From positions 310,001-374,000 of the forward strand of contig NZ_JAHESF010000002.1 of assembly GCF_018598225.1 (NCBI RefSeq): a DNA stretch of 64,000 bases, read 5' to 3'. This stretch comes from Chryseosolibacter histidinae (GTDB lineage Bacteria; Bacteroidota; Bacteroidia; Cytophagales; Cyclobacteriaceae). Made by a program: the position numbers and the translations under genes. Positions 1-64,000 of this stretch are shown piece after piece. Below the pieces are notes generated by a model, which had not been told where the DNA came from, made no database searches, and worked only from the letters and a program-made list of their open reading frames with translations. How positions within the stretch are numbered: position 1 is the first letter of the stretch; each line of letters begins with the position of its first letter.

Positions 1-145
1 TTGACAAAAACTAAGTGCAGGACTCATGTTTATGTTTCAATTCGAATTTGACACAGACGCCGGCTAGCTGACTCCATACATTGTCAATTGCCCTGTTGTC
101 AACTGTCAACTACTTTTATATGAAACTCAAGCTTAATAACATACA

Positions 146-640
146 ATGAACTGGTTGCCAATCATTCTCTGTCCGCTTATCGTTCTCGGAACATTTCTGT
201 TCTGGGAGTTTGTGGCGTGGTTCACGCACAAGTATGTGATGCATGGGTTCCTTTGGTCGTGGCACAGGTCGCACCACACAGTACATTCGCATACGCTGGA
301 ACGAAACGATCTCTTTGCGCTGGTCTTCAGCATCCCCTCCATCGGCATTTTTTATTACTATTCACAGGTCACTTACAATCCATACATGCTCGCCGTGGGC
401 ATGGGCATTTTTTGTTATGGCGTTTTTTACTTTATTTTCCATGATATTATTGTTCATCAGCGGATCAGATGGCGTCCCGCAAAAAGAAGCAAGTATTTAC
501 ACCGTATGATCAATGCACATTACGTTCATCATAGCAGGCATTCGAAAGAAGGTTGTGAGGCGTTCGGGTTTCTTTACGCGCCCAAAAAGTATGAACCGAA
601 GAACTTTGTTTTAAAGAAGGAAAGATCACAAACCCAATAA
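146..640 (+). CDS. crtZ: Beta-carotene hydroxylase (CrtZ-type, fatty acid hydroxylase superfamily)
   Basis: Membrane di-iron hydroxylase expected to add 3-hydroxyl groups to the beta-ionone rings of carotenoids, giving zeaxanthin-type pigment. The 164-residue protein is hydrophobic and carries the expected histidine clusters: H28 and H33, then H40 with H43-H44, then H99 and H104, then H125 with H128-H129, the ligand pattern of the CrtZ and sterol desaturase superfamily. Length matches bacterial CrtZ (about 160-175). A lycopene cyclase gene follows after 3 nt, so the two are almost certainly one transcript, and the neighbour fixes the pathway. The rest of the carotenoid cluster (for example crtB and crtI) would lie before the window start. 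Family assignment is strong; product specificity is inferred. Confidence 0.88.
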   Translation: MNWLPIILCPLIVLGTFLFWEFVAWFTHKYVMHGFLWSWHRSHHTVHSHTLERNDLFALVFSIPSIGIFYYYSQVTYNPYMLAVGMGIFCYGVFYFIFHDIIVHQRIRWRPAKRSKYLHRMINAHYVHHSRHSKEGCEAFGFLYAPKKYEPKNFVLKKERSQTQ

Positions 641-643
641 AAT

Positions 644-1342
644 TTGCAATCAAAATACCTCTACCTGACACTGAACATTGCTTCGTTTATCGTTCCCTTT
701 GCATTCAGCTTCTATCCCAAGGCGAACTTCTCGAAAAAATGGAAATATGTGCTTCCGGCCATCTTTGCCACGGCCGTTGTGTTCATCGCCTGGGACGCGC
801 TCTTTACCGAAATGGGCATTTGGGGTTTTAATCCGAAATACCTGAGCGGTATTTACATTTTCAACCTTCCGCTCGAAGAGGTGTTGTTCTTCTTTTGTAT
901 CCCCTATGCATGTGTGTTCACCTATTTTGCGCTTACCTACCTCGTGGAGCGCGATTACCTGTTCCCTCACCACGAGCTCATTTCAAGCGCGCTGATCCTG
1001 GTGCTGCTCATTGCCGGCGGCTACTATATGAACAAGTGGTACACCGGCGTAACTTTCCTGCTCACCGGCATGCTGCTCGCCTATCAAATGATCAAGCTCA
1101 GGCCGCGGTACATGGGCCGTTTTTATTTCGCGTTTATCTTCATCCTCATTCCCTTCTTTATTGTGAATGGCATACTGACGGGGTCGTTCATTGATGAGCC
1201 TGTGGTATGGTACAACGATAACCATAACCTCGGCATCAGGATCGGCACCGTGCCCATTGAAGATGCGGTGTATGGAATGCTCCTGGTGCTGATGAGCATC
1301 GGTATTGCAGAAGAAGCAGAGAAACGTGTAGAGAATAAATAG
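644..1342 (+). CDS. Lycopene cyclase domain protein (fused CrtYc-CrtYd type)
   Basis: Integral membrane protein of 232 residues, predicted to cyclise lycopene ends to beta-ionone rings. It is two repeats of the small lycopene cyclase domain, each with about three membrane spans and an acidic signature: PLEEVLFF near residue 85 and PIEDAVYG near residue 205. This is the single-chain form of the heterodimeric CrtYc/CrtYd cyclases. The start is a TTG at 644, 3 nt after the crtZ stop; no ATG in frame gives a full first helix, so coupled translation from TTG is likely. It supplies beta-carotene for the preceding hydroxylase. The stop codon at 1342 is followed at once by a short ACAGTCNAC-type repeat. 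Confidence 0.82.
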   Translation: MQSKYLYLTLNIASFIVPFAFSFYPKANFSKKWKYVLPAIFATAVVFIAWDALFTEMGIWGFNPKYLSGIYIFNLPLEEVLFFFCIPYACVFTYFALTYLVERDYLFPHHELISSALILVLLIAGGYYMNKWYTGVTFLLTGMLLAYQMIKLRPRYMGRFYFAFIFILIPFFIVNGILTGSFIDEPVVWYNDNHNLGIRIGTVPIEDAVYGMLLVLMSIGIAEEAEKRVENK

Positions 1343-1378
1343 TCCACAGTCGACAGACCACAGTCCACGGCAGGGTGG
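1343..1378. repeat. Short-period repeat after the cyclase stop codon
   Basis: Directly after the stop codon there are degenerate copies of a unit like AGTCCACAG/AGTCGACAG/CAGTCCACGG. A related TGTCAACTGTCAAC stretch sits at 93-112. It resembles one arm of the inverted short-period repeats seen at other gene ends here, but no inverted partner follows at this locus. Confidence 0.4.
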
Positions 1379-1412
1379 TGTTTCAACGCAAGCGAAGCGG
1401 TTAGAAATAAAT

Positions 1413-1436
1413 AAGCTTCCGGGGCGCCGGAAGCTT
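1413..1436 (-). terminator. Stem-loop between convergent genes
   Basis: Perfect 10-bp arms (AAGCTTCCGG and CCGGAAGCTT) with a GGCG loop, located between the convergent cyclase and small basic protein genes. On the minus strand the stem is followed by an ATTTATTT tract, so it can end the minus-strand transcript; it may also serve the plus strand. Confidence 0.6.
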
Positions 1437-1463
1437 GTATGTTATTCGATATAAGATCCCTTT

Positions 1464-1733
1464 TTAGACGGTGGCCAATGCCTTGCTCTTCTTGCTCTTT
1501 TTACCTTTCAGCACATCCTCCACATAAGTGAGGTCTTTTTCAGACTTCCGGGTTTTACGGTCTTGCTTTTTAAGGATGTGGACAAATTCAGACGCCAGTT
1601 TTTTGGAGCTTTTGTCGAGCAGCTTTTCCACTTTTTTGGTCGGCTTGGGCAACTCCAGGTGGCTTATCGCAGTGCGCATTGAATCGCTCAACAGGCTTTT
1701 CAATGCCTTTTTGGATACTTTGATCTTTTCCAT
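1464..1733 (-). CDS. Small lysine-rich protein, unknown function
   Basis: Not recognised. The 89-residue product is very basic (lysine runs throughout, including KGKKSKKSK near the C-terminus), with no signal peptide, no membrane segment and no cysteine motif. Alternating hydrophobic positions in residues 1-70 suggest mostly helix. The strong charge suggests nucleic acid or ribosome association, but nothing in the sequence proves it. It is transcribed alone, convergent with the carotenoid genes, with a stem-loop just past its stop. The reverse complement is also open over most of this span, but the minus frame has the better start and amino-acid composition. Confidence 0.6.
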   Translation of the reverse strand: MEKIKVSKKALKSLLSDSMRTAISHLELPKPTKKVEKLLDKSSKKLASEFVHILKKQDRKTRKSEKDLTYVEDVLKGKKSKKSKALATV

Positions 1734-1822
1734 AAAGTAGTGGTTATCTACGAATGTAAAAAATGTTAGCGGAAGATTAAGCCGTTAACAAAAACTTAAT
1801 ATTGCGCCTGAAAAACAATGAA

Positions 1823-1844
1823 AAAGACGCCAAAAAGCGCCTTT
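1823..1844 (-). terminator. Terminator of the permease operon
   Basis: On the minus strand AAAGGCGC pairs with GCGTCTTT (one G-U pair) around a TTTTTG loop, followed by more T residues, 29 nt past the permease stop codon. The plus-strand reading is also followed by a T-rich stretch, so it could work in both directions. Confidence 0.65.
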
Positions 1845-1872
1845 CTTTATATGAAAATGTATTTCTACGAAA

Positions 1873-4278
1873 TCACTCGTATCGGAGGGAATTCACCGGG
1901 TTAGCCGCCGCAGCCTTGATCGATTGGAAACTCACCGTAAGCCACGCGATCACAATGGCCACCACGCCGCTGCCGATAAAGATCAACGGACTAATGTCTA
2001 CCCGGTAAGCGAAATTGCCCAACCAGTAATCCACCATGTACCAACCAAATGCCGCCGCGGGCACAAACGCGATCAGTACAAGCCTGGTGAATTCTTTCGA
2101 CAACAGTATGGTGAGTCCTGTAGTCGTAGCACCCATTGCCTTGCGGATACCGATCTCTTTGGTGCGTTGTTCAGCCGTGAAGGCCGCCAGCGCAAACAAT
2201 CCGAGGCAGGCGATGAAGATGGCAAGCCCTGCGAACACACTGAACAGTACCCCCAGGCGTTGCTCGGCACGGAACAGCTCGTCAAAATTCTGATCCAGGA
2301 AACTGTAGTCCAACGGCTCGTTCGGCGCATATTGTTTCCAGAGCTTTTCTACAGAAGCCACCGCCTGCTGCGAGCTTCCCTCGTAACGGATCATCATCTG
2401 GTACGACTTCGTGGTTAACCGTATGGCTAATGGCCGAACTTTTTGCTTCATCGATTCGAAATTGAAGTCCTGAAATACGCCCACGATCCGCAGTTTACGC
2501 GGCTTGCCGTCATCGGAGAAGGTCACATACTCTTCCAGGGGATTGGTGTAGCCGAAGTCTCTAACAGCGGCTTCGTTCAGCACAATGGCTGACGAGTCCG
2601 AGGGAAAATCCTCCGAGAAGTAACGGCCTGCTTTCATCCTGAACTTCATCACCTCCTGATGATCATGATCGGCATAATAAACCCCAATCATATGGTCCTG
2701 GTCTGAATTGGTGGATTTTGCAACAGTTGTGCTGTTCACGCCAGGAAAACTGTTGTTGGTATAGCTTGAGCTGACGATGCCCGTCTGTGATGCCAGCGCA
2801 TTTTTGAAGGCCTCTTCATTATTCCCCAGACGGCCCGTACTTGAGACGATCAGCACGTTGTGTTTATCGATGCCCAGGTTTCGCTGCTGCATATAAGTGA
2901 TCTGCTGATACACCACAGCTGTGAAAATGATGAGGAAAATGGAAAGCGCGAACTGAAATATCACCAGCGTGCTTCTCACACCTTTGCTCTTCATGCCAGA
3001 GCGAACTTTACCTTTCAGTACTTCAACCGCATTGAACGAAGTGAGGTAAAAGGCGGGATAACTTCCGGCTACTAATCCAACAAAAACAACCAGGCCCGCT
3101 AACAATAGAATGAAACGTGCACTGGCAAATGCCGACATGCCAAGCTGTTTGCCCGACAACAGATTGAAATATGGAAGCAGAAAGTAACACGCCACCACCG
3201 CCAGTATCACCGTAACAAAACTGTACAACGTGGACTCGGCCAGGAACTGTCCCACCATCTGGCCCCGCAGCGAGCCCAGCGTTTTGCGAAGCCCCACTTC
3301 TTTAGCCCGTCCCGCAGAACGCGCGGTAGATAAATTCATGAAGTTGATGCAGGCAATGACGATGATAAAAATGCCAATAGCTCCCAGGTAATAAACCGAC
3401 ATAATATCGCCACCCGGCTCAAGCTCATCACGCGAAGTTGACCTGAGGTGAATGTCCGTGAGGGCTGTGCTGTAGTAGCCGAAGTCATCTCCTTTCTCCC
3501 TCAATTGTTTGATGGATACGCCCATAAATCGCTCTACTTCGGGTCCTACATATTTCATTACAAGCTCGCCAAATTTTTCGTGCACCGCCGGAAGCGAAGC
3601 TCCATGATCGAGCACAAAATAGGTATACAGGTAGTTGTTCAGCCATTCTGTGCTCTTCAGGTGTTTGCCTGAGGCTGATGACAAAAGTAAATTGTATCTG
3701 AAATGAGAATTCAGCGGCGAATCTTCGGTAATGCCTGTTACCTTGTAAGCCTGGTTTTCGTTACCGATGGTCAGCATTTTACCGAGGGCGGACTGTTCTC
3801 CAAAATATTTTGTGGCCATACTTTTGGTGATCACCACCGAGTTAGGCTCCAGCAGCGCCGTTTTCGGATCGCCTTCCAGGATCCTGAAACTGAAGAAGCT
3901 GAAAAAATTGGAGTCGGCATAGAACAGCTTCTGTTCTGTAAAGGCTTTATCCTCATACTTCACTACGGAAGCGCCCCAGTAATTGGCGATACGGGTAGCC
4001 TCGGCAACACCCGGCACTTCCCTCACCAACGCTTCGGCCATGGGTGGAGCGGTAGTGGTAGTGCGTATGTCCTGGCCACCGATCCTGCCATGCAACCCCA
4101 CCTGGTAAATGTTCTCAGCCTTGGCGTGAAAACGGTCGTAGCTCAGCTCATCGGTAACATACAATACAATGAGAAGGCAGGCCGCAATGCCGATGGTCAT
4201 TCCCAGGATATTGATCAACGAGAAGAATTTATACTTCAGGATGTTGCGAATGGCAACTTTAAAATAGTTTTTCAGCAT
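1873..4278 (-). CDS. ABC transporter permease, MacB/FtsX type (second of pair)
   Basis: Inner-membrane permease of 801 residues with the duplicated FtsX architecture usual in Bacteroidota: a membrane helix near residues 18-42, a MacB-like periplasmic domain (about 45-265), three helices (about 290-410), a second single helix near 430-450, a second periplasmic domain, and three C-terminal helices (about 680-795). The tail NPVNSLRYE is typical of this family. It lies 37 nt after a second permease of the same kind, so the two are co-transcribed and probably pair. The ATPase and membrane-fusion subunits that would complete a MacAB-like export machine are encoded just upstream on the same strand. 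The substrate cannot be read from sequence. Confidence 0.88.
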   Translation of the reverse strand: MLKNYFKVAIRNILKYKFFSLINILGMTIGIAACLLIVLYVTDELSYDRFHAKAENIYQVGLHGRIGGQDIRTTTTAPPMAEALVREVPGVAEATRIANYWGASVVKYEDKAFTEQKLFYADSNFFSFFSFRILEGDPKTALLEPNSVVITKSMATKYFGEQSALGKMLTIGNENQAYKVTGITEDSPLNSHFRYNLLLSSASGKHLKSTEWLNNYLYTYFVLDHGASLPAVHEKFGELVMKYVGPEVERFMGVSIKQLREKGDDFGYYSTALTDIHLRSTSRDELEPGGDIMSVYYLGAIGIFIIVIACINFMNLSTARSAGRAKEVGLRKTLGSLRGQMVGQFLAESTLYSFVTVILAVVACYFLLPYFNLLSGKQLGMSAFASARFILLLAGLVVFVGLVAGSYPAFYLTSFNAVEVLKGKVRSGMKSKGVRSTLVIFQFALSIFLIIFTAVVYQQITYMQQRNLGIDKHNVLIVSSTGRLGNNEEAFKNALASQTGIVSSSYTNNSFPGVNSTTVAKSTNSDQDHMIGVYYADHDHQEVMKFRMKAGRYFSEDFPSDSSAIVLNEAAVRDFGYTNPLEEYVTFSDDGKPRKLRIVGVFQDFNFESMKQKVRPLAIRLTTKSYQMMIRYEGSSQQAVASVEKLWKQYAPNEPLDYSFLDQNFDELFRAEQRLGVLFSVFAGLAIFIACLGLFALAAFTAEQRTKEIGIRKAMGATTTGLTILLSKEFTRLVLIAFVPAAAFGWYMVDYWLGNFAYRVDISPLIFIGSGVVAIVIAWLTVSFQSIKAAAANPVNSLRYE

Positions 4279-4315
4279 GGCTACCTGATTACTGATTATA
4301 ATTTTTATACTAATA

Positions 4316-6688
4316 TTACTCGTTACGCAACGTATTAACGGGGTTCATAGACGCCGCAGTGAACACTTTGTACCCGATGGCAATGCCCGAGATCAGGAAC
4401 ATAAGGAACACGGAGAACGCAAAAGTAACGGAAGTGGTGGATTGATAATAATCCCAGATGCTGTCCATCAGCAGATCTACCATATAATAACTGGCCACCG
4501 ATCCGAGAATGGAAGACACCAGCAGGATGATGGCAAATTCCGTATTGATGATGCGCGTGATGTTGCCGATGGATGCCCCCAGCACCTTGCGCACACCGAT
4601 CTCTTTCATGCGTTTGATGATGTTCAGCGACACGAGTGTGAATAATCCCGTGGCCGACAAAACCAGCGCTACCAGGCCCAGGAACACGAACATTTTCACG
4701 ATGTTGGTATTTACCTGAACCGCCTCCGCCATGCCACTGTTGAGATACCAACCGTTGTAAAGCTGGTTGGGAAAGATCTTCTTCCATTCGCTTTCCATGA
4801 ACTTGTTCACATCCGTTATTTTCAGCGCCGGAGCGTTGACGATCACGTGTGTATATTGGTCGGGTGTTGTATACCGGATCATGAGCGGCTGCATCTCACG
4901 CCACAGGCCATTGGTATACACATTTTTCACGACACCGATCACATAAAATTTCACCGTATCCATCCAGATCACTTCCTTGCCTACCGACTGCGTCCAGCCA
5001 AGCTCTTCAGCAAATTTCTGCGAGATGATGATCGATTCTTTCCGGTCTGTTTCTGAATCCTTGCGGAAGTCGCGACCCTCCGTCAACTCCATTCCCATCG
5101 TCTTCAGATAGTCATCACCCACCTCAATAATATCCACTTCGAGCTGCTTCGATTCATGTTTCACCGGATCGTTGTACCACGACGACCAGATGCTGTGCTT
5201 CGAACCTGCGATGGAGATGATGTCCTTGTTCTGTGACAGGGCATTGCGATAAGTTTCAAATTCGCCCTGGTTGCTGACATAAGCCGTGATGATGCCGTTC
5301 TGATCGACACCGATATCAAAATCGCGCTGGTAAATTGAATTCTGGTAAAATGCGAAGGCACTGATGATGCCGATGAGAGAGATCGTATACTGCAGCGCTA
5401 GCAGTGTTCGTGTAAAATAATTGGTACCGCCGAATTTCAGCTTGCCCTTCAGGATGCTCACGGGCTCAAAACCACTGATGTAGAATGCGGGATAGCTGCC
5501 GGCAAGCAACGCCGTGAACACCAACATGCTGATGATGAAGATCAGGAAACCGGGATCGTCAATATAATGCGACGTGAGCTTCATCTCCGTCCACAGTGCG
5601 TTCCATGATGCGAGCAGCACTTCACCCAACACCAGCCCGATCACCAGCGCGATGAAACAAATGAAAACCATTTCACCGATGAACTGTATGATCAGCTGGC
5701 TGCGCATGCTTCCCATTACTTTACGCAGACCGATCTCTTTCAGTCTCCTGGAAGAAATGGCAATAGCTGTGTTGGTCATGTTGAAGCAGGCGATGAGCAA
5801 CACCATAATGGCCATGATGCCGGGAGCAATAACGGCGGCGGTTGGATTTCCTTCCCGCGTCTGCGACCATGTGTCGTTAGCAGAATCACGTTGTGCCATG
5901 CCCGCAAAAGGATCCAGCACAAACTCCCTGATCTGAAAATCTTCACGCACCTTGTTGTTGTTCTCCTTGTACACCTGGATCTGTTTTACGATGGCGTTTA
6001 CCCGCGAAGGATCGTTGACAAGCACAAACACCGTATTGCGGCTCTTCCAATCGTCTTCTTTCACATTGGGCAGCAGGTCGAAATAATTGTCATAATGCAT
6101 GAAGGCATCGTTCATGAAGCTGGAGTTCGAGGGCTGCTTTTTGAACACGGCTCCGATCTCGATCTCACGGGTGTTGGTTCCGATCATCTGTGTGAGCTGC
6201 TTCCCGACAACATCGGTTGTGCCAAAAAGTTTGATGGCCATTTCATCGCTTAGCAGGATCTTCGACTTCTCCTTTAAGGCAGCAGGTTGGCCGTTGATAA
6301 ATTCGAAGGTGAAAATATCGAAGAATCCCTCATCCGTGTGTCCGATGTCTATCCTGAAAAGATCATCCTCGCGCTTTACATTGGAAGATACGGGCGAGAA
6401 CCTCACCACCTTATCGGCATCAGGCACATTGGCCCTTATTACCGGTCCCATAGGCGTTGGCGCAAATCCATAGAGGGTGGTGCGTCCGTCAAATTCCCGG
6501 ATGGAAGACACGCGGTAAATGTTGTTATAATGCGCGTGATGCGTGTCGAATTTGGCGTCAAATTCCCAGTTAAAGTAAGCAACAATACAGCTGGCAATAC
6601 CTACTGAGAGGCCAAGCACATTGATGAAAATGAACAGCTTGTTCTTCATCATGTTGCGCCAGGTGATGCGTAAATAGTTCTTGATCAT
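4316..6688 (-). CDS. ABC transporter permease, MacB/FtsX type (first of pair)
   Basis: Permease of 790 residues with the same two-block FtsX layout as the next gene: N-terminal helix (about 18-40) followed by a MacB-like periplasmic domain, a three-helix block around residues 285-400 that ends in a GSYPAFY motif, a second periplasmic domain, and a final three-helix block ending in NPVNTLRNE. It is the first gene of its transcript. About 60-80 bp upstream lies a sigma-54-like promoter (TGGCAT-N5-TTGGC), and further up a GTTC-N6-GAAC palindrome shared with the promoter of the fusion-protein operon, so both halves of the exporter are probably activated together by the neighbouring response regulator. 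Confidence 0.88.
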   Translation of the reverse strand: MIKNYLRITWRNMMKNKLFIFINVLGLSVGIASCIVAYFNWEFDAKFDTHHAHYNNIYRVSSIREFDGRTTLYGFAPTPMGPVIRANVPDADKVVRFSPVSSNVKREDDLFRIDIGHTDEGFFDIFTFEFINGQPAALKEKSKILLSDEMAIKLFGTTDVVGKQLTQMIGTNTREIEIGAVFKKQPSNSSFMNDAFMHYDNYFDLLPNVKEDDWKSRNTVFVLVNDPSRVNAIVKQIQVYKENNNKVREDFQIREFVLDPFAGMAQRDSANDTWSQTREGNPTAAVIAPGIMAIMVLLIACFNMTNTAIAISSRRLKEIGLRKVMGSMRSQLIIQFIGEMVFICFIALVIGLVLGEVLLASWNALWTEMKLTSHYIDDPGFLIFIISMLVFTALLAGSYPAFYISGFEPVSILKGKLKFGGTNYFTRTLLALQYTISLIGIISAFAFYQNSIYQRDFDIGVDQNGIITAYVSNQGEFETYRNALSQNKDIISIAGSKHSIWSSWYNDPVKHESKQLEVDIIEVGDDYLKTMGMELTEGRDFRKDSETDRKESIIISQKFAEELGWTQSVGKEVIWMDTVKFYVIGVVKNVYTNGLWREMQPLMIRYTTPDQYTHVIVNAPALKITDVNKFMESEWKKIFPNQLYNGWYLNSGMAEAVQVNTNIVKMFVFLGLVALVLSATGLFTLVSLNIIKRMKEIGVRKVLGASIGNITRIINTEFAIILLVSSILGSVASYYMVDLLMDSIWDYYQSTTSVTFAFSVFLMFLISGIAIGYKVFTAASMNPVNTLRNE

Positions 6689-6750
6689 GCAGGGGTTTGT
6701 TTGAAATTGCCACTAAGACTCAATGTTTGCCATCGAGGTTGCATGCTATG

Positions 6751-6766
6751 GCCAAGAAATATGCCA
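6751..6766 (-). promoter_or_regulatory. Candidate sigma-54 promoter of the permease operon
   Basis: Minus-strand TGGCAT-N5-TTGGC, close to the sigma-54 consensus TGGCAC-N5-TTGCA; the -12 element reads TTGG instead of TTGC. The same variant and spacing occur upstream of the fusion-protein operon (9142-9157). The permease start codon is 63 nt downstream. Confidence 0.5.
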
Positions 6767-6817
6767 TGGGGGAATCGTGGCTAAAAACGCAGGATTAAGG
6801 GAATTAATGAATAAGCG

Positions 6818-6835
6818 TTGTTCACTACCGAACAA
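6818..6835. promoter_or_regulatory. Candidate enhancer site for the NtrC-type regulator
   Basis: Palindrome TTGTTC-ACTACC-GAACAA, with core GTTC-N6-GAAC. Its centre (6826.5) is 60.5 bp from the outer edge of the -24 element at 6766, exactly the distance found at the second promoter near 9.2 kb. Confidence 0.5.
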
Positions 6836-6856
6836 AAGAGTGTTCATAAATACATT

Positions 6857-6930
6857 TCCCGCTGATCGCGCTGATGAACGCAGATAAATAATAATGCAGA
6901 GATCTGCGTATATCCGCGAAATCTACGGGA
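6857..6930. repeat. Imperfect 29-bp inverted repeat (dispersed type)
   Basis: Arms at 6857-6885 and 6902-6930 around a 16-nt spacer; left arm begins TCCCGCTGATCGCG and ends AACGCAGAT, right arm begins ATCTGCGTATATCCGCG. The wording (CGCTGAT, AACGCAGAT, ATCCGCG) is that of a repeat I recall as widely scattered in Bacteroidota genomes. Not coding. Confidence 0.6.
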
Positions 6931-6942
6931 AACCATATTAAC

Positions 6943-6976
6943 AAAAAAGACCTCTCAGACTGAGCTGAAAGGTCTT
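6943..6976 (-). terminator. Terminator of the fusion-protein/ATPase operon
   Basis: On the minus strand a 12-bp stem (AAGACCTTTCAG with CTGAGAGGTCTT, one U-G pair) and a 6-nt loop, followed by TTTTG. It lies 66 nt past the ATPase stop and separates this transcript from the permease operon. Confidence 0.8.
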
Positions 6977-7041
6977 CAAGAAAAGGGAAGTCATGCGTTA
7001 CTTGACCGCCACAATCCGCCTGACGTTCACTTTGTCGGTTC

Positions 7042-7731
7042 TTAGATATGGAAATGCTCCTTGATATTCTCTGTTACTACCTTACCGTCGAACAGGTTCA
7101 CGATGCGGTGTGCGTAGTTGGCATCATAGGGTGAGTGGGTCACCATTACGATGGTTGTACCTTCTTCGTTCAGCTGGGAAAGGAGCTTCATTACTTCTTC
7201 GCCGTTAGCCGAGTCGAGGTTACCGGTAGGTTCGTCAGCCAGGATCACTTTAGGTTTCGCTACGATGGCACGGGAGATCGCAACACGTTGCTGCTGACCA
7301 CCTGACAACTGCTGCGGGAAGTGATTTCTGCGGTGCATGATGTTCATGCGCTCCAGTACTTCCTCTACACGGGTCTTGCGCTCAGATGAAGGAACTTTCA
7401 TGTACAGCAGCGGAAGCTCAACATTCTCGAACACCGTAAGCTCGTCGATCAGGTTGAAGCTCTGGAACACGAAACCGATAGAACCTTTACGCAGCTGGGC
7501 ACGCTGTCGCTCGGAATATTTTGCCACTTCGTGCTCGCCGAAGTAGTACTCGCCGTTCGTAGGGTTGTCGAGCAAGCCCACAATGTTCAGCAGCGTAGAC
7601 TTTCCGCAACCGGAAGGTCCCATAATGGCTACGAACTCACCATCCTTGATCTCAAGGTTGATATTATTCAGGGCGGTGGTCTCTACTTCTTCTGTCGTGT
7701 AGACTTTTTCGAGGTTTTTCAGTTTGATCAT
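7042..7731 (-). CDS. ABC transporter ATP-binding protein (MacB/LolD family)
   Basis: Cytoplasmic ATPase of 229 residues that would drive the neighbouring FtsX permeases. Visible motifs: Walker A GPSGCGKST near residues 38-46, Q-loop in FVFQSFNL near 87-94, signature LSGGQQQR near 142-149, Walker B VILADEPTGNLDS near 160-172 and an H-loop histidine in VTHS near 197. Length and motifs are those of the LolD/MacB class used by mechanotransmission transporters. It follows the membrane-fusion protein by 89 nt in the same direction and is closed by a strong terminator, so these two genes form one unit. Substrate unknown. Confidence 0.92.
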   Translation of the reverse strand: MIKLKNLEKVYTTEEVETTALNNINLEIKDGEFVAIMGPSGCGKSTLLNIVGLLDNPTNGEYYFGEHEVAKYSERQRAQLRKGSIGFVFQSFNLIDELTVFENVELPLLYMKVPSSERKTRVEEVLERMNIMHRRNHFPQQLSGGQQQRVAISRAIVAKPKVILADEPTGNLDSANGEEVMKLLSQLNEEGTTIVMVTHSPYDANYAHRIVNLFDGKVVTENIKEHFHI

Positions 7732-7820
7732 GGCGTTTTACGATTATGATTTATTAGAATGATTACAAATTGATGCAATTAGTTTTATTCCTGTAGTACT
7801 TTCTGTTCCTGAAAAGGTTA

Positions 7821-9068
7821 CTAGTTCAGGATCAATACTTCGTTGTTTCCGAAATTCTCATACGATGAAGTGATCACCTTATCACCCGGCTTCAGGCCCT
7901 CCAGCACTTCAAAGTGCTCGGGATTCTTTCTGCCAAGTTTGACGTCCCTTTTCACCGCCCGGTTACCGTCTTCCATCACAAACACCCAGTTTCCACCGGT
8001 ATCTTTATAGAAGCCACCAACCGGCAGCAACAACTCTTCTGAAGACTGGCTGAGCTGAATCCGCAGCCTCAGCGACTGTCCCCTGCGAATTCCTGTAGGA
8101 GTCTCCCCCACAAAGTTCATATCCACATCGAAACGCCCGCCTATAATGGTCGGATAGACATAAGCGATCTCAAGCAGGTAATCCTTGTTATTGAAAGTTG
8201 TGGTTGCCTGAAGACCCACCGCTATCCTCGGAAGGTACAATTCATCGATGGGCACCCTTACCTTGTAACTGCCAACAACATCAACCTGTCCTAACCGCTG
8301 GCCGGCATTGACGGCCTGACCAGGATCGAGCTGGGGCCTTGAAAGCTGACCATCCATAGGAGCGCGGATCACCAGGTTATCCAGGATCCGTCCCACACCC
8401 TCGAGGCTCTGGGTCATCTTGCGCTCGGAATAGTTCATCTGGGTCAGCTGCCTGAACCTGTCGATCGAATCAGTTCTATAAACCTCATAGGTTATCCTTC
8501 TGCGCTCAGTATAATATTTATAATCCGCTTCAGTCTTTTCAAAGTCCTGCTTGGCGATGAGCTTCTTTTCAAAAAGTTGCTTCTGCCGGGCATACTGCGG
8601 TCCGAGGATCGCCAGCATATTATCTATTTGCGCAAGCTCCTGGCGCTGTTGCAGGTCGTTCTGGGTAATGCCCAGGCGCGTTTCACGAACGCGGTTGATA
8701 CTTTCATTCAATGAAGCTTCCCTGCCTAAGACATCGAGCTCGCGGTTAAGGTTGCTTAACTCGAGAATAATATCGCCTTTTTTCAGCATAGCGCCGCTTT
8801 CGGCTACTACCCGTTTGATCGTTCCACCTTCAACAGCATCAAGATAAATGGTACGGCTCGGTTCTACAATGCCCGTCTGCGGTATGGTCTCCTGGAAGAT
8901 GCCGCGCTCAACCGTAGAGATGGTGATCTTGTCTTTTTCTATTTTGAGCTTGTTACGCCGGTCGGCAAAAATAAACTGGTAGCCCACAAATATGGTGAAC
9001 AGGGCTATACCGCCATAAGTAGCAATTTTTTTAAGCGTCCACTTTTTCTTTTTGATCTGCTTGTCCAT
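7821..9068 (-). CDS. Efflux periplasmic adaptor (HlyD/MacA-like membrane fusion protein)
   Basis: Periplasmic adaptor of 415 residues, anchored by an N-terminal helix (about residues 14-32) after a lysine-rich start. A lipoyl/biotinyl-like half follows (about 65-100), then a long alpha-helical hairpin (about 105-220; coiled-coil repeats around DLQQRQELAQIDNMLAIL), then the second lipoyl half (IRAPMDGQLSRPQLDPGQAV, about 235-255) and beta-barrel domains to the C-terminus. With the ATPase and FtsX permeases this makes a MacAB-type tripartite exporter; no TolC-like outer-membrane gene is in the window. It is the first gene of its transcript and is preceded by a sigma-54-like promoter and a palindrome shared with the permease operon. 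Confidence 0.88.
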   Translation of the reverse strand: MDKQIKKKKWTLKKIATYGGIALFTIFVGYQFIFADRRNKLKIEKDKITISTVERGIFQETIPQTGIVEPSRTIYLDAVEGGTIKRVVAESGAMLKKGDIILELSNLNRELDVLGREASLNESINRVRETRLGITQNDLQQRQELAQIDNMLAILGPQYARQKQLFEKKLIAKQDFEKTEADYKYYTERRRITYEVYRTDSIDRFRQLTQMNYSERKMTQSLEGVGRILDNLVIRAPMDGQLSRPQLDPGQAVNAGQRLGQVDVVGSYKVRVPIDELYLPRIAVGLQATTTFNNKDYLLEIAYVYPTIIGGRFDVDMNFVGETPTGIRRGQSLRLRIQLSQSSEELLLPVGGFYKDTGGNWVFVMEDGNRAVKRDVKLGRKNPEHFEVLEGLKPGDKVITSSYENFGNNEVLILN

Positions 9069-9141
9069 TCTTTCTAAGTTAATCGGGGTTGTGTGCCTGC
9101 CGCAACGCGTACGTAATGATCACTGCGACCGATACGGCATT

Positions 9142-9157
9142 GCCAACAAACGTGCCA
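9142..9157 (-). promoter_or_regulatory. Candidate sigma-54 promoter of the fusion-protein operon
   Basis: Minus-strand TTGGCACG-N4-TTGGCA. The -24 part matches the YTGGCACG consensus fully; the -12 part has TTGG where TTGC is usual. The adaptor start codon is about 74 nt downstream. Confidence 0.55.
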
Positions 9158-9207
9158 AGTGACTGAAAGCCCTTTTCCTGCATAATGGCTGTGGCTGATA
9201 TACCGTT

Positions 9208-9227
9208 CTCGTTCACATCTGAACGAG
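9208..9227. promoter_or_regulatory. Candidate enhancer site for the NtrC-type regulator
   Basis: Perfect palindrome with arms CTCGTTCA and TGAACGAG and a CATC centre; core GTTC-N6-GAAC as at 6820-6833. Its centre (9217.5) is 60.5 bp from the edge of the -24 element at 9157. A weaker copy follows at 9231-9244. Confidence 0.55.
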
Positions 9228-9383
9228 CATGTCCGGATGCGAACATGGAATTTCATTGGAAAATGCCCTGAAAACCCGTTTTTTCGACGATTGGCCGTTT
9301 TTACTCTTTCGGTATGCCCTTTGCCCATTAGCGGACAGCCTGTTTCGAAAACGAGGCACCCGAATGCTCAAAAACCTATAACC

Positions 9384-10766
9384 ATGGCCGAAAACAAACA
9401 CGGAAAAATCCTGATCGTAGACGACAACGAAGACCTGCTCAAAGCCGCCAAGATGCACCTCAAGCGGCATTTCACTCAGGTGGATATAGAAAAAAATCCC
9501 GAGGCCATTCCCGCCCTCATGAACAATGAAGATTATGACGTCATCCTGCTCGACATGAACTTCACCAAAGATGTGAGCAGCGGCAGTGAAGGTTATTACT
9601 GGCTGGAAAAGATCCTGGGCCTCGATCCCTCTGCCGTAGTAGTGCTGATCACTGCCTACGGCGATATCCAGATGGCGGTGAAAGCGATCAAGGCAGGCGC
9701 TACTGATTTTGTGTTGAAGCCATGGGAGAACGAAAAGCTGCTGGCCACCCTGTTTTCTGCCATGCGCCTTCGCGAATCACGCGATGAGATCGAAAACCTT
9801 AAGATCAAGAACCAGGAGATCAACCAGGCCCTCAATGAACGTTACAACGAGATCATCGGCCAGAGCGCGGCGATGCAGAAGATCTTCCAGACCATAGACC
9901 GTGTAGCGAAGACCGATGCCAACGTGCTGATCCTGGGAGAGAACGGTACCGGCAAGGAGCTTATCGCCCGGGCCATTCACCGGAACTCTTCACGCCAGAA
10001 TGAGTCGTTCGCCAGCGTAGACCTGGGCTCTATAACGGAGACCCTATTTGAAAGTGAGCTCTTCGGCCATAAAAAAGGCGCCTTCACTGACGCCAAGGAA
10101 GACCGCGCCGGCCGATTTGAGCTCGCCAACGGAGGTACGCTCTTCCTCGATGAGATCGGCAACCTTTCCATGCCCCTGCAGGCCAAGTTGCTCACGGTGT
10201 TGCAAAACCGGAAAGTGAGCCGCGTGGGATCCAACAAAGATACGCCCATAGACATCCGCCTCATCTGCGCCACCAACATGCCGTTGTATGAGATGGTGAA
10301 GGAGAATCGCTTCCGGCAGGATCTTTTGTACCGGATCAACACCATCGAGATCGAAATACCACCGTTGCGCGAACGGTTCGAAGATATTCCGTTGCTGGCC
10401 AATCATTTTCTGAAGCATTATGCCGCGAAATACGAAAAGAGCGTGTCCAAGATCAGCGATGGCGCCGTTACCCGGATGCACAAGCACCCCTGGCCCGGCA
10501 ACATCCGCGAGCTGCAGCATGCCATCGAGCGGGCGGTGATCCTCAGCAATGGCAGTGTGCTCCAACCTGAAGATTTTAATTTCACCCCTTCGTCAGGCAA
10601 AGAAGACGGCCAACTGAGCCTCGAACAATACAACCTCGAAGAGGTGGAGAAGCTCCTCATCCGTAAAGTGCTGAAGAAATACAACGGCAACATCACACAG
10701 GCGGCTTCAGAGCTCGGCCTCACCCGGTCGTCGCTTTACCGCAGGCTGGAGAAGTACGGGTTGTAA
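9384..10766 (+). CDS. Sigma-54-dependent response regulator, NtrC family
   Basis: Transcription activator of 460 residues. Receiver domain at about 8-125 with phospho-acceptor D57 in VILLDMNF; AAA+ domain at about 155-390 with Walker A GENGTGKE (185-192), a GAFTDA loop (232-237, a variant of GAFTGA that keeps the F and T needed to contact sigma-54), Walker B TLFLDEIG; Fis-type helix-turn-helix at about 415-458. The ATG at 9384 gives the standard receiver N-terminus; the open frame extends 49 codons upstream but overlaps a palindromic site and has no domain. The sensor kinase follows after 107 nt. Divergent placement and matching sites at two promoters suggest it controls the ABC exporter. Confidence 0.92.
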   Translation: MAENKHGKILIVDDNEDLLKAAKMHLKRHFTQVDIEKNPEAIPALMNNEDYDVILLDMNFTKDVSSGSEGYYWLEKILGLDPSAVVVLITAYGDIQMAVKAIKAGATDFVLKPWENEKLLATLFSAMRLRESRDEIENLKIKNQEINQALNERYNEIIGQSAAMQKIFQTIDRVAKTDANVLILGENGTGKELIARAIHRNSSRQNESFASVDLGSITETLFESELFGHKKGAFTDAKEDRAGRFELANGGTLFLDEIGNLSMPLQAKLLTVLQNRKVSRVGSNKDTPIDIRLICATNMPLYEMVKENRFRQDLLYRINTIEIEIPPLRERFEDIPLLANHFLKHYAAKYEKSVSKISDGAVTRMHKHPWPGNIRELQHAIERAVILSNGSVLQPEDFNFTPSSGKEDGQLSLEQYNLEEVEKLLIRKVLKKYNGNITQAASELGLTRSSLYRRLEKYGL

Positions 10767-10871
10767 GTTAAAAGTTACAAGTTTAAGGTTTAAAGTTTAA
10801 AGTTCGGGACCGTACCCAAGGATGTCAGAGAATCCGTAACTTTAAACTTCAAACTTTAAACTTCAAACTTC
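10767..10871. repeat. Inverted short-period repeat filling the gap between regulator and kinase genes
   Basis: The left arm (10767-10804) is degenerate copies of GTTTAAAGTT, beginning right after the regulator stop. A 33-nt unique spacer follows, then a right arm (10838-10871) of the complementary unit AACTTTAAACTTC. The element ends 2 nt before the kinase start codon and is essentially the whole intergenic region. Confidence 0.7.
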
Positions 10872-10873
10872 GG

Positions 10874-12226
10874 TTGAAATTCGGATTCAACGATTTCCGT
10901 ACGCGGGTCACCCTTCGGGTAATTTTCTTGGGGCTTTCCATGGCCTTGTTCATGTATATGATCGCAAGGCCCAATATGCTTTTTGCGGCGATCCTCACCT
11001 TCGTGATCATCATCATCCAGCTGGTGGAGATCTTCCGTTTCATCAGCCAGACGAACCGCAAGCTCACCCGCTTCCTCGAATCCGTAAAATACTCGGACTT
11101 CATATCGGGTTTCACGTCTGATAACAAGCTCGGTAAAAGTTTTAAAGACCTGAACGTGGCCTTCAACGAAGTGCTTGAAGCCTTCCGCAAGGCAAGGTCA
11201 GAGAAGGAAGAGCACTGGCAATACCTCAACTCCGTTGTACAGCAAGTGCGCACCGGTATCCTCTCGTACGACATCGACGGCAACGTGCAGCTTATGAACG
11301 CCAACGCCAAACGTTTCATGGGCATCACTTCCATTAAGAACATCAAGGAGCTGATCCAGATCAATCCCAAATTATATCACGCTGTCAATAGCGTTGAAGC
11401 CGGCAAAAGCGAGCTATATAAAAGCAGCAACGAGCTGTACCTCACCATCCAGTCTACGGAGCTGCGCATCCGGGGCATCGATGTGAAGCTCGTCACCCTG
11501 CAGAACATCCAGCCTGAATTGCAGAAGCAGGAGCTGGAGGCCTGGCAGAACCTGACCCGTGTGCTGCGCCATGAGATCATGAACTCCATCACGCCCATCT
11601 CGTCGCTCACATCAACACTGCGTGAGATCCTTGACCACGACATGGTGCGGAAAGAAACACACTATGAGCTTAAAGACGAAGGCGCCGATGACCTGCGGGA
11701 AGGGTTGAGCACCATCGAGAACCGGAGCAAGGGCCTCATCAAATTCATCGATGCCTACCGTGAATACACCTCGCTGCCGAAACCCAAGATGTCGACGGTA
11801 AGGATCAAAGACCTGATCGAAAAGGTGGCCCAGCTGATGAAAACCGAGCTGCGCAAAACGCAGATCGACTTTCACTACGAGTGGGGCTCTGAGTACCTCA
11901 CCATCCAGGCAGACGTGGAGATGATCGAGCAGGTGCTCATCAACCTGCTGAAGAATGCCATCGAGGCGCTGAATGAAACACCTGACCCCCGGCTTGAGCT
12001 GACCGGTCGCTATGACGAAAATGCCGTCAAGATTGAAGTAATAGACAACGGCCCTGGCATTATCAAAGAGGCATTGGAGCACATCTTCGTTCCCTTCTAT
12101 ACTACCAAGCGCACAGGTTCCGGCATCGGACTGAGTCTGTCACGGCAAATCATGCAGATGCACAACGGCTCACTTTCCGTGGAATCGGAGCCCGATGTTA
12201 AGACCGTCTTCACAATGAAGTTCTGA
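10874..12226 (+). CDS. Sensor histidine kinase (NtrY-like, partner of the preceding regulator)
   Basis: Membrane kinase of 450 residues. Two adjacent helices at about residues 15-53 form the only membrane anchor, with almost no periplasmic part. A PAS-like region follows (about 110-215), then the H-box RHEIMNSITP around residue 235, the N-box LINLLKNAIEAL near 355, G1 VIDNGPGI near 390 and G2 GSGIGLSLS near 415. The start is a TTG at 10874; the upstream gap is a repeat element with no clear ribosome site, so the exact start is uncertain. It is in series with the sigma-54 response regulator and should phosphorylate its D57. Lack of a periplasmic sensor suggests it reads a cytoplasmic or membrane signal. 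Confidence 0.9.
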   Translation: MKFGFNDFRTRVTLRVIFLGLSMALFMYMIARPNMLFAAILTFVIIIIQLVEIFRFISQTNRKLTRFLESVKYSDFISGFTSDNKLGKSFKDLNVAFNEVLEAFRKARSEKEEHWQYLNSVVQQVRTGILSYDIDGNVQLMNANAKRFMGITSIKNIKELIQINPKLYHAVNSVEAGKSELYKSSNELYLTIQSTELRIRGIDVKLVTLQNIQPELQKQELEAWQNLTRVLRHEIMNSITPISSLTSTLREILDHDMVRKETHYELKDEGADDLREGLSTIENRSKGLIKFIDAYREYTSLPKPKMSTVRIKDLIEKVAQLMKTELRKTQIDFHYEWGSEYLTIQADVEMIEQVLINLLKNAIEALNETPDPRLELTGRYDENAVKIEVIDNGPGIIKEALEHIFVPFYTTKRTGSGIGLSLSRQIMQMHNGSLSVESEPDVKTVFTMKF

Positions 12227-12275
12227 AGATTTTATAGCTGCCAGCGTGCTAAAGGCTGTCATTAGCTGTTTTCAC

Positions 12276-12319
12276 AAAATTAAATTCCGAAGAACCGAAA
12301 TACATGGAAATTTAATTTT
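12276..12319. repeat. AT-rich stem-loop after the kinase gene
   Basis: Arms AAAATTAAATT and AATTTAATTTT are perfectly complementary over 11 bp. It lies in a markedly AT-rich stretch (12.23-12.55 kb) between the kinase and a small gene pair. It could end the kinase transcript; it has no clean T tract. Confidence 0.35.
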
Positions 12320-12391
12320 AGACAAACTTATTGTTCTTCTTCGAGGTTATAAAAGAGATAAAAGAATTATTTTAGAGTAAGTTTTCTGTTA

Positions 12392-12559
12392 ATGGCTGAG
12401 AAAATTATAAATATTACCCATCCTGAAATTATCAGACGAATTAAAAAAATCGTTTCTGACAAGAATCACATTCATCAAAAAATCAGGGAAGGTAAAGTTT
12501 CTGAAATTAAATCAGACATAAAATTTGCTCACCCCTTATCAACTGGTAACCTCAGCTAA
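12392..12559 (+). CDS. Small hypothetical protein overlapping the next gene
   Basis: A 55-codon reading frame with ATG at 12392 and TAA at 12557-12559. The product is helical and charged (MAEKIINITHPEIIRRIKK at the start, rich in I, K, H), with no membrane segment. Its 3' end overlaps the start of the next gene by 35 nt in another frame, an arrangement that usually means translational coupling. Codon use is AT-rich like the surrounding stretch and unlike the GC-richer neighbours. It may be a partner or leader for the downstream protein; two-gene overlap invites a toxin-antitoxin idea, but no known family is recognised. Confidence 0.45.
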   Translation: MAEKIINITHPEIIRRIKKIVSDKNHIHQKIREGKVSEIKSDIKFAHPLSTGNLS

Positions 12560-13013
12560 AGGATACAAATTCCTCACCTCACATCAAATTGGTTACGAAG
12601 TCTACTTTACCGACATAACACCTACGTTCCCAGGCGTCACAGTAAAGGTCTTTTCTTTCGGTTTTGATTGCCTGACAATCCCAGCACACATTGATCCCTC
12701 CAATCTCCCTGGAGACACCAGGATTGGAGAGACGATTGCAGCTGTACTTGATGATTTCTTCACCAGCAACACTGATATCATTGTTTATGTGCCGATGGAT
12801 ACAGACAGGAAGGCCGGGTTAAGGCTCCGACTTTTTGATCTCTGGTGGCATAAATACAAACCGCTGATATCTTGCCAGCAACTGGAAAGGGACCGTTATA
12901 CATTTACATACCCGGATGATCAATTTGTTGCTACCATGATCTATCGATCAGAAGTAAGAAGTGAAGCCCAGGCTGTTATCTATGGATTGGAGTCCTTCAA
13001 CGAGGGTAAATAA
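12525..13013 (+). CDS. DUF6169-like hypothetical protein
   Basis: Protein of 162 residues, start TTG at 12525 inside the preceding small gene. The N-terminal pattern (PYQL...YKFLTSHQIGYEVYFTD) and the central DTRIGETIAAVLDDFFTSNTD followed by a YVPMDTD...RLRLFDLWW stretch match my recollection of the Bacteroidota family DUF6169, which has no known function. No signal peptide or membrane segment, so probably cytoplasmic. It is paired with the upstream 55-aa frame and separated from fabF, which is convergent, by a long inverted repeat. Family name is from memory and should be treated as moderate confidence; the gene itself is solid by length and composition. Confidence 0.68.
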   Translation: MLTPYQLVTSAKGYKFLTSHQIGYEVYFTDITPTFPGVTVKVFSFGFDCLTIPAHIDPSNLPGDTRIGETIAAVLDDFFTSNTDIIVYVPMDTDRKAGLRLRLFDLWWHKYKPLISCQQLERDRYTFTYPDDQFVATMIYRSEVRSEAQAVIYGLESFNEGK

Positions 13014-13037
13014 GCTATTGCTTACTCATTTCTTCGT

Positions 13038-13101
13038 TTTTTTGTGTCCTTCGTGGCACGTAAACTGATCTTTCGCGAAAATGCACGAAGGACACAAAAA
13101 A
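13038..13101. repeat. Perfect 18-bp inverted repeat between convergent genes
   Basis: Arms at 13038-13055 (TTTTTTGTGTCCTTCGTG) and 13084-13101, fully complementary, 28-nt spacer. It sits between convergent genes and could end both transcripts, but the A/T runs are inside the stem and not after it, so it is not a textbook terminator. The TGTCCTTCGTG wording resembles repeats I recall as scattered in Bacteroidota. Confidence 0.6.
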
Positions 13102-13112
13102 TCATAAAGCTT

Positions 13113-14366
13113 TTAATTATCCACCTTCCTGAACACCGCGCTGGCGTTATGCCCGCCGAAGCCGAAGGTGTTGCTCAATGCCACTTTCACGTCTTTCTTC
13201 ATTTTTTTGCCCAGCACAATGTTGAGCCCTGAAGGCATTGCAGGATCGATGGTGGTTGTGCTGATGGTGGGAGGAATGATACCTTCATCGATTGCCTTGA
13301 TGCAGATGATTGCCTCCGCCGCACCTGCCGCGCCCAGCATATGCCCGGTGGCGGACTTGGTAGCGCTGATGTGAAGATGATCGGGCCTTTCACCAAAAAT
13401 TTTGATGACGGCCTTCATCTCACTCACGTCGCCCAGCGGTGTGGAAGTGGCGTGAGGATTCAGGTAGTCTACTTCACTGGGTTTGAGGTTCGCATCTTCC
13501 AGCGCCCACTTCATGCCCAGGGCCGCTCCGGCGCCCTCAGGATGGGTAGCTGTAAGGTGATATGCATCCGCAGACATGCCTCCACCCGCCACTTCGGCGT
13601 AGATCTTCGCTCCTCTCCTTTTGGCATGCTCGTATTCTTCCAGGATGAGGGCGCCCGCACCTTCGCCCATCACAAAACCGTCGCGGTCAACATCGAACGG
13701 CCGTGATGCCGTCTGCGGATCGTCATTGCGGGTTGACAGCGCCTTCATGGAGCCGAAGCCGCCAATGCCTGCCTCGTTCATGGCTGCCTCTGAGCCACCG
13801 GTAACGATCACGTCGGCTTTACCCCACCGGATGTAGTTCATGGCGTCGATGATGGCCGTGGTCGATGTTGCGCACGCCGACACCGTTGTGAAGTTCAGTC
13901 CCATAAAACCATACTTGATGGAGATCCAGCCCGAAGCAATGTCAACGATCACCTTGGGAATGAAGTATGGGTTGATGCGCGGAGTTCCATCACCTCTGCC
14001 ATACTCGATCATCTCCTGTTGAAAGGTGTAAAAGCCGCCGTTGCCCGATCCCCAGATGACGCCTACCCGTGTTTTGTCTACCTTATCAAGATCGAGTCCC
14101 GAGTCTTTCAGCGCTTCAGCTGTGGATACCATGGCATATTGTGCGAAGGGGTCCATCTTCTTCGCCTCGTTCCTTTCAAAGTGGTCGAGGGCGTTGAAAC
14201 CTTTAACCTCACAACCGAACTTCGTCTTGAACTTCGTGGTATCGAATTTAGTAATGGGTGCGGCACCACTTTTGGCGTCGATCAGGTTCTTCCAGAATTC
14301 AGGCACACTGTTACCCAGGGGTGTGAGGGCGCCAAGGCCGGTGACCACTACTCTTCTTTGTTGCAT
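13113..14366 (-). CDS. fabF: Beta-ketoacyl-ACP synthase II
   Basis: Condensing enzyme of 417 residues that extends acyl-ACP with malonyl-ACP in type II fatty acid synthesis. The catalytic triad is visible: C165 in TVSACATST, H305 in LNPHATSTPLGD and H342 in SATGHMLGAAGAAEA. Full length for FabF (about 410-420). Its placement is unusual for a core fab gene: it starts 3 nt after a TetR regulator and is probably in the regulator's transcript, with no acpP or rnc next to it. It may therefore be a regulated second copy used for membrane adjustment or a secondary product. The paralogue count of the genome is not visible here. Confidence 0.92.
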   Translation of the reverse strand: MQQRRVVVTGLGALTPLGNSVPEFWKNLIDAKSGAAPITKFDTTKFKTKFGCEVKGFNALDHFERNEAKKMDPFAQYAMVSTAEALKDSGLDLDKVDKTRVGVIWGSGNGGFYTFQQEMIEYGRGDGTPRINPYFIPKVIVDIASGWISIKYGFMGLNFTTVSACATSTTAIIDAMNYIRWGKADVIVTGGSEAAMNEAGIGGFGSMKALSTRNDDPQTASRPFDVDRDGFVMGEGAGALILEEYEHAKRRGAKIYAEVAGGGMSADAYHLTATHPEGAGAALGMKWALEDANLKPSEVDYLNPHATSTPLGDVSEMKAVIKIFGERPDHLHISATKSATGHMLGAAGAAEAIICIKAIDEGIIPPTISTTTIDPAMPSGLNIVLGKKMKKDVKVALSNTFGFGGHNASAVFRKVDN

Positions 14367-14369
14367 AAT

Positions 14370-14960
14370 TTATTGACTTATTTGATCCAAAATTTTCTTG
14401 CAATGTTTGACGACGATCTCCATCGGCTCGTTCGATCGCTCAACCCTCGAGAACATCAACGCTCCTTCCACAGAGCAGAAGAACACATAGGCCAATTCAC
14501 GCGGTTTGATGGTAGAAATAAATTCCCCTGCTTTGACCCCTCCTTCCAACTGTGAAGCAATAAAATCGATGGTTGCCATCAGCTCTTTGGTGACCACCCT
14601 GCGCATGGAGGTGCGGTGATCATCGGCTTCAATGGCGGTGTTTAACAAAGGGCATCCACCCGCTACAGGAGGTTTATTGACGTAGCGTGCAAAAAAGCTC
14701 AGCAAGGCCTGGAGGCGTTGTTTATATGTTTTTACCGACTCCATCTCCTGCTTCATCAGCGCTTTCACTTTTTTCATGGAATAGTGGAAAGCGGCTTCCG
14801 CGATCTCATCCTTATCGGCGAAATTCCCATACAAAGCGCCTTTGGTCAGGCCTGTAGCCTCGGTAAGATCGGCCAGGGATGTACCATCATAACCCTTTGT
14901 ATTGAACAAAGGCGCTGTTTTCTCAACGATGAACTGACGGGTGCGCTCGGCCTTGGTCAT
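14370..14960 (-). CDS. TetR/AcrR family transcriptional regulator
   Basis: Repressor of 196 residues. The N-terminal helix-turn-helix (about residues 10-55, ending in GLTKGALYGNFADK) is typical; the remaining two thirds form the ligand-binding dimer domain. The ATG at 14960 (MTKAERTRQ) gives the standard TetR N-terminus; an upstream in-frame start would run through its own promoter. A perfect 24-bp palindrome lies 28 nt upstream, over the probable -33 region, with a TATATTTG -7 element between it and the gene, so autoregulation is likely. The following fabF starts 3 nt after the stop and would share this control. The ligand may be an acyl compound given that neighbour; this is inference. Confidence 0.88.
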   Translation of the reverse strand: MTKAERTRQFIVEKTAPLFNTKGYDGTSLADLTEATGLTKGALYGNFADKDEIAEAAFHYSMKKVKALMKQEMESVKTYKQRLQALLSFFARYVNKPPVAGGCPLLNTAIEADDHRTSMRRVVTKELMATIDFIASQLEGGVKAGEFISTIKPRELAYVFFCSVEGALMFSRVERSNEPMEIVVKHCKKILDQISQ

Positions 14961-14967
14961 GACGGGG

Positions 14968-14975
14968 CAAATATA
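14968..14975 (-). promoter_or_regulatory. -7 promoter element of tetR-fabF
   Basis: TATATTTG on the minus strand matches the Bacteroidota -7 consensus TAnnTTTG. It is 7 nt from the ATG, so the transcript would have almost no leader. Confidence 0.55.
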
Positions 14976-14987
14976 GAAAGTTTTTAC

Positions 14988-15011
14988 AAAATATACCGAT
15001 TGGTATATTTT
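14988..15011. promoter_or_regulatory. TetR operator palindrome
   Basis: Perfect 10-bp arms AAAATATACC and GGTATATTTT around GATT. The ACCGATTGGT core is typical for TetR/AcrR operators. It covers the region where the -33 element of tetR-fabF should be, so bound repressor would block polymerase. Confidence 0.75.
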
Positions 15012-15012
15012 A

Positions 15013-15058
15013 ACAAAAAACAACCCTCAAAGGGTTCCAAACTCCTTTGAGGGTTGTT
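15013..15058 (-). terminator. Terminator of the fucose operon
   Basis: 15-bp perfect stem (15019-15033 with 15044-15058) and a 10-nt loop; on the minus strand the stem runs into TTTTTTG. It lies just past the stop codon of the last operon gene (15073) and next to the TetR operator. Confidence 0.88.
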
Positions 15059-15072
15059 GAGCGCCGTTATTT

Positions 15073-15402
15073 CTAAAGGGAAAAGATCTTTTCCATCAGC
15101 ATCCATTTCTCGCCGGGGCGGGCCGATGGCAGTGCTTGCTGGTAGTTCCACATCAGGCGTTCCCATTCCTGCACTTTAGGGTTGGCAAGATCAGCCTTCG
15201 ATTTTTTTTCGAAAGAGAATGAATCGTTCACTTCCATGATCATGAACAGGCGGTTGCGCACGCGGTAGATCTCCATGCTGGTGATACCGGAGGTAGTGAT
15301 GCTTGCCAGGATCTCAGGCCACACTTTTCTGTGATACGCTTCGTACTCGGCAATGAGCGCCGGATCATCTTTCAGATCGAGGGCAAGGCAATACCGCTTC
15401 AT
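15073..15402 (-). CDS. L-rhamnose/L-fucose mutarotase (RhaM-like)
   Basis: Cytoplasmic sugar epimerase of 109 residues that would interconvert alpha and beta anomers of a 6-deoxy-L-sugar. The N-terminal RYCLALDLKDDP, the YHRKVWPEI segment and the C-terminal PGEKWMLMEKIF match the RhaM family (DUF718), whose members act on L-rhamnose or L-fucose. The gene overlaps the upstream fucose permease by 4 nt (ATGA-type coupling) and is the last gene of the operon before the terminator. The context argues for L-fucose as substrate. Confidence 0.85.
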   Translation of the reverse strand: MKRYCLALDLKDDPALIAEYEAYHRKVWPEILASITTSGITSMEIYRVRNRLFMIMEVNDSFSFEKKSKADLANPKVQEWERLMWNYQQALPSARPGEKWMLMEKIFSL

Positions 15403-16721
15403 GTGCCTTTCACTTTGTAGCCTGTCATTCCGAAGAACAGGATCACAAGGAATGACAACAGGGGTATGATCAGCGCGTTTTCAACACCAGCCTGACCGAG
15501 CCATCCGGTTAACGGAGGTAACACAGCGCCGCCCACGATGGCCATGATCACGAGACCCGAACCAAGCTTCACCTGGCTGCCGAGACCCTTGATGGACAAG
15601 GCAAATATGGTGGGGAACATGATAGACATGAAGAAGTAGGTCAGACTGATGGCGATCACGGCTGAAAGTCCGGAGCTCATCAAACCATAGGTGATCAGAA
15701 CAACGCACGCCGCAGCATAGGCGGAGAGCAGCTTGTTGGCGCTGATCTTTGTCATCAGCCACGTGCCCACAAAACGTCCGATCATAAAAAGCACCAGGGC
15801 GAACGAAGCGTGAAAGCTTGCGATCTGCGTCGGGGTCATATTTTCAGCGATGGGATACAGCCACTGAACAAGGGTCAGGTGCTGATCTTTGGCGAAGTGC
15901 AGTTTCAGGTTGATAAAGTATCCCCACAATGAAGCTTGTGCACCCACATAGAAGAATTGCGCCATCACACCGAACATGAGGTGACGGTGACGCGTGATGC
16001 CTTTGAACGACGCTTCTTTTTCCGAAGCCGAAGAGATCTCGGGCATTCTCGTAATGGCGAACAGAAAGGCTACCAGCAGCACTACGCCCGCGATAATGAG
16101 ATAGGGCAGCTGCACCGACTCGGCTTCAGCGATGCGGATGGCCTCAGCTTCCGCCACCGGCATGGCATTAAGCATGTCGTTGGAATATTCAACACTTGAA
16201 AAAATGAAAAGGCTTCCTACCACAGGACCAAAGATGATGCTAAGGCCGTTGAAGGATTGTGCGAAATTGATCCGGCTTTCGGCGGATGATTGATCGCCCA
16301 GCACCGTAACGTACGGGTTAGCGGCTGTTTCGAGGAATGCCAGTCCGCAGGCGATCACAAACAATGCAAAAAGAAAGAAGCCGTACACCCTCATTTCAGC
16401 GGCGGGATAGAACAGCAACGCACCGGCAGCATAGAGGAACAAACCGATGAGAATACCTTTCTTGTAGCCAATGCGGTTCATCAAAAACGCCGAGGGCAAC
16501 GCCATCACAAAATACCCGATGTAAAAAGCGGAGTCCACGATGCCCGCCTGCCCGAGGTTCAGGTTGAGCGCGGTTTGAAAATGTTTGATCAGCGTACCGT
16601 TCAAGCTGTTGGCAATTCCCCACAGGAAGAAGAGGCTGGTCACCAGCATGAAGGGGATGATGTAAGAGCGCTTGCCTACACTTTGCGGGATGGTGGGCGT
16701 TTCTGTGTTAACGATTGGCAT
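15399..16721 (-). CDS. fucP: L-fucose:H+ symporter (FHS family MFS permease)
   Basis: Inner-membrane transporter of 440 residues with twelve predicted helices. The N-terminal helix region FFLWGIANSLNGTLIKHFQ and the following GIVDSAFYIGYFVMALPS are characteristic of FucP, which imports L-fucose with a proton. The AANPYVTVLG motif in the fifth helix is also typical of this FHS family. It lies between the L-fucose dehydrogenase gene and the mutarotase gene in one minus-strand operon. A related sugar such as L-galactose could also be carried, but the operon content favours L-fucose. Confidence 0.88.
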   Translation of the reverse strand: MPIVNTETPTIPQSVGKRSYIIPFMLVTSLFFLWGIANSLNGTLIKHFQTALNLNLGQAGIVDSAFYIGYFVMALPSAFLMNRIGYKKGILIGLFLYAAGALLFYPAAEMRVYGFFLFALFVIACGLAFLETAANPYVTVLGDQSSAESRINFAQSFNGLSIIFGPVVGSLFIFSSVEYSNDMLNAMPVAEAEAIRIAEAESVQLPYLIIAGVVLLVAFLFAITRMPEISSASEKEASFKGITRHRHLMFGVMAQFFYVGAQASLWGYFINLKLHFAKDQHLTLVQWLYPIAENMTPTQIASFHASFALVLFMIGRFVGTWLMTKISANKLLSAYAAACVVLITYGLMSSGLSAVIAISLTYFFMSIMFPTIFALSIKGLGSQVKLGSGLVIMAIVGGAVLPPLTGWLGQAGVENALIIPLLSFLVILFFGMTGYKVKGT

Positions 16722-16754
16722 AGTGAATTTTGAAAAGTATTTTCTAAAAACAGA

Positions 16755-17531
16755 TTAATTACTGATGGCACGGTCGAGGTGTACATATCCGCCGTCTACA
16801 TAGATCAGCTGCCCCGTAGTGTGGCTCGACCGCTCTGACAACAGGAAGGCTACCATGTTGGCGATCTCTTCGGCCGTGGTCATGCGGTTGCCCAGCGGAA
16901 TTTTTTCCGTGATCTTCTTCAGCTTCTCTTCCGGATTCGGAAAAGTTTGGATCCACTTATCATACAACGGCGTATAACATTCCGCCACGATCACCGCATT
17001 CACACGCACACCGTATTTGAGCAGCTCAACAGCCCACTCACGGGTAAGGGCATTGCGGCCACCGTTCGCAGCAGCGTATGCCGATGTGCCCCCCTGCCCG
17101 GTCTCTGCGGTCTTGGAGCCGATATTCACAATAGATCCTTTCGACGCCTTGAGCTGTGGCAGCGCATAGTGTGCCATCAGGTAATAGTGTACCAGGTTCT
17201 TATGCAGCGAAGCCATAAAAGCTTCGTAGCTGCCATGTTCGAGGTTCACACCGTCATTGACGCCTGCGTTGTTCACCAGCCCTTCTATACGCCCGAATTT
17301 CTTTACCACTGCCTGAACCGCTTTCTCACACTCTTCAGGACGTGTAAGCTCGGCGCCAACCTGAAACTTCTCACCTTTAATTTTTTCCAGCGCCTTCAGG
17401 TTGTCAGACTCGCTTCTTCCCACCACCACCGGTATAGCACCTTCGGCAGCCAGAACTTCTACGATACCTTCACCGATCCCCTTCGCGCCACCGGTAACAA
17501 TGATAACTTTGTTTTTGAGGTTCAGATCCAT
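16755..17531 (-). CDS. SDR family oxidoreductase, probable L-fucose dehydrogenase
   Basis: Rossmann-fold enzyme of 258 residues expected to oxidise L-fucose to L-fuconolactone. Visible: TGGAKGIG cofactor loop (about 14-21), NNAGV (about 87-91), the active-site serine in NIGSKTAETG, and the tyrosine in SAYAAANGG. The catalytic lysine of the usual YxxxK motif is replaced: the codons read TAC GCT GCT GCG AAC, so the motif is YxxxN. The TREWAVELLKYGVRVNAV segment that follows is well conserved in sugar-lactone SDRs I recall. It sits between fucP and the lactonase gene, which starts 2 nt from its own start side. Activity with Asn at this position is uncertain. Confidence 0.8.
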   Translation of the reverse strand: MDLNLKNKVIIVTGGAKGIGEGIVEVLAAEGAIPVVVGRSESDNLKALEKIKGEKFQVGAELTRPEECEKAVQAVVKKFGRIEGLVNNAGVNDGVNLEHGSYEAFMASLHKNLVHYYLMAHYALPQLKASKGSIVNIGSKTAETGQGGTSAYAAANGGRNALTREWAVELLKYGVRVNAVIVAECYTPLYDKWIQTFPNPEEKLKKITEKIPLGNRMTTAEEIANMVAFLLSERSSHTTGQLIYVDGGYVHLDRAISN

Positions 17532-17533
17532 AA

Positions 17534-18358
17534 TTAAAGATTATAAAATGTTTTGGCATTTTCACCAAGAACCAATTTCTTTTCTGACTCTGATAGTGCC
17601 GCGATGTATTGTTGCACAATGGCAAGCTGCTCACCGTAACTTGCCGCCACCAGACACACGGGCCAGTCTGATCCGTACATCACCCGTGACGTACCAAACG
17701 TTTCAAAGACCTCGTCGAGGTAAGGATTGAAATCTTCCTGCTTCCAGTCTTTCCAGCGCGCTTCCGTCACCATACCCGAGACCTTGCAATACACATTTTT
17801 AAAAGTGGCCAGCGCGGCCATATTCAGCTCCCAGTGTGTTTTCTCTCCTGTTCTGATCGATGGTTTGGCGATGTGATCCACCACGATCTTCACATCGGGT
17901 ACCTGCCTGACGAAAGCCAGCGCTTCTTCAAGCTGATGGTGATAGATGAGCAGGTCGTACGTAAAATTGTAACGCGCTAGCTTGTTCACTCCTTCAATGA
18001 ATTTGCGATCAGCCAAAAAACCTTTCGGTTCGCCCTGAACGATGTGGCGGAATCCTTTCAGGCGGGGAAACTGCCTGAAGTGCTGCAGCCGTTCTTCAAG
18101 ATCTGGTGAGCGGAGGTCGATCCAGCCTACCACGCCCCTGATAAAATCATAGCGTTCGGCCAGAGACAACATGAACATCGTTTCATCTTCGGTCTGGTCT
18201 ACCTGCACGGTAACACAGCCATCGATGTGATGTTCACGCAATAATGGTCCAAGCTGGTCGGGCAAAAAATCGCGGCGGATGTTCTGCATCTCGTCATTGA
18301 TCCATCCGTGATTCACAGGATTATATTTCCAGAAATGCTGATGTGAATCAATGGTCAT
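17534..18358 (-). CDS. Amidohydrolase, probable L-fuconolactonase
   Basis: Metal-dependent hydrolase of 274 residues (amidohydrolase_2, COG3618). The N-terminal DSHQHFWKY motif supplies the first metal histidines; VDHIAKP near residue 180 and YGSDWPVC near residue 235 are the other family signatures. It would open L-fucono-1,5-lactone to L-fuconate, the second step of the oxidative fucose route. The ATG at 18358 puts MTIDSHQHFW at the N-terminus as in relatives; the frame is open upstream into the previous gene but that extension has no conservation. It lies 19 nt after the FAH-family gene and 2 nt before the dehydrogenase gene in the same operon. Confidence 0.85.
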   Translation of the reverse strand: MTIDSHQHFWKYNPVNHGWINDEMQNIRRDFLPDQLGPLLREHHIDGCVTVQVDQTEDETMFMLSLAERYDFIRGVVGWIDLRSPDLEERLQHFRQFPRLKGFRHIVQGEPKGFLADRKFIEGVNKLARYNFTYDLLIYHHQLEEALAFVRQVPDVKIVVDHIAKPSIRTGEKTHWELNMAALATFKNVYCKVSGMVTEARWKDWKQEDFNPYLDEVFETFGTSRVMYGSDWPVCLVAASYGEQLAIVQQYIAALSESEKKLVLGENAKTFYNL

Positions 18359-18377
18359 TGACAACGGTGGAATGGGA

Positions 18378-19226
18378 TCATGAATGGTTTTGCGCAATCT
18401 GCTTTTGTGTTCCCAGGCCGTCGATGCCAAGTTCCACCACATCTCCGGCTTTCAGGTAGATCGGGGGCTTGAAGCCGAGGCCTACACCGGCGGGTGTTCC
18501 TGTCGAGATCACATCTCCCGGAAGCAGGGTCATGAACTGGCTGATGTAACTTACCAGGAACGGAACTTTGAAAACGAGGTTGGCGGTGTTGCCGTCCTGG
18601 TATTTCTTGCCGTTCACTGAAAGCCAGAGCCTGAGGTTATCCAGATCTTTTATTTCGTCTTTCGTTGCCAGGTAAGGTCCGATGGGCGCAAAGGTGTCGC
18701 AGCTTTTTCCTTTCACCCACTGCCCATTGCGTTCGAGCTGAAATTCCCTTTCGCTGTAATCATTGTGCAGGCAGTATCCGGCCACATAATCCAGGGCCTG
18801 CTGCTCGCTCACATAGGTAGCCTTTTTGCCGATCACTACGGCAAGCTCTACTTCCCAATCCGTTTTCTGACTTTTGCGGGGTATCACCACGGGATCGTTG
18901 GGGCCAGTGAGCGCTGTGGTGGACTTGAAGAACAGGATCGGCTCCGTGGGTAACGTTGCACCGGTCTCCTTGGCGTGATCGGAGTAATTCAATCCCACAC
19001 AAATGATCTTGGAAGGTCTTGTGAAAGGGGCGCCGAAACGCACGCCACTCACTACGGGAAGTGTCGACTGGTTGGTGTCCAGCCATTTCTTCAATCGTGA
19101 TAATCCGTCGGTCTCAAAAAAGCGTTCGCCAAAATCTTCACCGAAGGAAGAGGCATCAAGGATTTTTTCGTCAACAAGGACTCCGGGTTTTTCCTTTCCG
19201 GGTTCACCAAAGCGTAAAAGTTTCAT
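18378..19226 (-). CDS. Fumarylacetoacetate hydrolase family protein, probable 2,4-diketo-3-deoxy-L-fuconate hydrolase
   Basis: Enzyme of 282 residues from the FAH superfamily, which breaks C-C bonds of acylpyruvate-like compounds with a divalent metal. The conserved core is present: IICVGLNYSDHAKE, then the metal ligands in DWEVELAVVIG and the NDYSERE segment, and the C-terminal GTPAGVG motif. In the non-phosphorylative fucose pathway such an enzyme cleaves 2,4-diketo-3-deoxy-L-fuconate to pyruvate and L-lactate. The operon context supports this reading. The start at 19226 gives the standard MKLLRFG N-terminus. Confidence 0.83.
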   Translation of the reverse strand: MKLLRFGEPGKEKPGVLVDEKILDASSFGEDFGERFFETDGLSRLKKWLDTNQSTLPVVSGVRFGAPFTRPSKIICVGLNYSDHAKETGATLPTEPILFFKSTTALTGPNDPVVIPRKSQKTDWEVELAVVIGKKATYVSEQQALDYVAGYCLHNDYSEREFQLERNGQWVKGKSCDTFAPIGPYLATKDEIKDLDNLRLWLSVNGKKYQDGNTANLVFKVPFLVSYISQFMTLLPGDVISTGTPAGVGLGFKPPIYLKAGDVVELGIDGLGTQKQIAQNHS

Positions 19227-19264
19227 ACTGCGAAATAACTCTCCTGCCGGAGAGCGTCAAGTGT

Positions 19265-20041
19265 TTATGTGTTTAAAGTAATAAATCCACCGTCGATCGG
19301 ATAATTGGTGCCGGTCACGAACGAGGCCTCGTCTGAGCACAGGTACAGGGCCAGTGCTGCGATCTCGTCGGGCTTGCCCATTCTGCCGATGGGTTGGGTT
19401 TTGGAAAGCTTCTCAAACATTTCCTGTTCTTTTCCGGGATAGTTGGCTTTCAGAAAGCCGTCTACGAAAGAGGTATGCACACGGGCCGGCGAAATGCAAT
19501 TGCAGCGGATGTTGTGCTGGATATAATCTTTGGCTACTGAATAGGTCATGGTAAGCACGGCACCTTTGCTCATGGAATATGCAAAACGGTCTGCGATGCC
19601 CACTGCTGCCGCAACGGAAGACAGGTTCAGGATCACGCCGCCCCCCTGCTTCTTCATTTGCTCGATCACGGCGAACATGGTGTTGTAAACTCCCTTTACG
19701 TTCACCTGGAAGATCCTTTCCAGGTCTGCTTCAGCGGTGTTCTCCAGCTTGCCGATGTGGGCAATGCCGGCGCTGTTCACGAGGATGTCTACACGCCCGG
19801 TCTGCTGAACGATCTCTGCCATCACATTCTTTACAGCCGACTGATCGGCAACATTGCAGGCGAAGCTATAGGCTTTGCCACCTTTTGCGCTGATGCTCTT
19901 CAGGCTTTCTTTGGCAGCATCTTCATTTAATTCGAGAACAAATACGGTAGCACCTTGCTGTGCAAAAACTTCGGCCACAGCCCTACCTATTCCACTTCCA
20001 CCTCCGGTGATAACAGCAGTTTTTTTTGAAAGACTAAACAT
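19265..20041 (-). CDS. SDR family oxidoreductase, probable 2-keto-3-deoxy-L-fuconate dehydrogenase
   Basis: NAD(P)-dependent enzyme of 258 residues with a complete SDR site: TGGGSGIG at about 12-19, NSAG near 88, the serine in LNLSSVAAA and YSMSK (YxxxK) near 155-159. In the pathway it would oxidise the C4 hydroxyl of 2-keto-3-deoxy-L-fuconate, producing the diketone cleaved by the FAH protein next door. It is the first sugar gene of the operon, 9 nt after the HNH gene, so the operon promoter lies either inside or before that gene. Assignment to the second and not the first oxidation step rests on order and on the other SDR in the operon. Confidence 0.8.
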   Translation of the reverse strand: MFSLSKKTAVITGGGSGIGRAVAEVFAQQGATVFVLELNEDAAKESLKSISAKGGKAYSFACNVADQSAVKNVMAEIVQQTGRVDILVNSAGIAHIGKLENTAEADLERIFQVNVKGVYNTMFAVIEQMKKQGGGVILNLSSVAAAVGIADRFAYSMSKGAVLTMTYSVAKDYIQHNIRCNCISPARVHTSFVDGFLKANYPGKEQEMFEKLSKTQPIGRMGKPDEIAALALYLCSDEASFVTGTNYPIDGGFITLNT

Positions 20042-20050
20042 TGTGGTTTG

Positions 20051-20557
20051 TTAATGACCCTGATCGCTGAGAAAGGCATCCCATTCGCTGCCTTGCCCGT
20101 TCAAATGGTCTCTGAGAAAAATTGAATAAGAAGGTTTGTAAGGTTTTTTTCGCAACGGCATGCCGGCTTCGTCCGGTGTATAGTCGCCCTTCTTGGCATT
20201 GCACTTTTTACAGGCCGTTGCAAGGTTCGTCCAGGTATCTTTGCCGCCCCGTGCCCTGGGTATGACATGATCTATGGTGAGCTCTTTTTTGGTGCCGCAA
20301 TACTGGCACTCGTTATTGTCGCGTTTGAATATATTTTGCCTGGTAAGATTAACGCCCTTGTAAGGGGCGTTAACATATCGATTCAAGCGTATTACCGAAG
20401 GCATCGGATAGGTTTGTGTTACCGAATGCAACTTATGTCCGTTAGCGGGGCGCACCAATTCACTCTTTTTGAGATACACGAGAATAAATGCCCGCTCCAC
20501 TGAACAGACCATCAGCGGGCTAAAATCCTGATTCAACACCAATACCCTACTATTCAT
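20051..20557 (-). CDS. HNH endonuclease domain protein
   Basis: Protein of 168 residues with a classical HNH fold: CQYCGTKKELTIDHVIPRARGG, then NLATACKKCNAKKGD, giving two CxxC pairs and the catalytic His-Asn-His set. The N-terminal MNSRVLVLNQDFSPLMVCSVERA is shared by a widespread bacterial HNH family of about 165-190 residues, usually single genes not tied to restriction systems. Its true substrate is not known. It is transcribed with the fucose genes that follow after 9 nt, but this may be accidental packing. No mobile-element signs are visible around it. Confidence 0.82.
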   Translation of the reverse strand: MNSRVLVLNQDFSPLMVCSVERAFILVYLKKSELVRPANGHKLHSVTQTYPMPSVIRLNRYVNAPYKGVNLTRQNIFKRDNNECQYCGTKKELTIDHVIPRARGGKDTWTNLATACKKCNAKKGDYTPDEAGMPLRKKPYKPSYSIFLRDHLNGQGSEWDAFLSDQGH

Positions 20558-20642
20558 GATGGTAAGATAAGCCCAATCTTTGAACTAACAAAGGGCCTGA
20601 CGGGCTTGTTTTGGCGAATTGAACGAAGAATCCACCTTAAAT

Positions 20643-21434
20643 TTACGCTGCGAGGATACGCCTGAGGTGCGAAAGCTGGTGGGTGTAAACTTTGGTGTCG
20701 GCATTCAGGATACCCTCTTCATGAAGGTGGTCGATCCGCACCTTGCCCGAAGCATGAATGATCTTGTCAGGGCCGAGCAAAATGCCGGTGTGTACGATCC
20801 TGCCTTCAGGGTTCCGGAAGAATGCCAGGTCTCCCGGGCCGCCCTCGTGCAATGCGCCGATGGCCTTACCTTGTGTCGCCTGCTGCCAGGCATCACGTGA
20901 AAGCCTGTATCCCGCGATCTTGAACACCATCTGGGTAAACCCCGAGCAATCTATCCCGAAAGGGCTCTTTCCTCCCCACTGATACGGGGCATTCAGATAC
21001 TTCTGGGCTACCGTCCTTACGAAATCGAACTCCCTTTTTTGTCCCAGGTTCTTCGCTTCGCCATTAAAGGCAAACTGTTCTTCCATCTTGAAAAGCTCCG
21101 CGCTGGAGATGGGGATGATGCTGCCCATGAGGATCATGAGCGGACTCTTGTTGTAAAGCAGGCTGGCCGTTACGTCGGTCGTGATCTTGAACTCCGCGAT
21201 GTTGATGTGATCGTAGTACTCCTTTGAGATGGACTGATGTTGCCGCGCATCGATCCAGCCGGTGTACTGATCGAAGTTGATGGTTATCTTCAGCCACTTG
21301 CGGTCCTTGGTGAGCTCGATGCCCTCATAATGGTCTCCGAACAACAGCTGTGTTACCTGTTCAGCGCGATCGTCAGGTTCTTTCCTGACGGAGACCACGC
21401 TCAAACGGCAAATACCGAATTCGATTGGTTCCAT
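20643..21434 (-). CDS. C40 family peptidase (NlpC/P60 with SH3-like domains)
   Basis: Probable cell-wall peptidase of 263 residues cutting D-gamma-glutamyl-diamino acid bonds. Two bacterial SH3-like regions occupy about residues 1-120 (VRKEPDDRAEQVTQLLFGD marks the first); the catalytic domain (about 135-260) has the cysteine in IDCSGFTQMVF, a histidine in IVHTGILL and a third polar residue in IIHASG. No signal peptide is apparent, which is common for this Bacteroidota family and leaves its location open. It precedes smpB by 10 nt on the coding side and is expressed in the same direction. Confidence 0.87.
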   Translation of the reverse strand: MEPIEFGICRLSVVSVRKEPDDRAEQVTQLLFGDHYEGIELTKDRKWLKITINFDQYTGWIDARQHQSISKEYYDHINIAEFKITTDVTASLLYNKSPLMILMGSIIPISSAELFKMEEQFAFNGEAKNLGQKREFDFVRTVAQKYLNAPYQWGGKSPFGIDCSGFTQMVFKIAGYRLSRDAWQQATQGKAIGALHEGGPGDLAFFRNPEGRIVHTGILLGPDKIIHASGKVRIDHLHEEGILNADTKVYTHQLSHLRRILAA

Positions 21435-21444
21435 CTGCCTGGTG

Positions 21445-21906
21445 TTAAAACTTCATTTTATCAAGCTCGCGTTTGGCTTCGCGCTCTTTGATGCTGTTGC
21501 GTTTATCGTGCAGTTTCTTGCCACGTCCTACCGCTATTTCCATTTTTGCGAAACCGCGATCGTTGATGAACAACCTTACGGGTACCAGCGTCAGTCCTTT
21601 CTCCTCGATCTTGCCTTCCATTTTTCTGATCTCGGATCTTTTCAGAAGCAGCTTGCGCTCGCGCGTGGCCTCATGGTTGTAATGTGTGCCCTGTGCATAA
21701 GGTGTTATGTTCACCCCTTTCACAAACATCTCTCCGTTGTTGATGTAACAATAACCATCCTGCAGGTTCACCTTGCCCTCGCGTATCGACTTGATCTCCG
21801 TGCCCGTGAGCACGATGCCCGCCACATATTTATCCAGCAGCTCATACTCAAACCCCGCCTGGCGGTTCCGGATGTTGATGTTATTTGAAAATCGTTCTTT
21901 GCTCAT
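21445..21906 (-). CDS. smpB: SsrA-binding protein
   Basis: Binds tmRNA and delivers it to stalled ribosomes in trans-translation. The 153-residue protein has the family core: NRQAGFEYELLDKYVAGIVLTGTEIKS at residues 12-38, then INNGEMFVKGVNITPY, and a basic C-terminal tail (KKLHDKRNSIKEREAKRELDKMKF) that becomes helical in the ribosome decoding site. Length matches the usual 150-160. It lies between a thioesterase and the NlpC/P60 gene. The tmRNA gene itself is not in the window. Confidence 0.95.
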   Translation of the reverse strand: MSKERFSNNINIRNRQAGFEYELLDKYVAGIVLTGTEIKSIREGKVNLQDGYCYINNGEMFVKGVNITPYAQGTHYNHEATRERKLLLKRSEIRKMEGKIEEKGLTLVPVRLFINDRGFAKMEIAVGRGKKLHDKRNSIKEREAKRELDKMKF

Positions 21907-21942
21907 CTCTTAATTGCTCCTGACCTGTTACGGTGGATTCCA

Positions 21943-22338
21943 TTAACGGGATACAGGGTTAAACAGTTTTTCGATCTTTTCCTTTTTCAGGATCTTCTGC
22001 CCCGTTCTTCCCGTGGCGATCAACCGCGTGCCTACATGCGCATCGCAGCTGCAGATCAGCTCATGGCCGCTGAGTTGTTCTATTCTGCCCGTAAATATAA
22101 TTTCTTCGCCGACAAAAGCCGGACTTTTATGTTCGATGCTGATGTACGTGCCCACCCCTTCTTCGTCGGCGTCGCGTAGGTCGATCACGAATTGGCGGGT
22201 TGTCCATTCCATCTCACGAGCCAGTGTAAAGGTGGAGCATACCGGATGCACCACTTCACCATGAAACGCTGCAACATCGCTGGTCTGCACCACTTTGCGG
22301 TATTGCTTGACATCGCCAGCCTTGAAGATATCTTTCAT
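21943..22338 (-). CDS. Hotdog-fold thioesterase-like protein
   Basis: Protein of 131 residues with hotdog-fold features: VVQTSDVAAFHGEVVHPVCSTFTLAREMEW at the start (the H in FHGEVVHPVCS lies where acyl-CoA thioesterases of the FlK type have catalytic residues), and a strand pattern around GTYISIEHKSPAFVGEEIIFTGRIE. It would hydrolyse a small acyl-CoA, but the substrate cannot be deduced. It sits between tsaD and smpB in a same-strand run with 20-40 nt gaps. Confidence 0.75.
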   Translation of the reverse strand: MKDIFKAGDVKQYRKVVQTSDVAAFHGEVVHPVCSTFTLAREMEWTTRQFVIDLRDADEEGVGTYISIEHKSPAFVGEEIIFTGRIEQLSGHELICSCDAHVGTRLIATGRTGQKILKKEKIEKLFNPVSR

Positions 22339-22364
22339 GGATATAACACCGTTTAACAGACAGA

Positions 22365-23369
22365 TCAGACCGGCATTCTTGCCAGGGGTGTAACCTCTAA
22401 TGTACAGAAATCTTTTTTCAGAAATTTAAAGTGTGCGGCCATGGCGATCATGGCGGCGTTATCGGTGCAGTATTCGAACCTGGGGATGAAGACACTCCAT
22501 CCTCGTTTTTCACCCAATTCTTGTAAACTTTTCCGAAGCCCCGAATTGGCCGATACGCCGCCAGCAATGGCAATGTTTTTGATAGAGGTCTGCGCACTGG
22601 CCTGTTCCAGCCTGGTCAGCAGCATAAACACGAGGTGATGCTGCAGGCTGGCGCAGATATCAGCGAGGTTTTGTTTGATGAAATCAGGGTTTGTCTTCAC
22701 GGCGTCGCGCAGAAAATACAGGAACGCTGTTTTGATGCCACTGAACGAAAAGTCCAGGCCCGGCATGGAGGTCTGTGAGAACCTGAATGCCCTGGGGTTT
22801 CCCTGCTGTGCGTACTTGTCGATCAGTGGTCCACCGGGATAAGGAAGGTCCATGATCTTGGCAGCTTTGTCGAAGGCTTCCCCCACGGCGTCGTCCTGGG
22901 TCTGGCCGATCACTTCCATGGTGTAGGGATCGGTGACCTTCACGATCTGGGTGTGGCCACCGCTTACGGTGAGGCAGAGGAATGGAAACCCGGGTTTAGG
23001 ATCTTCGATGAAGTGTGCCAGCACGTGGGCCTGCATGTGGTTCACTTCGATGAGTGGGATGTCGAGGGCCAGGGCCATACCCTTGGCAAACGATACGCCC
23101 ACCAGCAACGATCCGATGAGACCAGGCCCGCGGGTGAACGCTATGGCATCGAGGTCGGTAGACTGGACCCCGGCTTCCTGCATGGCCTGGTCTACCACCA
23201 TCACAATATTTTGCTGATGTGCACGGCTCGCCAGCTCAGGCACCACACCACCGTATTTTTGGTGAACTGCCTGTGAGGCAATAATATTATTGAGTACCTT
23301 GCCGTTTCTGATCACAGAGGCGGAAGTCTCATCGCATGATGACTCAATGGCAAGGATGACGGGACGCAT
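22365..23369 (-). CDS. tsaD: tRNA N6-adenosine threonylcarbamoyltransferase
   Basis: Universal enzyme (Kae1/YgjD family, 334 residues) that transfers threonylcarbamoyl to A37 of ANN-decoding tRNAs. Motifs seen: ILAIESSCDETSASV at residues 5-19, metal-binding HMQAH near 108-112, the VSGGHTQ loop near 133 and IAGGVSANSGLR near 275. Full family length. Its start codon is only 9 nt from that of tamB on the other strand, so the promoters must lie inside the opposite coding regions or overlap fully. Confidence 0.96.
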   Translation of the reverse strand: MRPVILAIESSCDETSASVIRNGKVLNNIIASQAVHQKYGGVVPELASRAHQQNIVMVVDQAMQEAGVQSTDLDAIAFTRGPGLIGSLLVGVSFAKGMALALDIPLIEVNHMQAHVLAHFIEDPKPGFPFLCLTVSGGHTQIVKVTDPYTMEVIGQTQDDAVGEAFDKAAKIMDLPYPGGPLIDKYAQQGNPRAFRFSQTSMPGLDFSFSGIKTAFLYFLRDAVKTNPDFIKQNLADICASLQHHLVFMLLTRLEQASAQTSIKNIAIAGGVSANSGLRKSLQELGEKRGWSVFIPRFEYCTDNAAMIAMAAHFKFLKKDFCTLEVTPLARMPV

Positions 23370-23378
23370 GAGTTAAAA

Positions 23379-26300
23379 ATGAACCGGCAAGTTATTAAAA
23401 ATAGGATTCGGAAAATATCTGCCTATACCATCACGGGACTGGTGTTTCTGGTCATATCCGCTTTTCTGACGCTCCAGATCCCAGCCGTGCAGGATGCCCT
23501 GATCGACAAATACCTGGGCAGCTTCTCCCGGATCACCGGATTTACCTCCACCATCAAGAATTTCAGGCTTTTGTGGTTCGACCGGCTCGAGCTGGAAGAA
23601 GTCACTGTTTTTGACCCCGCCGGCAACCAGATGATCGCCGCCCAAAAGATCGTCATTAACTTCAGGCTCACCCAGCTCCTGCAGCAACAAGATGTGAACA
23701 TCGACGGTGTTTACCTCGAAAATGCCCACGTGCTCTTCACCAAGATCCCCGAAGGGAGCGATACTTCGCAGAACCTGAACATCAATGTTTTTGTAAACCG
23801 CATCAACGAACATTTCGCATCCCAATCAACCACCCCGGGCCGGAGCCCAAGGATCAACATCGGCGAGACCGTGCTGAACAAAAGCCTCTTCAGCTACGTG
23901 GACCAATTCCGCGATTCCATCAAAACCGGATTCAACTACAATCAGTTCACCCTGGATATCGACGAAAGCCAGCTCCAGAACTTCCTGATCCTGGGCGACA
24001 CCATTCAGTTCAACGTGACCACCATGCTGGCAACCGACCAGCAGAGCAAACTTGCCCTGAAGGAGCTTTCCACCTTCTTCCTGATCTCGCAGCAGCGGAT
24101 GGAATTTACCGACCTCAAGCTGAAGGCCAATAACAGCATCATCACCGATTCGATCATCTTCACCTTCAACGGACAGGGCGAGCTCAGCGACTTCATCGAC
24201 AAAGTAAACATCCATGCCCGGCTCGAGAACACCATCCTTCAGCCGGAAGACCTCGCGCTCTTTGCACCGGAGGCCGCCAGGATGACGCAGCCCATCACGC
24301 TCAATGGCATCTTCAACGGCCGGGTGAACAACTTCAAGTTCACAGACATGGAAGTGGCCGCCGGCAATACAGTGCTGCGCGGATCGCTTGACATGGAAGG
24401 CCTGCCCGACCTGAGCGAAACCTTTATTATCCTCGACCTGAAAAATTCAAGGCTCGAGTTCAACGACCTGGGCTTTGCCATCAACCGCGATTTTATGAGC
24501 CGGCTTACCCCCATCGGCCGTGTTTCGCTCGACGGGCAGTTCCTGGGCTACCCCAACGACTTTGTTGCCAAGGGCAATTTCTCCGGCAACCTGGGCAATA
24601 TCACCTCCGATATCAACTTTAAGGTGAACGAAAAAGACTTCGACAGGTCTGTTTACAGCGGCGCGCTGGCACTCAAGGATTTCGACCTGGGGTTATACTT
24701 GAAAGACACCACCAATTTTCAGAAGGTAAACCTCGATGGCAAGGTGAAGGGGTCTGGCCTCACGCTTCAGACCGCCGATTTCACCCTCAACGGAAAGGTC
24801 AGGTCCATCGGCATCCGCGGCTATGATTACACCAACATCGAAACCAACGCCCGGTTTGCTTCGGAGCTCTTCAACGGCTTTTTTAAGATAGACGATCCAA
24901 ACCTGCAGTTCTCCGCTAAGGGTTCTGTTGACCTGAGAAAAGGCGCCGACATCATTAAGGTGCAGGCACAAGTTGACACGGCGTACCTCCATAAGCTTCA
25001 CTTTACCGACCACAACGTATTTCTGCACTCCCGGCTCGATATCAATACCAAAGGGCTTGACATCGACAGCCTCATGGGAACAGCCGACCTACAGGATTTC
25101 ACCATTCATTATGACGACCAGCGACTCACACTGTCAAACATTCACCTGGCAGCCGACAAAAACAAGGCGCAGCGGTCGATCAACATTCAATCAACGCTGA
25201 TAGATGCCGAAGCCCACGGCGATTTTCTGCTGTCAGACATTTCGAAAGACGTTCAAAAGCTGGTTCAGGAAATCATGCTGAACATCAAGAACGATAAGCA
25301 GGCCATCAACGAATATTACAGAACGAAGAACTACAGGCCGAAGTCGTATCAGGCGGTATTCACGGTAAACCTGAAACACGTGGCGCCGCTTATAGACCTG
25401 ATGAAGGCAGACCTGTTCGTTTCAGATAAAACAAAGATCGAAGGCAAGTTCACCAGCGGCTACACCACCATTCTGCAGGCATACTCCTCCATCGATTCGC
25501 TGGGTTACAACAAAACACTTTTCCTGAATACCGAAGCTGAATTAACGGCTTCGAAGATCGCCGACAGTACCAGCGTGCTGGCCATGGCCTTTGTCAATTC
25601 CGAGCGGCAGCTGCTCAGCAAAAACCTGAAGACGAAGAACTTCATCGCGGAAGCGATCTGGAACAAGAACCACATCGACTTCGGTCTCGATGCCGACCAG
25701 GAAGAGCAGACCAACTACGTGCGCTTGAAGGGCGCGGTGGACTTTCTGAAAGACAGCACGCAGATCCGCATGCTGCCCTCCACCATCAACCTGCTGGAAA
25801 AAAGATGGAACATCGATCCGAACAACCTGATCTCCCTCTACAAGAAGAACATCGGTGTGAAAGACCTGCGTTTCAGACACGAGCAGGAGTCTGTGCTGTT
25901 CAACGGCATGATCTCGGAAAACCCTGAAGAGAAACTGTCGCTGCAGGTGAGCAACCTCGACCTCTCCATCCTCACCCCTATCACCGGAAGGGAGATCTCC
26001 GGAAGGCTTGAAGCGCTGTTCGACCTCACCAACTACTATAAGGATCCCTACGTTCAGAACGATGTGCGCATCGACAGCCTGACCATCGATAAGTTCCTGA
26101 TCGGCGACATTACGGGTAAGAACCAGTGGGATACGCTGGAGCACAAGTTCCTCATCAACTTTTTTATAGACCGCAACGAAAGCCGTATCGTCAACGTGAA
26201 CGGTTTTTATAACCCGTCATACGAATCGAGTCCGCTCGACATCACAGCCAGACTCGAAAAAGCGAACCTGAAGATCATCGAACCTTTCTTCGACGAGATC

Positions 26301-27989
26301 TTCTCCAACCTCGGCGGCACCATCACCGGCGATTACCGTATCTCCGGCCGTATAGAATCTCCCGCCCTTCTCGGGGAAGGCACTGTATCAGACGGGCAGA
26401 TCATGGTGAACTACCTGAAAACGCTCTATCAGTTCACGGGTATTGTAGGCCTTTCTCCCAACTCCATTTACTTCAAGGACATCGAGATGCTCGACGTGCT
26501 GCGCAACAAGGCGAAGCTCAATGGCACCATCACCCACCAGGATTTCAAAAGCACCCGGCTCAACATCGATGTGGCTTTCAGGAATTTCCAGGTGCTGAAC
26601 ACTACCCTGAAAGACAACAGCCTTTTCTATGGGCAGGGATACGCCACGGGCGGGCTGGAGATCATCGGGCCCGTATCCAATCTAAAATTCGTTGCCAACG
26701 CGCGTACCGACAAGAACACCCGGATCGCCATTCCCATCGGCGGTGTGTCAGAAGTGGAGAAAAAAGAATTCATCAAGTTTGTCAACTTCTCAGACACCAC
26801 CTTCCAGCGCAACCTTACCAAGAATGTATCGTCGAAGCTCGACCTGACGGGCATCACGTTCGATTTCAACCTCGACGTAACACCCGATGCTCTTTGCGAG
26901 ATCATCTTCGACCTGAAAGCAGGCGATATCATCTATGGCCGCGGCAATGGCGAGATCCAGCTGCAGCTCGATACCAAAGGGGAGTTCAACATGTTCGGTC
27001 CGTTCGAGTTCACGGAAGGGCGATACAACTTTACACTCTACGACATCATCAACAAAGAATTCGAGATCAAAAAGGGAAGCCGCATTACATGGTACGGAGA
27101 TGCTTACAAGGGTAACCTGGACATCGCCGCTTCGTATAACCAGCTTGCGCTTTTCGGGCCGATCCTCACCAACCAGAATCTTCAGAACGCTCCACAGCTC
27201 CGGCGGAAATATCCGGTGCAGGTACTGCTGAATGTGACAGGGCCGATGCTTTCGTCAGAGATCAAATTCGATATTGTGGCAAGAGATCTGCCCCCGAGCC
27301 TGATCGTTGAGGGCGAAACACAGCCGGTACGACTCGATTTCGAATTCCAGGCTTTCAAGAACAAGCTTGACGAACAGGAATTGAAACGCCAGGTGTTCAG
27401 CCTCATCATGCTCAGAAGGTTCTCGCCCCCGGAATCGTTCAACACCAGCGGCACCGATGTGATCAACAGTGTGAGCGAGCTCTTCTCGAACCAGCTGAGC
27501 AACTTCATCAGCCAGATGGATGAGAACCTCGAGATCGATGTCGATTTCAGCCGGATGAACGAAGAGCAGTTCAATACCTTCCAGTTGCGTGTGTCCTATT
27601 CGTTCCTCAACGGCAGGCTACGCGTAACCCGCGACGGCACCTACTACAGCAACCAGGGCAACAGCAACAGCCAGAACACCCAGAATCTCAACAGCATCGC
27701 CGGCGACTGGACCGTAGACTACCTGCTGACGGCCGATGGCAAGCTCAGGGTAAAAATGTATAACCGCACCAACATCAACCCGCTGCTCAACAGCATGGGC
27801 ACGGCCAACTCCGTGACTACAGGCGTGAGCCTTACGCACACCCAAAGCTTCAATGAGCTGAAAGATTTATGGCGCACGGCCCGCAGCAGAAGACAGAAGG
27901 AAGAAGAGAAAGAAAAAGAGAAAGACGACAACGCGGGCAGCAATAACAACAAAGAAGCCACCAAGGAAGACGACGATGGCGGCGAATAA
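23379..27989 (+). CDS. tamB: TamB/AsmA-like translocation and assembly module protein (DUF490)
   Basis: Very long envelope protein (1536 residues) with one N-terminal membrane helix (about residues 15-33) and a largely beta-strand periplasmic body, as in the AsmA-like proteins that bridge the inner and outer membranes. The C-terminal DUF490 domain is clear: VTPDALCEIIFDLKAGDIIYGRGNGEIQL, FGPFEFTEGRYNFTLYDIINKEF and a final beta region. The extreme C-terminus is a low-complexity charged tail (runs of E, K, D, N). The family is linked to outer-membrane protein assembly and phospholipid transport. Length is within the Bacteroidota range (1450-1700). The DUF2279 gene overlaps its last 14 nt. Confidence 0.9.
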   Translation: MNRQVIKNRIRKISAYTITGLVFLVISAFLTLQIPAVQDALIDKYLGSFSRITGFTSTIKNFRLLWFDRLELEEVTVFDPAGNQMIAAQKIVINFRLTQLLQQQDVNIDGVYLENAHVLFTKIPEGSDTSQNLNINVFVNRINEHFASQSTTPGRSPRINIGETVLNKSLFSYVDQFRDSIKTGFNYNQFTLDIDESQLQNFLILGDTIQFNVTTMLATDQQSKLALKELSTFFLISQQRMEFTDLKLKANNSIITDSIIFTFNGQGELSDFIDKVNIHARLENTILQPEDLALFAPEAARMTQPITLNGIFNGRVNNFKFTDMEVAAGNTVLRGSLDMEGLPDLSETFIILDLKNSRLEFNDLGFAINRDFMSRLTPIGRVSLDGQFLGYPNDFVAKGNFSGNLGNITSDINFKVNEKDFDRSVYSGALALKDFDLGLYLKDTTNFQKVNLDGKVKGSGLTLQTADFTLNGKVRSIGIRGYDYTNIETNARFASELFNGFFKIDDPNLQFSAKGSVDLRKGADIIKVQAQVDTAYLHKLHFTDHNVFLHSRLDINTKGLDIDSLMGTADLQDFTIHYDDQRLTLSNIHLAADKNKAQRSINIQSTLIDAEAHGDFLLSDISKDVQKLVQEIMLNIKNDKQAINEYYRTKNYRPKSYQAVFTVNLKHVAPLIDLMKADLFVSDKTKIEGKFTSGYTTILQAYSSIDSLGYNKTLFLNTEAELTASKIADSTSVLAMAFVNSERQLLSKNLKTKNFIAEAIWNKNHIDFGLDADQEEQTNYVRLKGAVDFLKDSTQIRMLPSTINLLEKRWNIDPNNLISLYKKNIGVKDLRFRHEQESVLFNGMISENPEEKLSLQVSNLDLSILTPITGREISGRLEALFDLTNYYKDPYVQNDVRIDSLTIDKFLIGDITGKNQWDTLEHKFLINFFIDRNESRIVNVNGFYNPSYESSPLDITARLEKANLKIIEPFFDEIFSNLGGTITGDYRISGRIESPALLGEGTVSDGQIMVNYLKTLYQFTGIVGLSPNSIYFKDIEMLDVLRNKAKLNGTITHQDFKSTRLNIDVAFRNFQVLNTTLKDNSLFYGQGYATGGLEIIGPVSNLKFVANARTDKNTRIAIPIGGVSEVEKKEFIKFVNFSDTTFQRNLTKNVSSKLDLTGITFDFNLDVTPDALCEIIFDLKAGDIIYGRGNGEIQLQLDTKGEFNMFGPFEFTEGRYNFTLYDIINKEFEIKKGSRITWYGDAYKGNLDIAASYNQLALFGPILTNQNLQNAPQLRRKYPVQVLLNVTGPMLSSEIKFDIVARDLPPSLIVEGETQPVRLDFEFQAFKNKLDEQELKRQVFSLIMLRRFSPPESFNTSGTDVINSVSELFSNQLSNFISQMDENLEIDVDFSRMNEEQFNTFQLRVSYSFLNGRLRVTRDGTYYSNQGNSNSQNTQNLNSIAGDWTVDYLLTADGKLRVKMYNRTNINPLLNSMGTANSVTTGVSLTHTQSFNELKDLWRTARSRRQKEEEKEKEKDDNAGSNNNKEATKEDDDGGE

Positions 27990-28863
27990 GCAACGAAACG
28001 TTCTTCATGTGCTCCTCTTCCTGCTGCTGCCGCTTTCCACCCTGGCACAGCAACGCGATACGCTGCAGATCAACAGAAAAAGATTCAACACCTTCATCAT
28101 CGGCTCCGCCACCGGCTACGGCCTTACCATGGCCGGTCTTTACCACCTCTGGTACAGTGATTCAAAGCAGCAATCGTTCAGGTTCTTCAATGATAACGCC
28201 GAATGGAAACAGGTTGACAAGCTGGGACATTTCTATTCTGCATTCTATTTCAGCTATGGCACTGCCGCGGCGCTGAAGTGGAGCAACGTTCCCGCGCAAA
28301 AGGCAGACCTGTGGGGCGCAGTTACCGGTTTTCTTGTGCTGGTGCCCGTTGAGGTCTTCGATGGTTTTTCAGATGCCTATGGCGCCTCTACCGGCGATCT
28401 TGTGGCAGACGCAGCAGGATCTGCTTTCTTCCTTGGGCAACAACGCCTGTGGAATGAGGTGAGGATCGTTCCCAAATTCTCATTCCGGCGCACAGGTTAT
28501 GCGGCGCTGCGCCCGGAAGTGCTGGGTGACAGTCGCACCAGTGAGATATTGAAAGATTACAACGGACAGACCTACTGGCTTTCGGCCGATATGGATAAAT
28601 TCATTCGTTTTCCGCGATGGCTTAACCTCGCCGCGGGATACGGCGCACAGGGCATGGTGTACGCCAGGGACGACCAGAACGCGGCATCGGGCTATGATGC
28701 CTATCGTCAGTATTACCTTTCCATTGACCTCGACCTGACCGCCATCAGAACCCGATCAAAGGTGCTGAAAACACTCATTTTTATTGCCAGCACCATCAAG
28801 ATCCCGGCACCTGCTGTTGAATTTTCCCGCAAAGGAGTGGCTTTTCATGCCCTCCAGTTCTAA
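27976..28863 (+). CDS. DUF2279 family protein (YfiM-like)
   Basis: Exported protein of 295 residues with a signal peptide (about 1-25, cleavage after STLA-Q). The DUF2279 core is visible: NDNAEWKQVDKLGHFYSAFYFSYGTAAALKW near residues 72-102 and EVFDGFSDAYGASTGDLVADAAGSA near 132-156, the latter resembling the YfiM lipoprotein motif. Its function is unknown; the histidine/aspartate pattern and small helices suggest a membrane-associated fold. It overlaps the end of tamB by 14 nt, so it is translationally coupled and may work with TamB in the envelope. Confidence 0.85.
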   Translation: MAANKQRNVLHVLLFLLLPLSTLAQQRDTLQINRKRFNTFIIGSATGYGLTMAGLYHLWYSDSKQQSFRFFNDNAEWKQVDKLGHFYSAFYFSYGTAAALKWSNVPAQKADLWGAVTGFLVLVPVEVFDGFSDAYGASTGDLVADAAGSAFFLGQQRLWNEVRIVPKFSFRRTGYAALRPEVLGDSRTSEILKDYNGQTYWLSADMDKFIRFPRWLNLAAGYGAQGMVYARDDQNAASGYDAYRQYYLSIDLDLTAIRTRSKVLKTLIFIASTIKIPAPAVEFSRKGVAFHALQF

Positions 28864-28935
28864 AATAATTACCCGGGCATCCCCCACTTCCCCTGGGTTT
28901 TGATTAACTTCCATGAACAAAAAACCAATCTGCCC

Positions 28936-29334
28936 ATGAATTTGATCAATACTGTTAAACAATACGCCGACCAGATCGGTGGACAATTTACCGACTATGA
29001 TCACACCAAATCGGTGATCGTGGTGCCGCTTGATGCCAGCCGGTTCCAGACTGTGCTGGCCATTTCACAGAAGAGCCCTGTTTCAGGCCGCGACCAGGCG
29101 ATCTTCACGTCCAAGGTTTGCGAATTCAGCCCGGGCCTTGACCTGAAGATGCTGATGGAGCAGAATGGCAACTTCGACTACAGCAAGTTTGTGGTGGAAG
29201 ACGGCTATTTAAAAGTGGAGGCCTCCTGCCTTTCATCTTCGGCTTCGGAGGTGCAGGTGAAGGAAATGATTCAGGAGGTGGCACAGCTCGCTGACCATTA
29301 CGAATACAAGCTCACCGGCCAGGACGTGCATTAA
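28936..29334 (+). CDS. Hypothetical protein, 132 residues
   Basis: Not assigned to a family. The ATG at 28936 (MNLINTVKQYADQIGG) is preferred over a TTG 12 codons upstream. The product is acidic, soluble and mixed alpha/beta: a first helix, four or five strands (SVIVVPL, RFQTVLAISQ, AIFTSKVCEF) and two final helices (VQVKEMIQEVAQLADHYEYKL). This topology resembles type III chaperone/YbjN-like folds, but that is only an impression. It stands alone, followed immediately after its stop by an inverted repeat element and then the RNase P RNA gene. Confidence 0.7.
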   Translation: MNLINTVKQYADQIGGQFTDYDHTKSVIVVPLDASRFQTVLAISQKSPVSGRDQAIFTSKVCEFSPGLDLKMLMEQNGNFDYSKFVVEDGYLKVEASCLSSSASEVQVKEMIQEVAQLADHYEYKLTGQDVH

Positions 29335-29335
29335 T

Positions 29336-29425
29336 GGTAATCGGTATTCGGTGACCGGTAATCGGTAGGGCGTCCCTACCGGAAGACTGAATTGACCGAT
29401 CACTGATTACTGATCACCGATTACC
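29336..29425. repeat. Inverted short-period repeat upstream of rnpB
   Basis: The left arm (29336-29366) is three degenerate copies of GGTAATCGGT, beginning one base after the stop codon. The right arm (29395-29425) reads back as GGTAATCGGTGATCAGTAATC and so on. Between them is a small perfect hairpin, GGTAGGG-CGT-CCCTACC (29364-29380). Further CTGATTACTGATT copies follow up to the rnpB promoter. Confidence 0.7.
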
Positions 29426-29449
29426 TGATTACTGATTTACCGATTTTCG

Positions 29450-29457
29450 TATTTTTG
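29450..29457 (+). promoter_or_regulatory. -7 promoter element of rnpB
   Basis: TATTTTTG matches TAnnTTTG, and the first paired base of the mature RNA follows 7 nt later, the distance expected for a start site. Confidence 0.7.
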
Positions 29458-29463
29458 TGAGGA

Positions 29464-29866
29464 AAGCAAGTTGCCTCATCGCCTCGTCTCAGCCGGGATG
29501 GGGAGGAAAGTCCGGGCAACACAGAGCATCGTACTTCCTAACGGGAAGGGCCTCTGTTTAGGCGGAGGAACAGAAAGTGCCACAGAAAACAAACTACCTG
29601 TGCTGACTTGTCAGGACGGGAAAAGGTGAAAAGGTGAGGTAAGAGCTCACCGGTTCCGCGGCGACGCGGGGCGCAGGGTAAACCTTACGCGTTGAAAGAT
29701 CAAATAAGCCCCGGGCATGAAGCTGCTCGTTTTCTTATTCTGCTTCGGCAGGATAACCGGGGTGGGTAGATTGCTTGATCCTGATCGTGAGACCAGGACC
29801 AGATAAATGATGAGGACCCTCTCGGCTCAACCGAGGAGGAACAGAACCCGGCTTACAGACTTGCTT
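29464..29866 (+). ncRNA. rnpB: RNase P RNA, bacterial class A
   Basis: Catalytic RNA that removes 5' leaders from tRNA precursors. The conserved blocks are present in order: GAGGAAAGTCCGGGC near 29501-29515, ACAGAAA twice near 29570-29590, GGTAAACC-type core near 29678, GAGACCAGGACCAGATAAATGATGAGG-like P4/J regions near 29790 and the 3' block ACAGAACCCGGCTTA near 29841. P1 is formed by AAGCAAGT (29464-29471) and ACTTGCTT (29859-29866), which fixes both ends and gives about 403 nt. A -7 box lies just upstream and a terminator just downstream. Confidence 0.95.
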
Positions 29867-29876
29867 TTCTTTTTAC

Positions 29877-29915
29877 AAACCTTCCAGGTTTTTGAAACGT
29901 GGAAGGTTTCTTTAT
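29877..29915 (+). terminator. Terminator of rnpB
   Basis: AAACCTTCCA (29877-29886) pairs with TGGAAGGTTT (29900-29909), followed by CTTTATTTTA. It lies 11 nt past the P1 stem. Confidence 0.8.
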
Positions 29916-29942
29916 TTTACGCCTTCATTTATCCTCCAGATC

Positions 29943-31094
29943 ATGTCAAAAATATTGCTCATAGAAGACGACTCCAAGATCCGCGCCATCCTTAAGGAGA
30001 TCTTGCAAGATAAGCAGCACGAAGTAGATGAAGCTGGCGACGGGGCGGAAGGTTTTAAGAAGCTGGAGCAGGGAAGCTACGACCTTTGCATCTGCGATAT
30101 CAAAATGCCGAAAATGGACGGACTGGAAGTGCTGGACAAGGCAAAAGAAGCAGGCATCAGCACCAACTTTGTGATCATCTCGGCGCATGGCAATATAGAC
30201 ATCGCCGTGGAGGCCGTGAAAAAGGGAGCTTTCGATTTCCTGCAAAAGCCTTTTGACCTGGGCCGGCTCGAGATCACCCTGCGCAATGCCCTTGACAAAA
30301 CATCGCTGATCCGGGAAACGAAGAACCTGAAGAAAAAAATATCGCGCAAGTTCGAAATGGTGGGCGAATCAGAACCTGGGATGGAGATGCGTCAAATGAT
30401 CGACAAAGTGGCCCCTACGGATGCGCGTGTGCTGATCATCGGCCCCAATGGATCGGGAAAGGAGCTGGTGGCCAAATCGCTGCATGAGAACAGCAAAAGG
30501 GCCAACGGTCCCATGGTGGAGGTGAACTGCGCTGCCATTCCTTCAGAGCTCATTGAAAGCGAGCTGTTCGGACATGAGAAAGGATCTTTCACTTCGGCCA
30601 TTAAACAACGCATCGGCAAATTCGAATTAGCGGAAGGCGGCACCCTCTTCCTGGATGAGATCGGAGACATGAGCCTGTCGGCACAAGCCAAAGTGCTCAG
30701 GGCTTTACAGGAAAGCAGGATCACCAGGGTTGGTGGTGACAAGGAAATTACGGTGAATGTGCGGGTAGTGGCGGCAACCAATAAAGACCTGCGGAAAGAG
30801 ATCGCGGAAAACCGCTTCAGAGAAGATCTGTATCACAGGTTGAGCGTGATCGTGATCAAAGTGCCCGCGCTCAACGAACGGAAAGATGACATTTCATTGC
30901 TCACGGACAAATTCCTGAACGACATCGCCGAAGAATACGGCGCAAAGAAGAAAGCCATCAATGCCAAAGCGATCGATGCGCTGAAGGCTCACGATTGGAC
31001 AGGCAATATCCGGGAGCTGAGAAATGTTGTTGAGCGTCTGGTGATCATGAGTGGCGAGGAGATATCGCCACAGGACGTAGAGAAATACCTCTGA
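29943..31094 (+). CDS. Sigma-54 activator-type response regulator lacking a DNA-binding domain
   Basis: Protein of 383 residues with a receiver domain (about 1-120, phospho-acceptor D52 in CDIKMPKMDG) and an AAA+ domain (about 138-375; Walker A GPNGSGKE at 168-175, GSFTSA at 214-219 in place of GAFTGA, Walker B TLFLDEIGD). The chain stops at SPQDVEKYL, where the Fis-type helix-turn-helix of NtrC proteins would begin, so no DNA-binding domain is present. Such activators can act from solution on sigma-54 polymerase. ATG at 29943 chosen because MSKILLIEDD is a standard receiver start. No sensor kinase is adjacent. Confidence 0.9.
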   Translation: MSKILLIEDDSKIRAILKEILQDKQHEVDEAGDGAEGFKKLEQGSYDLCICDIKMPKMDGLEVLDKAKEAGISTNFVIISAHGNIDIAVEAVKKGAFDFLQKPFDLGRLEITLRNALDKTSLIRETKNLKKKISRKFEMVGESEPGMEMRQMIDKVAPTDARVLIIGPNGSGKELVAKSLHENSKRANGPMVEVNCAAIPSELIESELFGHEKGSFTSAIKQRIGKFELAEGGTLFLDEIGDMSLSAQAKVLRALQESRITRVGGDKEITVNVRVVAATNKDLRKEIAENRFREDLYHRLSVIVIKVPALNERKDDISLLTDKFLNDIAEEYGAKKKAINAKAIDALKAHDWTGNIRELRNVVERLVIMSGEEISPQDVEKYL

Positions 31095-31112
31095 AAATCA
31101 GAAAGCTTAAGA

Positions 31113-31235
31113 TCAGATCCTGTTTTCAGCGGTTTGCTTCTTCGGTGCCTCTTTCTTGCTGTAAGTAGGGCAAGTGTACTGGCTGCAAGCGCTTAAAAAA
31201 GCGACCAGAGCGATAAAAGCAACGATCTTTTTCAT
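31113..31235 (-). CDS. Tiny lipoprotein, 40 residues
   Basis: A 40-codon gene with ATG at 31235. The product begins MKKIVAFIALVAFLSAC, a lipoprotein signal with lipobox LSAC, and the predicted mature part is 24 residues (C SQYTCPTYSKKEAPKKQ...), with a second cysteine and many lysines. A near-consensus promoter (TTTG-N19-TATTTTTG, 31271-31301) stands 36 nt upstream, which strongly supports a real gene. Short lipid-anchored peptides of this kind are common and mostly uncharacterised in Bacteroidota. It is convergent with the regulator gene. Confidence 0.78.
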   Translation of the reverse strand: MKKIVAFIALVAFLSACSQYTCPTYSKKEAPKKQTAENRI

Positions 31236-31270
31236 TTTATCAGGATTGGTTAGTTTGGCTAGTGTTTCAA

Positions 31271-31301
31271 CAAAAATAAAATACTTTATCTACAAAACAA
31301 A
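31271..31301 (-). promoter_or_regulatory. Promoter of the tiny lipoprotein gene
   Basis: Minus strand: TTTG (31298-31301), 19-bp spacer, TATTTTTG (31271-31278), an exact fit to the Bacteroidota sigma-A pattern TTTG-N19-TAnnTTTG. Confidence 0.75.
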
Positions 31302-31360
31302 CTGGCCGGAAATTACCGTCGTCCGTCCTTTGATTTGGCTGTTCAACTAATCCTTTTTCA

Positions 31361-32350
31361 CTATCCAGCCAGCAGATTACAGCCTCTGATATCGCTGTTA
31401 TCCATTCTTCCCAGCACTTCAAACGATCCATCATCAGAAACCTTGCCAAGATCTTCTGTCTCAATAAAGGCCACAGAATGCCAGTTAGCGAGGTCTACAA
31501 CATTAATCCCGGCAGTTTCATTTTGTAACCCTTTTTCAAGGGGGTCTGAAAGATCACGCCCGATAATTTTTTTCCAGGGGGAACAGTAAAACCGGTCGTG
31601 ACCTTTGGAATACGATTGCGAAAGCAATTCGGTCATACCGTATTCCGAATATACTTTGGGCACGTTCAGGCCTTGCTTCAGCACCTCGTGAAGCTCCTGC
31701 CGCGTGATCTCTTTGCGGCGTCCTTTCATTCCCCCGGTCTCAAAAACGATACAATGGCTCAGATCGGGCCTGATGGTCTCGGCCAGGTCGAGCAGGGCGA
31801 ACGTAACGCCCCAAAGAATGGTCTTCCTTCCCGTATTTTTCAGTTTTTCAAGATCCGAGAGCAACTCGGGGATATTGTTCAGGTAAAATCCCGAATGCGG
31901 CGACCCGCTCTGGCGGATGAAAAAATCGATCATGGCCACCAGCGAAGAATTGTCTCTTTCAAGGTATGAGGGCAACAGCGCCAGGAAGTGGTAATCGCGG
32001 ATGTCACCGAAAAAGTGCTCGAAACATTTCACGGAATGCTTCCGGTAGAATTGCAGGTCTTTGATATGGTGGGTGCTGGTGGTTGCCCCGGCGGTACCGC
32101 TGCTGGCAAACAAGGTCTCCGTATTCCAGCTGCCCGTTTTCACCGCATGATGTTTAAAAAACGAGATCGGCAGATAAGGAATGGACTGCAGGGAATGAAT
32201 TTTATCGGCTTGTAACCCCAGGTGTGTTATGAAACGCTTGTAGATATCATTGTTGCGGGCCTGAAAACGGAACAGGTCCAGCGCAATATCCTCAAATGAG
32301 CTATCGTTTACCGAATATAGCCGTGACTCAAAATTTTTAAAAGTATCCAA
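31361..32350 (-). CDS. LuxE-like acyl-protein synthetase/acyltransferase
   Basis: Adenylate-forming-type enzyme of about 329 residues related to LuxE (acyl-protein synthetase, ANL-like). Features: SSGTAGATTSTHHI near residue 82 (the Ser/Thr/Gly-rich ATP loop), FETGGMKGRRKEITRQEL near 216 and VYSEYGMTELLSQSY near 243 (the YGMTE adenylation motif). I chose the TTG at 32350, giving MDTFKNFESRLYSVND; the frame stays open to 32428, but that extension would overlap the divergent lipoprotein gene. A fossil copy of the same N-terminus upstream of the next lipoprotein gene also begins with TTG. It probably activates a fatty or short acyl group for a protein or carrier; the substrate is unknown. Confidence 0.78.
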   Translation of the reverse strand: MDTFKNFESRLYSVNDSSFEDIALDLFRFQARNNDIYKRFITHLGLQADKIHSLQSIPYLPISFFKHHAVKTGSWNTETLFASSGTAGATTSTHHIKDLQFYRKHSVKCFEHFFGDIRDYHFLALLPSYLERDNSSLVAMIDFFIRQSGSPHSGFYLNNIPELLSDLEKLKNTGRKTILWGVTFALLDLAETIRPDLSHCIVFETGGMKGRRKEITRQELHEVLKQGLNVPKVYSEYGMTELLSQSYSKGHDRFYCSPWKKIIGRDLSDPLEKGLQNETAGINVVDLANWHSVAFIETEDLGKVSDDGSFEVLGRMDNSDIRGCNLLAG

Positions 32351-32384
32351 CCGTTGCGTATTTAAGCAGTCTAAGTAACTGAAT

Positions 32385-33284
32385 ATGAGTATAGTAAAGG
32401 GTTTAGCGTTTGTTGTTGTCACCATCATCCTTGGATCGTGCTTTGATCCGCCACGCTACCCCGCTGCTCCCCAAATCACTTTTAACAGGATCGAATACGT
32501 TGACGGCTTATTCCCCGAACGCGATTCGCTCATCCTGTACCTGGATTTCAAAGACGGAGACGGTGACCTGGGCCTCGACGCCGGCAATGAGAAGTACAGG
32601 AGCTTTCCCTTTAACGACGCTTCCTTCTTCCTGGGAAACAAAGGCCAGCTCACTTCCGTGAACACTTACTCGCTGTCCACCCAGATGCAGGATATCATCG
32701 ATATACCCAATCCAAATCAGGGCAAATTAGTTTTTCCGAGAACAGCAAAAAAAGCGGATTTCGGTTATTTACCATCCTACGATTTTCCGTTCACCTGTAC
32801 CGTATATAATTTCCGGAGGATCCTCATTGAAGATGAAGACCTCAACGTGCTCAGAAGCGAGGCTGATCCCGCCCAATTTGATCCCGCGCTCAGGTTTACC
32901 GATACCGTCAGCTATCTGGGAAGAACGTTTTATGAGATCGAGGATACCCTTTACTTCAAGGTGAACCCTGATCACTACAACATAGAAGTCGATTTCCTTG
33001 TTAAAGATCCGCGGCATGCGAACGCTGATGCGGAGGGGTTCGTTGAGTATGACTGGAGAGTGGATGGCTGCGACCGGCGTAATAACGTGGGTCAGACCTA
33101 CGACGCACGCTTCACCGTGCTGTCTGACCGCAACGGTCCCCTGGAAGGAACACTGCGCTACGTGATGAACTCGCTTGCGTTCACGGAAACCTTCACTACC
33201 AGTACGCTTAAGCTCCGGGTTCAGATCAAAGACCGGGCGCTGAATAAGAGTAATATAATCGAAACCTCAGAGTTCAGGCTATAA
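32385..33284 (+). CDS. Hypothetical lipoprotein (copy 1 of a tandem pair)
   Basis: Exported lipoprotein of 299 residues: signal MSIVKGLAFVVVTIILGSC with lipobox LGSC at about 16-19, then a soluble domain. An acidic segment FKDGDGDLGLD (about 55-65), repeated in the paralogue, looks like a calcium-binding DxDGD loop. No known function. It is about 70 percent identical by eye to the next gene, with matching blocks throughout (NTYSLSxQMQDIIDIPNPNQGKLVFPRT, NVNPDHYNIEVDFLVKDP and others). It is divergent from the LuxE-like gene, with only 34 nt between the likely starts. Confidence 0.8.
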   Translation: MSIVKGLAFVVVTIILGSCFDPPRYPAAPQITFNRIEYVDGLFPERDSLILYLDFKDGDGDLGLDAGNEKYRSFPFNDASFFLGNKGQLTSVNTYSLSTQMQDIIDIPNPNQGKLVFPRTAKKADFGYLPSYDFPFTCTVYNFRRILIEDEDLNVLRSEADPAQFDPALRFTDTVSYLGRTFYEIEDTLYFKVNPDHYNIEVDFLVKDPRHANADAEGFVEYDWRVDGCDRRNNVGQTYDARFTVLSDRNGPLEGTLRYVMNSLAFTETFTTSTLKLRVQIKDRALNKSNIIETSEFRL

Positions 33285-33326
33285 ACAAGTAGAGGCACCA
33301 TTGTTGCAGGTATGAAAATGGAGCCG

Positions 33327-33401
33327 TCAGGAACGATATCCTCCAGGAAAGCTGTTGTTTACCGCGTATATTTGTAACTCAAAACTTTTAAAAGTATCCA
33401 A
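33327..33401 (-). pseudogene. Fossil of the LuxE-like gene 5' end
   Basis: A minus-strand frame of 24 codons beginning TTG GAT ACT TTT AAA reads LDTFKSFELQIYAVNNSF and then a stop. It aligns with the N-terminus of the LuxE-like protein (LDTFKNFESRLYSVNDSSF). The flanking AAGTATCCAACNGTT and TTAAGCAGTCTAAGTA stretches also match the region upstream of copy 1. The tandem duplication of the lipoprotein gene therefore carried over the divergent promoter and the first codons of its neighbour. Confidence 0.75.
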
Positions 33402-33432
33402 CGGTTACGTAATTTAAGCAGTCTAAGTATAC

Positions 33433-34359
33433 ATGAGCATGAAGATAGTAAAGGGTCTAGCGTTTTTTGTTGGCATCGTCGTCTTTGGATCGTGCTTCGA
33501 CCCGCCGCAATATCCCGTTGTACCTGAAATCGATTTTGAGAAGATCGAATATGTTGATGGTCCTTTCCCCGATCGCGATTCGCTCATATTATACCTGAAT
33601 TTCAAAGACGGAGATGGTGACCTGGGGCTGGACGCCAGCAATCCTGAATACAGAAGCTTTCCTTATAACGATGCCTTCTTCTTCCTGGGAAACAACGGCC
33701 AGCTCACGCCCGTGAACACCTACTCGCTGTCGATCCAGATGCAGGACATCATCGATATCCCCAATCCAAACCAGGGCAAACTGGTTTTTCCGAGAACAAG
33801 AAAAAAAGCTGGGTTCTCCACCGTTTTACCGCCCTACAATTTTCCTTACACCTGCACGGTATATAACTTCAGGAAGATCCTCATTGAAGGTGAAGACCTC
33901 AATGTGCTGAGGAGCACCACTGACCCTACCAAGTTCGATCCGCTCATCAAGTTCACCGATACCATCAGCTTTTTGGGCAAAAGATTTTATGAGATCGAAG
34001 ACACGCTTTATTTCAATGTGAACCCCGATCATTACAACATCGAAGTTGACTTTCTGGTGAAGGATCCACAAAATCCAAAAGCCGACGCCAGCGGGTTTGC
34101 CGAATACGACTGGAGAACGGACGGCTGTGATCTGCGCAATAACGTTGGCCAGACCTATGATGCACGCTTCACCCTGTTGTCTGACCGCACCGGGCCGCTG
34201 GAGGGAACACTCCGCTATACCATGAACTCCCTTGACTTCACGTCTATCTTCTCCACCAGGGTGTTAAAACTGAGGGTGCAGATCAAGGACCAGGCGCTGA
34301 ACAAAAGTAACGTGATCGAAACCCCGGAGTTCGAGCTTTCCAGGATCAGGAAGAAGTAA
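33433..34359 (+). CDS. Hypothetical lipoprotein (copy 2 of a tandem pair)
   Basis: Paralogue of the preceding lipoprotein, 308 residues, with signal and lipobox (FGSC, about residues 17-20) and the same acidic FKDGDGDLGLD loop. It differs by an insertion near the FSTVLPPYNFPYTC segment and a slightly longer, lysine-ending C-terminus. A TATATTTG -7 element lies at 33367-33374. The two copies are separated by 148 nt that include the LuxE-like fossil. Retention of two intact copies suggests both are used, perhaps with different binding partners. Confidence 0.8.
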   Translation: MSMKIVKGLAFFVGIVVFGSCFDPPQYPVVPEIDFEKIEYVDGPFPDRDSLILYLNFKDGDGDLGLDASNPEYRSFPYNDAFFFLGNNGQLTPVNTYSLSIQMQDIIDIPNPNQGKLVFPRTRKKAGFSTVLPPYNFPYTCTVYNFRKILIEGEDLNVLRSTTDPTKFDPLIKFTDTISFLGKRFYEIEDTLYFNVNPDHYNIEVDFLVKDPQNPKADASGFAEYDWRTDGCDLRNNVGQTYDARFTLLSDRTGPLEGTLRYTMNSLDFTSIFSTRVLKLRVQIKDQALNKSNVIETPEFELSRIRKK

Positions 34360-34361
34360 GT

Positions 34362-34409
34362 TTAAAGTTTAAGATTTAAAGTTTAAAGTCGGGGTTATGC
34401 TCCGACTTT
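34362..34409. terminator. Repeat arm and stem-loop between convergent genes
   Basis: Starting 3 nt after the stop are copies of GTTTAAAGTTTAA (as in the element at 10.8 kb), running into a hairpin AAAGTCGG-(9 nt)-CCGACTTT (34385-34409) followed by a short T run on the plus strand. It probably ends transcription from one or both sides. Confidence 0.6.
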
Positions 34410-34426
34410 TGCCTTTCAGTGCTCCT

Positions 34427-36841
34427 TCAATAAAGCGACGGGTATTTTTCCGGGTCGCAGTCGCGCATCAGGGTGTATACTTCTTCGAACACATCTTCTG
34501 CGCTGGGTTTGGTGAAGTAGTCGCCATCAGAAGCATAGGCGGGCCGGTGCTCTTTGGCGGCGATGGTCAGCGGTTTGGCGTCGAGATAGCGGTAAGCATC
34601 CTGCACTTCCAGCACCTGCTGCATCATGAATGAAGTAGTGCCTCCCGGCACATCCTCATCCGCAAACACAACACGACTGGTTTTCTTCACCGACTCAACG
34701 ATGCGGTGATGGATATCGAACGGCAGCAAGGTTTGCACATCGATCACTTCGCACGACACGCCGGCATTCTCCAGCGCCTCCGCGGCTTCCATCACAATGC
34801 GGCACATCGAGCCATACGTTACGATGGTCACATCCGATCCTTCTTTCAGTATTTCAGGCACACCCAGTGGAAGGGTGAATTCGCCGATGTTATCAGGAAG
34901 CTTTTCTTTGAGCCGGTAGCCGTTCAGGCATTCTATGATCAGGGCCGGATCATCCGACTTCAGCATGGTGTTGTAGAATCCTGCAGCCTGGGTCATGTTA
35001 CGCGGCACCAGCACATAGATGCCCCGAAGGCTGTGCAGTATCATGCCTATGGGCGAGCCTGCGTGCCAGACGCCTTCGAGACGATGGCCGCGCGTTCTGA
35101 TGATCAGCGGAGCTTTCTGCCCTCCCTTGGTGCGGTAGTGCAGGCATGCGAGATCGTCAGACAGTGTCTGAAGCGCATAAATGAAATAGTCGAGATACTG
35201 GATCTCTGCAATGGGTCTCAATCCGCGCAAAGCAAGGCCGATGCCCTGCCCGATAATCGTGCACTCACGGATACCGGTATCGGTAACGCGCAGGTCTCCG
35301 TATTTCTGCTGAAGCCCGGCAAATCCCTGGTTCACGTCTCCGATCTTGCCCACGTCTTCGCCGAAGGCCAGCACCCGCTGATCGCGTGCGAGCGCCGCAT
35401 CAAAGCACATCTGCAATACCTCACGGCCATCAACAATAGAAGAGGTCTCTGAATAGACAGGATCTATCTGTTCTACCTTCAATGCCGATTCGTCGGATTC
35501 GCTGTAGAGGTGTGAGCTGTAGCGGCTGTGGTTGTCGATCTCTGCCTTCTCTATCCAACGAATGAGTGCCGCACGTGACTCGAGCTGCTCTTCATAGCGC
35601 AGCACCCGCAACGCTTTCTTCGCTGCCTTCATCGTATCGAGGCGGGTGGGATTGATCGACTTGATCAGCTCGATGCGGATCTCTTCGATCTCTGAAGCGC
35701 GGGCACTCTCCTTCTCTGCTTGCTCCAGGATCTGTGTTACTGCGTGCTGATCTTTTTTGATATCTTCCGTAAAAGCTTTCCACGCACGGTCGCGCGCCTG
35801 CTTGGCCGATTGTTTCGCTTCTTTTTCTACCTGGTCTACTTCTTCGGGCAGCACCATCACTTCGTCAATGATCCATTCGCGCATCTTGCGGATGCAGTCG
35901 TGCGCCGCCTCCCATGCAAGCCGCTCTTTGGATTTGTAACGTTCATGCGAGCCTGAAGTGGAGTGGCCCTGGGGTTGTGTCATCTCTTCCACGTGCATGA
36001 GCACCGGCACATGCTCTTCGCGGCAGATCTTCTCGGCACGCTGGTAGGCTTCGATCAGGCCGGCGTAGTCCCAACCCCTGACGGTGATGATCTCGAAACC
36101 TTTTTCGGTTTTGGTACGCTGCAGCCCGGCGAGCGCCTTTGAGATGCTCGCTTTGGTAGTGTGGTATTCCGCCGGAACAGAGATGCCGTAGCCATCGTCC
36201 CACACGGAAGTAAGCATAGGCACTTGTAACACTCCTGCTGCATTGATGGCTTCAAAGAACATTCCCTCTGACGTGGAGGCGTTGCCGATGGTACCGAAAG
36301 CGATCTCATTTCCATTCAGCGAAAGGCCGGTGTATTGTTTCAGCGCGGGATTGTTCCTGAATAATTTCGAAGCATAGGCCAGTCCCAGCAGCCTGGGCAT
36401 CTGCCCTGCCGTGGGAGAAATATCTGCGCTGCTGTTCTTCAGTGATGTCAGGTTCTTCAGATGGCCGTGCTCATCGAGCATGCGTGTAGCGTAGTGCCCG
36501 TTCATGAGGCGGCCTGCGGAGGCGGGGTCTGCTTCAACATCGGTATGCGCATATAACTGGGCGAAGTACTGCTGCACGGTGAGCTCACCGATAGCGAACA
36601 TGAAGGTCTGATCGCGGTAGTATCCTGAACGGAAATCTCCCTCGCGAAAAACCTTCGCCATGGCTATCTGCGCTACTTCTTTTCCATCGCCAAAAATGCC
36701 AAACTTCGCTTTGCCCATGAAAACTTCCTTTCGGCCAATGATGCTGGCTTCACGGCTTTCCACGGCGAGGCGATAGTCGGCAAGGATTTCCTTGACCTTT
36801 GCCTGCGAAAATTTGATCTTAACTTCTTTTGTTATACTCAA
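34427..36841 (-). CDS. Fused alpha/beta E1 component of a 2-oxoacid (branched-chain type) dehydrogenase
   Basis: Thiamine-diphosphate enzyme of 804 residues that decarboxylates a 2-oxoacid and passes the acyl group to an E2. E1 alpha occupies about 1-420 (GHYATR near 132, GNASTSEGMFFEAINAAG near 220, corresponding to the ThDP motif), and E1 beta about 465-804 (AFGEDVGKIGDVNQGFAGLQ near 495, REC-TIIGQGIGLALRGLRPIAEIQYLDYF near 545). The fused form is common in Bacteroidota, where it is usually annotated as 2-oxoisovalerate or generic 2-oxoglutarate-like E1. E2 and E3 genes are not adjacent. A near-perfect promoter lies 35 nt upstream of the start. Confidence 0.88.
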   Translation of the reverse strand: MSITKEVKIKFSQAKVKEILADYRLAVESREASIIGRKEVFMGKAKFGIFGDGKEVAQIAMAKVFREGDFRSGYYRDQTFMFAIGELTVQQYFAQLYAHTDVEADPASAGRLMNGHYATRMLDEHGHLKNLTSLKNSSADISPTAGQMPRLLGLAYASKLFRNNPALKQYTGLSLNGNEIAFGTIGNASTSEGMFFEAINAAGVLQVPMLTSVWDDGYGISVPAEYHTTKASISKALAGLQRTKTEKGFEIITVRGWDYAGLIEAYQRAEKICREEHVPVLMHVEEMTQPQGHSTSGSHERYKSKERLAWEAAHDCIRKMREWIIDEVMVLPEEVDQVEKEAKQSAKQARDRAWKAFTEDIKKDQHAVTQILEQAEKESARASEIEEIRIELIKSINPTRLDTMKAAKKALRVLRYEEQLESRAALIRWIEKAEIDNHSRYSSHLYSESDESALKVEQIDPVYSETSSIVDGREVLQMCFDAALARDQRVLAFGEDVGKIGDVNQGFAGLQQKYGDLRVTDTGIRECTIIGQGIGLALRGLRPIAEIQYLDYFIYALQTLSDDLACLHYRTKGGQKAPLIIRTRGHRLEGVWHAGSPIGMILHSLRGIYVLVPRNMTQAAGFYNTMLKSDDPALIIECLNGYRLKEKLPDNIGEFTLPLGVPEILKEGSDVTIVTYGSMCRIVMEAAEALENAGVSCEVIDVQTLLPFDIHHRIVESVKKTSRVVFADEDVPGGTTSFMMQQVLEVQDAYRYLDAKPLTIAAKEHRPAYASDGDYFTKPSAEDVFEEVYTLMRDCDPEKYPSLY

Positions 36842-36875
36842 TGTCTCTCAAGTTGAAGTGAACACCTGTTAGGTT

Positions 36876-36906
36876 CAAAAATAGCCATTACCGTTTACGT
36901 TTCAAA
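36876..36906 (-). promoter_or_regulatory. Promoter of the E1 gene
   Basis: Minus strand: TTTG (36903-36906), 19-bp spacer, TATTTTTG (36876-36883), an exact match to the Bacteroidota promoter pattern. Confidence 0.75.
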
Positions 36907-37126
36907 AAACCGCGTGCCTGCGCGCACACTTTAATTCAAGCTTGTGCGATGCTGCGGGAATGAAATGTGATTCGGCAAAGCTAAAAATCTGACAGAATAA
37001 TCAACTGTGTTTTTAAGTTCATCAAAATTTAAAAGAGATACAATGCTTTAAATGAATAGTTTATTCTGCGAGCAACAGCTTGCAAAAAAGATTATAAATG
37101 CCCTGTATAGGACGTTACTTACTCCA

Positions 37127-37134
37127 TATATTTG
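37127..37134 (+). promoter_or_regulatory. -7 promoter element of ald
   Basis: TATATTTG, a full TAnnTTTG match, 23 nt before the ATG. No clear TTTG at the -33 distance. Confidence 0.5.
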
Positions 37135-37157
37135 CACCCGCTAAAACGATTGAATTC

Positions 37158-38270
37158 ATGATTATTGGTGTTCCTAAAGAGATCAAGAATAACGAGAACA
37201 GGGTGGCATTAACACCCGCCGGTACTCAAGAGCTGGTAAAACGCGGCCACACCGTGTATGTGCAGCAAACAGCAGGTGTAGGCAGCGGCTTTGCGGATGA
37301 AGAATACGCAAAGGCTGGCGCCAAAATGATCAAAGATGCAGCGGAGGTTTACAGCCTGGCAGAAATGATCATCAAGGTGAAGGAGCCCATTGAACAGGAA
37401 TACAAGCTCATCAAGAAAGATCAGTTAGTATTCACCTATTTTCACTTCGCATCGTATGAGCCGCTTGCCAAAGCAATGGTTGAAAGCGGCGCTGTGTGTC
37501 TCGCTTACGAGACCGTAGAGCGTGTAGACGGAAGTTTACCGTTGCTGATCCCGATGTCTGAAGTGGCCGGCAGAATGTCTATCCAGGAAGGTGCAAAATA
37601 TCTCGAGAAGCCGCTGAAAGGCCGTGGCATCCTGCTGGGTGGCGTGCCCGGTGTGAAGCCCGCAAAAGTGCTGGTGCTTGGTGGTGGCGTGGTTGGAACG
37701 AACGCAGCCAAGATCGCTGCTGGTATGGGCGCCGATGTTACCATCATGGATGTTAACCTCACCCGCCTGCGTTACCTCGACGACGTGATGCCGAAGAACG
37801 TTCACACCATGGTATCGAATGAATACAGCATCCGCGAGCTGGTGAAAGATCATGACCTGATCATCGGCGGCGTACTGATCCCTGGTGCAAAAGCTCCCAA
37901 GCTGATCACACGCGATATGCTGAAGACCATGCGTCCCGGCACCGTGCTCGTTGACGTAGCGGTTGACCAGGGTGGTTGTATTGAAACCTGCACCCCGACA
38001 ACACACGAAAATCCTACCTTCATCATCGACGATGTGGTTCACTACTGCGTGGCTAACATGCCCGGAGCAGTTCCTTATACTTCAACACTCGCGCTTACCA
38101 ACGCCACCCTGCCCTACGCAGTGCGCCTGGCTAACCAGGGATGGAAGAAAGCCTGCGTGGAGAACACCGACCTCAGAAATGGTCTCAATGTGATCCAGGG
38201 TGAAGTGGTTTACAAGGCAGTAGCAGATGCATTTAATCTGCACTATACTGATGTGAAGAAATTTCTTTGA
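37158..38270 (+). CDS. ald: Alanine dehydrogenase
   Basis: NAD-dependent enzyme of 370 residues that interconverts L-alanine and pyruvate plus ammonia. The ATG at 37158 gives MIIGVPKEIKNNENRVALTPAG, the invariant N-terminus. Substrate residues (R15-region, K74-region in VKEPIEQEYKLIK) and the Rossmann motif LVLGGGVVGTNAAKIAAGMGADVTIMD (about 170-198) are present, as is the VDVAVDQGG segment near 268. Full length. An upstream in-frame start exists, but it would begin before the -7 box. The stop is followed by an inverted repeat element. Confidence 0.95.
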   Translation: MIIGVPKEIKNNENRVALTPAGTQELVKRGHTVYVQQTAGVGSGFADEEYAKAGAKMIKDAAEVYSLAEMIIKVKEPIEQEYKLIKKDQLVFTYFHFASYEPLAKAMVESGAVCLAYETVERVDGSLPLLIPMSEVAGRMSIQEGAKYLEKPLKGRGILLGGVPGVKPAKVLVLGGGVVGTNAAKIAAGMGADVTIMDVNLTRLRYLDDVMPKNVHTMVSNEYSIRELVKDHDLIIGGVLIPGAKAPKLITRDMLKTMRPGTVLVDVAVDQGGCIETCTPTTHENPTFIIDDVVHYCVANMPGAVPYTSTLALTNATLPYAVRLANQGWKKACVENTDLRNGLNVIQGEVVYKAVADAFNLHYTDVKKFL

Positions 38271-38272
38271 GA

Positions 38273-38372
38273 AGAATATAGAATTCAGGAGTTAGAATTT
38301 AGAATGGGTAGCAGCCCTTTTGAGTTCTAACTCCTCTTTCATTCTAAATACTAAATTCTACATTCTAATTCT
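38273..38372. repeat. Inverted short-period repeat after ald
   Basis: The left arm contains copies of TTAGAATTTAGAATG and TATAGAATTC from 38276; the right arm (about 38324-38372) contains CATTCTAAATACTAAATTC and CATTCTAATTCTC. A GGAGTTAGAA / TTCTAACTCC pair lies within it. Another example of a unit with an inverted copy of itself right after a stop codon, here between convergent genes. Confidence 0.6.
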
Positions 38373-38378
38373 CTCCCA

Positions 38379-38831
38379 CTAGATTCCTTCCTCATAAATC
38401 GGAAGCTCCTCCAGCACCACCGTTGTTCCCTGTGCCCAGTCCGTGGCGGAACAGACATACATCAAGCCATTGGTAACGGTCAAATATTTTGCTTTCAGTG
38501 TAGCATTGTAAACAGCAGCCTGGCGCAAGGTATTTTCTGACAGCAGCAGCGTGGGCGCTTTGCACTCCACGATCATCCAGGGATTGCCTTCACGATCGAA
38601 GACAAGAATATCGCTTCGCTTCTGAAGCTTGTTGTAAATAAGGCCGCCTTCCACCTTCACAAGCGACCTGGGATATTTGAAGTGGGTGATGAGATAATGG
38701 ATAAAATGTTGCCTTACCCACTCTTCCGGCGTGATCACTACATACTTTTTCCGGATCACATCAAAAATCCATACTTTTCCATCTGCTTTTTTAAGCTTAT
38801 AATCGAATACCGGAAGGTTAAGCTGGTACAT
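38379..38831 (-). CDS. Stand-alone type I restriction R N-terminal-like domain protein
   Basis: Protein of 150 residues that is only the HSDR_N nuclease-like domain: RKKYVVITPEEWVRQHF at about 27-43, then the PD-(D/E)xK core KRSDILVFDREGNPWMIVECK (D near 74, E and K near 89-91), and AAVYNATLKAKYLTVTNG. It lacks the helicase and the rest of HsdR. Solitary copies of this domain are a common single gene in Bacteroidota and are not part of a restriction system here; no HsdM or HsdS gene is nearby. A role in DNA processing is possible but unproved. Its start is 22 nt from that of the divergent AMP nucleosidase. Confidence 0.82.
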   Translation of the reverse strand: MYQLNLPVFDYKLKKADGKVWIFDVIRKKYVVITPEEWVRQHFIHYLITHFKYPRSLVKVEGGLIYNKLQKRSDILVFDREGNPWMIVECKAPTLLLSENTLRQAAVYNATLKAKYLTVTNGLMYVCSATDWAQGTTVVLEELPIYEEGI

Positions 38832-38853
38832 GGGGCGACAAAATACTTAAAGT

Positions 38854-39624
38854 ATGAAGACAAAACAGGAAATCGTTGAAAATTGGCTTCCCCGGTATAC
38901 AGGGCAGCCTCTTCAGCAATTTGGCCAATACATAATACTGACCAATTTTGACAATTATGTGAAGATGTTTGCCGAGTGGCATGGTGTGCCCGTAAACGGC
39001 CTTGACCGTCCCATGCGAAGCGCCACTGCAGGCGGCATTACCATTATCAACTTCGGCATGGGCAGTCCCAACGCGGCTACCATCATGGATTGTCTCAGCG
39101 CCATCGCCCCCAAAGCGGCCTTGTTCCTTGGCAAATGCGGCGGACTGAAGAAGAAGAACGGCATCGGAGACCTGATCCTTCCCATCGCTGCCATCCGTGG
39201 TGAAGGTACCTCCAACGACTACTTTCCGCCCGAAGTACCTGCTTTGCCTGCCTTTGCGCTGCAGAAGGCGATCTCCACCACCATCCGCGATTACGGGCAG
39301 GATTACTGGTCGGGCACGGTTTACACCACCAACCGCCGTGTGTGGGAATGGGATGAGGAGTTCAAGGAATACCTGCGCAAGATCCGCGCGCAGGCCATCG
39401 ATATGGAGACGGCTACGATCTTCTCAACGGCTTTCCACAACAAGATCCCTACGGGAGCCCTGCTGCTGGTGTCAGATCAGCCCATGGTGCCGGAAGGTGT
39501 GAAGACGGAAAAAAGCGATTTGACCGTGACGCAACGATTTGTCGAGCGTCATCTCAAGATCGGCATCGACTCACTGAAGCAGCTGATCAACAACGGCATG
39601 ACCGTTAAACATCTGCGGTATTGA
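38854..39624 (+). CDS. amn: AMP nucleosidase
   Basis: Nucleoside phosphorylase-superfamily enzyme of 256 residues that hydrolyses AMP to adenine and ribose 5-phosphate. The N-terminal KTKQEIVENWLPRYTG is the conserved segment of the short Bacteroidota form, followed by the phosphate loop GMGSPNAATIMD near 69, FLGKCGGLKKKNGIGDLILP near 94 and DMETATIFSTAF near 186 (the purine/ribose-site motif). It is shorter than E. coli Amn (484 residues) because it lacks the regulatory N-terminal domain. Its last 20 nt overlap the convergent MFS gene. Confidence 0.9.
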   Translation: MKTKQEIVENWLPRYTGQPLQQFGQYIILTNFDNYVKMFAEWHGVPVNGLDRPMRSATAGGITIINFGMGSPNAATIMDCLSAIAPKAALFLGKCGGLKKKNGIGDLILPIAAIRGEGTSNDYFPPEVPALPAFALQKAISTTIRDYGQDYWSGTVYTTNRRVWEWDEEFKEYLRKIRAQAIDMETATIFSTAFHNKIPTGALLLVSDQPMVPEGVKTEKSDLTVTQRFVERHLKIGIDSLKQLINNGMTVKHLRY

Positions 39625-40969
39625 GCTGTGCCTGCAGCGCCTTACGCACCTGTTTCTCCTTGTTACGTGTGATCACGAGCGCGCCCACACCCAACACAAA
39701 GAACACCGCCAGCAGTAGTGCCGAATGCTTCATGCCGAAGATCTCATCGATGTAGCCAAAAGCAAAAGTGCCAATGACGATGGCGATCTTTTCTGTGACG
39801 TCGTAGAAGCTGAAGAATGACGCGGTGTCGTTGGTGGGCGGCATCAGCTTGCTGTAAGTGCTCCTGCTCAACGATTGCACACCTCCCATCACGAGGCCCA
39901 CGAGCACTGCCAGGCCATAAAAATGATATTCCACAAAATTTCCATTCTCCTTCAGCACCGCAGTATAGTAAGCGGAAAAGCAGATCACGATCCAGATCAG
40001 CACCACGCCCATGAGCACCGTAACGTTTCCGTACTTAGCCGAGAGCCTTGACATGATGATGGCACCGGGAATGGCTACCAGCTGGATGAGCACTACCGTG
40101 ATGATCAGCTTGTCGGCAGGCAGGCCAAGCGTTTGCTGACCGAACAAAGTTGCCGCCAGCATCACCGTTTGCACACCCATACTATAAAAGAAAAATGCGA
40201 TGAGAAACCACTTGAGAACAACCAGCTTCTTCACCTGCGTCCATACTTTTTTGAGCTCCTGGAACCCTGCTACCCATACGTTCTTGCCGGTTACGGGTGG
40301 CGCCTTCGGTTCAGGCAGCTGCGCAAAGGTGATCTGTGCGAAGCCGATCCACCAGAAGCCCGTTAGCAGAAACGTGAACAACGGGCCTGAGGTCTCATCA
40401 CCGTTGCCACTGAAGTAGATCACGAGGCCAAACCCGATGAGCTGCAGCAGCACGCTGCCTACATAACCCATGGAAAATCCGCGGGCGCTGATCCTGTCCT
40501 GGTCTTCAGGCTTCGCGATCTCAGGCAGGTAAGAGTTGTAGAACACGAGGCTGCCCACATAACCGATGGTGGCGAATATAAAACACGTAAGACCCCACTC
40601 AACGCTCGGCTTCCCGCCACCAAACCAGAACATGCCAATGCAGGCCAGGCCGCCGAGGTAACAGAAGAACTGCATGAACTTCTTTTTGTTGCCACGCGAA
40701 TCGGCAATGGACGTGAGGATGGGCAGCAGCAGCGCTATGGCCAGGTAAGCGAATGACAACGTATAGTCATACAACGAGGTGTTTTTAAATTCCCTTCCGA
40801 GAAACGGTACCGTGTTCTCTCCATAGGCTGATTTGGTCACGCCTAAAAAATAGATGGGAAAGAATGTGGTGGTGATCACCAGGTTGTAAACTGAAATGGC
40901 CCAGTCGTACATGCACCAGGCTCTCACAGTCTTCGGGTTGTTTAACTGTGCGGAAAGGCTTTCGTTCAT
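39605..40969 (-). CDS. MFS transporter (UMF1/Atg22-like family)
   Basis: Inner-membrane transporter of 454 residues with about twelve helices. The N-terminus PKTVRAWCMYDWAISVYNLVITTTFFPIYF is the hallmark of the UMF1 family, bacterial homologues of the Atg22 vacuolar amino-acid effluxer; the GFSMGYVGSVLLQLIG helix and the SRSTYSKLMPP loop are also typical. Substrate unknown in bacteria, with amino acid export likely by homology. It is convergent and overlapping with amn. A TATATTCG (one mismatch to the -7 consensus) lies 24 nt upstream of its start. Confidence 0.87.
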   Translation of the reverse strand: MNESLSAQLNNPKTVRAWCMYDWAISVYNLVITTTFFPIYFLGVTKSAYGENTVPFLGREFKNTSLYDYTLSFAYLAIALLLPILTSIADSRGNKKKFMQFFCYLGGLACIGMFWFGGGKPSVEWGLTCFIFATIGYVGSLVFYNSYLPEIAKPEDQDRISARGFSMGYVGSVLLQLIGFGLVIYFSGNGDETSGPLFTFLLTGFWWIGFAQITFAQLPEPKAPPVTGKNVWVAGFQELKKVWTQVKKLVVLKWFLIAFFFYSMGVQTVMLAATLFGQQTLGLPADKLIITVVLIQLVAIPGAIIMSRLSAKYGNVTVLMGVVLIWIVICFSAYYTAVLKENGNFVEYHFYGLAVLVGLVMGGVQSLSRSTYSKLMPPTNDTASFFSFYDVTEKIAIVIGTFAFGYIDEIFGMKHSALLLAVFFVLGVGALVITRNKEKQVRKALQAQLNTADV

Positions 40970-41085
40970 CGTCTCGGGTTAAGTTGGCGGGACGAATATA
41001 GGGATTAAGTTTTAGAGTGACACGTATGAGAGGGCGTCACGGAGCGTCCTGACCAAACTCAACATACATTGATTTGTACAACCGC

Positions 41086-42504
41086 CTACGCTAACAGGTG
41101 AGGTTTGGTCACAAAGACATTCCACAGAAATTCGCCGAAGATGGTGTTGGCCCAGGCAAACCATTTGCGGGTAAATTGTTTGTCATCGTCTTTGTGGAAT
41201 GACTCATGCATAAATCCGGTTCCACCATGTGTTCGCTTGAGGAGCTGGATACAAGCCCTGATCTCCTGGTCGTTGTTGCTGGTGAGGCCACGCATGATGA
41301 TGCTGAGCGGCCAGATCATATCAATGCCCGCGTGCGGACCTCCGATGCCCTCGGCAACTTTTCCTTTGAAGAAAAACGGGTTGTCTTCCGAGAACAGGAA
41401 TTTACGTGTATTGCGGTAGATCGTATCGTCAGGGCTAACAGCGCCCAGATAAGGGAGCGATAGCAGGCTCGGCACGTTGGCATCGTCCATGAGGTTGTAA
41501 CTTCCCATGCCGTTCACTTCATAGGCATAGATCTTGCCGAACGTTGCATGCTCAACAACGGCGTGTTTCTTCAACGCTGTCTCTACTTCGCTGGCAAGCC
41601 CGGTAAGCTCCATTGCCAGTGCCTTGTCTTTGGCAATGGCAGTTACCATTTCGGCTGCCTGTTTCAAACTTACCACCGCGAAAAAGTTGGCTGGTATCAG
41701 AAAAGGAAATATCGTTGCGTCATCGCTGGGGCGGAACATGGAGCAGATCAATCCCACCGGCTTCACGGGGTAACCGTATCCCGCCAGGGGTACACCATCG
41801 GTTGCCCATGCAGTTGTGCGCTGAAAGCTGTAAGGTCCTTTGCCCTGCTTCCGCTGCTGCTCTTTAAAAACTTTTAACGTGGCTTCGATGGCGCTCTTCC
41901 ACTGGTCATCAAAGGGTGTTGCATCGCCGGTGAGCTTCCAGTAATGATATGCAAGCCGGATCGGGTAGCACAACGAATCTATCTCCCACTTGCGCTCATG
42001 GATGCCGGGCTTCATCGCCGTAAGGTCGTCTTTCCACTCACCCACTTTCTGATCGTCGCCATAAAAAGCGTTGGCGTACGGATCTTTCAGAATGCTTTTC
42101 GTCTGCCGGTTGATCACGCCGCAGATCAGGTTTTGCAAGGTGGCATCCGTCTTCATAAAAGTGAGGTAAGGCCATACCTGTGCAGAGCTGTCGCGCAGCC
42201 ACATCGCATCGATGTCGCCCGTGATCACATAGGTATCGGGCACTTTGCCGGTGGCCTTCAAAAAGACGGTAGTATCTAACGTGTTGGGAAAACAGTTCTC
42301 GAACAGCCATCCCAGCTCCGGATCTTTCACCTTCGACTTAAAATCTGTGATGGCCTTCTCGATTGCCGGGCTGCTAAAATTCCGTTTGTCTGCGGGAACC
42401 CGAACTTTGGGAAACTCAGCTTCATCCTGCCTGAAACCATATGCGGAAACCATCAGGCTCAATCCGCCCAAACCAAGCTGTGTCAGAAACTCTTTACGAT
42501 CCAT
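41086..42504 (-). CDS. Glycoside hydrolase family 125 (exo-alpha-1,6-mannosidase)
   Basis: Exported enzyme of 472 residues with the GH125 pattern: FPNTLDTTV near residue 70, TGDIDAMWLRDSSAQVWPYL near 92-111, GPYSFQRTT near 205 and the C-terminal GGTGFMHESFHKDDDKQFTRKWFAWANTIFGEF. GH125 enzymes are metal-independent exo-alpha-1,6-mannosidases. The ATG at 42504 gives MDRKEFLTQLGLGGLSLMVSAYG, which looks like an export signal; an ATG 8 codons upstream would push it away from the N-terminus. It stands alone: no other mannan genes or SusCD pair is adjacent. Likely periplasmic, trimming alpha-mannosyl ends of glycans. Confidence 0.9.
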   Translation of the reverse strand: MDRKEFLTQLGLGGLSLMVSAYGFRQDEAEFPKVRVPADKRNFSSPAIEKAITDFKSKVKDPELGWLFENCFPNTLDTTVFLKATGKVPDTYVITGDIDAMWLRDSSAQVWPYLTFMKTDATLQNLICGVINRQTKSILKDPYANAFYGDDQKVGEWKDDLTAMKPGIHERKWEIDSLCYPIRLAYHYWKLTGDATPFDDQWKSAIEATLKVFKEQQRKQGKGPYSFQRTTAWATDGVPLAGYGYPVKPVGLICSMFRPSDDATIFPFLIPANFFAVVSLKQAAEMVTAIAKDKALAMELTGLASEVETALKKHAVVEHATFGKIYAYEVNGMGSYNLMDDANVPSLLSLPYLGAVSPDDTIYRNTRKFLFSEDNPFFFKGKVAEGIGGPHAGIDMIWPLSIIMRGLTSNNDQEIRACIQLLKRTHGGTGFMHESFHKDDDKQFTRKWFAWANTIFGEFLWNVFVTKPHLLA

Positions 42505-42564
42505 ATTGATATAAAATCTTCGCGGCAATATAGATACATCGGTGGATTTTGAAAACTTATTGTG

Positions 42565-42663
42565 ATGACTTCAATACACTGTACAAACTGCACGGAAGCA
42601 CGGTCATCAAAAGAAAGCGCAGCTTGCGGCAGTAACAGGATTTTTTATATATTAGATGCATAG
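42565..42663 (+). other. Possible 32-codon reading frame before a terminator
   Basis: An ATG-to-TAG frame with three cysteines (start MTSIHCTNCTEARSSK), whose stop codon is 2 nt before the strong terminator at 42666. No clear ribosome site is seen. It is listed because the terminator otherwise has no gene before it. Confidence 0.15.
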
Positions 42664-42665
42664 AG

Positions 42666-42717
42666 AGCCCATCTTTAGTGGTTTAAATGGCCATTTAAGG
42701 TGGGCTTTTTATTTTTT
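42666..42717 (+). terminator. Strong intrinsic terminator with no annotated gene upstream
   Basis: AGCCCATCTT (42666-42675) pairs with AAGGTGGGCT (42697-42706) with one U-G pair; an inner TGG/CCA extends the stem, and TTTTTATTTTTT follows. On this strand the upstream gene is divergent, so it must end a short unknown RNA or act as a leader attenuator for the protease gene 72 nt downstream. Confidence 0.75.
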
Positions 42718-42788
42718 CAGGCAGTTCCGGTCAGCGTGATGAATATTCATCGGCCAGGTGATCATGAGAAAACCCAAACCCCACGACC

Positions 42789-44402
42789 ATGTTTGCGTAT
42801 AAAGTAAAAGGAAAAAAACACCAGCTCGACTACAGCGACAAGTTCGTTGTGATCCGCACCAAGGAAAATAAACCCCTCGCTGCATCCTTAAAAAAGAAAT
42901 CGAGCAAAGACCTTGTGGCTAACCTCGAACCCTTTGACGAGTATCCGCACAAAGGTGTTTACATCATGAAGGTTAAGGAAGCGGCCAAAAAAACCATTCC
43001 GGTACGCAACGATGTACGCAAGCAGCTCAAGACCGAAAACAAGATCAGATTTGCCGGCCGTGCGCTGGAAGATCCCAGAACAGGGAAACCGGTTATCTAC
43101 ACAGAGAACATCGTTATAAAATTCAAAAAAGATGTGGTGACAGAAGAGATCGACAAGCTGCTCAAATCGAAAAACCTTACCGTGAGCGCGCAGCAGAATA
43201 AGATGAACGTTACCACTTTACTGGATAATGTTTACGTGGTGAAGGTACCGGAAGGATCGGGTGCGGAAGTGGTGTTCGATACGGTGAACGATCTTTCAAA
43301 ACACGCCTCGGTAGAATACGCTTACCCGGAGCTGATCACAAAAAGAAAATTCAAGGTGGTGGTGAGCCCGCAGCAGTGGCACCTGAAAGAGACCCAGATC
43401 AACGGCACCGATGTTAGAGCCAATATTTCCGTTGAAGATGCCTGGCGGATATCCAAAGGCAAAGATGTGACCATTGCCATCATCGATGACGGTGTAGACA
43501 TTACACACCCCGAGTTCAGTGGCAAGGTAGTGTATCCGTATGATGCAACACTCAGAACCAAAAACCCCAAGCCAAAATACAAAGACGAGAACCATGGCAC
43601 TGCCTGCGCCGGTGTTGCCTGTGCCGCAGGTGTGAAGGCCGCGGGCGTTGCACCAGAAGCAACGTTAATGCCCATCAGGCTCAGCTCCAACCTGGGATCG
43701 ATCGAAGAGGCCGAAGCTTTTGCCTGGGCTATCAAGAACGGCGCACACATCATCTCCTGCAGCTGGGGTCCCGCCGATGGTGAGTGGTGGAATCAGTCGG
43801 ATGACGGTGACGAGTATCCGCTCCCCGAGCTTACGCGCGAGATCATCGACAAGGCTGTCACGGAAGGGCGCAACGGCAAGGGTACCATCGTACTGTTTGC
43901 CGCGGGCAACGGCAATGAGAACATCGAAGCGGATGGCTACTCGAGCAACGACCAGGTAATTGCTGTGGCGGCCTGCAACGACACCAACAGGCGGTCTGTC
44001 TACAGCGATTACGGCAAATCCGTTTTCTGCTGCTTCCCCAGCAATGACTTTGAGCACGAAGACTTCAACCATCCGGCACCGCTGACCAACGGTATCTATA
44101 CCACAGACCGCCGTGGCGAGAACGGATACTCGCGTAAAAACTATACCGATGATTTCGGTGGCACCTCCAGCGCAACGCCAGGAGTGGCGGGTGTCATTGC
44201 CCTGATGCTTTCGGCCAATCCGAACCTCACCATCCAGCAGGTGAAGAAAATTCTCAAAGATACGTGCGACAAGATCGACAAGCCCAAAGGCCAGTACGAC
44301 TCAAAAGGCCACAGCATATTCTACGGTTATGGAAAAGTGAATGCGGCAAAAGCTGTGTCCGCAGCCGCGAAGACGGGAAAGAAAAAGAAGGTGAAGAAGT
44401 AA
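42789..44402 (+). CDS. S8 family serine peptidase (subtilisin-like), no signal peptide
   Basis: Protease of 537 residues with an intact subtilisin triad: Asp in IAIIDDGVDITHPEF (about residue 236), His in DENHGTACAGVACA (about 272) and Ser in GGTSSATPGVAG (about 461). About 200 residues precede the catalytic domain, with NIVIKFKKDVVTEEIDKLLKSKN... resembling an inhibitor_I9-like propeptide. There is no N-terminal hydrophobic segment, and the C-terminus is a lysine tail (KTGKKKKVKK), so it appears cytoplasmic or exported by a route I cannot see. A long 5' region with an orphan terminator precedes it. Confidence 0.9.
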   Translation: MFAYKVKGKKHQLDYSDKFVVIRTKENKPLAASLKKKSSKDLVANLEPFDEYPHKGVYIMKVKEAAKKTIPVRNDVRKQLKTENKIRFAGRALEDPRTGKPVIYTENIVIKFKKDVVTEEIDKLLKSKNLTVSAQQNKMNVTTLLDNVYVVKVPEGSGAEVVFDTVNDLSKHASVEYAYPELITKRKFKVVVSPQQWHLKETQINGTDVRANISVEDAWRISKGKDVTIAIIDDGVDITHPEFSGKVVYPYDATLRTKNPKPKYKDENHGTACAGVACAAGVKAAGVAPEATLMPIRLSSNLGSIEEAEAFAWAIKNGAHIISCSWGPADGEWWNQSDDGDEYPLPELTREIIDKAVTEGRNGKGTIVLFAAGNGNENIEADGYSSNDQVIAVAACNDTNRRSVYSDYGKSVFCCFPSNDFEHEDFNHPAPLTNGIYTTDRRGENGYSRKNYTDDFGGTSSATPGVAGVIALMLSANPNLTIQQVKKILKDTCDKIDKPKGQYDSKGHSIFYGYGKVNAAKAVSAAAKTGKKKKVKK

Positions 44403-44448
44403 AAATATTTTGCCTGACGATACGTGTAACAGGAACCTTGTTTGTCAT

Positions 44449-44456
44449 AGCTTTGG
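44449..44456 (+). promoter_or_regulatory. -7-like element upstream of the TonB receptor gene
   Basis: TAGCTTTG matches TAnnTTTG; it would give a leader of about 115 nt before the ATG at 44577. No TTTG at the -33 distance. Confidence 0.35.
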
Positions 44457-44576
44457 GAACCGGCCTGAATCATTCATTTGACACCGGTACAGGTCCCGAA
44501 TGACGCGCTTGAGATTCTTTCCAAAGATGCCAGCAGACTGGTATCGAAAGGGGGCGCAAACTTAAAAAAACCCGCT

Positions 44577-47192
44577 ATGCCGAAGAGGTCTTTGTTGTTT
44601 TTAGGATTATACCTTGTACTTCACCCAATCCATGCACAATCTATTCTCGAACAGACCATTACGCTTGACCAGGCGACGTACACGATAGAAAGCCTGCTGG
44701 CAGAGATCAGTAAAAAGGGAAACGTTGTATTTTCTTATGGTAACAACATCCCGTACACAAAGGTCATTGCCGTACGCAAGTCAACGCAAACGATCAAAGC
44801 ACATCTTGATGACGTCTTTTCAAGCGCAGGCATTGAGTACCTTGTTCAAAAAAACAGAATATTACTCCGTGCGCAAGAAAAAGTCCCTTCCGGAATTCAT
44901 GGATCAATCACCATCAGCGGGCACATTCGCGATGCAGTGTCCGGCGAAACACTGATCGGGGCTTCTGTACTTCTGGATGAGCTGCACGCGGGCACATTTT
45001 CCAATGCATATGGTTTCTATTCGCTAAGCGTTCCGGCCGGCACCTATACGCTTAAAATTTCCTTCGTTGGGTACTCAGGTCTTGAGCAGCAAATCTCCCT
45101 GGAACAAAACCAGAAGCTGGATTTCACATTGACCCCTGTTTCGCAGCAACTTTCAGAGGTCACCGTTACAGCCACAGAATCTGATATGAACGTCACATCA
45201 ACCGAAATGGGATCGCATAATATCAACATGGCAACCGTGCGCGAGATGCCTTCACTGGCTGGTGAAGTAGACGTATTGCGCGCTGTACAATTGCTGCCTG
45301 GCGTAAAAACAGCGAGTGAAGCTTCGAGCAGCCTTTTTGTAAGAGGCGGCAACCTGGATCAGAACCTGGTATTGCTGGATGAAGCCCCGGTCTATAACCC
45401 TTCACATTTGTTCGGCATCTTCTCCGTTTTCAATGCTGATGCCATCAAAGACATTCAGTTTTACAAAAGTGGCTTTCCTTCATTTTATGGCGGACGTCTC
45501 TCCTCTGTGCTCGATGTGCGACTGAAGGACGGAAACACCAGGTCTCTCGGCGTTTCGGGTGGTGTGGGCACCGTTTCAAGCCGGCTTACCGTTGAAGGTC
45601 CTCTTGCGAAAGACAGAAGCTCCTTTATTGTTTCGGGACGTTACACGTACAGCGATCTGATCACACGAACAGTGAAATATTTGCGCGAGAACGATATGCG
45701 TTTATACTTCTATGACCTGTCCGCCAAAGTGAACCATACCTTCAACGACAAAAACAAGATCTTTCTATCTGGCTACCTCGGAGCCGATGCCAATGCCTTC
45801 GGCGCAACCAACATCCAATGGAGCAATGCCACTGCTACAGCCCGCTGGAATCATGTCTTCCATGAGAAGCTCTTTTCCAACTTTACCTTGCTTTACAGCA
45901 AGTACGATAGCGACATAGGCGCCATGAGCATTCTTCAGAAAATTTCAGACTATGCCCGGTGGAAGAGCAGCATCCGTGATATCACCTTTAAGGGAGATCT
46001 TACCTGGTACGCTGGGCAGCATGATGTTATCCGGTATGGTTTACAGTCAACCCATCATCAGATCAACTCCGGCACAGCGGCAGGTAAACTTCTGGCAGAT
46101 GGCCCTGTCAAAGTGCCGGTCAGCAATGCCCTGGAACACGCGGTCTACGTCAGTCATGAACATCAGTTGAGCGACCGGATTGCACTTGAATACGGACTGC
46201 GTTATTCGTTATTTCAAAACATCGGAAAGGGCACCTCGTACACTTATGACGACAACCATGTTGTAACAGACACCCTGAATGTGAAGTCCGGCGAGATCTT
46301 TCATACATCCGGTGGTTTGGAGCCGCGGGTCTCGGCCAGGTTCATGCTCAATAGAGCAAGCTCGCTCAAAATAGCCTACAATCGCACGCGCCAGTATCTC
46401 CAGCTGCTCTCCAATTCATCGGTAGGCCTCAACGCATTTGATATCTGGCTCCCCTCCGGCCCCAATGTGAAACCACAGTCGGCGGATCAAATTTCATTCG
46501 GATATTTCCGTAACCTGCAGGAAAACAAGTATGAAACTTCCGCGGAAGTGTACTACAAATGGATGCATCATCAGATAGATTTTACGGACCATGCTCGGCT
46601 GTTATTCAATTCGCAGCTGGAAAGTGAGTTGCGCACAGGCAAAGGGTGGTCATATGGAGCCGAGTTCTTTCTCAAAAAGAATTCAGGTATGCTCACAGGC
46701 TGGTTGAGCTACACCTACGCAATCGCCAGAAAAGATATTCCGGCCATCAGCAACAAACCCTATCCTACTCATTTCGATCAGCCGCATAATGTGACGTTGG
46801 TGACTCACCAGAAGATCTCGCGCAGCTGGTCCCTTTCCGCCAACTGGACGTATGCAACCGGAAGACCAATAACGCTGGCGGTAGAAAGCTTTAACTATGG
46901 TGATATGACAGTGCCTGTTTATGCCGAAAAAAATCACTTCAGAATGCGTGACTATCACAGGCTCGACCTGGCTGCCACCTATAGTAAAACAAGGCCCGAC
47001 AGGAAATACTCGGGAAGCTGGACCTTCTCTCTTTACAACGCCTACTTCAGAAAAAATGATACGGCCATTGTGATGCTGCCACGCCACGGATGGGATCCCA
47101 ATCCACAACAGGCGGATGATAACAAAGTTGTGGCGCAACGCATTACCCTGTTTCCTTTCTTTCCGTCGATCACTTATAATTTTAAATTCTAA
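44577..47192 (+). CDS. TonB-dependent outer-membrane receptor with STN and carboxypeptidase-like domains
   Basis: Outer-membrane transporter of 871 residues. Signal peptide (MPKRSLLFLGLYLVLHPIHA, about 1-20), secretin/TonB short N-terminal domain (about 24-100), a carboxypeptidase-regulatory-like domain (ISGHIRDAVSGETLIGASVLL, about 112-195), plug domain (SLFVRGGNLDQNLVLLDEAPVYNPSHLFG, about 250-300) and a beta barrel ending in aromatic YNFKF. The ATG at 44577 begins the signal peptide, so earlier in-frame TTG starts are rejected. The DUF4249 lipoprotein gene starts 2 nt after the stop; such pairs are typical of Bacteroidota uptake systems of unknown substrate. Confidence 0.9.
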   Translation: MPKRSLLFLGLYLVLHPIHAQSILEQTITLDQATYTIESLLAEISKKGNVVFSYGNNIPYTKVIAVRKSTQTIKAHLDDVFSSAGIEYLVQKNRILLRAQEKVPSGIHGSITISGHIRDAVSGETLIGASVLLDELHAGTFSNAYGFYSLSVPAGTYTLKISFVGYSGLEQQISLEQNQKLDFTLTPVSQQLSEVTVTATESDMNVTSTEMGSHNINMATVREMPSLAGEVDVLRAVQLLPGVKTASEASSSLFVRGGNLDQNLVLLDEAPVYNPSHLFGIFSVFNADAIKDIQFYKSGFPSFYGGRLSSVLDVRLKDGNTRSLGVSGGVGTVSSRLTVEGPLAKDRSSFIVSGRYTYSDLITRTVKYLRENDMRLYFYDLSAKVNHTFNDKNKIFLSGYLGADANAFGATNIQWSNATATARWNHVFHEKLFSNFTLLYSKYDSDIGAMSILQKISDYARWKSSIRDITFKGDLTWYAGQHDVIRYGLQSTHHQINSGTAAGKLLADGPVKVPVSNALEHAVYVSHEHQLSDRIALEYGLRYSLFQNIGKGTSYTYDDNHVVTDTLNVKSGEIFHTSGGLEPRVSARFMLNRASSLKIAYNRTRQYLQLLSNSSVGLNAFDIWLPSGPNVKPQSADQISFGYFRNLQENKYETSAEVYYKWMHHQIDFTDHARLLFNSQLESELRTGKGWSYGAEFFLKKNSGMLTGWLSYTYAIARKDIPAISNKPYPTHFDQPHNVTLVTHQKISRSWSLSANWTYATGRPITLAVESFNYGDMTVPVYAEKNHFRMRDYHRLDLAATYSKTRPDRKYSGSWTFSLYNAYFRKNDTAIVMLPRHGWDPNPQQADDNKVVAQRITLFPFFPSITYNFKF

Positions 47193-47194
47193 CC

Positions 47195-47998
47195 ATGAAG
47201 CACCTGCGTTTTCTGATATACCTGTGTGTTGTACTCTCTTTGCAGGGATGTATCGAAGAAGTGACCGTGGAAGCGTTGGTCGGCCCAACCTCCGGAAGGC
47301 TGGTGGTTGAGGGATTGATCACCAATGAGAAGAAGCCACACCGGGTGAAGCTTTCCAGGGTAACTACGGCGCTGCCTGAAAATCCTCCCGCAGTTGTATC
47401 AGATGCTTCCGTTTCTATCACGGATGGAACGACTACATGGCCGTTGTTGGAGTACCCTCAAGGGTCAGGAAGTTACTGGACAGATACGATACAAGGTGAG
47501 CCGGGAGCAACTTACACACTGATGGTACGTGTTGGAAATGCAACCTATCACGCCTCCGATCAAATGCCACAGGAGATAGCGTTTGATCCGAATGACAACT
47601 ATTTGCAAAAATACCTGGGAAAAGGCTCCCCTAACTATTATGTGAGCGGACCTTTGGTACTTTACGGCGCCGATGCTCCGGCCCGCATCACGTATTCGCT
47701 TCAGCAACTTCCCGACTCTTCAATGACCTATTTTTCCTTCCCGGGCGTTGACCCTGACAACGTAGTTCCTACATTTTCTGATAACCTTCAATTCGCACCG
47801 GGCTCCGTGCTCAGGCAAACGAAATATGCACTATCTCGCCAACATTATCTTTTTATGAGGGCGGTGTTGCTTGAAGTAAAATATTACGGTGGTTTTTTTG
47901 GCAGCACCCGCGGAAATGTCCCTACCAACCTTAGTGAAGGCGCTTTGGGCTTTTTTGGCGCTTGTGCCGCTCATTCCAGGATGGCAAGAGTAGAGTGA
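47195..47998 (+). CDS. DUF4249 family lipoprotein
   Basis: Lipoprotein of 267 residues: signal MKHLRFLIYLCVVLSLQGC with lipobox LQGC, then the typical DUF4249 segments LVVEGLITNEKKPHRVKLSRV and DASVSITDGTTTWPLLE, and a C-terminal GALGFFGACAAHSR close to where family members end. It is coupled to the TonB receptor upstream and presumably acts as its outer-surface partner. Length is at the short end of the family; the ending ACAAHSRMARVE looks slightly unusual and may reflect a small 3' change, but no clear frameshifted continuation is seen. Confidence 0.85.
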   Translation: MKHLRFLIYLCVVLSLQGCIEEVTVEALVGPTSGRLVVEGLITNEKKPHRVKLSRVTTALPENPPAVVSDASVSITDGTTTWPLLEYPQGSGSYWTDTIQGEPGATYTLMVRVGNATYHASDQMPQEIAFDPNDNYLQKYLGKGSPNYYVSGPLVLYGADAPARITYSLQQLPDSSMTYFSFPGVDPDNVVPTFSDNLQFAPGSVLRQTKYALSRQHYLFMRAVLLEVKYYGGFFGSTRGNVPTNLSEGALGFFGACAAHSRMARVE

Positions 47999-48156
47999 TG
48001 CCGGATGACGCGATGATGGCTTCATTGGCATTTTGCGCAATGTAGCGGCCGACATCGTCGCAATAAAACAGTTCCGCAGCTTGCCGGGAACCTTCACGAT
48101 TTTTATTTTCGTTACCTCGACGCGTGTGAAGGGCCAGCTGAAAATGTTCAATAATC

Positions 48157-49599
48157 ATGGAAGCATATGACCTTGTGGTGATCGGTTCAGGGCCGGCAGG
48201 TGAAAAAGCAGCGGTAAAAGCCGCCTATTTCAATTACAAGGTGGCCATCATTGAAAAGAACGAGCATTTCGGCGGCGCCGGCATTCAAACAGGTACCCTG
48301 CCTTCCAAGACCCTGAAAGAGACCTCGCTGCATCTCTCCGGCATCTACAGCAAAGGTATTTTTAGCATCGACCGTGAGCTGGGCAGGATTGCCGGCATCC
48401 AGGATTTTATGTACCGCAAGAACCTTGTAGTGCACGACGCCGGAAATGCTGTGGAACACAACCTTGACCGGCATAACGTAACCATCTACAAAGGCCAGGC
48501 GGAATTTGTCAACGATCACGAGATCCGCATCGCCAACGGTGCGGCTGAGGTAACGATCTACGGCAAAAACATCATTATCGCCACCGGGTCATACCCCGTT
48601 CACCCGGCCAATATTCCCTTTGATTACATCAGGGTTCACGATTCAGATTCGATCCTGAACATCACCCGGTTTCCCAGGTCGCTGTGTGTATTGGGTGCCG
48701 GTGTGATCGGCTGTGAATATGCCACCATCTTCGCGGCCCTGGGCATCCCCACCTACATCGTTAACAACAACGACCAGATCCTCACATTCCTCGACAAGGA
48801 GATCTCCTCGGCGCTGGTATCGCGTATGGAAAAGAACGGGATCAAAATATTCTTCAACAACACTATTAAAACGTTCGATATTCCTGCAGACACCAACGAT
48901 CCGATCACGCTGACATTAAAAAGCGGTGATGTGGTGGAATGTGACATGTTCCTGTTCGCGGCAGGAAGAAGCGGCAATACCCGGGAGCTGAAGTGTGAAC
49001 GGGCCGGCATCACCCTGGGCGAACGCGAGGCCATCAAAGTGGATCACCGGTTTCAAACCAGCGTGAGTCACATTTATGCCGTAGGCGACGTTGTGGGCTT
49101 CCCTGCGCTGGCCAGCACCAGCATGGACCAGGGAAGGATCGCTGTGGCACACATTTTTCAAACAGGCGATCTCAAAAACCTCGCTACGGTCTTTCCTTAC
49201 GGGATCTACACGGTACCTGAAGTATCGATGGTAGGAATTTCGGAAGAAACGGCGAAAAGCCAGAAGATCAACTATGGAACAGGATGCTGTTACTACCGTG
49301 AAACCATTCGTGGCAGGATCATGGGAGACCCTGACAATGGCTTCCTGAAGCTCGTCTTCGACAAAGATTCAAGGGTGATCCTGGGCGTTCATATTATTGG
49401 CATCCTGGCCACGGAGCTCATTCATTTCGGAATGTCGCTGGTAAGGGAGCAGAAAACGATTGACGACGTGATCGCCACGGTATTCAATTTTCCATCGCTG
49501 CATGACCTGTACAAGTATGCAAGCTATGACGGACTCGGAAGCATCAAAGGAAAACAGGTAAAGAAGGCCGGCGAAAATTTATCCTTCCACCGGCATTGA
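48157..49599 (+). CDS. sthA: Soluble pyridine nucleotide transhydrogenase
   Basis: Flavoprotein of 480 residues that moves reducing power between NADPH and NAD. N-terminal FAD motif VVIGSGPAGEKAAVKAA (about 7-23), NAD motif LCVLGAGVIGCEYATIFAALG near 180 and HIYAVGDVVGFPALASTSMDQGR near 307. The redox-active CxxxxC of lipoamide and glutathione reductases is replaced by GGAGIQTGTLPSKTL, as expected for SthA. It sits before ppk1 in the same direction with a 31-nt gap. The 158 nt upstream show no recognised site. Confidence 0.9.
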   Translation: MEAYDLVVIGSGPAGEKAAVKAAYFNYKVAIIEKNEHFGGAGIQTGTLPSKTLKETSLHLSGIYSKGIFSIDRELGRIAGIQDFMYRKNLVVHDAGNAVEHNLDRHNVTIYKGQAEFVNDHEIRIANGAAEVTIYGKNIIIATGSYPVHPANIPFDYIRVHDSDSILNITRFPRSLCVLGAGVIGCEYATIFAALGIPTYIVNNNDQILTFLDKEISSALVSRMEKNGIKIFFNNTIKTFDIPADTNDPITLTLKSGDVVECDMFLFAAGRSGNTRELKCERAGITLGEREAIKVDHRFQTSVSHIYAVGDVVGFPALASTSMDQGRIAVAHIFQTGDLKNLATVFPYGIYTVPEVSMVGISEETAKSQKINYGTGCCYYRETIRGRIMGDPDNGFLKLVFDKDSRVILGVHIIGILATELIHFGMSLVREQKTIDDVIATVFNFPSLHDLYKYASYDGLGSIKGKQVKKAGENLSFHRH

Positions 49600-49630
49600 T
49601 CGTTGTTGCGCTAACAACGTACTTTAGGGC

Positions 49631-51694
49631 ATGAAGGCAGAAACATCGCAAAAGACCCATCCTGTTTATTTCGACCGTGACCTGAGCTGGCTCTCGTTCA
49701 ACGAACGGGTTCTGAACGAAGCCCGGCGCGAGGGCGTTCCCCTGATGGAGAAGATCCGTTTCCTGGGCATCTACTCTTCTAACCTCGATGAGTTTTACCG
49801 CGTGCGCATGCCTGCCCTGATGGCCCTCGGTAAACTGGATATCGATAAACGGCTTCAGCCCTCACAATCGCTGCTGGATGAGATCAACAGCAAGATCCTC
49901 GCGCAACAGAAATTTTTCGGGTCCATCATAGAAAATGAGATCATCGGTGGCCTGCGCGCGCAGAACATTCGCCTGGTTTATAACGAAGCCATTCCCGGGG
50001 CGCTGCTGCAACCCTTGCAATATTATTTTATCCACCAGGTGGCCGCGTACATCCGCATCACACCGGTGTCGCCCAAAACAACTTTCTTTCCCGAAAACAA
50101 CAAGCTTTATAACCTTGTAGCCATAGAAAAGAAGAAGGCGCGCCAATGGTTTGTGATCAACATTCCCTCCGATGTGCTGCCGCGGTTCTACGTTCACCAC
50201 GCTGATGGTGTTCAGTACATCGTATTTCTCGATGATGTGGTCAAGCTCAGCCTGCCTTTGTTATTCCCGGGGCAGAAGATCGCCGGCAGCCACAACTTTA
50301 AAACCACCCGCGATGCGGAGATCGACCTCCAGGACGAGTTCTCCGGGAACCTAGCCAGGAAGATCGAAAAAAAACTAGCCCAGCGCGACCGTGGTCTCCC
50401 CACACGATTCCTCTATGAACCTGGCATCGATCAGCCTACACTCTCCATGCTCCGCAAGAGACTTAACCTCAAAGGCGCGAGCTGTATCAAGGGAGGAACT
50501 TATCACAACCTGAAAGATCTTTCAACGCTGCCATTAAAAGATCCGCGGTTCAACTACGAGCCTTGGCCCCGCTCCATCCTTCCAATACCCGCCGATCAAT
50601 CTCTCTTTGACCGGATCTCTTCGGGTGATATCCTGCTACACACGCCTTACCAAAGTTATGATACGGTGCTCCGGTTCTTCAACGAAGCATCCATTGATCC
50701 GGGGGTTGAAAAAATATTCATAACGCTTTACCGCATTGCGCATGACTCAAAGATCGCGGAAGCGCTCATCAGCGCAGCACACAATGGCAAAAAGGTGACG
50801 GTCTTTGTCGAGCTCAAGGCACGGTTCGATGAAGCCAACAACATCCGCTGGTCCAAACGTATGAAGGCCGCGGGCATCCGCATCATCGAGAGCATTCCTG
50901 GTTTAAAGGTGCATGCAAAACTGGCGCTGGTCACTAAAAAGCGAGGTTCTGCAACGGAACGGCTGGGCATTGTTGCCACAGGAAATTTTAACGAAAGCAC
51001 TGCACGGTATTACACTGACCACCTGCTCATGACCGGCAATCAGGCCATGCTGAAAGAGGCTGAAGCACTTTTCCATTTCCTGAAAAAACGCAAGAAGCAA
51101 TCGTCTAAAAAAAGCATCAGCTTCAAGCACCTGCTGGTGGGCCAGTTCAACCTGCAGCAACGTTTTCTGGATCTCATAGATCGCGAGATAAGACATGCCG
51201 AGTTGGGATTACCTTCTTCTATCGCCGTAAAGCTGAACAACCTGGAAGACAAAGTGCTTATCTCCAAACTTTACGAGGCCTCACAGAAGGGTGTGCAAAT
51301 CCAGCTGATCGTGCGGAGCATCTGCTGCCTTGTGCCGGGGGTGAAGGGCCTGAGCGAGAACATTTGTGTAAAAAGAATTGTAGACCGCTATCTGGAGCAC
51401 GGAAGGATCTTTGTATTCCACAACAACGGCGCAGAAGAAGTATTCATCGGGTCAGCCGACTGGATGAACAGAAATATCTACCGGCGCATCGAAGTTTGTG
51501 TTCCCATCAAAGAACCCGCGCTAAAAGCCGAGTTGCTCGAGATCATCAACGTACAACTGAACGACGATCACCAGGTGGTCATATTGGATGAGCAGTGCCG
51601 GAATACGGAGGTGGAGCCCAGCGCATCGCCAGTGAGGTCACAGAAGGTGATTGGGGAGATGCTCAGTAATCCGGCACAACTTAAGCTAGCCTAG
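49631..51694 (+). CDS. ppk1: Polyphosphate kinase 1
   Basis: Enzyme of 687 residues that makes polyphosphate from ATP. N-terminal domain FDRDLSWLSFNERVLNEA (about 14-31), head domain to about 310, and two catalytic domains with phospholipase-D-like HxK motifs: GLKVHAKLALV around residue 423 with the phosphate-accepting histidine, and ATGNFNESTARYYTDHLLMTGN around 453. Length is the standard 680-720. It follows sthA closely and is convergent with the universal stress gene 7 nt past its stop. Confidence 0.94.
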   Translation: MKAETSQKTHPVYFDRDLSWLSFNERVLNEARREGVPLMEKIRFLGIYSSNLDEFYRVRMPALMALGKLDIDKRLQPSQSLLDEINSKILAQQKFFGSIIENEIIGGLRAQNIRLVYNEAIPGALLQPLQYYFIHQVAAYIRITPVSPKTTFFPENNKLYNLVAIEKKKARQWFVINIPSDVLPRFYVHHADGVQYIVFLDDVVKLSLPLLFPGQKIAGSHNFKTTRDAEIDLQDEFSGNLARKIEKKLAQRDRGLPTRFLYEPGIDQPTLSMLRKRLNLKGASCIKGGTYHNLKDLSTLPLKDPRFNYEPWPRSILPIPADQSLFDRISSGDILLHTPYQSYDTVLRFFNEASIDPGVEKIFITLYRIAHDSKIAEALISAAHNGKKVTVFVELKARFDEANNIRWSKRMKAAGIRIIESIPGLKVHAKLALVTKKRGSATERLGIVATGNFNESTARYYTDHLLMTGNQAMLKEAEALFHFLKKRKKQSSKKSISFKHLLVGQFNLQQRFLDLIDREIRHAELGLPSSIAVKLNNLEDKVLISKLYEASQKGVQIQLIVRSICCLVPGVKGLSENICVKRIVDRYLEHGRIFVFHNNGAEEVFIGSADWMNRNIYRRIEVCVPIKEPALKAELLEIINVQLNDDHQVVILDEQCRNTEVEPSASPVRSQKVIGEMLSNPAQLKLA

Positions 51695-51701
51695 ACTCAA
51701 T

Positions 51702-52553
51702 TCACGCTTCCACTGGCTCACCCTTTAGCGCATACGTCCACACCAGTCCGCTGTTGTGATTGGCGATGTCTTCCGCCAGACTACCGTTGACAAGGTGGGC
51801 AATTCCCTTTCTTCCGTGGGTGCCCATGGCAATCAGATCGCCTTTCACGAAGCTGGCAAATTCCAGGATACCCTTCTCCTCATCACGGTGATTGAATACG
51901 CTGGTACTGTAATCTTTCAACATAAACCGTTTTGCAAAAGCTTCGAGCCGCTGATGGGTTACCGTGTCAGATGTAAAGTTCAGGGGTGTATTGATCCACA
52001 CCAGGTGCAGGTGCGCCTTGAAGAAATATTGCAATGCCTTCACTTTCATCACCAGGTCTTCCTGTGCTTCGGTTTCAAACGTATTGGGGAATACGATATT
52101 TTTGATGGGCCCTTTGAAATAGCTTTTCATCACTAAAACCGGTACCATCGAATTTCTGACCATTTTTTCGGCATTCGAGCCGATGAAGAATTCCCGTGCG
52201 CCGCTGGCACCATGAGAGCCCATGATAACGAGGTCGATCGACTCTTTTTCAATGTAATCGTGGATCGTGCGCGAGACCACGCCAAACTGAACGGCAAAAA
52301 TCACTTTCACACCTTCCGTCTTATACTTATCACGGAACTTTTTAAACTGGCCTTCCGCTTTTTCGCGAAGCTCTTTCAGAAGCTGTTCTTCAAAATTGAG
52401 CACGGGCATGAGTACAGTGTCGTGCATCACAGGAAGCTCGATCACATTCAGGAGGTGAACCGTGCCCTTCGACTGTTGGGCAACATCCAGGGCAAACCGG
52501 TAAGCATTGATGGCCGGAGTGGAGAAATCGCAGGGGACCAGTATCTTTTTCAT
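51702..52553 (-). CDS. Universal stress protein, tandem UspA domains
   Basis: Cytoplasmic protein of 283 residues with two UspA folds. Each has the ATP-binding G-2x-G-9x-G(S/T) motif: MGSHGASGAREFFIGS near residue 118 and MGTHGRKGIAHLVNGS near 250. Two-domain Usp proteins are often induced by oxygen limitation. The ATG at 52553 gives MKKILVPCDFST, the usual Usp start. A TGA-N6-TCA palindrome (52629-52642) and a TACTTTTG -7 element (52577-52584) lie upstream, which supports Crp/Fnr control. Confidence 0.9.
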   Translation of the reverse strand: MKKILVPCDFSTPAINAYRFALDVAQQSKGTVHLLNVIELPVMHDTVLMPVLNFEEQLLKELREKAEGQFKKFRDKYKTEGVKVIFAVQFGVVSRTIHDYIEKESIDLVIMGSHGASGAREFFIGSNAEKMVRNSMVPVLVMKSYFKGPIKNIVFPNTFETEAQEDLVMKVKALQYFFKAHLHLVWINTPLNFTSDTVTHQRLEAFAKRFMLKDYSTSVFNHRDEEKGILEFASFVKGDLIAMGTHGRKGIAHLVNGSLAEDIANHNSGLVWTYALKGEPVEA

Positions 52554-52576
52554 GGCAACAAGGTTTGTTAATAGAT

Positions 52577-52584
52577 CAAAAGTA
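52577..52584 (-). promoter_or_regulatory. -7 promoter element of usp
   Basis: Minus strand TACTTTTG (TAnnTTTG). Its centre is 55 bp from the Crp/Fnr-type palindrome, placing that site near -62 as in class I activation. No TTTG at -33. Confidence 0.5.
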
Positions 52585-52628
52585 AACGATGATAAGCAGC
52601 AGGACATTGAAGTGCGTCATGTAAAAGC

Positions 52629-52642
52629 ATGATTTATGTCAT
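52629..52642. promoter_or_regulatory. Crp/Fnr-type site upstream of usp
   Basis: ATGA-TTTATG-TCAT: TGA-N6-TCA with matching outer A/T. 76 nt before the usp start codon. Confidence 0.55.
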
Positions 52643-52743
52643 AACGTGAGTCACATGTAATTCACCGCGAGCTGACGGGCCGGTGATGCTTTCGCGCGGG
52701 CTGCATCCTGCGTTTGGCTATTATGCTCTTTCAGCGCTAAAGC

Positions 52744-54282
52744 TTAATTTGTATTCATAGACATGGATGATGCTGGCACGGCAAATTCTCCTTGCATGAT
52801 CTTTTCCAATTGCCGCAGATACAGCTTTTCGGCGTGCACGGTGTCGCGGATGTGGTAACGGGCACCAACGTATTTTACAATTTTGCCATCTTCAAAAACA
52901 GGAACGATTACGGCATCTACCCAATAGGGAGTACCGTCCTTCTTCCGGTTCTTTACGATGCCCTGAAAGACCTTCCCTTTTTTGATGGTTTGCCACATCA
53001 CCCTGAAAACTTCTGCTGACATATCGGGGTGCCTGACGAAATTATGTCCTTTGCCGATAAGCTCTTCGGCGCTGTATTGGGAAACTTCACAAAACTTGGA
53101 GTTCACATATGTAATGGTGCCGAACAGGTCCGATTCCGAAAGAATGGTTGTCATGGCCAGCACCTTCTCTCTTGTATCGAGGTTCTTCTGCATCAGCTGA
53201 TTCTCGTCCAACTGGCGGGTAAGCTGTTCCTGTATGGACTGCAGCTCTTCCACGTTCTGGCGCAGCTCCTCTTCCTGCGCGCGCAATGCCTGGGTCTGCC
53301 GCTGCGATTCGCTGAGCAAACGTTTAATGTTGCCACTGGTGGTGACGGATTCTACAACAGAGGCAAACGCTTCCGACACCTTTTCTAAGAAGCGGACTCT
53401 TGATGCGTCAAGGCGTTCAAAGCAGGCTACCTCCAATACACCTACAACAACCTCTTTTGCTTTCATCGGCACAATGGCTAGGAAGGCAGGTGTAGCCATG
53501 CCCAGGCCCGACGTTATTTTAACGTAATCTCCCGGCACTTCTGACAGCAGGATAGTTTCCTTTTCCAGGAAACACTGTCCAACAATTCCATTACCTATCG
53601 GGATGGTTTTGGAGATATGTTTTTTTCTATCGTACGCGTAGCAGGCTGTCAGCTCCAGGTTTGGCCCATCCTGATTTTCGTTGAGCAGAAAAACAGCGCC
53701 CTGGTTGCATTGGCAGTACTTCACCACAAACCGGATCACATCGTCGGCCAGCGATGCCATATCTTTTTGTGTTCTCAGCATGTCACCAAGCCTGGCAAGC
53801 CCTTCACTTTCCCAGATCCGTTTTTCTTCTTCATGTTTGTTGCTGATGAGTTTTTTACGAAACCTGCTCAACTGTTCGGATACCAGCCGGTTATCGAAGG
53901 TATCGGGCAGGTCGCTGCCGAGGTCGCCATTGTCAAGGGCGGCGATATAGGATTGAAGAATGGAGAACTGCCTGTGCTCGTAACCGGCACGTTCTTCGAG
54001 CTTGAGCTCTCGTTCACTGATCATCCTGCCTGTGAGGTAAAAAAGACTGCCGAGGAAGAATGGTGCTGTAGCGATTACCCAATGAACCGGGTTGTCGTGG
54101 TACAAATTCTTGATGGCGAAGAGGCTAAACCCGACATCGTTTTTGAACAGGTCGAGCGCGATGCTGATGACCAGCAGCGCTACGCCCAGGAAACATCCGA
54201 TCACCAGGAACTCTGTTTTCAGTTTCCGGCTATTGAGGGCTAAAAATCGTTGGGCTTTATTTTTTGATATGGTCTCCTTCAT
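52744..54282 (-). CDS. Membrane GAF-PAS protein with an Aer-type redox PAS and no output domain
   Basis: Protein of 512 residues: two helices (about 25-43 and 70-86) anchor it; a GAF domain follows (about 165-305, with KYCQCNQGAVFLL and PIGNGIVGQC), a coiled coil (about 310-365, QTQALRAQEEELRQNVEEL) and a C-terminal PAS/PAC (about 370-490). That PAS contains GHNFVRHPDMSAEVFRVMW and GIVKNRKKDGTPYWVDA, the signature of FAD-binding Aer PAS domains that sense redox state. The chain ends without kinase, cyclase or chemotaxis output. ATG at 54282 chosen (MKETISKNK). It is divergent from ccoI and shares a Crp/Fnr-type site with it, so oxygen or redox sensing is plausible. Confidence 0.83.
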   Translation of the reverse strand: MKETISKNKAQRFLALNSRKLKTEFLVIGCFLGVALLVISIALDLFKNDVGFSLFAIKNLYHDNPVHWVIATAPFFLGSLFYLTGRMISERELKLEERAGYEHRQFSILQSYIAALDNGDLGSDLPDTFDNRLVSEQLSRFRKKLISNKHEEEKRIWESEGLARLGDMLRTQKDMASLADDVIRFVVKYCQCNQGAVFLLNENQDGPNLELTACYAYDRKKHISKTIPIGNGIVGQCFLEKETILLSEVPGDYVKITSGLGMATPAFLAIVPMKAKEVVVGVLEVACFERLDASRVRFLEKVSEAFASVVESVTTSGNIKRLLSESQRQTQALRAQEEELRQNVEELQSIQEQLTRQLDENQLMQKNLDTREKVLAMTTILSESDLFGTITYVNSKFCEVSQYSAEELIGKGHNFVRHPDMSAEVFRVMWQTIKKGKVFQGIVKNRKKDGTPYWVDAVIVPVFEDGKIVKYVGARYHIRDTVHAEKLYLRQLEKIMQGEFAVPASSMSMNTN

Positions 54283-54337
54283 GGTTTTAAACACCCGGTT
54301 AATGGTCCCAAATAAAACACCCGGGCGCTGCCAGGAT

Positions 54338-54353
54338 CCTGACATAAATCAGG
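54338..54353. promoter_or_regulatory. Crp/Fnr-type site between the PAS gene and ccoI
   Basis: CCTGA-CATAAA-TCAGG: TGA-N6-TCA with 5-bp perfect arms, located in the divergent region. Confidence 0.6.
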
Positions 54354-54438
54354 TTTCTGCCTGACTATTCTCAAGCCCGGGGCGGGGCTATGAAAATATT
54401 TTTGACGCATAAGTTCATAACAAGGAGAACCTGTTTTT

Positions 54439-56871
54439 ATGACGAGCACTGAAGTGATCACCGGCCTGAAGTGTTACCACTGCGGCCAGCCCTGTGAAGG
54501 AACGCTGTGGAGCAACGACAAGGTTTTTTGCTGTTATGGGTGCCAAACCGTGTTCGAGATCCTGAATGAAAATGACCTCTGCGAATACTACAGCCTCGAC
54601 CAAAATCCGGGCGCACAGCAGAACAAGGTAAACGAAGAAAGCTTTGCCTGGCTTGACGACAAGGACATCAGAAAAAAAGTGGTGGAGTTCGATTCGCCCG
54701 GTTTTGCCAGGGTTCGTTTCTACGTTCCCGCCATTCATTGCATTTCGTGCATCTGGCTGCTGGAGAACCTGCAGAAGCTGAACAAAGGTGTTTTGCGATC
54801 TGAGGTAAACTTCGCGCAGAAGACCGTGGGCATTGACTTCGACCCTGCCAGCACATCGCTCGGGAGCATAGCCATCGCGTTAAGTCGCATAGGGTATCCG
54901 CCACAGGTAAACCTCGACAGCCAGGATCATGGCAAAAAACAGAACAAAGACAAATCGCTGGTGCTCCGGCTTGCCGTGGCGGCGTTCTGCTTCGGCAACG
55001 TGATGCTCTTCAGCTTCCCTGAATACCTGGGCCTCGACCACGCCGACCGGCACCTGATGCGGATCTTCTCTTTCCTGAACCTGGCGCTGGCTGTGCCGGT
55101 GTTCTTCTACAGCGGGGCGGATTACTTCAGGTCATCGCTGAAAAGTTTCAAACAACGCCAGATCAACATCGATGTACCCATCGCCGCAGGACTGCTTGCC
55201 TTGTTCTTACGCAGCAGCTACGACATCATCAGCGGCACCGGTCCCGGTTACCTTGACTCCTTTACAGGCCTGGTATTCTTCCTGCTCATCGGCAGGTGGT
55301 TTCAAAGCAAAACCTACGAAAGCCTTGCCTTCGACAGGGATTTTACTTCGTATTTTCCACTGGCTGTGAGCAGGCTGACGAAAGATGGATGGAAGCCCGT
55401 GATCATCTATGAATTGAGAAGGGGTGACCAGATCATGGTAAGAAACATGGAGATCGTTCCGGCCGACAGCACGTTGCTGGACGATGAAGCGTACATCGAC
55501 TACAGCTTTGTTACCGGCGAATCGAAACCTGTGAAAGCCACCCGCGCCACCATTGTGTATGCCGGTGGAAGGCTGGTGGGCGCGCCCGTGACACTCGTGG
55601 TTGAAAAAAAGATCTCGCAGAGTCACCTCACCACCTTGTGGAATCATGACGCCTTTAAAAAGGTGACTGAAAGCAAGTACCAGAAAACCATAGACAAGGC
55701 GGCCCGCACCTTTACCTGGGTGGTGATCTACATTGCCGCGGCTACGGCTCTATACTGGCAACTGTACAGGCCTTCTGAAATGTGGCTGGTGCTCACGTCG
55801 GTGCTGATGGTAGCATGCCCTTGTGCGCTAGCCCTGGCAGCGCCGTTCACATATGGAAGCATGCTCAGGGTGTTTGGAAGAAATCAGCTGTACCTGAAAA
55901 ATGCCGATGTCGTTGAACGTATGGCCAGCATCGATACCGTGGTGTTTGACAAAACAGGAACCATCACCCATGGCAGCCATCCGGAAGTGGCTTTCCATGG
56001 AGCGCTTGATACGGATGCACTGCGTGCCGTGAAGCTGCTCACCAGTGCCTCGTCGCATCCGCTGAGCAGCATCGTTTCACAATCCATCAAGGTTCATTCC
56101 GCCGGAAAAATATTACACTTTAAAGAAGTTCCCGGCAAGGGTATTGAAGGAACGATCAACGGACACCTGATCCGCGCAGGCTCAGCGGGTTTTGTAGGTG
56201 CACGCCCCAACACCGATACAGAAAATGCTTATGTATATGTAGCCATAGACGATCTCGTAAAAGGATACTTCAGCATCAGGATCGCCGTTCGGAAAAATAT
56301 CAAGGGTATGCTGCAGCGCCTTGGACGTAAGTGTGTGGCCCTGCTCTCAGGGGACAACGATGCCGACAGGAACAAAATGCGTGCGCTATTCGATCCTTCA
56401 ACGGCGCTGCTGTTCAACCAGGGCCTGCACGATAAGCTGGCTTACGTTAAAGACCTGCAGGCAGAAGGCAAAAATGTGCTGATGGTAGGCGATGGTCTGA
56501 ACGATGCCGGCGCCCTGAAGCAAAGCACGGTGGGCATCGCCGTTACTGACGATACCGGCGTGTTCACCCCTGCCTGCGATGGCATTCTTGCGGGTGAACG
56601 GCTGGGGCAACTCGACCGGTACCTGGCGCTTGCCAGAACATCATCATCGATCCTGAAAACCGGCTTCGGCATCTCATTTTTTTACAACGCCGTGGCGCTG
56701 AGCTTTGCTGTGACCGGTCACCTGACACCGCTGGTGGCGGCCATCCTCATGCCCATCAGCAGCATCAGTGTGGTGGGATTTTCGGCGATGGCCGTGAATT
56801 TTATAGCGAAGAAGAAATTACAAAACAATAACCAGAACATACGAAAGAGCCGCCTTCGATCGCCTTCATAA
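54439..56871 (+). CDS. ccoI: Copper-translocating P-type ATPase for cbb3 oxidase assembly
   Basis: P1B-type ATPase of 810 residues that exports copper for insertion into cbb3 oxidase. Cysteine-rich metal-binding N-terminus (CYHCGQPCEG and CCYGCQTVFEIL, residues about 11-45), HMA domain with HCISCIW near 97, eight predicted helices, transmembrane CPC in VACPCALALAAP near 458, phosphorylation site DKTGT near 502, and MVGDGLNDAGALKQ near 681. The cysteine-rich N-terminus is characteristic of FixI/CcoI. The ccoS gene follows after 30 nt. An upstream Crp/Fnr-type site fits micro-oxic induction. Confidence 0.94.
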   Translation: MTSTEVITGLKCYHCGQPCEGTLWSNDKVFCCYGCQTVFEILNENDLCEYYSLDQNPGAQQNKVNEESFAWLDDKDIRKKVVEFDSPGFARVRFYVPAIHCISCIWLLENLQKLNKGVLRSEVNFAQKTVGIDFDPASTSLGSIAIALSRIGYPPQVNLDSQDHGKKQNKDKSLVLRLAVAAFCFGNVMLFSFPEYLGLDHADRHLMRIFSFLNLALAVPVFFYSGADYFRSSLKSFKQRQINIDVPIAAGLLALFLRSSYDIISGTGPGYLDSFTGLVFFLLIGRWFQSKTYESLAFDRDFTSYFPLAVSRLTKDGWKPVIIYELRRGDQIMVRNMEIVPADSTLLDDEAYIDYSFVTGESKPVKATRATIVYAGGRLVGAPVTLVVEKKISQSHLTTLWNHDAFKKVTESKYQKTIDKAARTFTWVVIYIAAATALYWQLYRPSEMWLVLTSVLMVACPCALALAAPFTYGSMLRVFGRNQLYLKNADVVERMASIDTVVFDKTGTITHGSHPEVAFHGALDTDALRAVKLLTSASSHPLSSIVSQSIKVHSAGKILHFKEVPGKGIEGTINGHLIRAGSAGFVGARPNTDTENAYVYVAIDDLVKGYFSIRIAVRKNIKGMLQRLGRKCVALLSGDNDADRNKMRALFDPSTALLFNQGLHDKLAYVKDLQAEGKNVLMVGDGLNDAGALKQSTVGIAVTDDTGVFTPACDGILAGERLGQLDRYLALARTSSSILKTGFGISFFYNAVALSFAVTGHLTPLVAAILMPISSISVVGFSAMAVNFIAKKKLQNNNQNIRKSRLRSPS

Positions 56872-56901
56872 ATACGAATTTGAACGAACCCTATATTAAT
56901 C

Positions 56902-57084
56902 ATGACCATCATCATTTTGCTCATCGGGATAAGCCTGACCATTGCCGTGGTGTTTCTGCTGATCTTTTACTGGAGTCTGAAAAGCGGCCAGTTCGACGAC
57001 AGCTATACGCCCTCCGTGAGAATGCTGTTCGATGGCAAGCCCGCGAAAGGTGAAAGCAACGCGCAGAAAAAGCTGGGAAAGTAA
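56902..57084 (+). CDS. ccoS: cbb3 oxidase assembly protein CcoS
   Basis: Small membrane protein of 60 residues with one helix (about 2-24, IIILLIGISLTIAVVFLLIFYWSL) followed by the typical KSGQFDDSYTPSVRMLFD segment. CcoS is required for maturation of cbb3 oxidase together with CcoI. Its length and tail are as in the family. It is in line with ccoI and precedes hemN. Confidence 0.93.
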   Translation: MTIIILLIGISLTIAVVFLLIFYWSLKSGQFDDSYTPSVRMLFDGKPAKGESNAQKKLGK

Positions 57085-57101
57085 GCGATGATCAGAAAAC
57101 C

Positions 57102-57113
57102 TGACAAAAGTCA
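57102..57113. promoter_or_regulatory. Crp/Fnr-type site upstream of hemN
   Basis: CTGA-CAAAAG-TCAC with TGA-N6-TCA core, in the 86-nt gap between ccoS and hemN. Its centre is 63 nt from the hemN start. Confidence 0.5.
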
Positions 57114-57170
57114 CCTCGCTGGTTGATCAGTCTCAGCGGGCTTGTTCCGGCTGCAGGATATTTTGCCTGC

Positions 57171-58544
57171 ATGATCGAATCTATCAGCCTGGCTGCGCTC
57201 ATTAAAAAATACGATATACCGGTGCCCCGGTATACGAGCTATCCTACGGTACCTTGTTGGGATACCACAAATTTCAACACCGAAAAATGGATCGACGCCG
57301 TCAGCAGGTCGTTCCGCGAATCGAACGACACCAAAGGGATCAGCCTCTACATTCACCTGCCCTTCTGCGAAAGCCTTTGTACGTATTGTGCCTGCAATAC
57401 ACGCATCACCAAAAATCACAACGTGGAGATCCATTACATCAGAACGACCCTGAAGGAATGGGGCATCTATAAAAAGATCTTCGGCAGGCGGCCGCTGCTT
57501 CGTGAGCTGCACCTGGGTGGCGGCACGCCCACGTTCTTCAGCGCAGAGAACCTGAAGTGGCTCATCGGCGACATACTGGAAGACGCCAACATTCATGACG
57601 ATTACGAATTCAGCTTCGAAGGGCACCCCAACAACACCACGGCTGACCACCTGAAAACGCTCGCTGATCTTGGATTCAGGAGAGTAAGCTTCGGTGTTCA
57701 GGACCTGGATGAGAAAGTGCAACGAACCATCAATCGTATTCAACCATTCGCGAACCTGCAGGAGGCCACGCACCTCAGCAGGATCAACGCCTATACCTCT
57801 GTCAGCTACGACCTGATCTATGGTCTCCCCTTCCAAACGCCGGCGACCATCACCGATACCGTTGAGAAGGTGCTGACGCTGAAACCCGACCGGGTTTCAT
57901 TTTACAGTTATGCCCATGTGCCGTGGCTCAGGCCGGGACAACGCGGCTACGAAGACGCAGACCTTCCTACCGATGTAATGAAACGGCACCTGTATGAAAC
58001 AGGAAGGGCCCTGTTAAGATCCAAAGGATATGAAGATGTGGGAATGGATCATTTCGCGTTGGCACACGATCCGCTTTTCAAAGCACAGCACAACGGCCGG
58101 CTTCACCGGAATTTTATGGGTTATACCACCAATGAAACCGACCTGCTCATCGGCCTGGGCACTTCCGCCATCAGCGATGCAAAGTATGCTTATGCGCAAA
58201 ACGCAAAGAAAGTAGAAGACTATGCTGCGGCGATAGCAAACAACACTTTGGCAGTATTCAAAGGCCACCTGCAAACCGAACAGGATCTGCAGCTTAAAAA
58301 ATGCATCCTGGCGGTGGCGTGCGAAGGCAAAGTGCGCCGGCAGGATCTTCTCAGCCTTGGTGACGAAGAAATTCTCCCGACTCTCGATGCGATGAAACAG
58401 GAAGGCATTCTTTCTGCAAACATCGATGGTTTCCAGGTAACGGCGTTGGGACGTGCGTTTGTCCGAAATGTGTGCAGCGTCTTCGACCAGCGGATGAAGA
58501 ACACACAGACCCAAAACCAAAAGCTCTTCAGCAAGGCAATATGA
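57171..58544 (+). CDS. hemN: Oxygen-independent coproporphyrinogen III oxidase
   Basis: Radical SAM enzyme of 457 residues that makes protoporphyrinogen IX for heme without oxygen. The FeS motif CESLCTYCAC (CxxxCxxC, about residues 66-73) and the N-terminal PRYTSYPTVPCWDT are present, as is LHLGGGTPTFFS near 112. Full length of true HemN, including the C-terminal HemN domain, unlike the shorter HemW. The ATG at 57171 (MIESISLAALIKKY) is preferred; upstream in-frame codons would run through the regulatory site. It provides heme when oxygen is low, matching the cbb3 genes around it. Confidence 0.94.
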   Translation: MIESISLAALIKKYDIPVPRYTSYPTVPCWDTTNFNTEKWIDAVSRSFRESNDTKGISLYIHLPFCESLCTYCACNTRITKNHNVEIHYIRTTLKEWGIYKKIFGRRPLLRELHLGGGTPTFFSAENLKWLIGDILEDANIHDDYEFSFEGHPNNTTADHLKTLADLGFRRVSFGVQDLDEKVQRTINRIQPFANLQEATHLSRINAYTSVSYDLIYGLPFQTPATITDTVEKVLTLKPDRVSFYSYAHVPWLRPGQRGYEDADLPTDVMKRHLYETGRALLRSKGYEDVGMDHFALAHDPLFKAQHNGRLHRNFMGYTTNETDLLIGLGTSAISDAKYAYAQNAKKVEDYAAAIANNTLAVFKGHLQTEQDLQLKKCILAVACEGKVRRQDLLSLGDEEILPTLDAMKQEGILSANIDGFQVTALGRAFVRNVCSVFDQRMKNTQTQNQKLFSKAI

Positions 58545-58595
58545 GCCTCCGATCTATAAGCCGCGATGTAGCTACAAAACAAAATTCGGGTTTCC

Positions 58596-58607
58596 TGATT
58601 TTTGTCA
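58596..58607. promoter_or_regulatory. Crp/Fnr-type site upstream of the DGC gene
   Basis: CCTGA-TTTTTG-TCATT with TGA-N6-TCA core. A TACCATTG sequence (one mismatch to TAnnTTTG) lies 33 bp downstream centre to centre (58631-58638), which places the site near -40. Confidence 0.55.
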
Positions 58608-58656
58608 TTTCCCGTCAGTGGCGCTTGTTCTACCATTGTGAAATTTTAGTGTAAAA

Positions 58657-59025
58657 ATGACAGGCGTGGAAAAAATGGTGATCTTTATGTGTTCTGGCGC
58701 GGCCAAAGCCGGCAGCAGAAAACTTTCTTACCGGATCGCGGCCCAGCTCGAAACGATGGGCATTGCCGATATCGGTGACCTCGAAAAATTGTCTGAACAG
58801 CATAGCGCGCCCACGCCCCTGCAAAAAAGAATGATCTTCATTAACGATTGCCGGTCGGGCTGCGTGAATGTTCTCACCCATGGATTCAGCAAAGACCAAT
58901 TTCTTTTTTTCGATGTTTCTCCCTACCTGCATTTGCCAACCTTCGATGCTTCCGGCTACGTTCACCAGGAGATCCTGCCCAAGCTGAATGAGAAATGGAA
59001 CTGGATTGAGAAGAGTAGGCAGTAG
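58657..59025 (+). CDS. DGC-domain putative zinc-binding protein
   Basis: Small protein of 122 residues with the DGC signature: MVIFMCSGAAKAGSRKLSYRIAAQL at about 7-31 and FINDCRSGCVNVL near 61-73, with conserved Asp, Gly and Cys residues thought to bind zinc. Function unknown; DGC proteins often occur near respiratory or metal genes. Here it is flanked by hemN and DUF1275 and has its own Crp/Fnr-type site. Its last three codons and stop lie inside the arm of an inverted repeat (59018-59030), so the C-terminal RQ may be repeat-derived. Confidence 0.8.
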   Translation: MTGVEKMVIFMCSGAAKAGSRKLSYRIAAQLETMGIADIGDLEKLSEQHSAPTPLQKRMIFINDCRSGCVNVLTHGFSKDQFLFFDVSPYLHLPTFDASGYVHQEILPKLNEKWNWIEKSRQ

Positions 59026-59123
59026 GCAATAATCAGTAGGCAACGTTGGGTCTGAATTTATAACTGCCCGTCTCCAACAAGAACCATCGCGAGCTTCGAA
59101 ACACCGCATCATTGCCTACTGCC
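59018..59123. repeat. Inverted short-period repeat at the end of the DGC gene
   Basis: GGCAGTAGGCAAT (59018-59030) is perfectly complementary to ATTGCCTACTGCC (59111-59123); a further CAGTAGGCAA copy sits at 59034-59043. The left arm covers the stop codon of the DGC gene. Spacer about 80 nt. Confidence 0.65.
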
Positions 59124-59172
59124 CGATAGCGAAGGCAGCTTCCCTGACTATTACCATGCAACGTACCGTTGT

Positions 59173-59186
59173 ATGACCTGAATCAT
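59173..59186. promoter_or_regulatory. Crp/Fnr-type site upstream of the DUF1275 gene
   Basis: ATGA-CCTGAA-TCAT, TGA-N6-TCA with outer A/T, 28 nt before the start codon. That is close for activation, so the start could be further in or the site could repress. Confidence 0.5.
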
Positions 59187-59214
59187 ATCTGCAAGAAAAT
59201 GGTAAATTGAACGA

Positions 59215-59928
59215 ATGTTTCGTCAGGGCAAACCAAGAGCGTTCATCCATAATCTACGGCTTGCTTCCATGCTTTCGTTCGTTGCCGGCATGGTGAATAT
59301 CACCGGCGTGCTTTCAATCAATACGCTTACAACAAACGTTACAGGCCACTTCGCCTTTTTTGCTGAAGAGTTTGTTCAACAGGATTATTCCATGGCGCTG
59401 ACGTATATCGTCTATATTCTTTTTTTTCTGTTCGGCGCTTTTGTCTGCGGTTTTTTCGTAGAAATGATGCTGCGAATAAAACCTCGCATCTCTCACGCTT
59501 TCCCGATGCTGCTGGAGATGTGCATCCTCATTGCCGCAGCGTTGGGCGGCGCATTCATTGACGATCAATGGCTGGCCTGTATGCTGCTGTTCTCCATGGG
59601 ACTGCAAAACGCCCTGGTCACCAAAGTCTCGAATGCCACCGTGCGCACCACACACCTCACCGGTTTGTTCACCGACCTGGGAATCGAGATCTCGCAGTTA
59701 TTTTTTTACAAGGATAACGCGGAACGGCACAAACTGTCGAAAAGTGTTTACCTGAGGCTCGCCATCATCCTTTTTTTCTTTCTGGGTTGTGTGCTGGGTG
59801 GATTTTTATACAAACAGGTGGCCTTCAAGTCCTTGTTGTTTGCCGCTGCTGCACTGCTGATCGCCTTGCTGTACGACAACCTCCGCTACGGATTCCACTA
59901 TTATCGCAGAAAATTGCGGTCCCTCTGA
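59215..59928 (+). CDS. DUF1275 (YoaK) family membrane protein
   Basis: Inner-membrane protein of 237 residues with six predicted helices. The family start LASMLSFVAGMVNITGVLSINTLTTNVTGHFAFFAEEF is clear, as is the later MGLQNALVTKVSNATVRTTHLTGLFTDLGIE. Function unknown; a transporter-like role is suspected. It stands alone between the DGC gene and the cbb3 operon, with a Crp/Fnr-type site upstream, suggesting that it belongs to the same low-oxygen programme. Confidence 0.87.
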   Translation: MFRQGKPRAFIHNLRLASMLSFVAGMVNITGVLSINTLTTNVTGHFAFFAEEFVQQDYSMALTYIVYILFFLFGAFVCGFFVEMMLRIKPRISHAFPMLLEMCILIAAALGGAFIDDQWLACMLLFSMGLQNALVTKVSNATVRTTHLTGLFTDLGIEISQLFFYKDNAERHKLSKSVYLRLAIILFFFLGCVLGGFLYKQVAFKSLLFAAAALLIALLYDNLRYGFHYYRRKLRSL

Positions 59929-59947
59929 ATCACTACCCGGGAATTTC

Positions 59948-59961
59948 CTGACAGAAATCAG
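59948..59961. promoter_or_regulatory. Crp/Fnr-type site 1 upstream of ccoNO
   Basis: CTGA-CAGAAA-TCAG, TGA-N6-TCA with a matching outer C/G. 22 bp centre to centre from the second site, about two helical turns. Confidence 0.55.
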
Positions 59962-59969
59962 TTTTCCAT

Positions 59970-59983
59970 ATGACCACGATCAT
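59970..59983. promoter_or_regulatory. Crp/Fnr-type site 2 upstream of ccoNO
   Basis: ATGA-CCACGA-TCAT. A -7-like TACTTTTA (60006-60013) lies 33 bp downstream centre to centre, which would put this site near -40, as in class II activation. Confidence 0.55.
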
Positions 59984-60051
59984 AAGGCAGCCGGCTACCC
60001 GCGTCTACTTTTAAGACCGGAAAGAACCTGCATTTAACCCCAGGCCATCGT

Positions 60052-62187
60052 ATGGAACTCGAAAAATTCAGTTACGACAACAAGATTGTAAAAGCATTCA
60101 TGATCGCCACCGTGGTCTTCGGACTGGTGGGCATGCTGGTGGGACTTACCGCCGCCATTCAGCTGGTGTATCCCATCTTCAACTTCGATACGCAGTACAC
60201 AACATTCGGGCGCATCAGGCCCCTGCACACCAACGCCATCATCTTTGCGTTTGTAGGCAACGCCATGTTTGCGGGTGTTTATTATTCCATGCAGCGTCTG
60301 CTGAAAACGCGCATGTTCAGCGACAAACTCAGCTGGATCCATTTCTGGGGATGGCAGCTCATCATTGTGGCAGCTGCGATCACGTTACCGCTGGGCATGA
60401 CCACTTCCAAGGAGTATGCGGAGCTGGAGTGGCCCATCGACATCGCCATCACCGTGATCTGGGTGGTGTTTGGCTGGAACATGATCGGCACCATCATCAA
60501 ACGTCGCGAGCGGCACATGTATGTGGCCATCTGGTTTTACATCGCCACCTTCGTAACGGTGGCCGTACTGCACGTGGTAAACTCGTTCGAGATGCCGGTG
60601 ACGCTTTTCAAAAGTTACTCGTGGTATGCGGGTGTGCAGGATGCGCTGGTGCAGTGGTGGTACGGGCACAACGCGGTGGCCTTCTTCCTCACCACACCTT
60701 TCCTGGGCATGATGTACTACTTTCTTCCGAAAGCTGCCAACCGTCCCGTGTATTCGTACAGGCTTTCCATCATTCACTTCTGGTCGCTCATCTTCATCTA
60801 TATCTGGGCCGGCCCTCACCACCTGCTCTATACGTCACTGCCCGACTGGGCGCAATCACTGGGTGTAGTGTTTTCCATCATGCTGATAGCGCCGTCGTGG
60901 GGAGGCATGCTCAACGGTTTGATGACCCTGCGCGGCGCGTGGGATCGTGTTCGTGAAGATCCTATTCTGAAATTTATGGTGGTGGCCGTCACTGCTTACG
61001 GTATGGCTACACTCGAAGGGCCGCTGCTGTCGCTTAAGAACGTGAATGCCATTGCGCACTTCACAGACTGGATCGTAGCGCACGTGCACGTGGGTGGATT
61101 AGGATGGAACGGCTTCATGATCTTTGCCGTGCTATACTGGCTGGTGCCGCGCATGTGGGGTACAACCCTATATTCACGCAGGCTCGCCAACACACACTTC
61201 TGGCTCGGCACCCTGGGCATTATCTTCTATGCGCTGCCCATGTATGTATCAGGCGTGGTGCAAAGCCTCATGTGGAAAGAATTCAATCCCGAAGGTTTCC
61301 TCGTCTATAAGAACTTCCTGGAAACAACGGTACAGATCCTGCCGCTGCATGCGCTGCGGGCAACGGGTGGTGCGTTCTACCTGCTGGGCGCGTTCATCAT
61401 GACCTACAACCTGGTGAAAACAGCAAAAGCCGGAAGCTTCATCGCCAACGAAGGAACTGAAGCGGCACCGCTGGTAAACGAATATGTGGCTTCGAGAAAC
61501 GCAGGATGGCACCACCGTGTGCTGGAGCACAAACCTGTGATCTTTACGGTGCTGACGCTCATCGCCATCTTAATCGGCGGGTTCATTGAAATGGTACCCA
61601 CCTTCCTCATCAAATCGAATGTTCCAACCATCACCAGCGTAAAACCCTACACGCCGCTGGAGCTTCATGGCAGGGACATCTACATACGCGAGGGCTGTGT
61701 GAACTGTCATACGCAGATGGTGAGGCCATTCCGCTCCGAGACCGAACGCTACGGTGAGTATTCAAAAGCTGGAGAATTCGTTTATGATCACCCCTTCCTC
61801 TGGGGCTCGAAACGAACAGGCCCTGACCTGCATCGCGTGGGCGACAAGTATTCCAACAGCTGGCATTACAACCATATGCTGGCACCTGATGCAGTCTCCA
61901 CCGGTTCTATCATGCCTGCCTACCCCTGGCTCTTCGAACAAAATATCGACAGGGATGCCACCGCCGGCAAGGTCAGCGCGCTGCGCAAGGTAGGCGTGCC
62001 TTACGAAGAAGGATACGAATCTGTTGCCAACGATGACCTCGACAAACAATCGGCGCAGATCGCAGGCTCGCTGAAAGCAGACGGCATTGAAGTGCTGCCC
62101 GATGCAGAGATCGTGGCCCTGATCGCGTACCTGCAAAGGCTGGGCAAAGACATCAAGGCAGAACCTACTGCCAACGCTGAAAAATAG
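60052..62187 (+). CDS. ccoNO: cbb3-type cytochrome c oxidase, fused subunits I and II
   Basis: Terminal oxidase of 711 residues. CcoN part (about 1-480) has twelve helices and the histidines expected for hemes b, b3 and CuB (NTNAIIFAF segment, WWYGHNAVAFFLTTPFLG near 203, GPHHLLY near 253, AHVHVGGLGWNGF near 345). CcoO part (about 500-711) has one helix and a single heme c site C549-VN-C-H553 (GCVNCHTQMVRPF). The fusion of CcoN and CcoO is usual in Bacteroidota. This is the catalytic core of high-affinity respiration and starts the ccoNO-ccoQ-ccoP-ccoG run. Confidence 0.95.
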   Translation: MELEKFSYDNKIVKAFMIATVVFGLVGMLVGLTAAIQLVYPIFNFDTQYTTFGRIRPLHTNAIIFAFVGNAMFAGVYYSMQRLLKTRMFSDKLSWIHFWGWQLIIVAAAITLPLGMTTSKEYAELEWPIDIAITVIWVVFGWNMIGTIIKRRERHMYVAIWFYIATFVTVAVLHVVNSFEMPVTLFKSYSWYAGVQDALVQWWYGHNAVAFFLTTPFLGMMYYFLPKAANRPVYSYRLSIIHFWSLIFIYIWAGPHHLLYTSLPDWAQSLGVVFSIMLIAPSWGGMLNGLMTLRGAWDRVREDPILKFMVVAVTAYGMATLEGPLLSLKNVNAIAHFTDWIVAHVHVGGLGWNGFMIFAVLYWLVPRMWGTTLYSRRLANTHFWLGTLGIIFYALPMYVSGVVQSLMWKEFNPEGFLVYKNFLETTVQILPLHALRATGGAFYLLGAFIMTYNLVKTAKAGSFIANEGTEAAPLVNEYVASRNAGWHHRVLEHKPVIFTVLTLIAILIGGFIEMVPTFLIKSNVPTITSVKPYTPLELHGRDIYIREGCVNCHTQMVRPFRSETERYGEYSKAGEFVYDHPFLWGSKRTGPDLHRVGDKYSNSWHYNHMLAPDAVSTGSIMPAYPWLFEQNIDRDATAGKVSALRKVGVPYEEGYESVANDDLDKQSAQIAGSLKADGIEVLPDAEIVALIAYLQRLGKDIKAEPTANAEK

Positions 62188-62218
62188 GACGAACCTCACT
62201 ACTAAAGTATAATGTGCT

Positions 62219-62413
62219 ATGTATAAGAATGTGCTCCAAAGTATCGATAACATCGCCATCTGGCCCGTTATCTCCTTTGTTATCTTCTTTCTCTTCTTCA
62301 TCTGCCTGCTCTGGTGGGTCTTTACTACCGACAAAAAATTCATCGATAAGATGAAGGGTCTTCCCATCGATCATACTTCAGAAGAAAAGGATCTTAACAT
62401 CACACAACTATGA
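62219..62413 (+). CDS. ccoQ: cbb3 oxidase small subunit CcoQ-like
   Basis: Single-helix membrane protein of 64 residues (helix about 14-36, WPVISFVIFFLFFICLLWWVF) followed by a short polar tail beginning TTDKKFIDKMKGLPID, as in CcoQ-type subunits. It stabilises the oxidase complex. Its stop overlaps the ccoP start (ATGA), indicating translational coupling. Confidence 0.82.
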   Translation: MYKNVLQSIDNIAIWPVISFVIFFLFFICLLWWVFTTDKKFIDKMKGLPIDHTSEEKDLNITQL

Positions 62414-63333
62414 AGAAGCCATTGCTGATATTATCCGGTTGCCTGTTCGCAGCATCAACCTTTGCGCAGGAGAATACCGCCAAAACATTCTGGGACGATC
62501 CGGTGAACCATCCCCTGGCGTCACTGTACGTGGTGACTGCTTTGCTGCTGGTGGTTGTCATCCTGGTTGCCTTCGTGGGCATCTACATGGTGAAGGTGCT
62601 GAACACGCTCACGGAACAGGCCAGGAAAGTGAACGCTGAAAAATCGGGCATCGCCTACGTGCCCCTGCAAAGCTGGTGGCAGCGGTTTGCGCAACGTATG
62701 AACGCCTCTGTACCTGTTGAGCAGGAGAAAAATATCGAGATGGATCACAGCTACGATGGCATCCGCGAGCTCGACAACCATTTGCCGCCGTGGTGGAAAT
62801 GGCTTTTTTATGGAACGATCGGCTGGTCTGTGGTGTACATCATCGTGTTCCACTTTTCCGCCAGCCTGCCCCTCTCGCTGGAAGAGTATCAACAGGAAGT
62901 TGCTGTTGCCGAGGAACAGGCGCGCAAGCTCAGGGCATCTCAACCCGAAGCAACGATCGATGAGAACGCGCTGCAGTATACCGCTGACGCAGCCATCATC
63001 GAAAAAGGCAAAACAGTATTCATGAACAATCCGTGCGGATCGTGCCACAGGAACGACGGTGGCGGAAACACCATCGGTCCTAACCTCACAGACGAATACT
63101 GGCTGCACGGCGGAGATGTGAAGAACATTTTCAATACGATCAAAAACGGCGTGGTCGAAAAGGGTATGCCCGCGTGGGGAAAATCCATGAGCCCCCAGGA
63201 TGTACGTGACCTTACATTCTTCGTGATGAGCCTGCAGGGAACCAAACCCGCCGATGCCAAGGCGCCACAAGGTGAGCTTTTTAAACAAACACCTGTTGGC
63301 GCAGACACTACCGCCACACAGGCTTCCCTTTAA
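62410..63333 (+). CDS. ccoP: cbb3 oxidase diheme-type subunit CcoP, here with one heme c
   Basis: Membrane cytochrome c of 307 residues. It has a signal-like N-terminus (MKKPLLILSGCLFAASTFAQ), a helix at about 38-60, the CcoP N-terminal domain LDNHLPPWWKWLFYGTIGWSVVYIIVF (about 118-144) and a single heme site C209-GS-C212-H213 with an axial methionine in GMPAWG near 255. Classical proteobacterial CcoP has two heme c sites, so this is the monoheme form seen in Bacteroidota. The early signal plus extra helix is unlike the proteobacterial protein. It is coupled to ccoQ and followed by ccoG. Confidence 0.9.
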   Translation: MKKPLLILSGCLFAASTFAQENTAKTFWDDPVNHPLASLYVVTALLLVVVILVAFVGIYMVKVLNTLTEQARKVNAEKSGIAYVPLQSWWQRFAQRMNASVPVEQEKNIEMDHSYDGIRELDNHLPPWWKWLFYGTIGWSVVYIIVFHFSASLPLSLEEYQQEVAVAEEQARKLRASQPEATIDENALQYTADAAIIEKGKTVFMNNPCGSCHRNDGGGNTIGPNLTDEYWLHGGDVKNIFNTIKNGVVEKGMPAWGKSMSPQDVRDLTFFVMSLQGTKPADAKAPQGELFKQTPVGADTTATQASL

Positions 63334-63348
63334 AATAAAGAAAGTGAG

Positions 63349-64000
63349 ATGGAGATGGAAGGTGAAATAAGGATCGATCTGAGAAAAGAAAGGCTTGCAA
63401 AAAGCCTGGCCAACATTGAAGCAGGCACAGGAGAAGAATTTCGTGATACCATTGCCACCGTAGACGCCGCCGGAAAACGTCTCTGGATCTATCCTAAAAA
63501 ACCTTCGGGTCGCCTTCACCAATGGCGTATAGCTGTAACGGTGGTGTTGCTGTCATTGCTCTTTGCAGGGCCGTTCCTGAAGATCGGCGGACAGCCATTG
63601 CTGCTGCTGAACATCTTCGAACGCAGGTTTGTGATCTTTGGACAGGCTTTCTGGCCACAGGATTTTGTATTGCTGGCCATCACGCTGATCGCCTTCTTTG
63701 CTTTCATCATTCTGTTTACCGTTGTCTTTGGCAGGATCTGGTGCGGATGGTTATGCCCGCAGACACTCTTCATGGAGATGGTCTTTCGGAAGATCGAATA
63801 CCTCATTGAAGGCGACGCCGCCGCACAACGAAGACTGGCCAGGGAGCCCTGGCATTGGAACAAGCTTGGGAAGAAAACGCTCAAGCATGCGATCTTTCTT
63901 CTCATCTCCATACTGATCGCGCACACGGTTCTTGCTTACATCATTGGTGCAAAAGATACCTTTGCCATCATCACGCAGTCGCCGGCATTAAACCCGGCAG
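63349..64000 (+). CDS. ccoG: cbb3 oxidase accessory protein CcoG, 5' part
   Basis: Partial: 217 codons are visible and the gene runs off the window. ATG at 63349 gives MEMEGEIRIDLRKERL. Membrane ferredoxin-like protein (RdxA/FixG) that reduces copper for CcoI and the oxidase. Seen: the leading FRDTIATVDAAGKRLWIYPKKPSGRLHQWR segment, three helices and the first cysteine motif GRIWCGWLCPQTLFMEMVFRKIEYLIEG (about 125-152). The two 4Fe-4S clusters lie past the window end. It starts 15 nt after ccoP, completing a ccoNO-Q-P-G operon. Confidence 0.93.
   Translation, partial: MEMEGEIRIDLRKERLAKSLANIEAGTGEEFRDTIATVDAAGKRLWIYPKKPSGRLHQWRIAVTVVLLSLLFAGPFLKIGGQPLLLLNIFERRFVIFGQAFWPQDFVLLAITLIAFFAFIILFTVVFGRIWCGWLCPQTLFMEMVFRKIEYLIEGDAAAQRRLAREPWHWNKLGKKTLKHAIFLLISILIAHTVLAYIIGAKDTFAIITQSPALNPA

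Follow-up and report, generated by a model that had tools for sequence, protein, structure and literature searches.

BceAB-BceRS detoxification modules place an FtsX-type exporter beside a sensor kinase that has two membrane segments with hardly anything exposed outside the membrane. NtrC-family response regulators, for their part, carry the loop motif GAFTGA. A link between sigma-54 and FtsX-like permeases (COG0577) is already in print as promoter predictions, with Bacteroidia among the classes named in the available text (PLoS One 2025, PMC12316311). For Flavobacterium psychrophilum, a member of the same phylum, a start-site-mapped study reports sigma-54 promoters that connect with envelope stress and protein quality control, and its available text calls the flavobacterial elements typical (PMC9723704).

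We analysed a 64,000-nucleotide stretch of DNA (the window) from Chryseosolibacter histidinae, in which genes for an adaptor, an ATPase and two permeases adjoin those of a two-component system (Table 1). In our assessment the locus is quite probably a self-regulated envelope-export module and belongs to a tripartite-exporter regulon of sigma-54 type. The regulator has the domain content of the NtrC family (PF00072, PF00158 and PF02954 over cut-off, for receiver, sigma-54 interaction domain and Fis-type HTH), and its loop reads GAFTDA instead of GAFTGA; among 59 regulators compared, the loop was GSFTDA in 31, GAFTDA in 25, GAYTDA in 2 and unread in 1. By simple hydropathy, the kinase N-terminus consists of two adjacent hydrophobic segments with almost no loop separating them. 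The hairpin between the ATPase and permB genes has a 13-pair stem, the longest among six terminator-like structures found against 4.7 expected (region total). An Rfam scan of 6600-9500 gave no match, and a sigma-70 scan of 4250-9400 found 6 candidates where 6.6 were expected.

Table 1. Genes and predicted regulatory elements of the exporter locus, numbered from the first nucleotide of the window.
Feature	Position	Strand	Description
permA	1873..4278	-	MacB_PCD/FtsX permease, 801 aa
permB	4316..6688	-	MacB_PCD/FtsX permease, 790 aa
ECF-like promoter candidate	6715..6742	-	GCAACC...GTCTT; downstream of sigma-54-type box of permease operon
-24/-12 box, permease operon	6751..6766	-	TGGCATATTTCTTGGC
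Operator B, permease operon	6820..6833		GTTCGGTAGTGAAC on minus strand
Terminator-like hairpin + T run	6946..6977	-	between ATPase and permB genes
ABC ATPase	7042..7731	-	MacB/LolD/DarD-like, 229 aa
Periplasmic adaptor	7821..9068	-	HlyD/MacA/DarC-like, 415 aa
-24/-12 box, adaptor-ATPase operon	9142..9157	-	TGGCACGTTTGTTGGC
Operator B, adaptor-ATPase operon	9211..9224		GTTCAGATGTGAAC on minus strand; start 67 nt before -24 T
Operator A, adaptor-ATPase operon	9231..9244		GTTCGCATCCGGAC on minus strand, GTCCGGATGCGAAC on plus strand; start 87 nt before -24 T
Response regulator	9384..10766	+	receiver, sigma-54 interaction AAA+ domain, loop GAFTDA, Fis-type HTH; 460 aa
Sensor kinase	10874..12226	+	450 aa

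The first-pass annotation had placed a TGGCAY-N5-TTGGC box on the minus strand before each exporter operon and a GTTC-N6-GAAC palindrome upstream of each box, and we recovered both elements at the same sites and on the same strands. The matching geometry was likewise confirmed: 53 nt separate palindrome and box in both cases, so that each centre lies 60.5 bp from the -24 edge. The adaptor promoter has two putative palindromic operators, A and B, set 20 bp apart at ~87 and ~67 nt before the -24 box, and the permease operon lacks a good operator A, with only a GAAC half-site nearby. The palindrome at operator A, which adjoins the 9211 site, is absent from the first-pass text.

Each motif taken singly occurs at chance frequency, and the combination does not, which is where the earlier statement that the pattern is hard to explain by chance holds. 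GTTC-N6-GAAC alone is found twice in the window against an expectation of 1.16, and at least two copies arise in 30 of 100 shuffles; neither TGGCAY-N5-TTGGC (15 in the own genome, 13 in the reversed control) nor canonical sigma-54 boxes (7 in the whole own genome, 16 in the control) are enriched. A loose composite pattern (GTTC-N6-GAAC, gap 38-68, TGG-N8-TTG) occurs at 5 places in the genome and once in the reversed control, and only the window pair among these 5 combines a gap of 53 with TGGCA. Counts over 146 genomes (683 TTGGCA boxes against 147 in reversed controls; 451 TTGCA boxes against 223) suggested enrichment but were dropped as evidence, since most sampled sites lie inside reading frames of at least 150 aa: 33 of 40 for TTGGCA and 27 of 40 for TTGCA, in a sample hand-picked from the matches listed that deliberately included own-genome sites. 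Exporter genes seen in this sample were, for TTGG, those of an FtsX-type permease (L232) and of the ATPase of contig C26 (L244); for TTGC, the gene seen, on C11 (L210), encodes an FtsX-type permease.

Conservation in related genomes, on which the first-pass annotation had staked its proposal, is far above shuffled controls for box, operators and spacing. Upstream of the adaptor gene, TGGCAY-N4/5-TTGG is found in 50 of 61 loci, against a mean of 0.07 and a maximum of 1 locus in 100 dinucleotide shuffles. A TGGCAY box, with GG at -24 within TGGCA, could be located in 55/61 upstream regions using patterns that include one written for a single locus (L155), and both operators are in place in 22 of these 55 (0 in 200 shuffles). 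The TTGG box recurs in 48/70 named-genome loci outside the first set, and 46 of 60 relatives have a divergent regulator within 1 kb. The Flavobacterium, Kordia and Gracilimonas loci yielded no box, and many Algoriphagus-like loci have operator A with only a half-site for B. The predicted promoter box, its operators and their spacing are conserved across genera.

The letters of the operators also follow the recognition helix of the regulator. We read half-site letters from GT-N10-AC 14-mers in the operator zone: directly behind GT, half-sites with RSS-helix regulators carry TC or CC in 82/84 cases, and the dinucleotide at this place is AC in 20/32 half-sites with RAS-helix regulators and in 0/84 with RSS. 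Because the operator letters change with the DNA-reading helix, the adjacent regulator can be tied to these predicted sites. What sequence comparison documents, then, is the sites, their conservation, their spacing and the match between helix and operator; together with the box these support the earlier regulatory interpretation that one two-component system would drive both halves of a split exporter. The proposed two-operon scope held in part: the adaptor side stands (50/61 loci), the permease box is missing in most cases (present in 12/32), and the predicted regulon is wider than two operons.

In the own-genome stretches examined, the composite of operator A, operator B and box occurs at three places: the window, C26 and C30. 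On C26 it precedes an ATPase-TolC operon, which encodes an ATPase (52% to the window ATPase) and, after it, an outer-membrane efflux protein (PF02321); on C30 it precedes a further permease. The C30 box begins 28 nt before the annotated start and ends so near it that one of the two, start codon or promoter prediction, may be wrong there. Within the stretches fetched, a homologue of the C26 ATPase is present in 7/60 relatives, in 6 of the 7 together with regulator and kinase, and 5 of the 7 have a TTGG box. MacB-type permease genes in the own genome number ~119, against 28 related ATPase matches.

We propose that the membrane-bound kinase would phosphorylate the NtrC-type regulator, which would then bind two palindromes that lie 20 bp from each other, at distances of ~60 and ~80 bp ahead of a -24/-12 promoter. 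There its AAA+ ring would activate sigma-54 RNA polymerase. Operons with this arrangement would be those for the adaptor and ATPase and for the permeases in the window, for the second ATPase and TolC-type channel on C26, and for the C30 permease. Since the same arrangement stands at the window, C26 and C30 operons, one signal would raise all tripartite exporter parts, which may assemble jointly into a pump that exports a harmful or a signal compound.

The -12 element counts against this proposal, as GC at the canonical distance is missing from most boxes, and so does the GAFTDA loop of the regulator. A further point against it is that of 49 own-genome permease starts examined, in stretches partly chosen for box hits, 7 have any sigma-54-like box. 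At adaptor promoters TTGG is found in 50/61 loci and TTGC in 0/61, and the canonical GC ten bases after GG is absent; six loci have a 4-base spacer, and those of them reading TTGGC do put GC ten bases after GG. TTGG at the adaptor promoter is a variant common to the lineage, as the first-pass annotation had guessed, and not the canonical form. At canonical spacing, other candidate sigma-54 sites in the own genome (single, beside permeases on C11, C33, C36 and C58) carry TTGC or AGC. Among Chitinophaga loci the letters are TTGT, TTGA, TTGC or TTGG, and one Zixibacteria and one Chitinophaga locus have TTGC at the same place as TTGG. The own-genome TTGC/AGC sites, the mixed Chitinophaga letters and the "typical" flavobacterial elements leave a switch to TTGG at sigma-54 promoters in general unproved; a relaxed -12, or a variant specific to this regulon, is possible. 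The genome has two sigma-54 genes (PF04552 over cut-off), and the RpoN helix-turn-helix DNA-contacting residue E378 is isoleucine in both copies. We suggest, very tentatively, that Cytophagales sigma-54 RNA polymerase may read TTGG(C)A for TTGCA because of this isoleucine, and that one enhancer-binding regulator may build, via that promoter, an inducible adaptor-ATPase-TolC core able to serve many MacB-type permeases. If the variant is right, the usual sigma-54 consensus searches would miss this promoter class.

Could the box belong to something else? Its halves resemble each other and TTGG deviates from the consensus TGGCAC-N5-7-TTGCT given in the available text of PMC12316311, and on these grounds TTGGCA-N6-TTGGC might be a direct repeat recognised by a different factor or sigma, with the operators serving a regulator that works without sigma-54. 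We hold this unlikely: a complete sigma-54 interaction domain (PF00158) is present in the regulator, the genome has two rpoN genes, the box sits where an NtrC-type activator would act, and the Zixibacteria and Chitinophaga loci mentioned have TTGC at its place. That short motifs resemble one another by chance is hardly credible; the single-motif frequencies and the 33 of 40 sampled TTGGCA boxes inside reading frames in related genomes would suit it, but the composite and its spacing are conserved across genera, and the comparative data already contradict it.

An ECF sigma factor mainly controlling the permease operon, with the sigma-54-type box a minor addition, is less improbable, if still rather doubtful, and would be compatible with the sigma-54-type regulon. 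Before permB-like genes, an ECF-like element (GCAAC-N16-19-GTCTT) is commoner than the sigma-54-like box (22/32 against 12/32). However, 9/32 permB-like genes have both elements, 7 of the 12 permease boxes have an operator at -66/-67 (absent in the other 5), and an ECF factor leaves the adaptor promoter, with its TTGG box in 50/61 loci, unexplained. The proposed sigma-54-type regulon offers a testable system for a large, poorly understood group of Bacteroidota exporter genes, comprising regulator, operator code, promoter and scattered targets that include an outer-membrane channel.

The locus resembles classical sigma-54 promoters with NtrC-family enhancer-binding proteins in its TGGCA at -24, upstream palindromes and AAA+ response regulator with Fis-type HTH, and differs from them in the TTGG at -12, the spacer of 5 or 4 and the GAFTDA loop. 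Regulator, operator, geometry and TTGG variant are not named for the FtsX-like permeases in the available text of PMC12316311. The darobactin exporter DarBCD (NF038008, NF038010, NF038007) is the top NCBIfam match of adaptor and ATPase and the second of both permeases, all below the curated cut-offs (permA 142.1/700, permB 67.7/700, adaptor 204.5/450 and ATPase 291.8/375 bits); unlike DarBCD, the locus has two permeases and an adjoining sigma-54-type two-component system. The permeases also fall short of the ADOP family TIGR03434 (271.3 and 220.7 bits, cut-off 622.3). With MacAB-TolC it shares an adaptor, a MacB-type ATPase and permease and a TolC-type channel, whereas the ATPase and permease fused in MacB are separate proteins from separate genes in the window, and the gene for the channel lies on a different contig. 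Like BceAB-BceRS, the window locus has an FtsX-type exporter adjoining a kinase with two membrane segments, but its regulator is NtrC-type and not OmpR-type, and an adaptor and an outer-membrane channel are involved.

The window spans 310001-374000 of contig C45 in an 8.04 Mb genome. Its minus strand carries an adaptor gene and an ATPase gene followed by two FtsX/MacB-type permease genes, and its plus strand encodes a response regulator and a kinase. The hairpin between the ATPase gene and the permease gene permB fits two transcription units. The first-pass annotation described, ahead of both the adaptor and permB, a sigma-54-like -24/-12 element (here, box) with a palindrome at a fixed distance upstream; every position and spacing it stated is correct. 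Each motif taken singly occurs at chance frequency. In a genome search for the combination, as it had proposed, only the window pair had both a gap of 53 and TGGCA among five loose matches.

Adaptor matches at E <= 1e-60 occur in 87 of 146 related genomes (own genome counted), and stretches taken from 60 of the other 86, together with the window, give 61 loci. The regulator is divergent and less than 1 kb from the adaptor in 46 of the 60 relatives and farther off in 8; the divergent side of the remaining 6 showed no regulator. The adaptor promoter is conserved: 50 of 61 loci have TGGCAY-N4/5-TTGG in the 300 nt ahead of the adaptor (spacer of 5 bases in 44, 4 bases in 6), whereas 100 dinucleotide shuffles average 0.07 loci and never exceed 1. 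All remaining spacers tried from 0 to 11 gave 0 or 1 locus each. No adaptor upstream region of the 61 has TTGC at -12, and in three more loci (L126-L128) a 4-base spacer is followed by TTCG. In a second set, drawn from named genomes and made up of the best 80 of at least 584 confirmed relatives, 57 loci have TTGG, 2 TTGC, 12 another sequence and 9 none; 10 of these loci were already in the first set, and the other 70 include 48 TTGG and 2 TTGC. Because the genomes in both sets are related, these counts do not represent independent events. Among the matches listed, the closest named locus by adaptor identity is that of Chryseolinea lacunae (82%), which points to a member of the Cytophagales. 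Of the 56 intergenic TTGG-type boxes in the stretches from the 60 relatives, 54 stand shortly before a reading frame; the reversed control gives 0 of 2 and TTGC boxes 0 of 1.

Upstream of the box are two 14-bp palindromes, 20 bp apart. Counted from the -24 T, operator A mostly begins at -87/-88 and operator B at -67/-68. When GT[ACT]C-N6-G[AGT]AC is scored at these places in the 55 promoter-bearing loci, 27 have A, 24 have B and 22 have both, while in 200 shuffles the two never occurred together and either one singly in at most one locus. The half-sites vary with the helix-turn-helix of the regulator when only GT-N10-AC 14-mers at -98 to -58 are counted: TRSSLYRR regulators pair with GTTC or GTCC in 82 of 84 half-sites and never with GTAC, and TRASLYRR regulators pair with GTAC in 20 of 32. 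The TRASLYRR helix recurs in distinct sets of loci (L123, L126-L128, and L153-L162), and in our genome the C36 system combines a TRTALYRR regulator with GTATC-N6-GATAC. This covariation, in counts that include shared ancestry, is the best evidence that the neighbouring regulator would bind the paired operators. In window 9237-9384, the longest regulator reading frame begins within operator A; alignments with homologues start at the ATG at 9384.

Coordinates of promoter, operator and sigma-54 features
Feature	Location	Strand	Remark
Operator A	window 9231-9244		
Operator B	window 9211-9224		
ECF-like promoter element GCAACC...GTCTT	window 6715-6742	minus	
Terminator-like hairpin with T run	window 6946-6977		between ATPase and permB
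Composite	C26:169904		75 bp ahead of ATPase gene (52% to window ATPase), then TolC-type outer-membrane efflux protein
Composite	C30:128942		ahead of permease 54% identical to permB
Sigma-54 gene	L057 2538-3986		
Sigma-54 gene	L062 9473-10966		

In own-genome stretches totalling 0.91 Mb (overlaps counted), the composite of both operators and box occurs at three places: the window adaptor and one site each on contigs C26 and C30. A C26 ATPase homologue (>57% identity) lies within the fetched stretch of 7 of the 60 relatives; 6 of these carry regulator and kinase and 5 a TolC hit, and in the stretch of the seventh (L166) both regulator and kinase are absent. Five of the 7 have a TTGG box, and 4 an operator beginning 87-88 nt before a box or box-like sequence. 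The C30 box starts just 28 nt ahead of the annotated permease start, so transcription would begin about at the start codon; the gene may in fact start further down, or the promoter call may be wrong. On C33, a permease at 47181 has a whole B palindrome at -68 and a divergent box, making it only a candidate target. In L132 and L135 the gene for the DarD-like ATPase stands apart from the adaptor and is preceded by a TGGCAY-N4-TTGG box of its own.

The second promoter proposed in the first-pass annotation, that of permB, is real, although the other element at this gene is better conserved. Among 32 distinct permB-like genes (>=40% identity) downstream of an adaptor, a sigma-54-like box precedes 12 and an ECF-like GCAAC-N16-19-GTCTT precedes 22, with both in 9; when the final 150 nt were shuffled by mononucleotide, the means were 0.06 and 0.04, respectively. 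An operator palindrome accompanies 7 of these 12 boxes, at -66 or -67. Dual control of permB, sigma-54-like and ECF-like, is thus likely.

Such permeases are abundant in this genome: of 219 MacB_PCD candidates, 150 were scored, and these matches merge into about 119 genes. By comparison, matches to the window ATPase number 28 at E <= 1e-20, and 7 of these, self counted, reach >=40% identity. Two Dyadobacter genomes are likewise reported, in the text seen of PMC11573002, to hold 28 and 33 copies. Boxes occur at 7 of 49 permease starts examined, indicating that most of these are not under sigma-54-type control. Three paralogous regulator-kinase pairs on C36, C37 and C58 (L057, L058, L059) lie divergently beside FtsX-type permeases, with palindromes of their own at C36 and C58, which suggests parallel systems. 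A C34 permease (L283 around 9466) with a TGGCACGGGGATTGGC box has a GTATC-type palindrome resembling that of the C36 system, which may target it. The closest regulator paralogue (64%; L056, C27) is followed by a 2069-aa polyketide-synthase-like reading frame, with no kinase or permease hit near it in the fetched stretch.

The genome encodes two RpoN proteins, 37% identical, and the regulator loop reads GAFTDA. The RpoN helix-turn-helix motifs are MDISTVSR and VDISTVSR, compared with MHESTISR in solved sigma-54 chains; both copies thus have isoleucine in place of E378 (numbering of chain 9mse_M). According to the portion seen of PMC5505868, crosslinks to promoter DNA form when Bpa is placed at either E378 or R383, and the replacement is a possible basis of a changed -12 preference. 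Other candidate sites in the genome have TTGC or AGC at -12, and Chitinophaga loci among the best 80 of at least 584 relatives differ in the bases after TTG; we therefore claim the TTGG variant for the adaptor-type promoter in this lineage and not for all sigma-54 promoters.

In summary, the idea that one two-component system serves a split exporter holds. Judging from sequence, one NtrC-type system quite probably controls scattered parts of a tripartite exporter, acting at a -24/-12 promoter of the TTGG type that has two operators upstream and is predicted to depend on sigma-54; the L166 stretch lacking the regulator and the C30 box close to its start codon lower our confidence slightly. A term search of the text seen of PMC3162934 returned no mention of Bacteroidetes, TTGG or permease, and that of PMC12596196 none of RpoN or sigma-54. 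In the full-text search listings and article passages covered, PMC8743547 among them, there was no sign of the TTGG element, of this regulator with its pair of operators or of the ATPase-TolC target. Within the portions seen, sigma-54 has already been linked to FtsX-like permeases by motif scanning, in Bacteroidia among others (PMC12316311), and flavobacterium sigma-54 promoters with mapped starts have elements called typical (PMC9723704).
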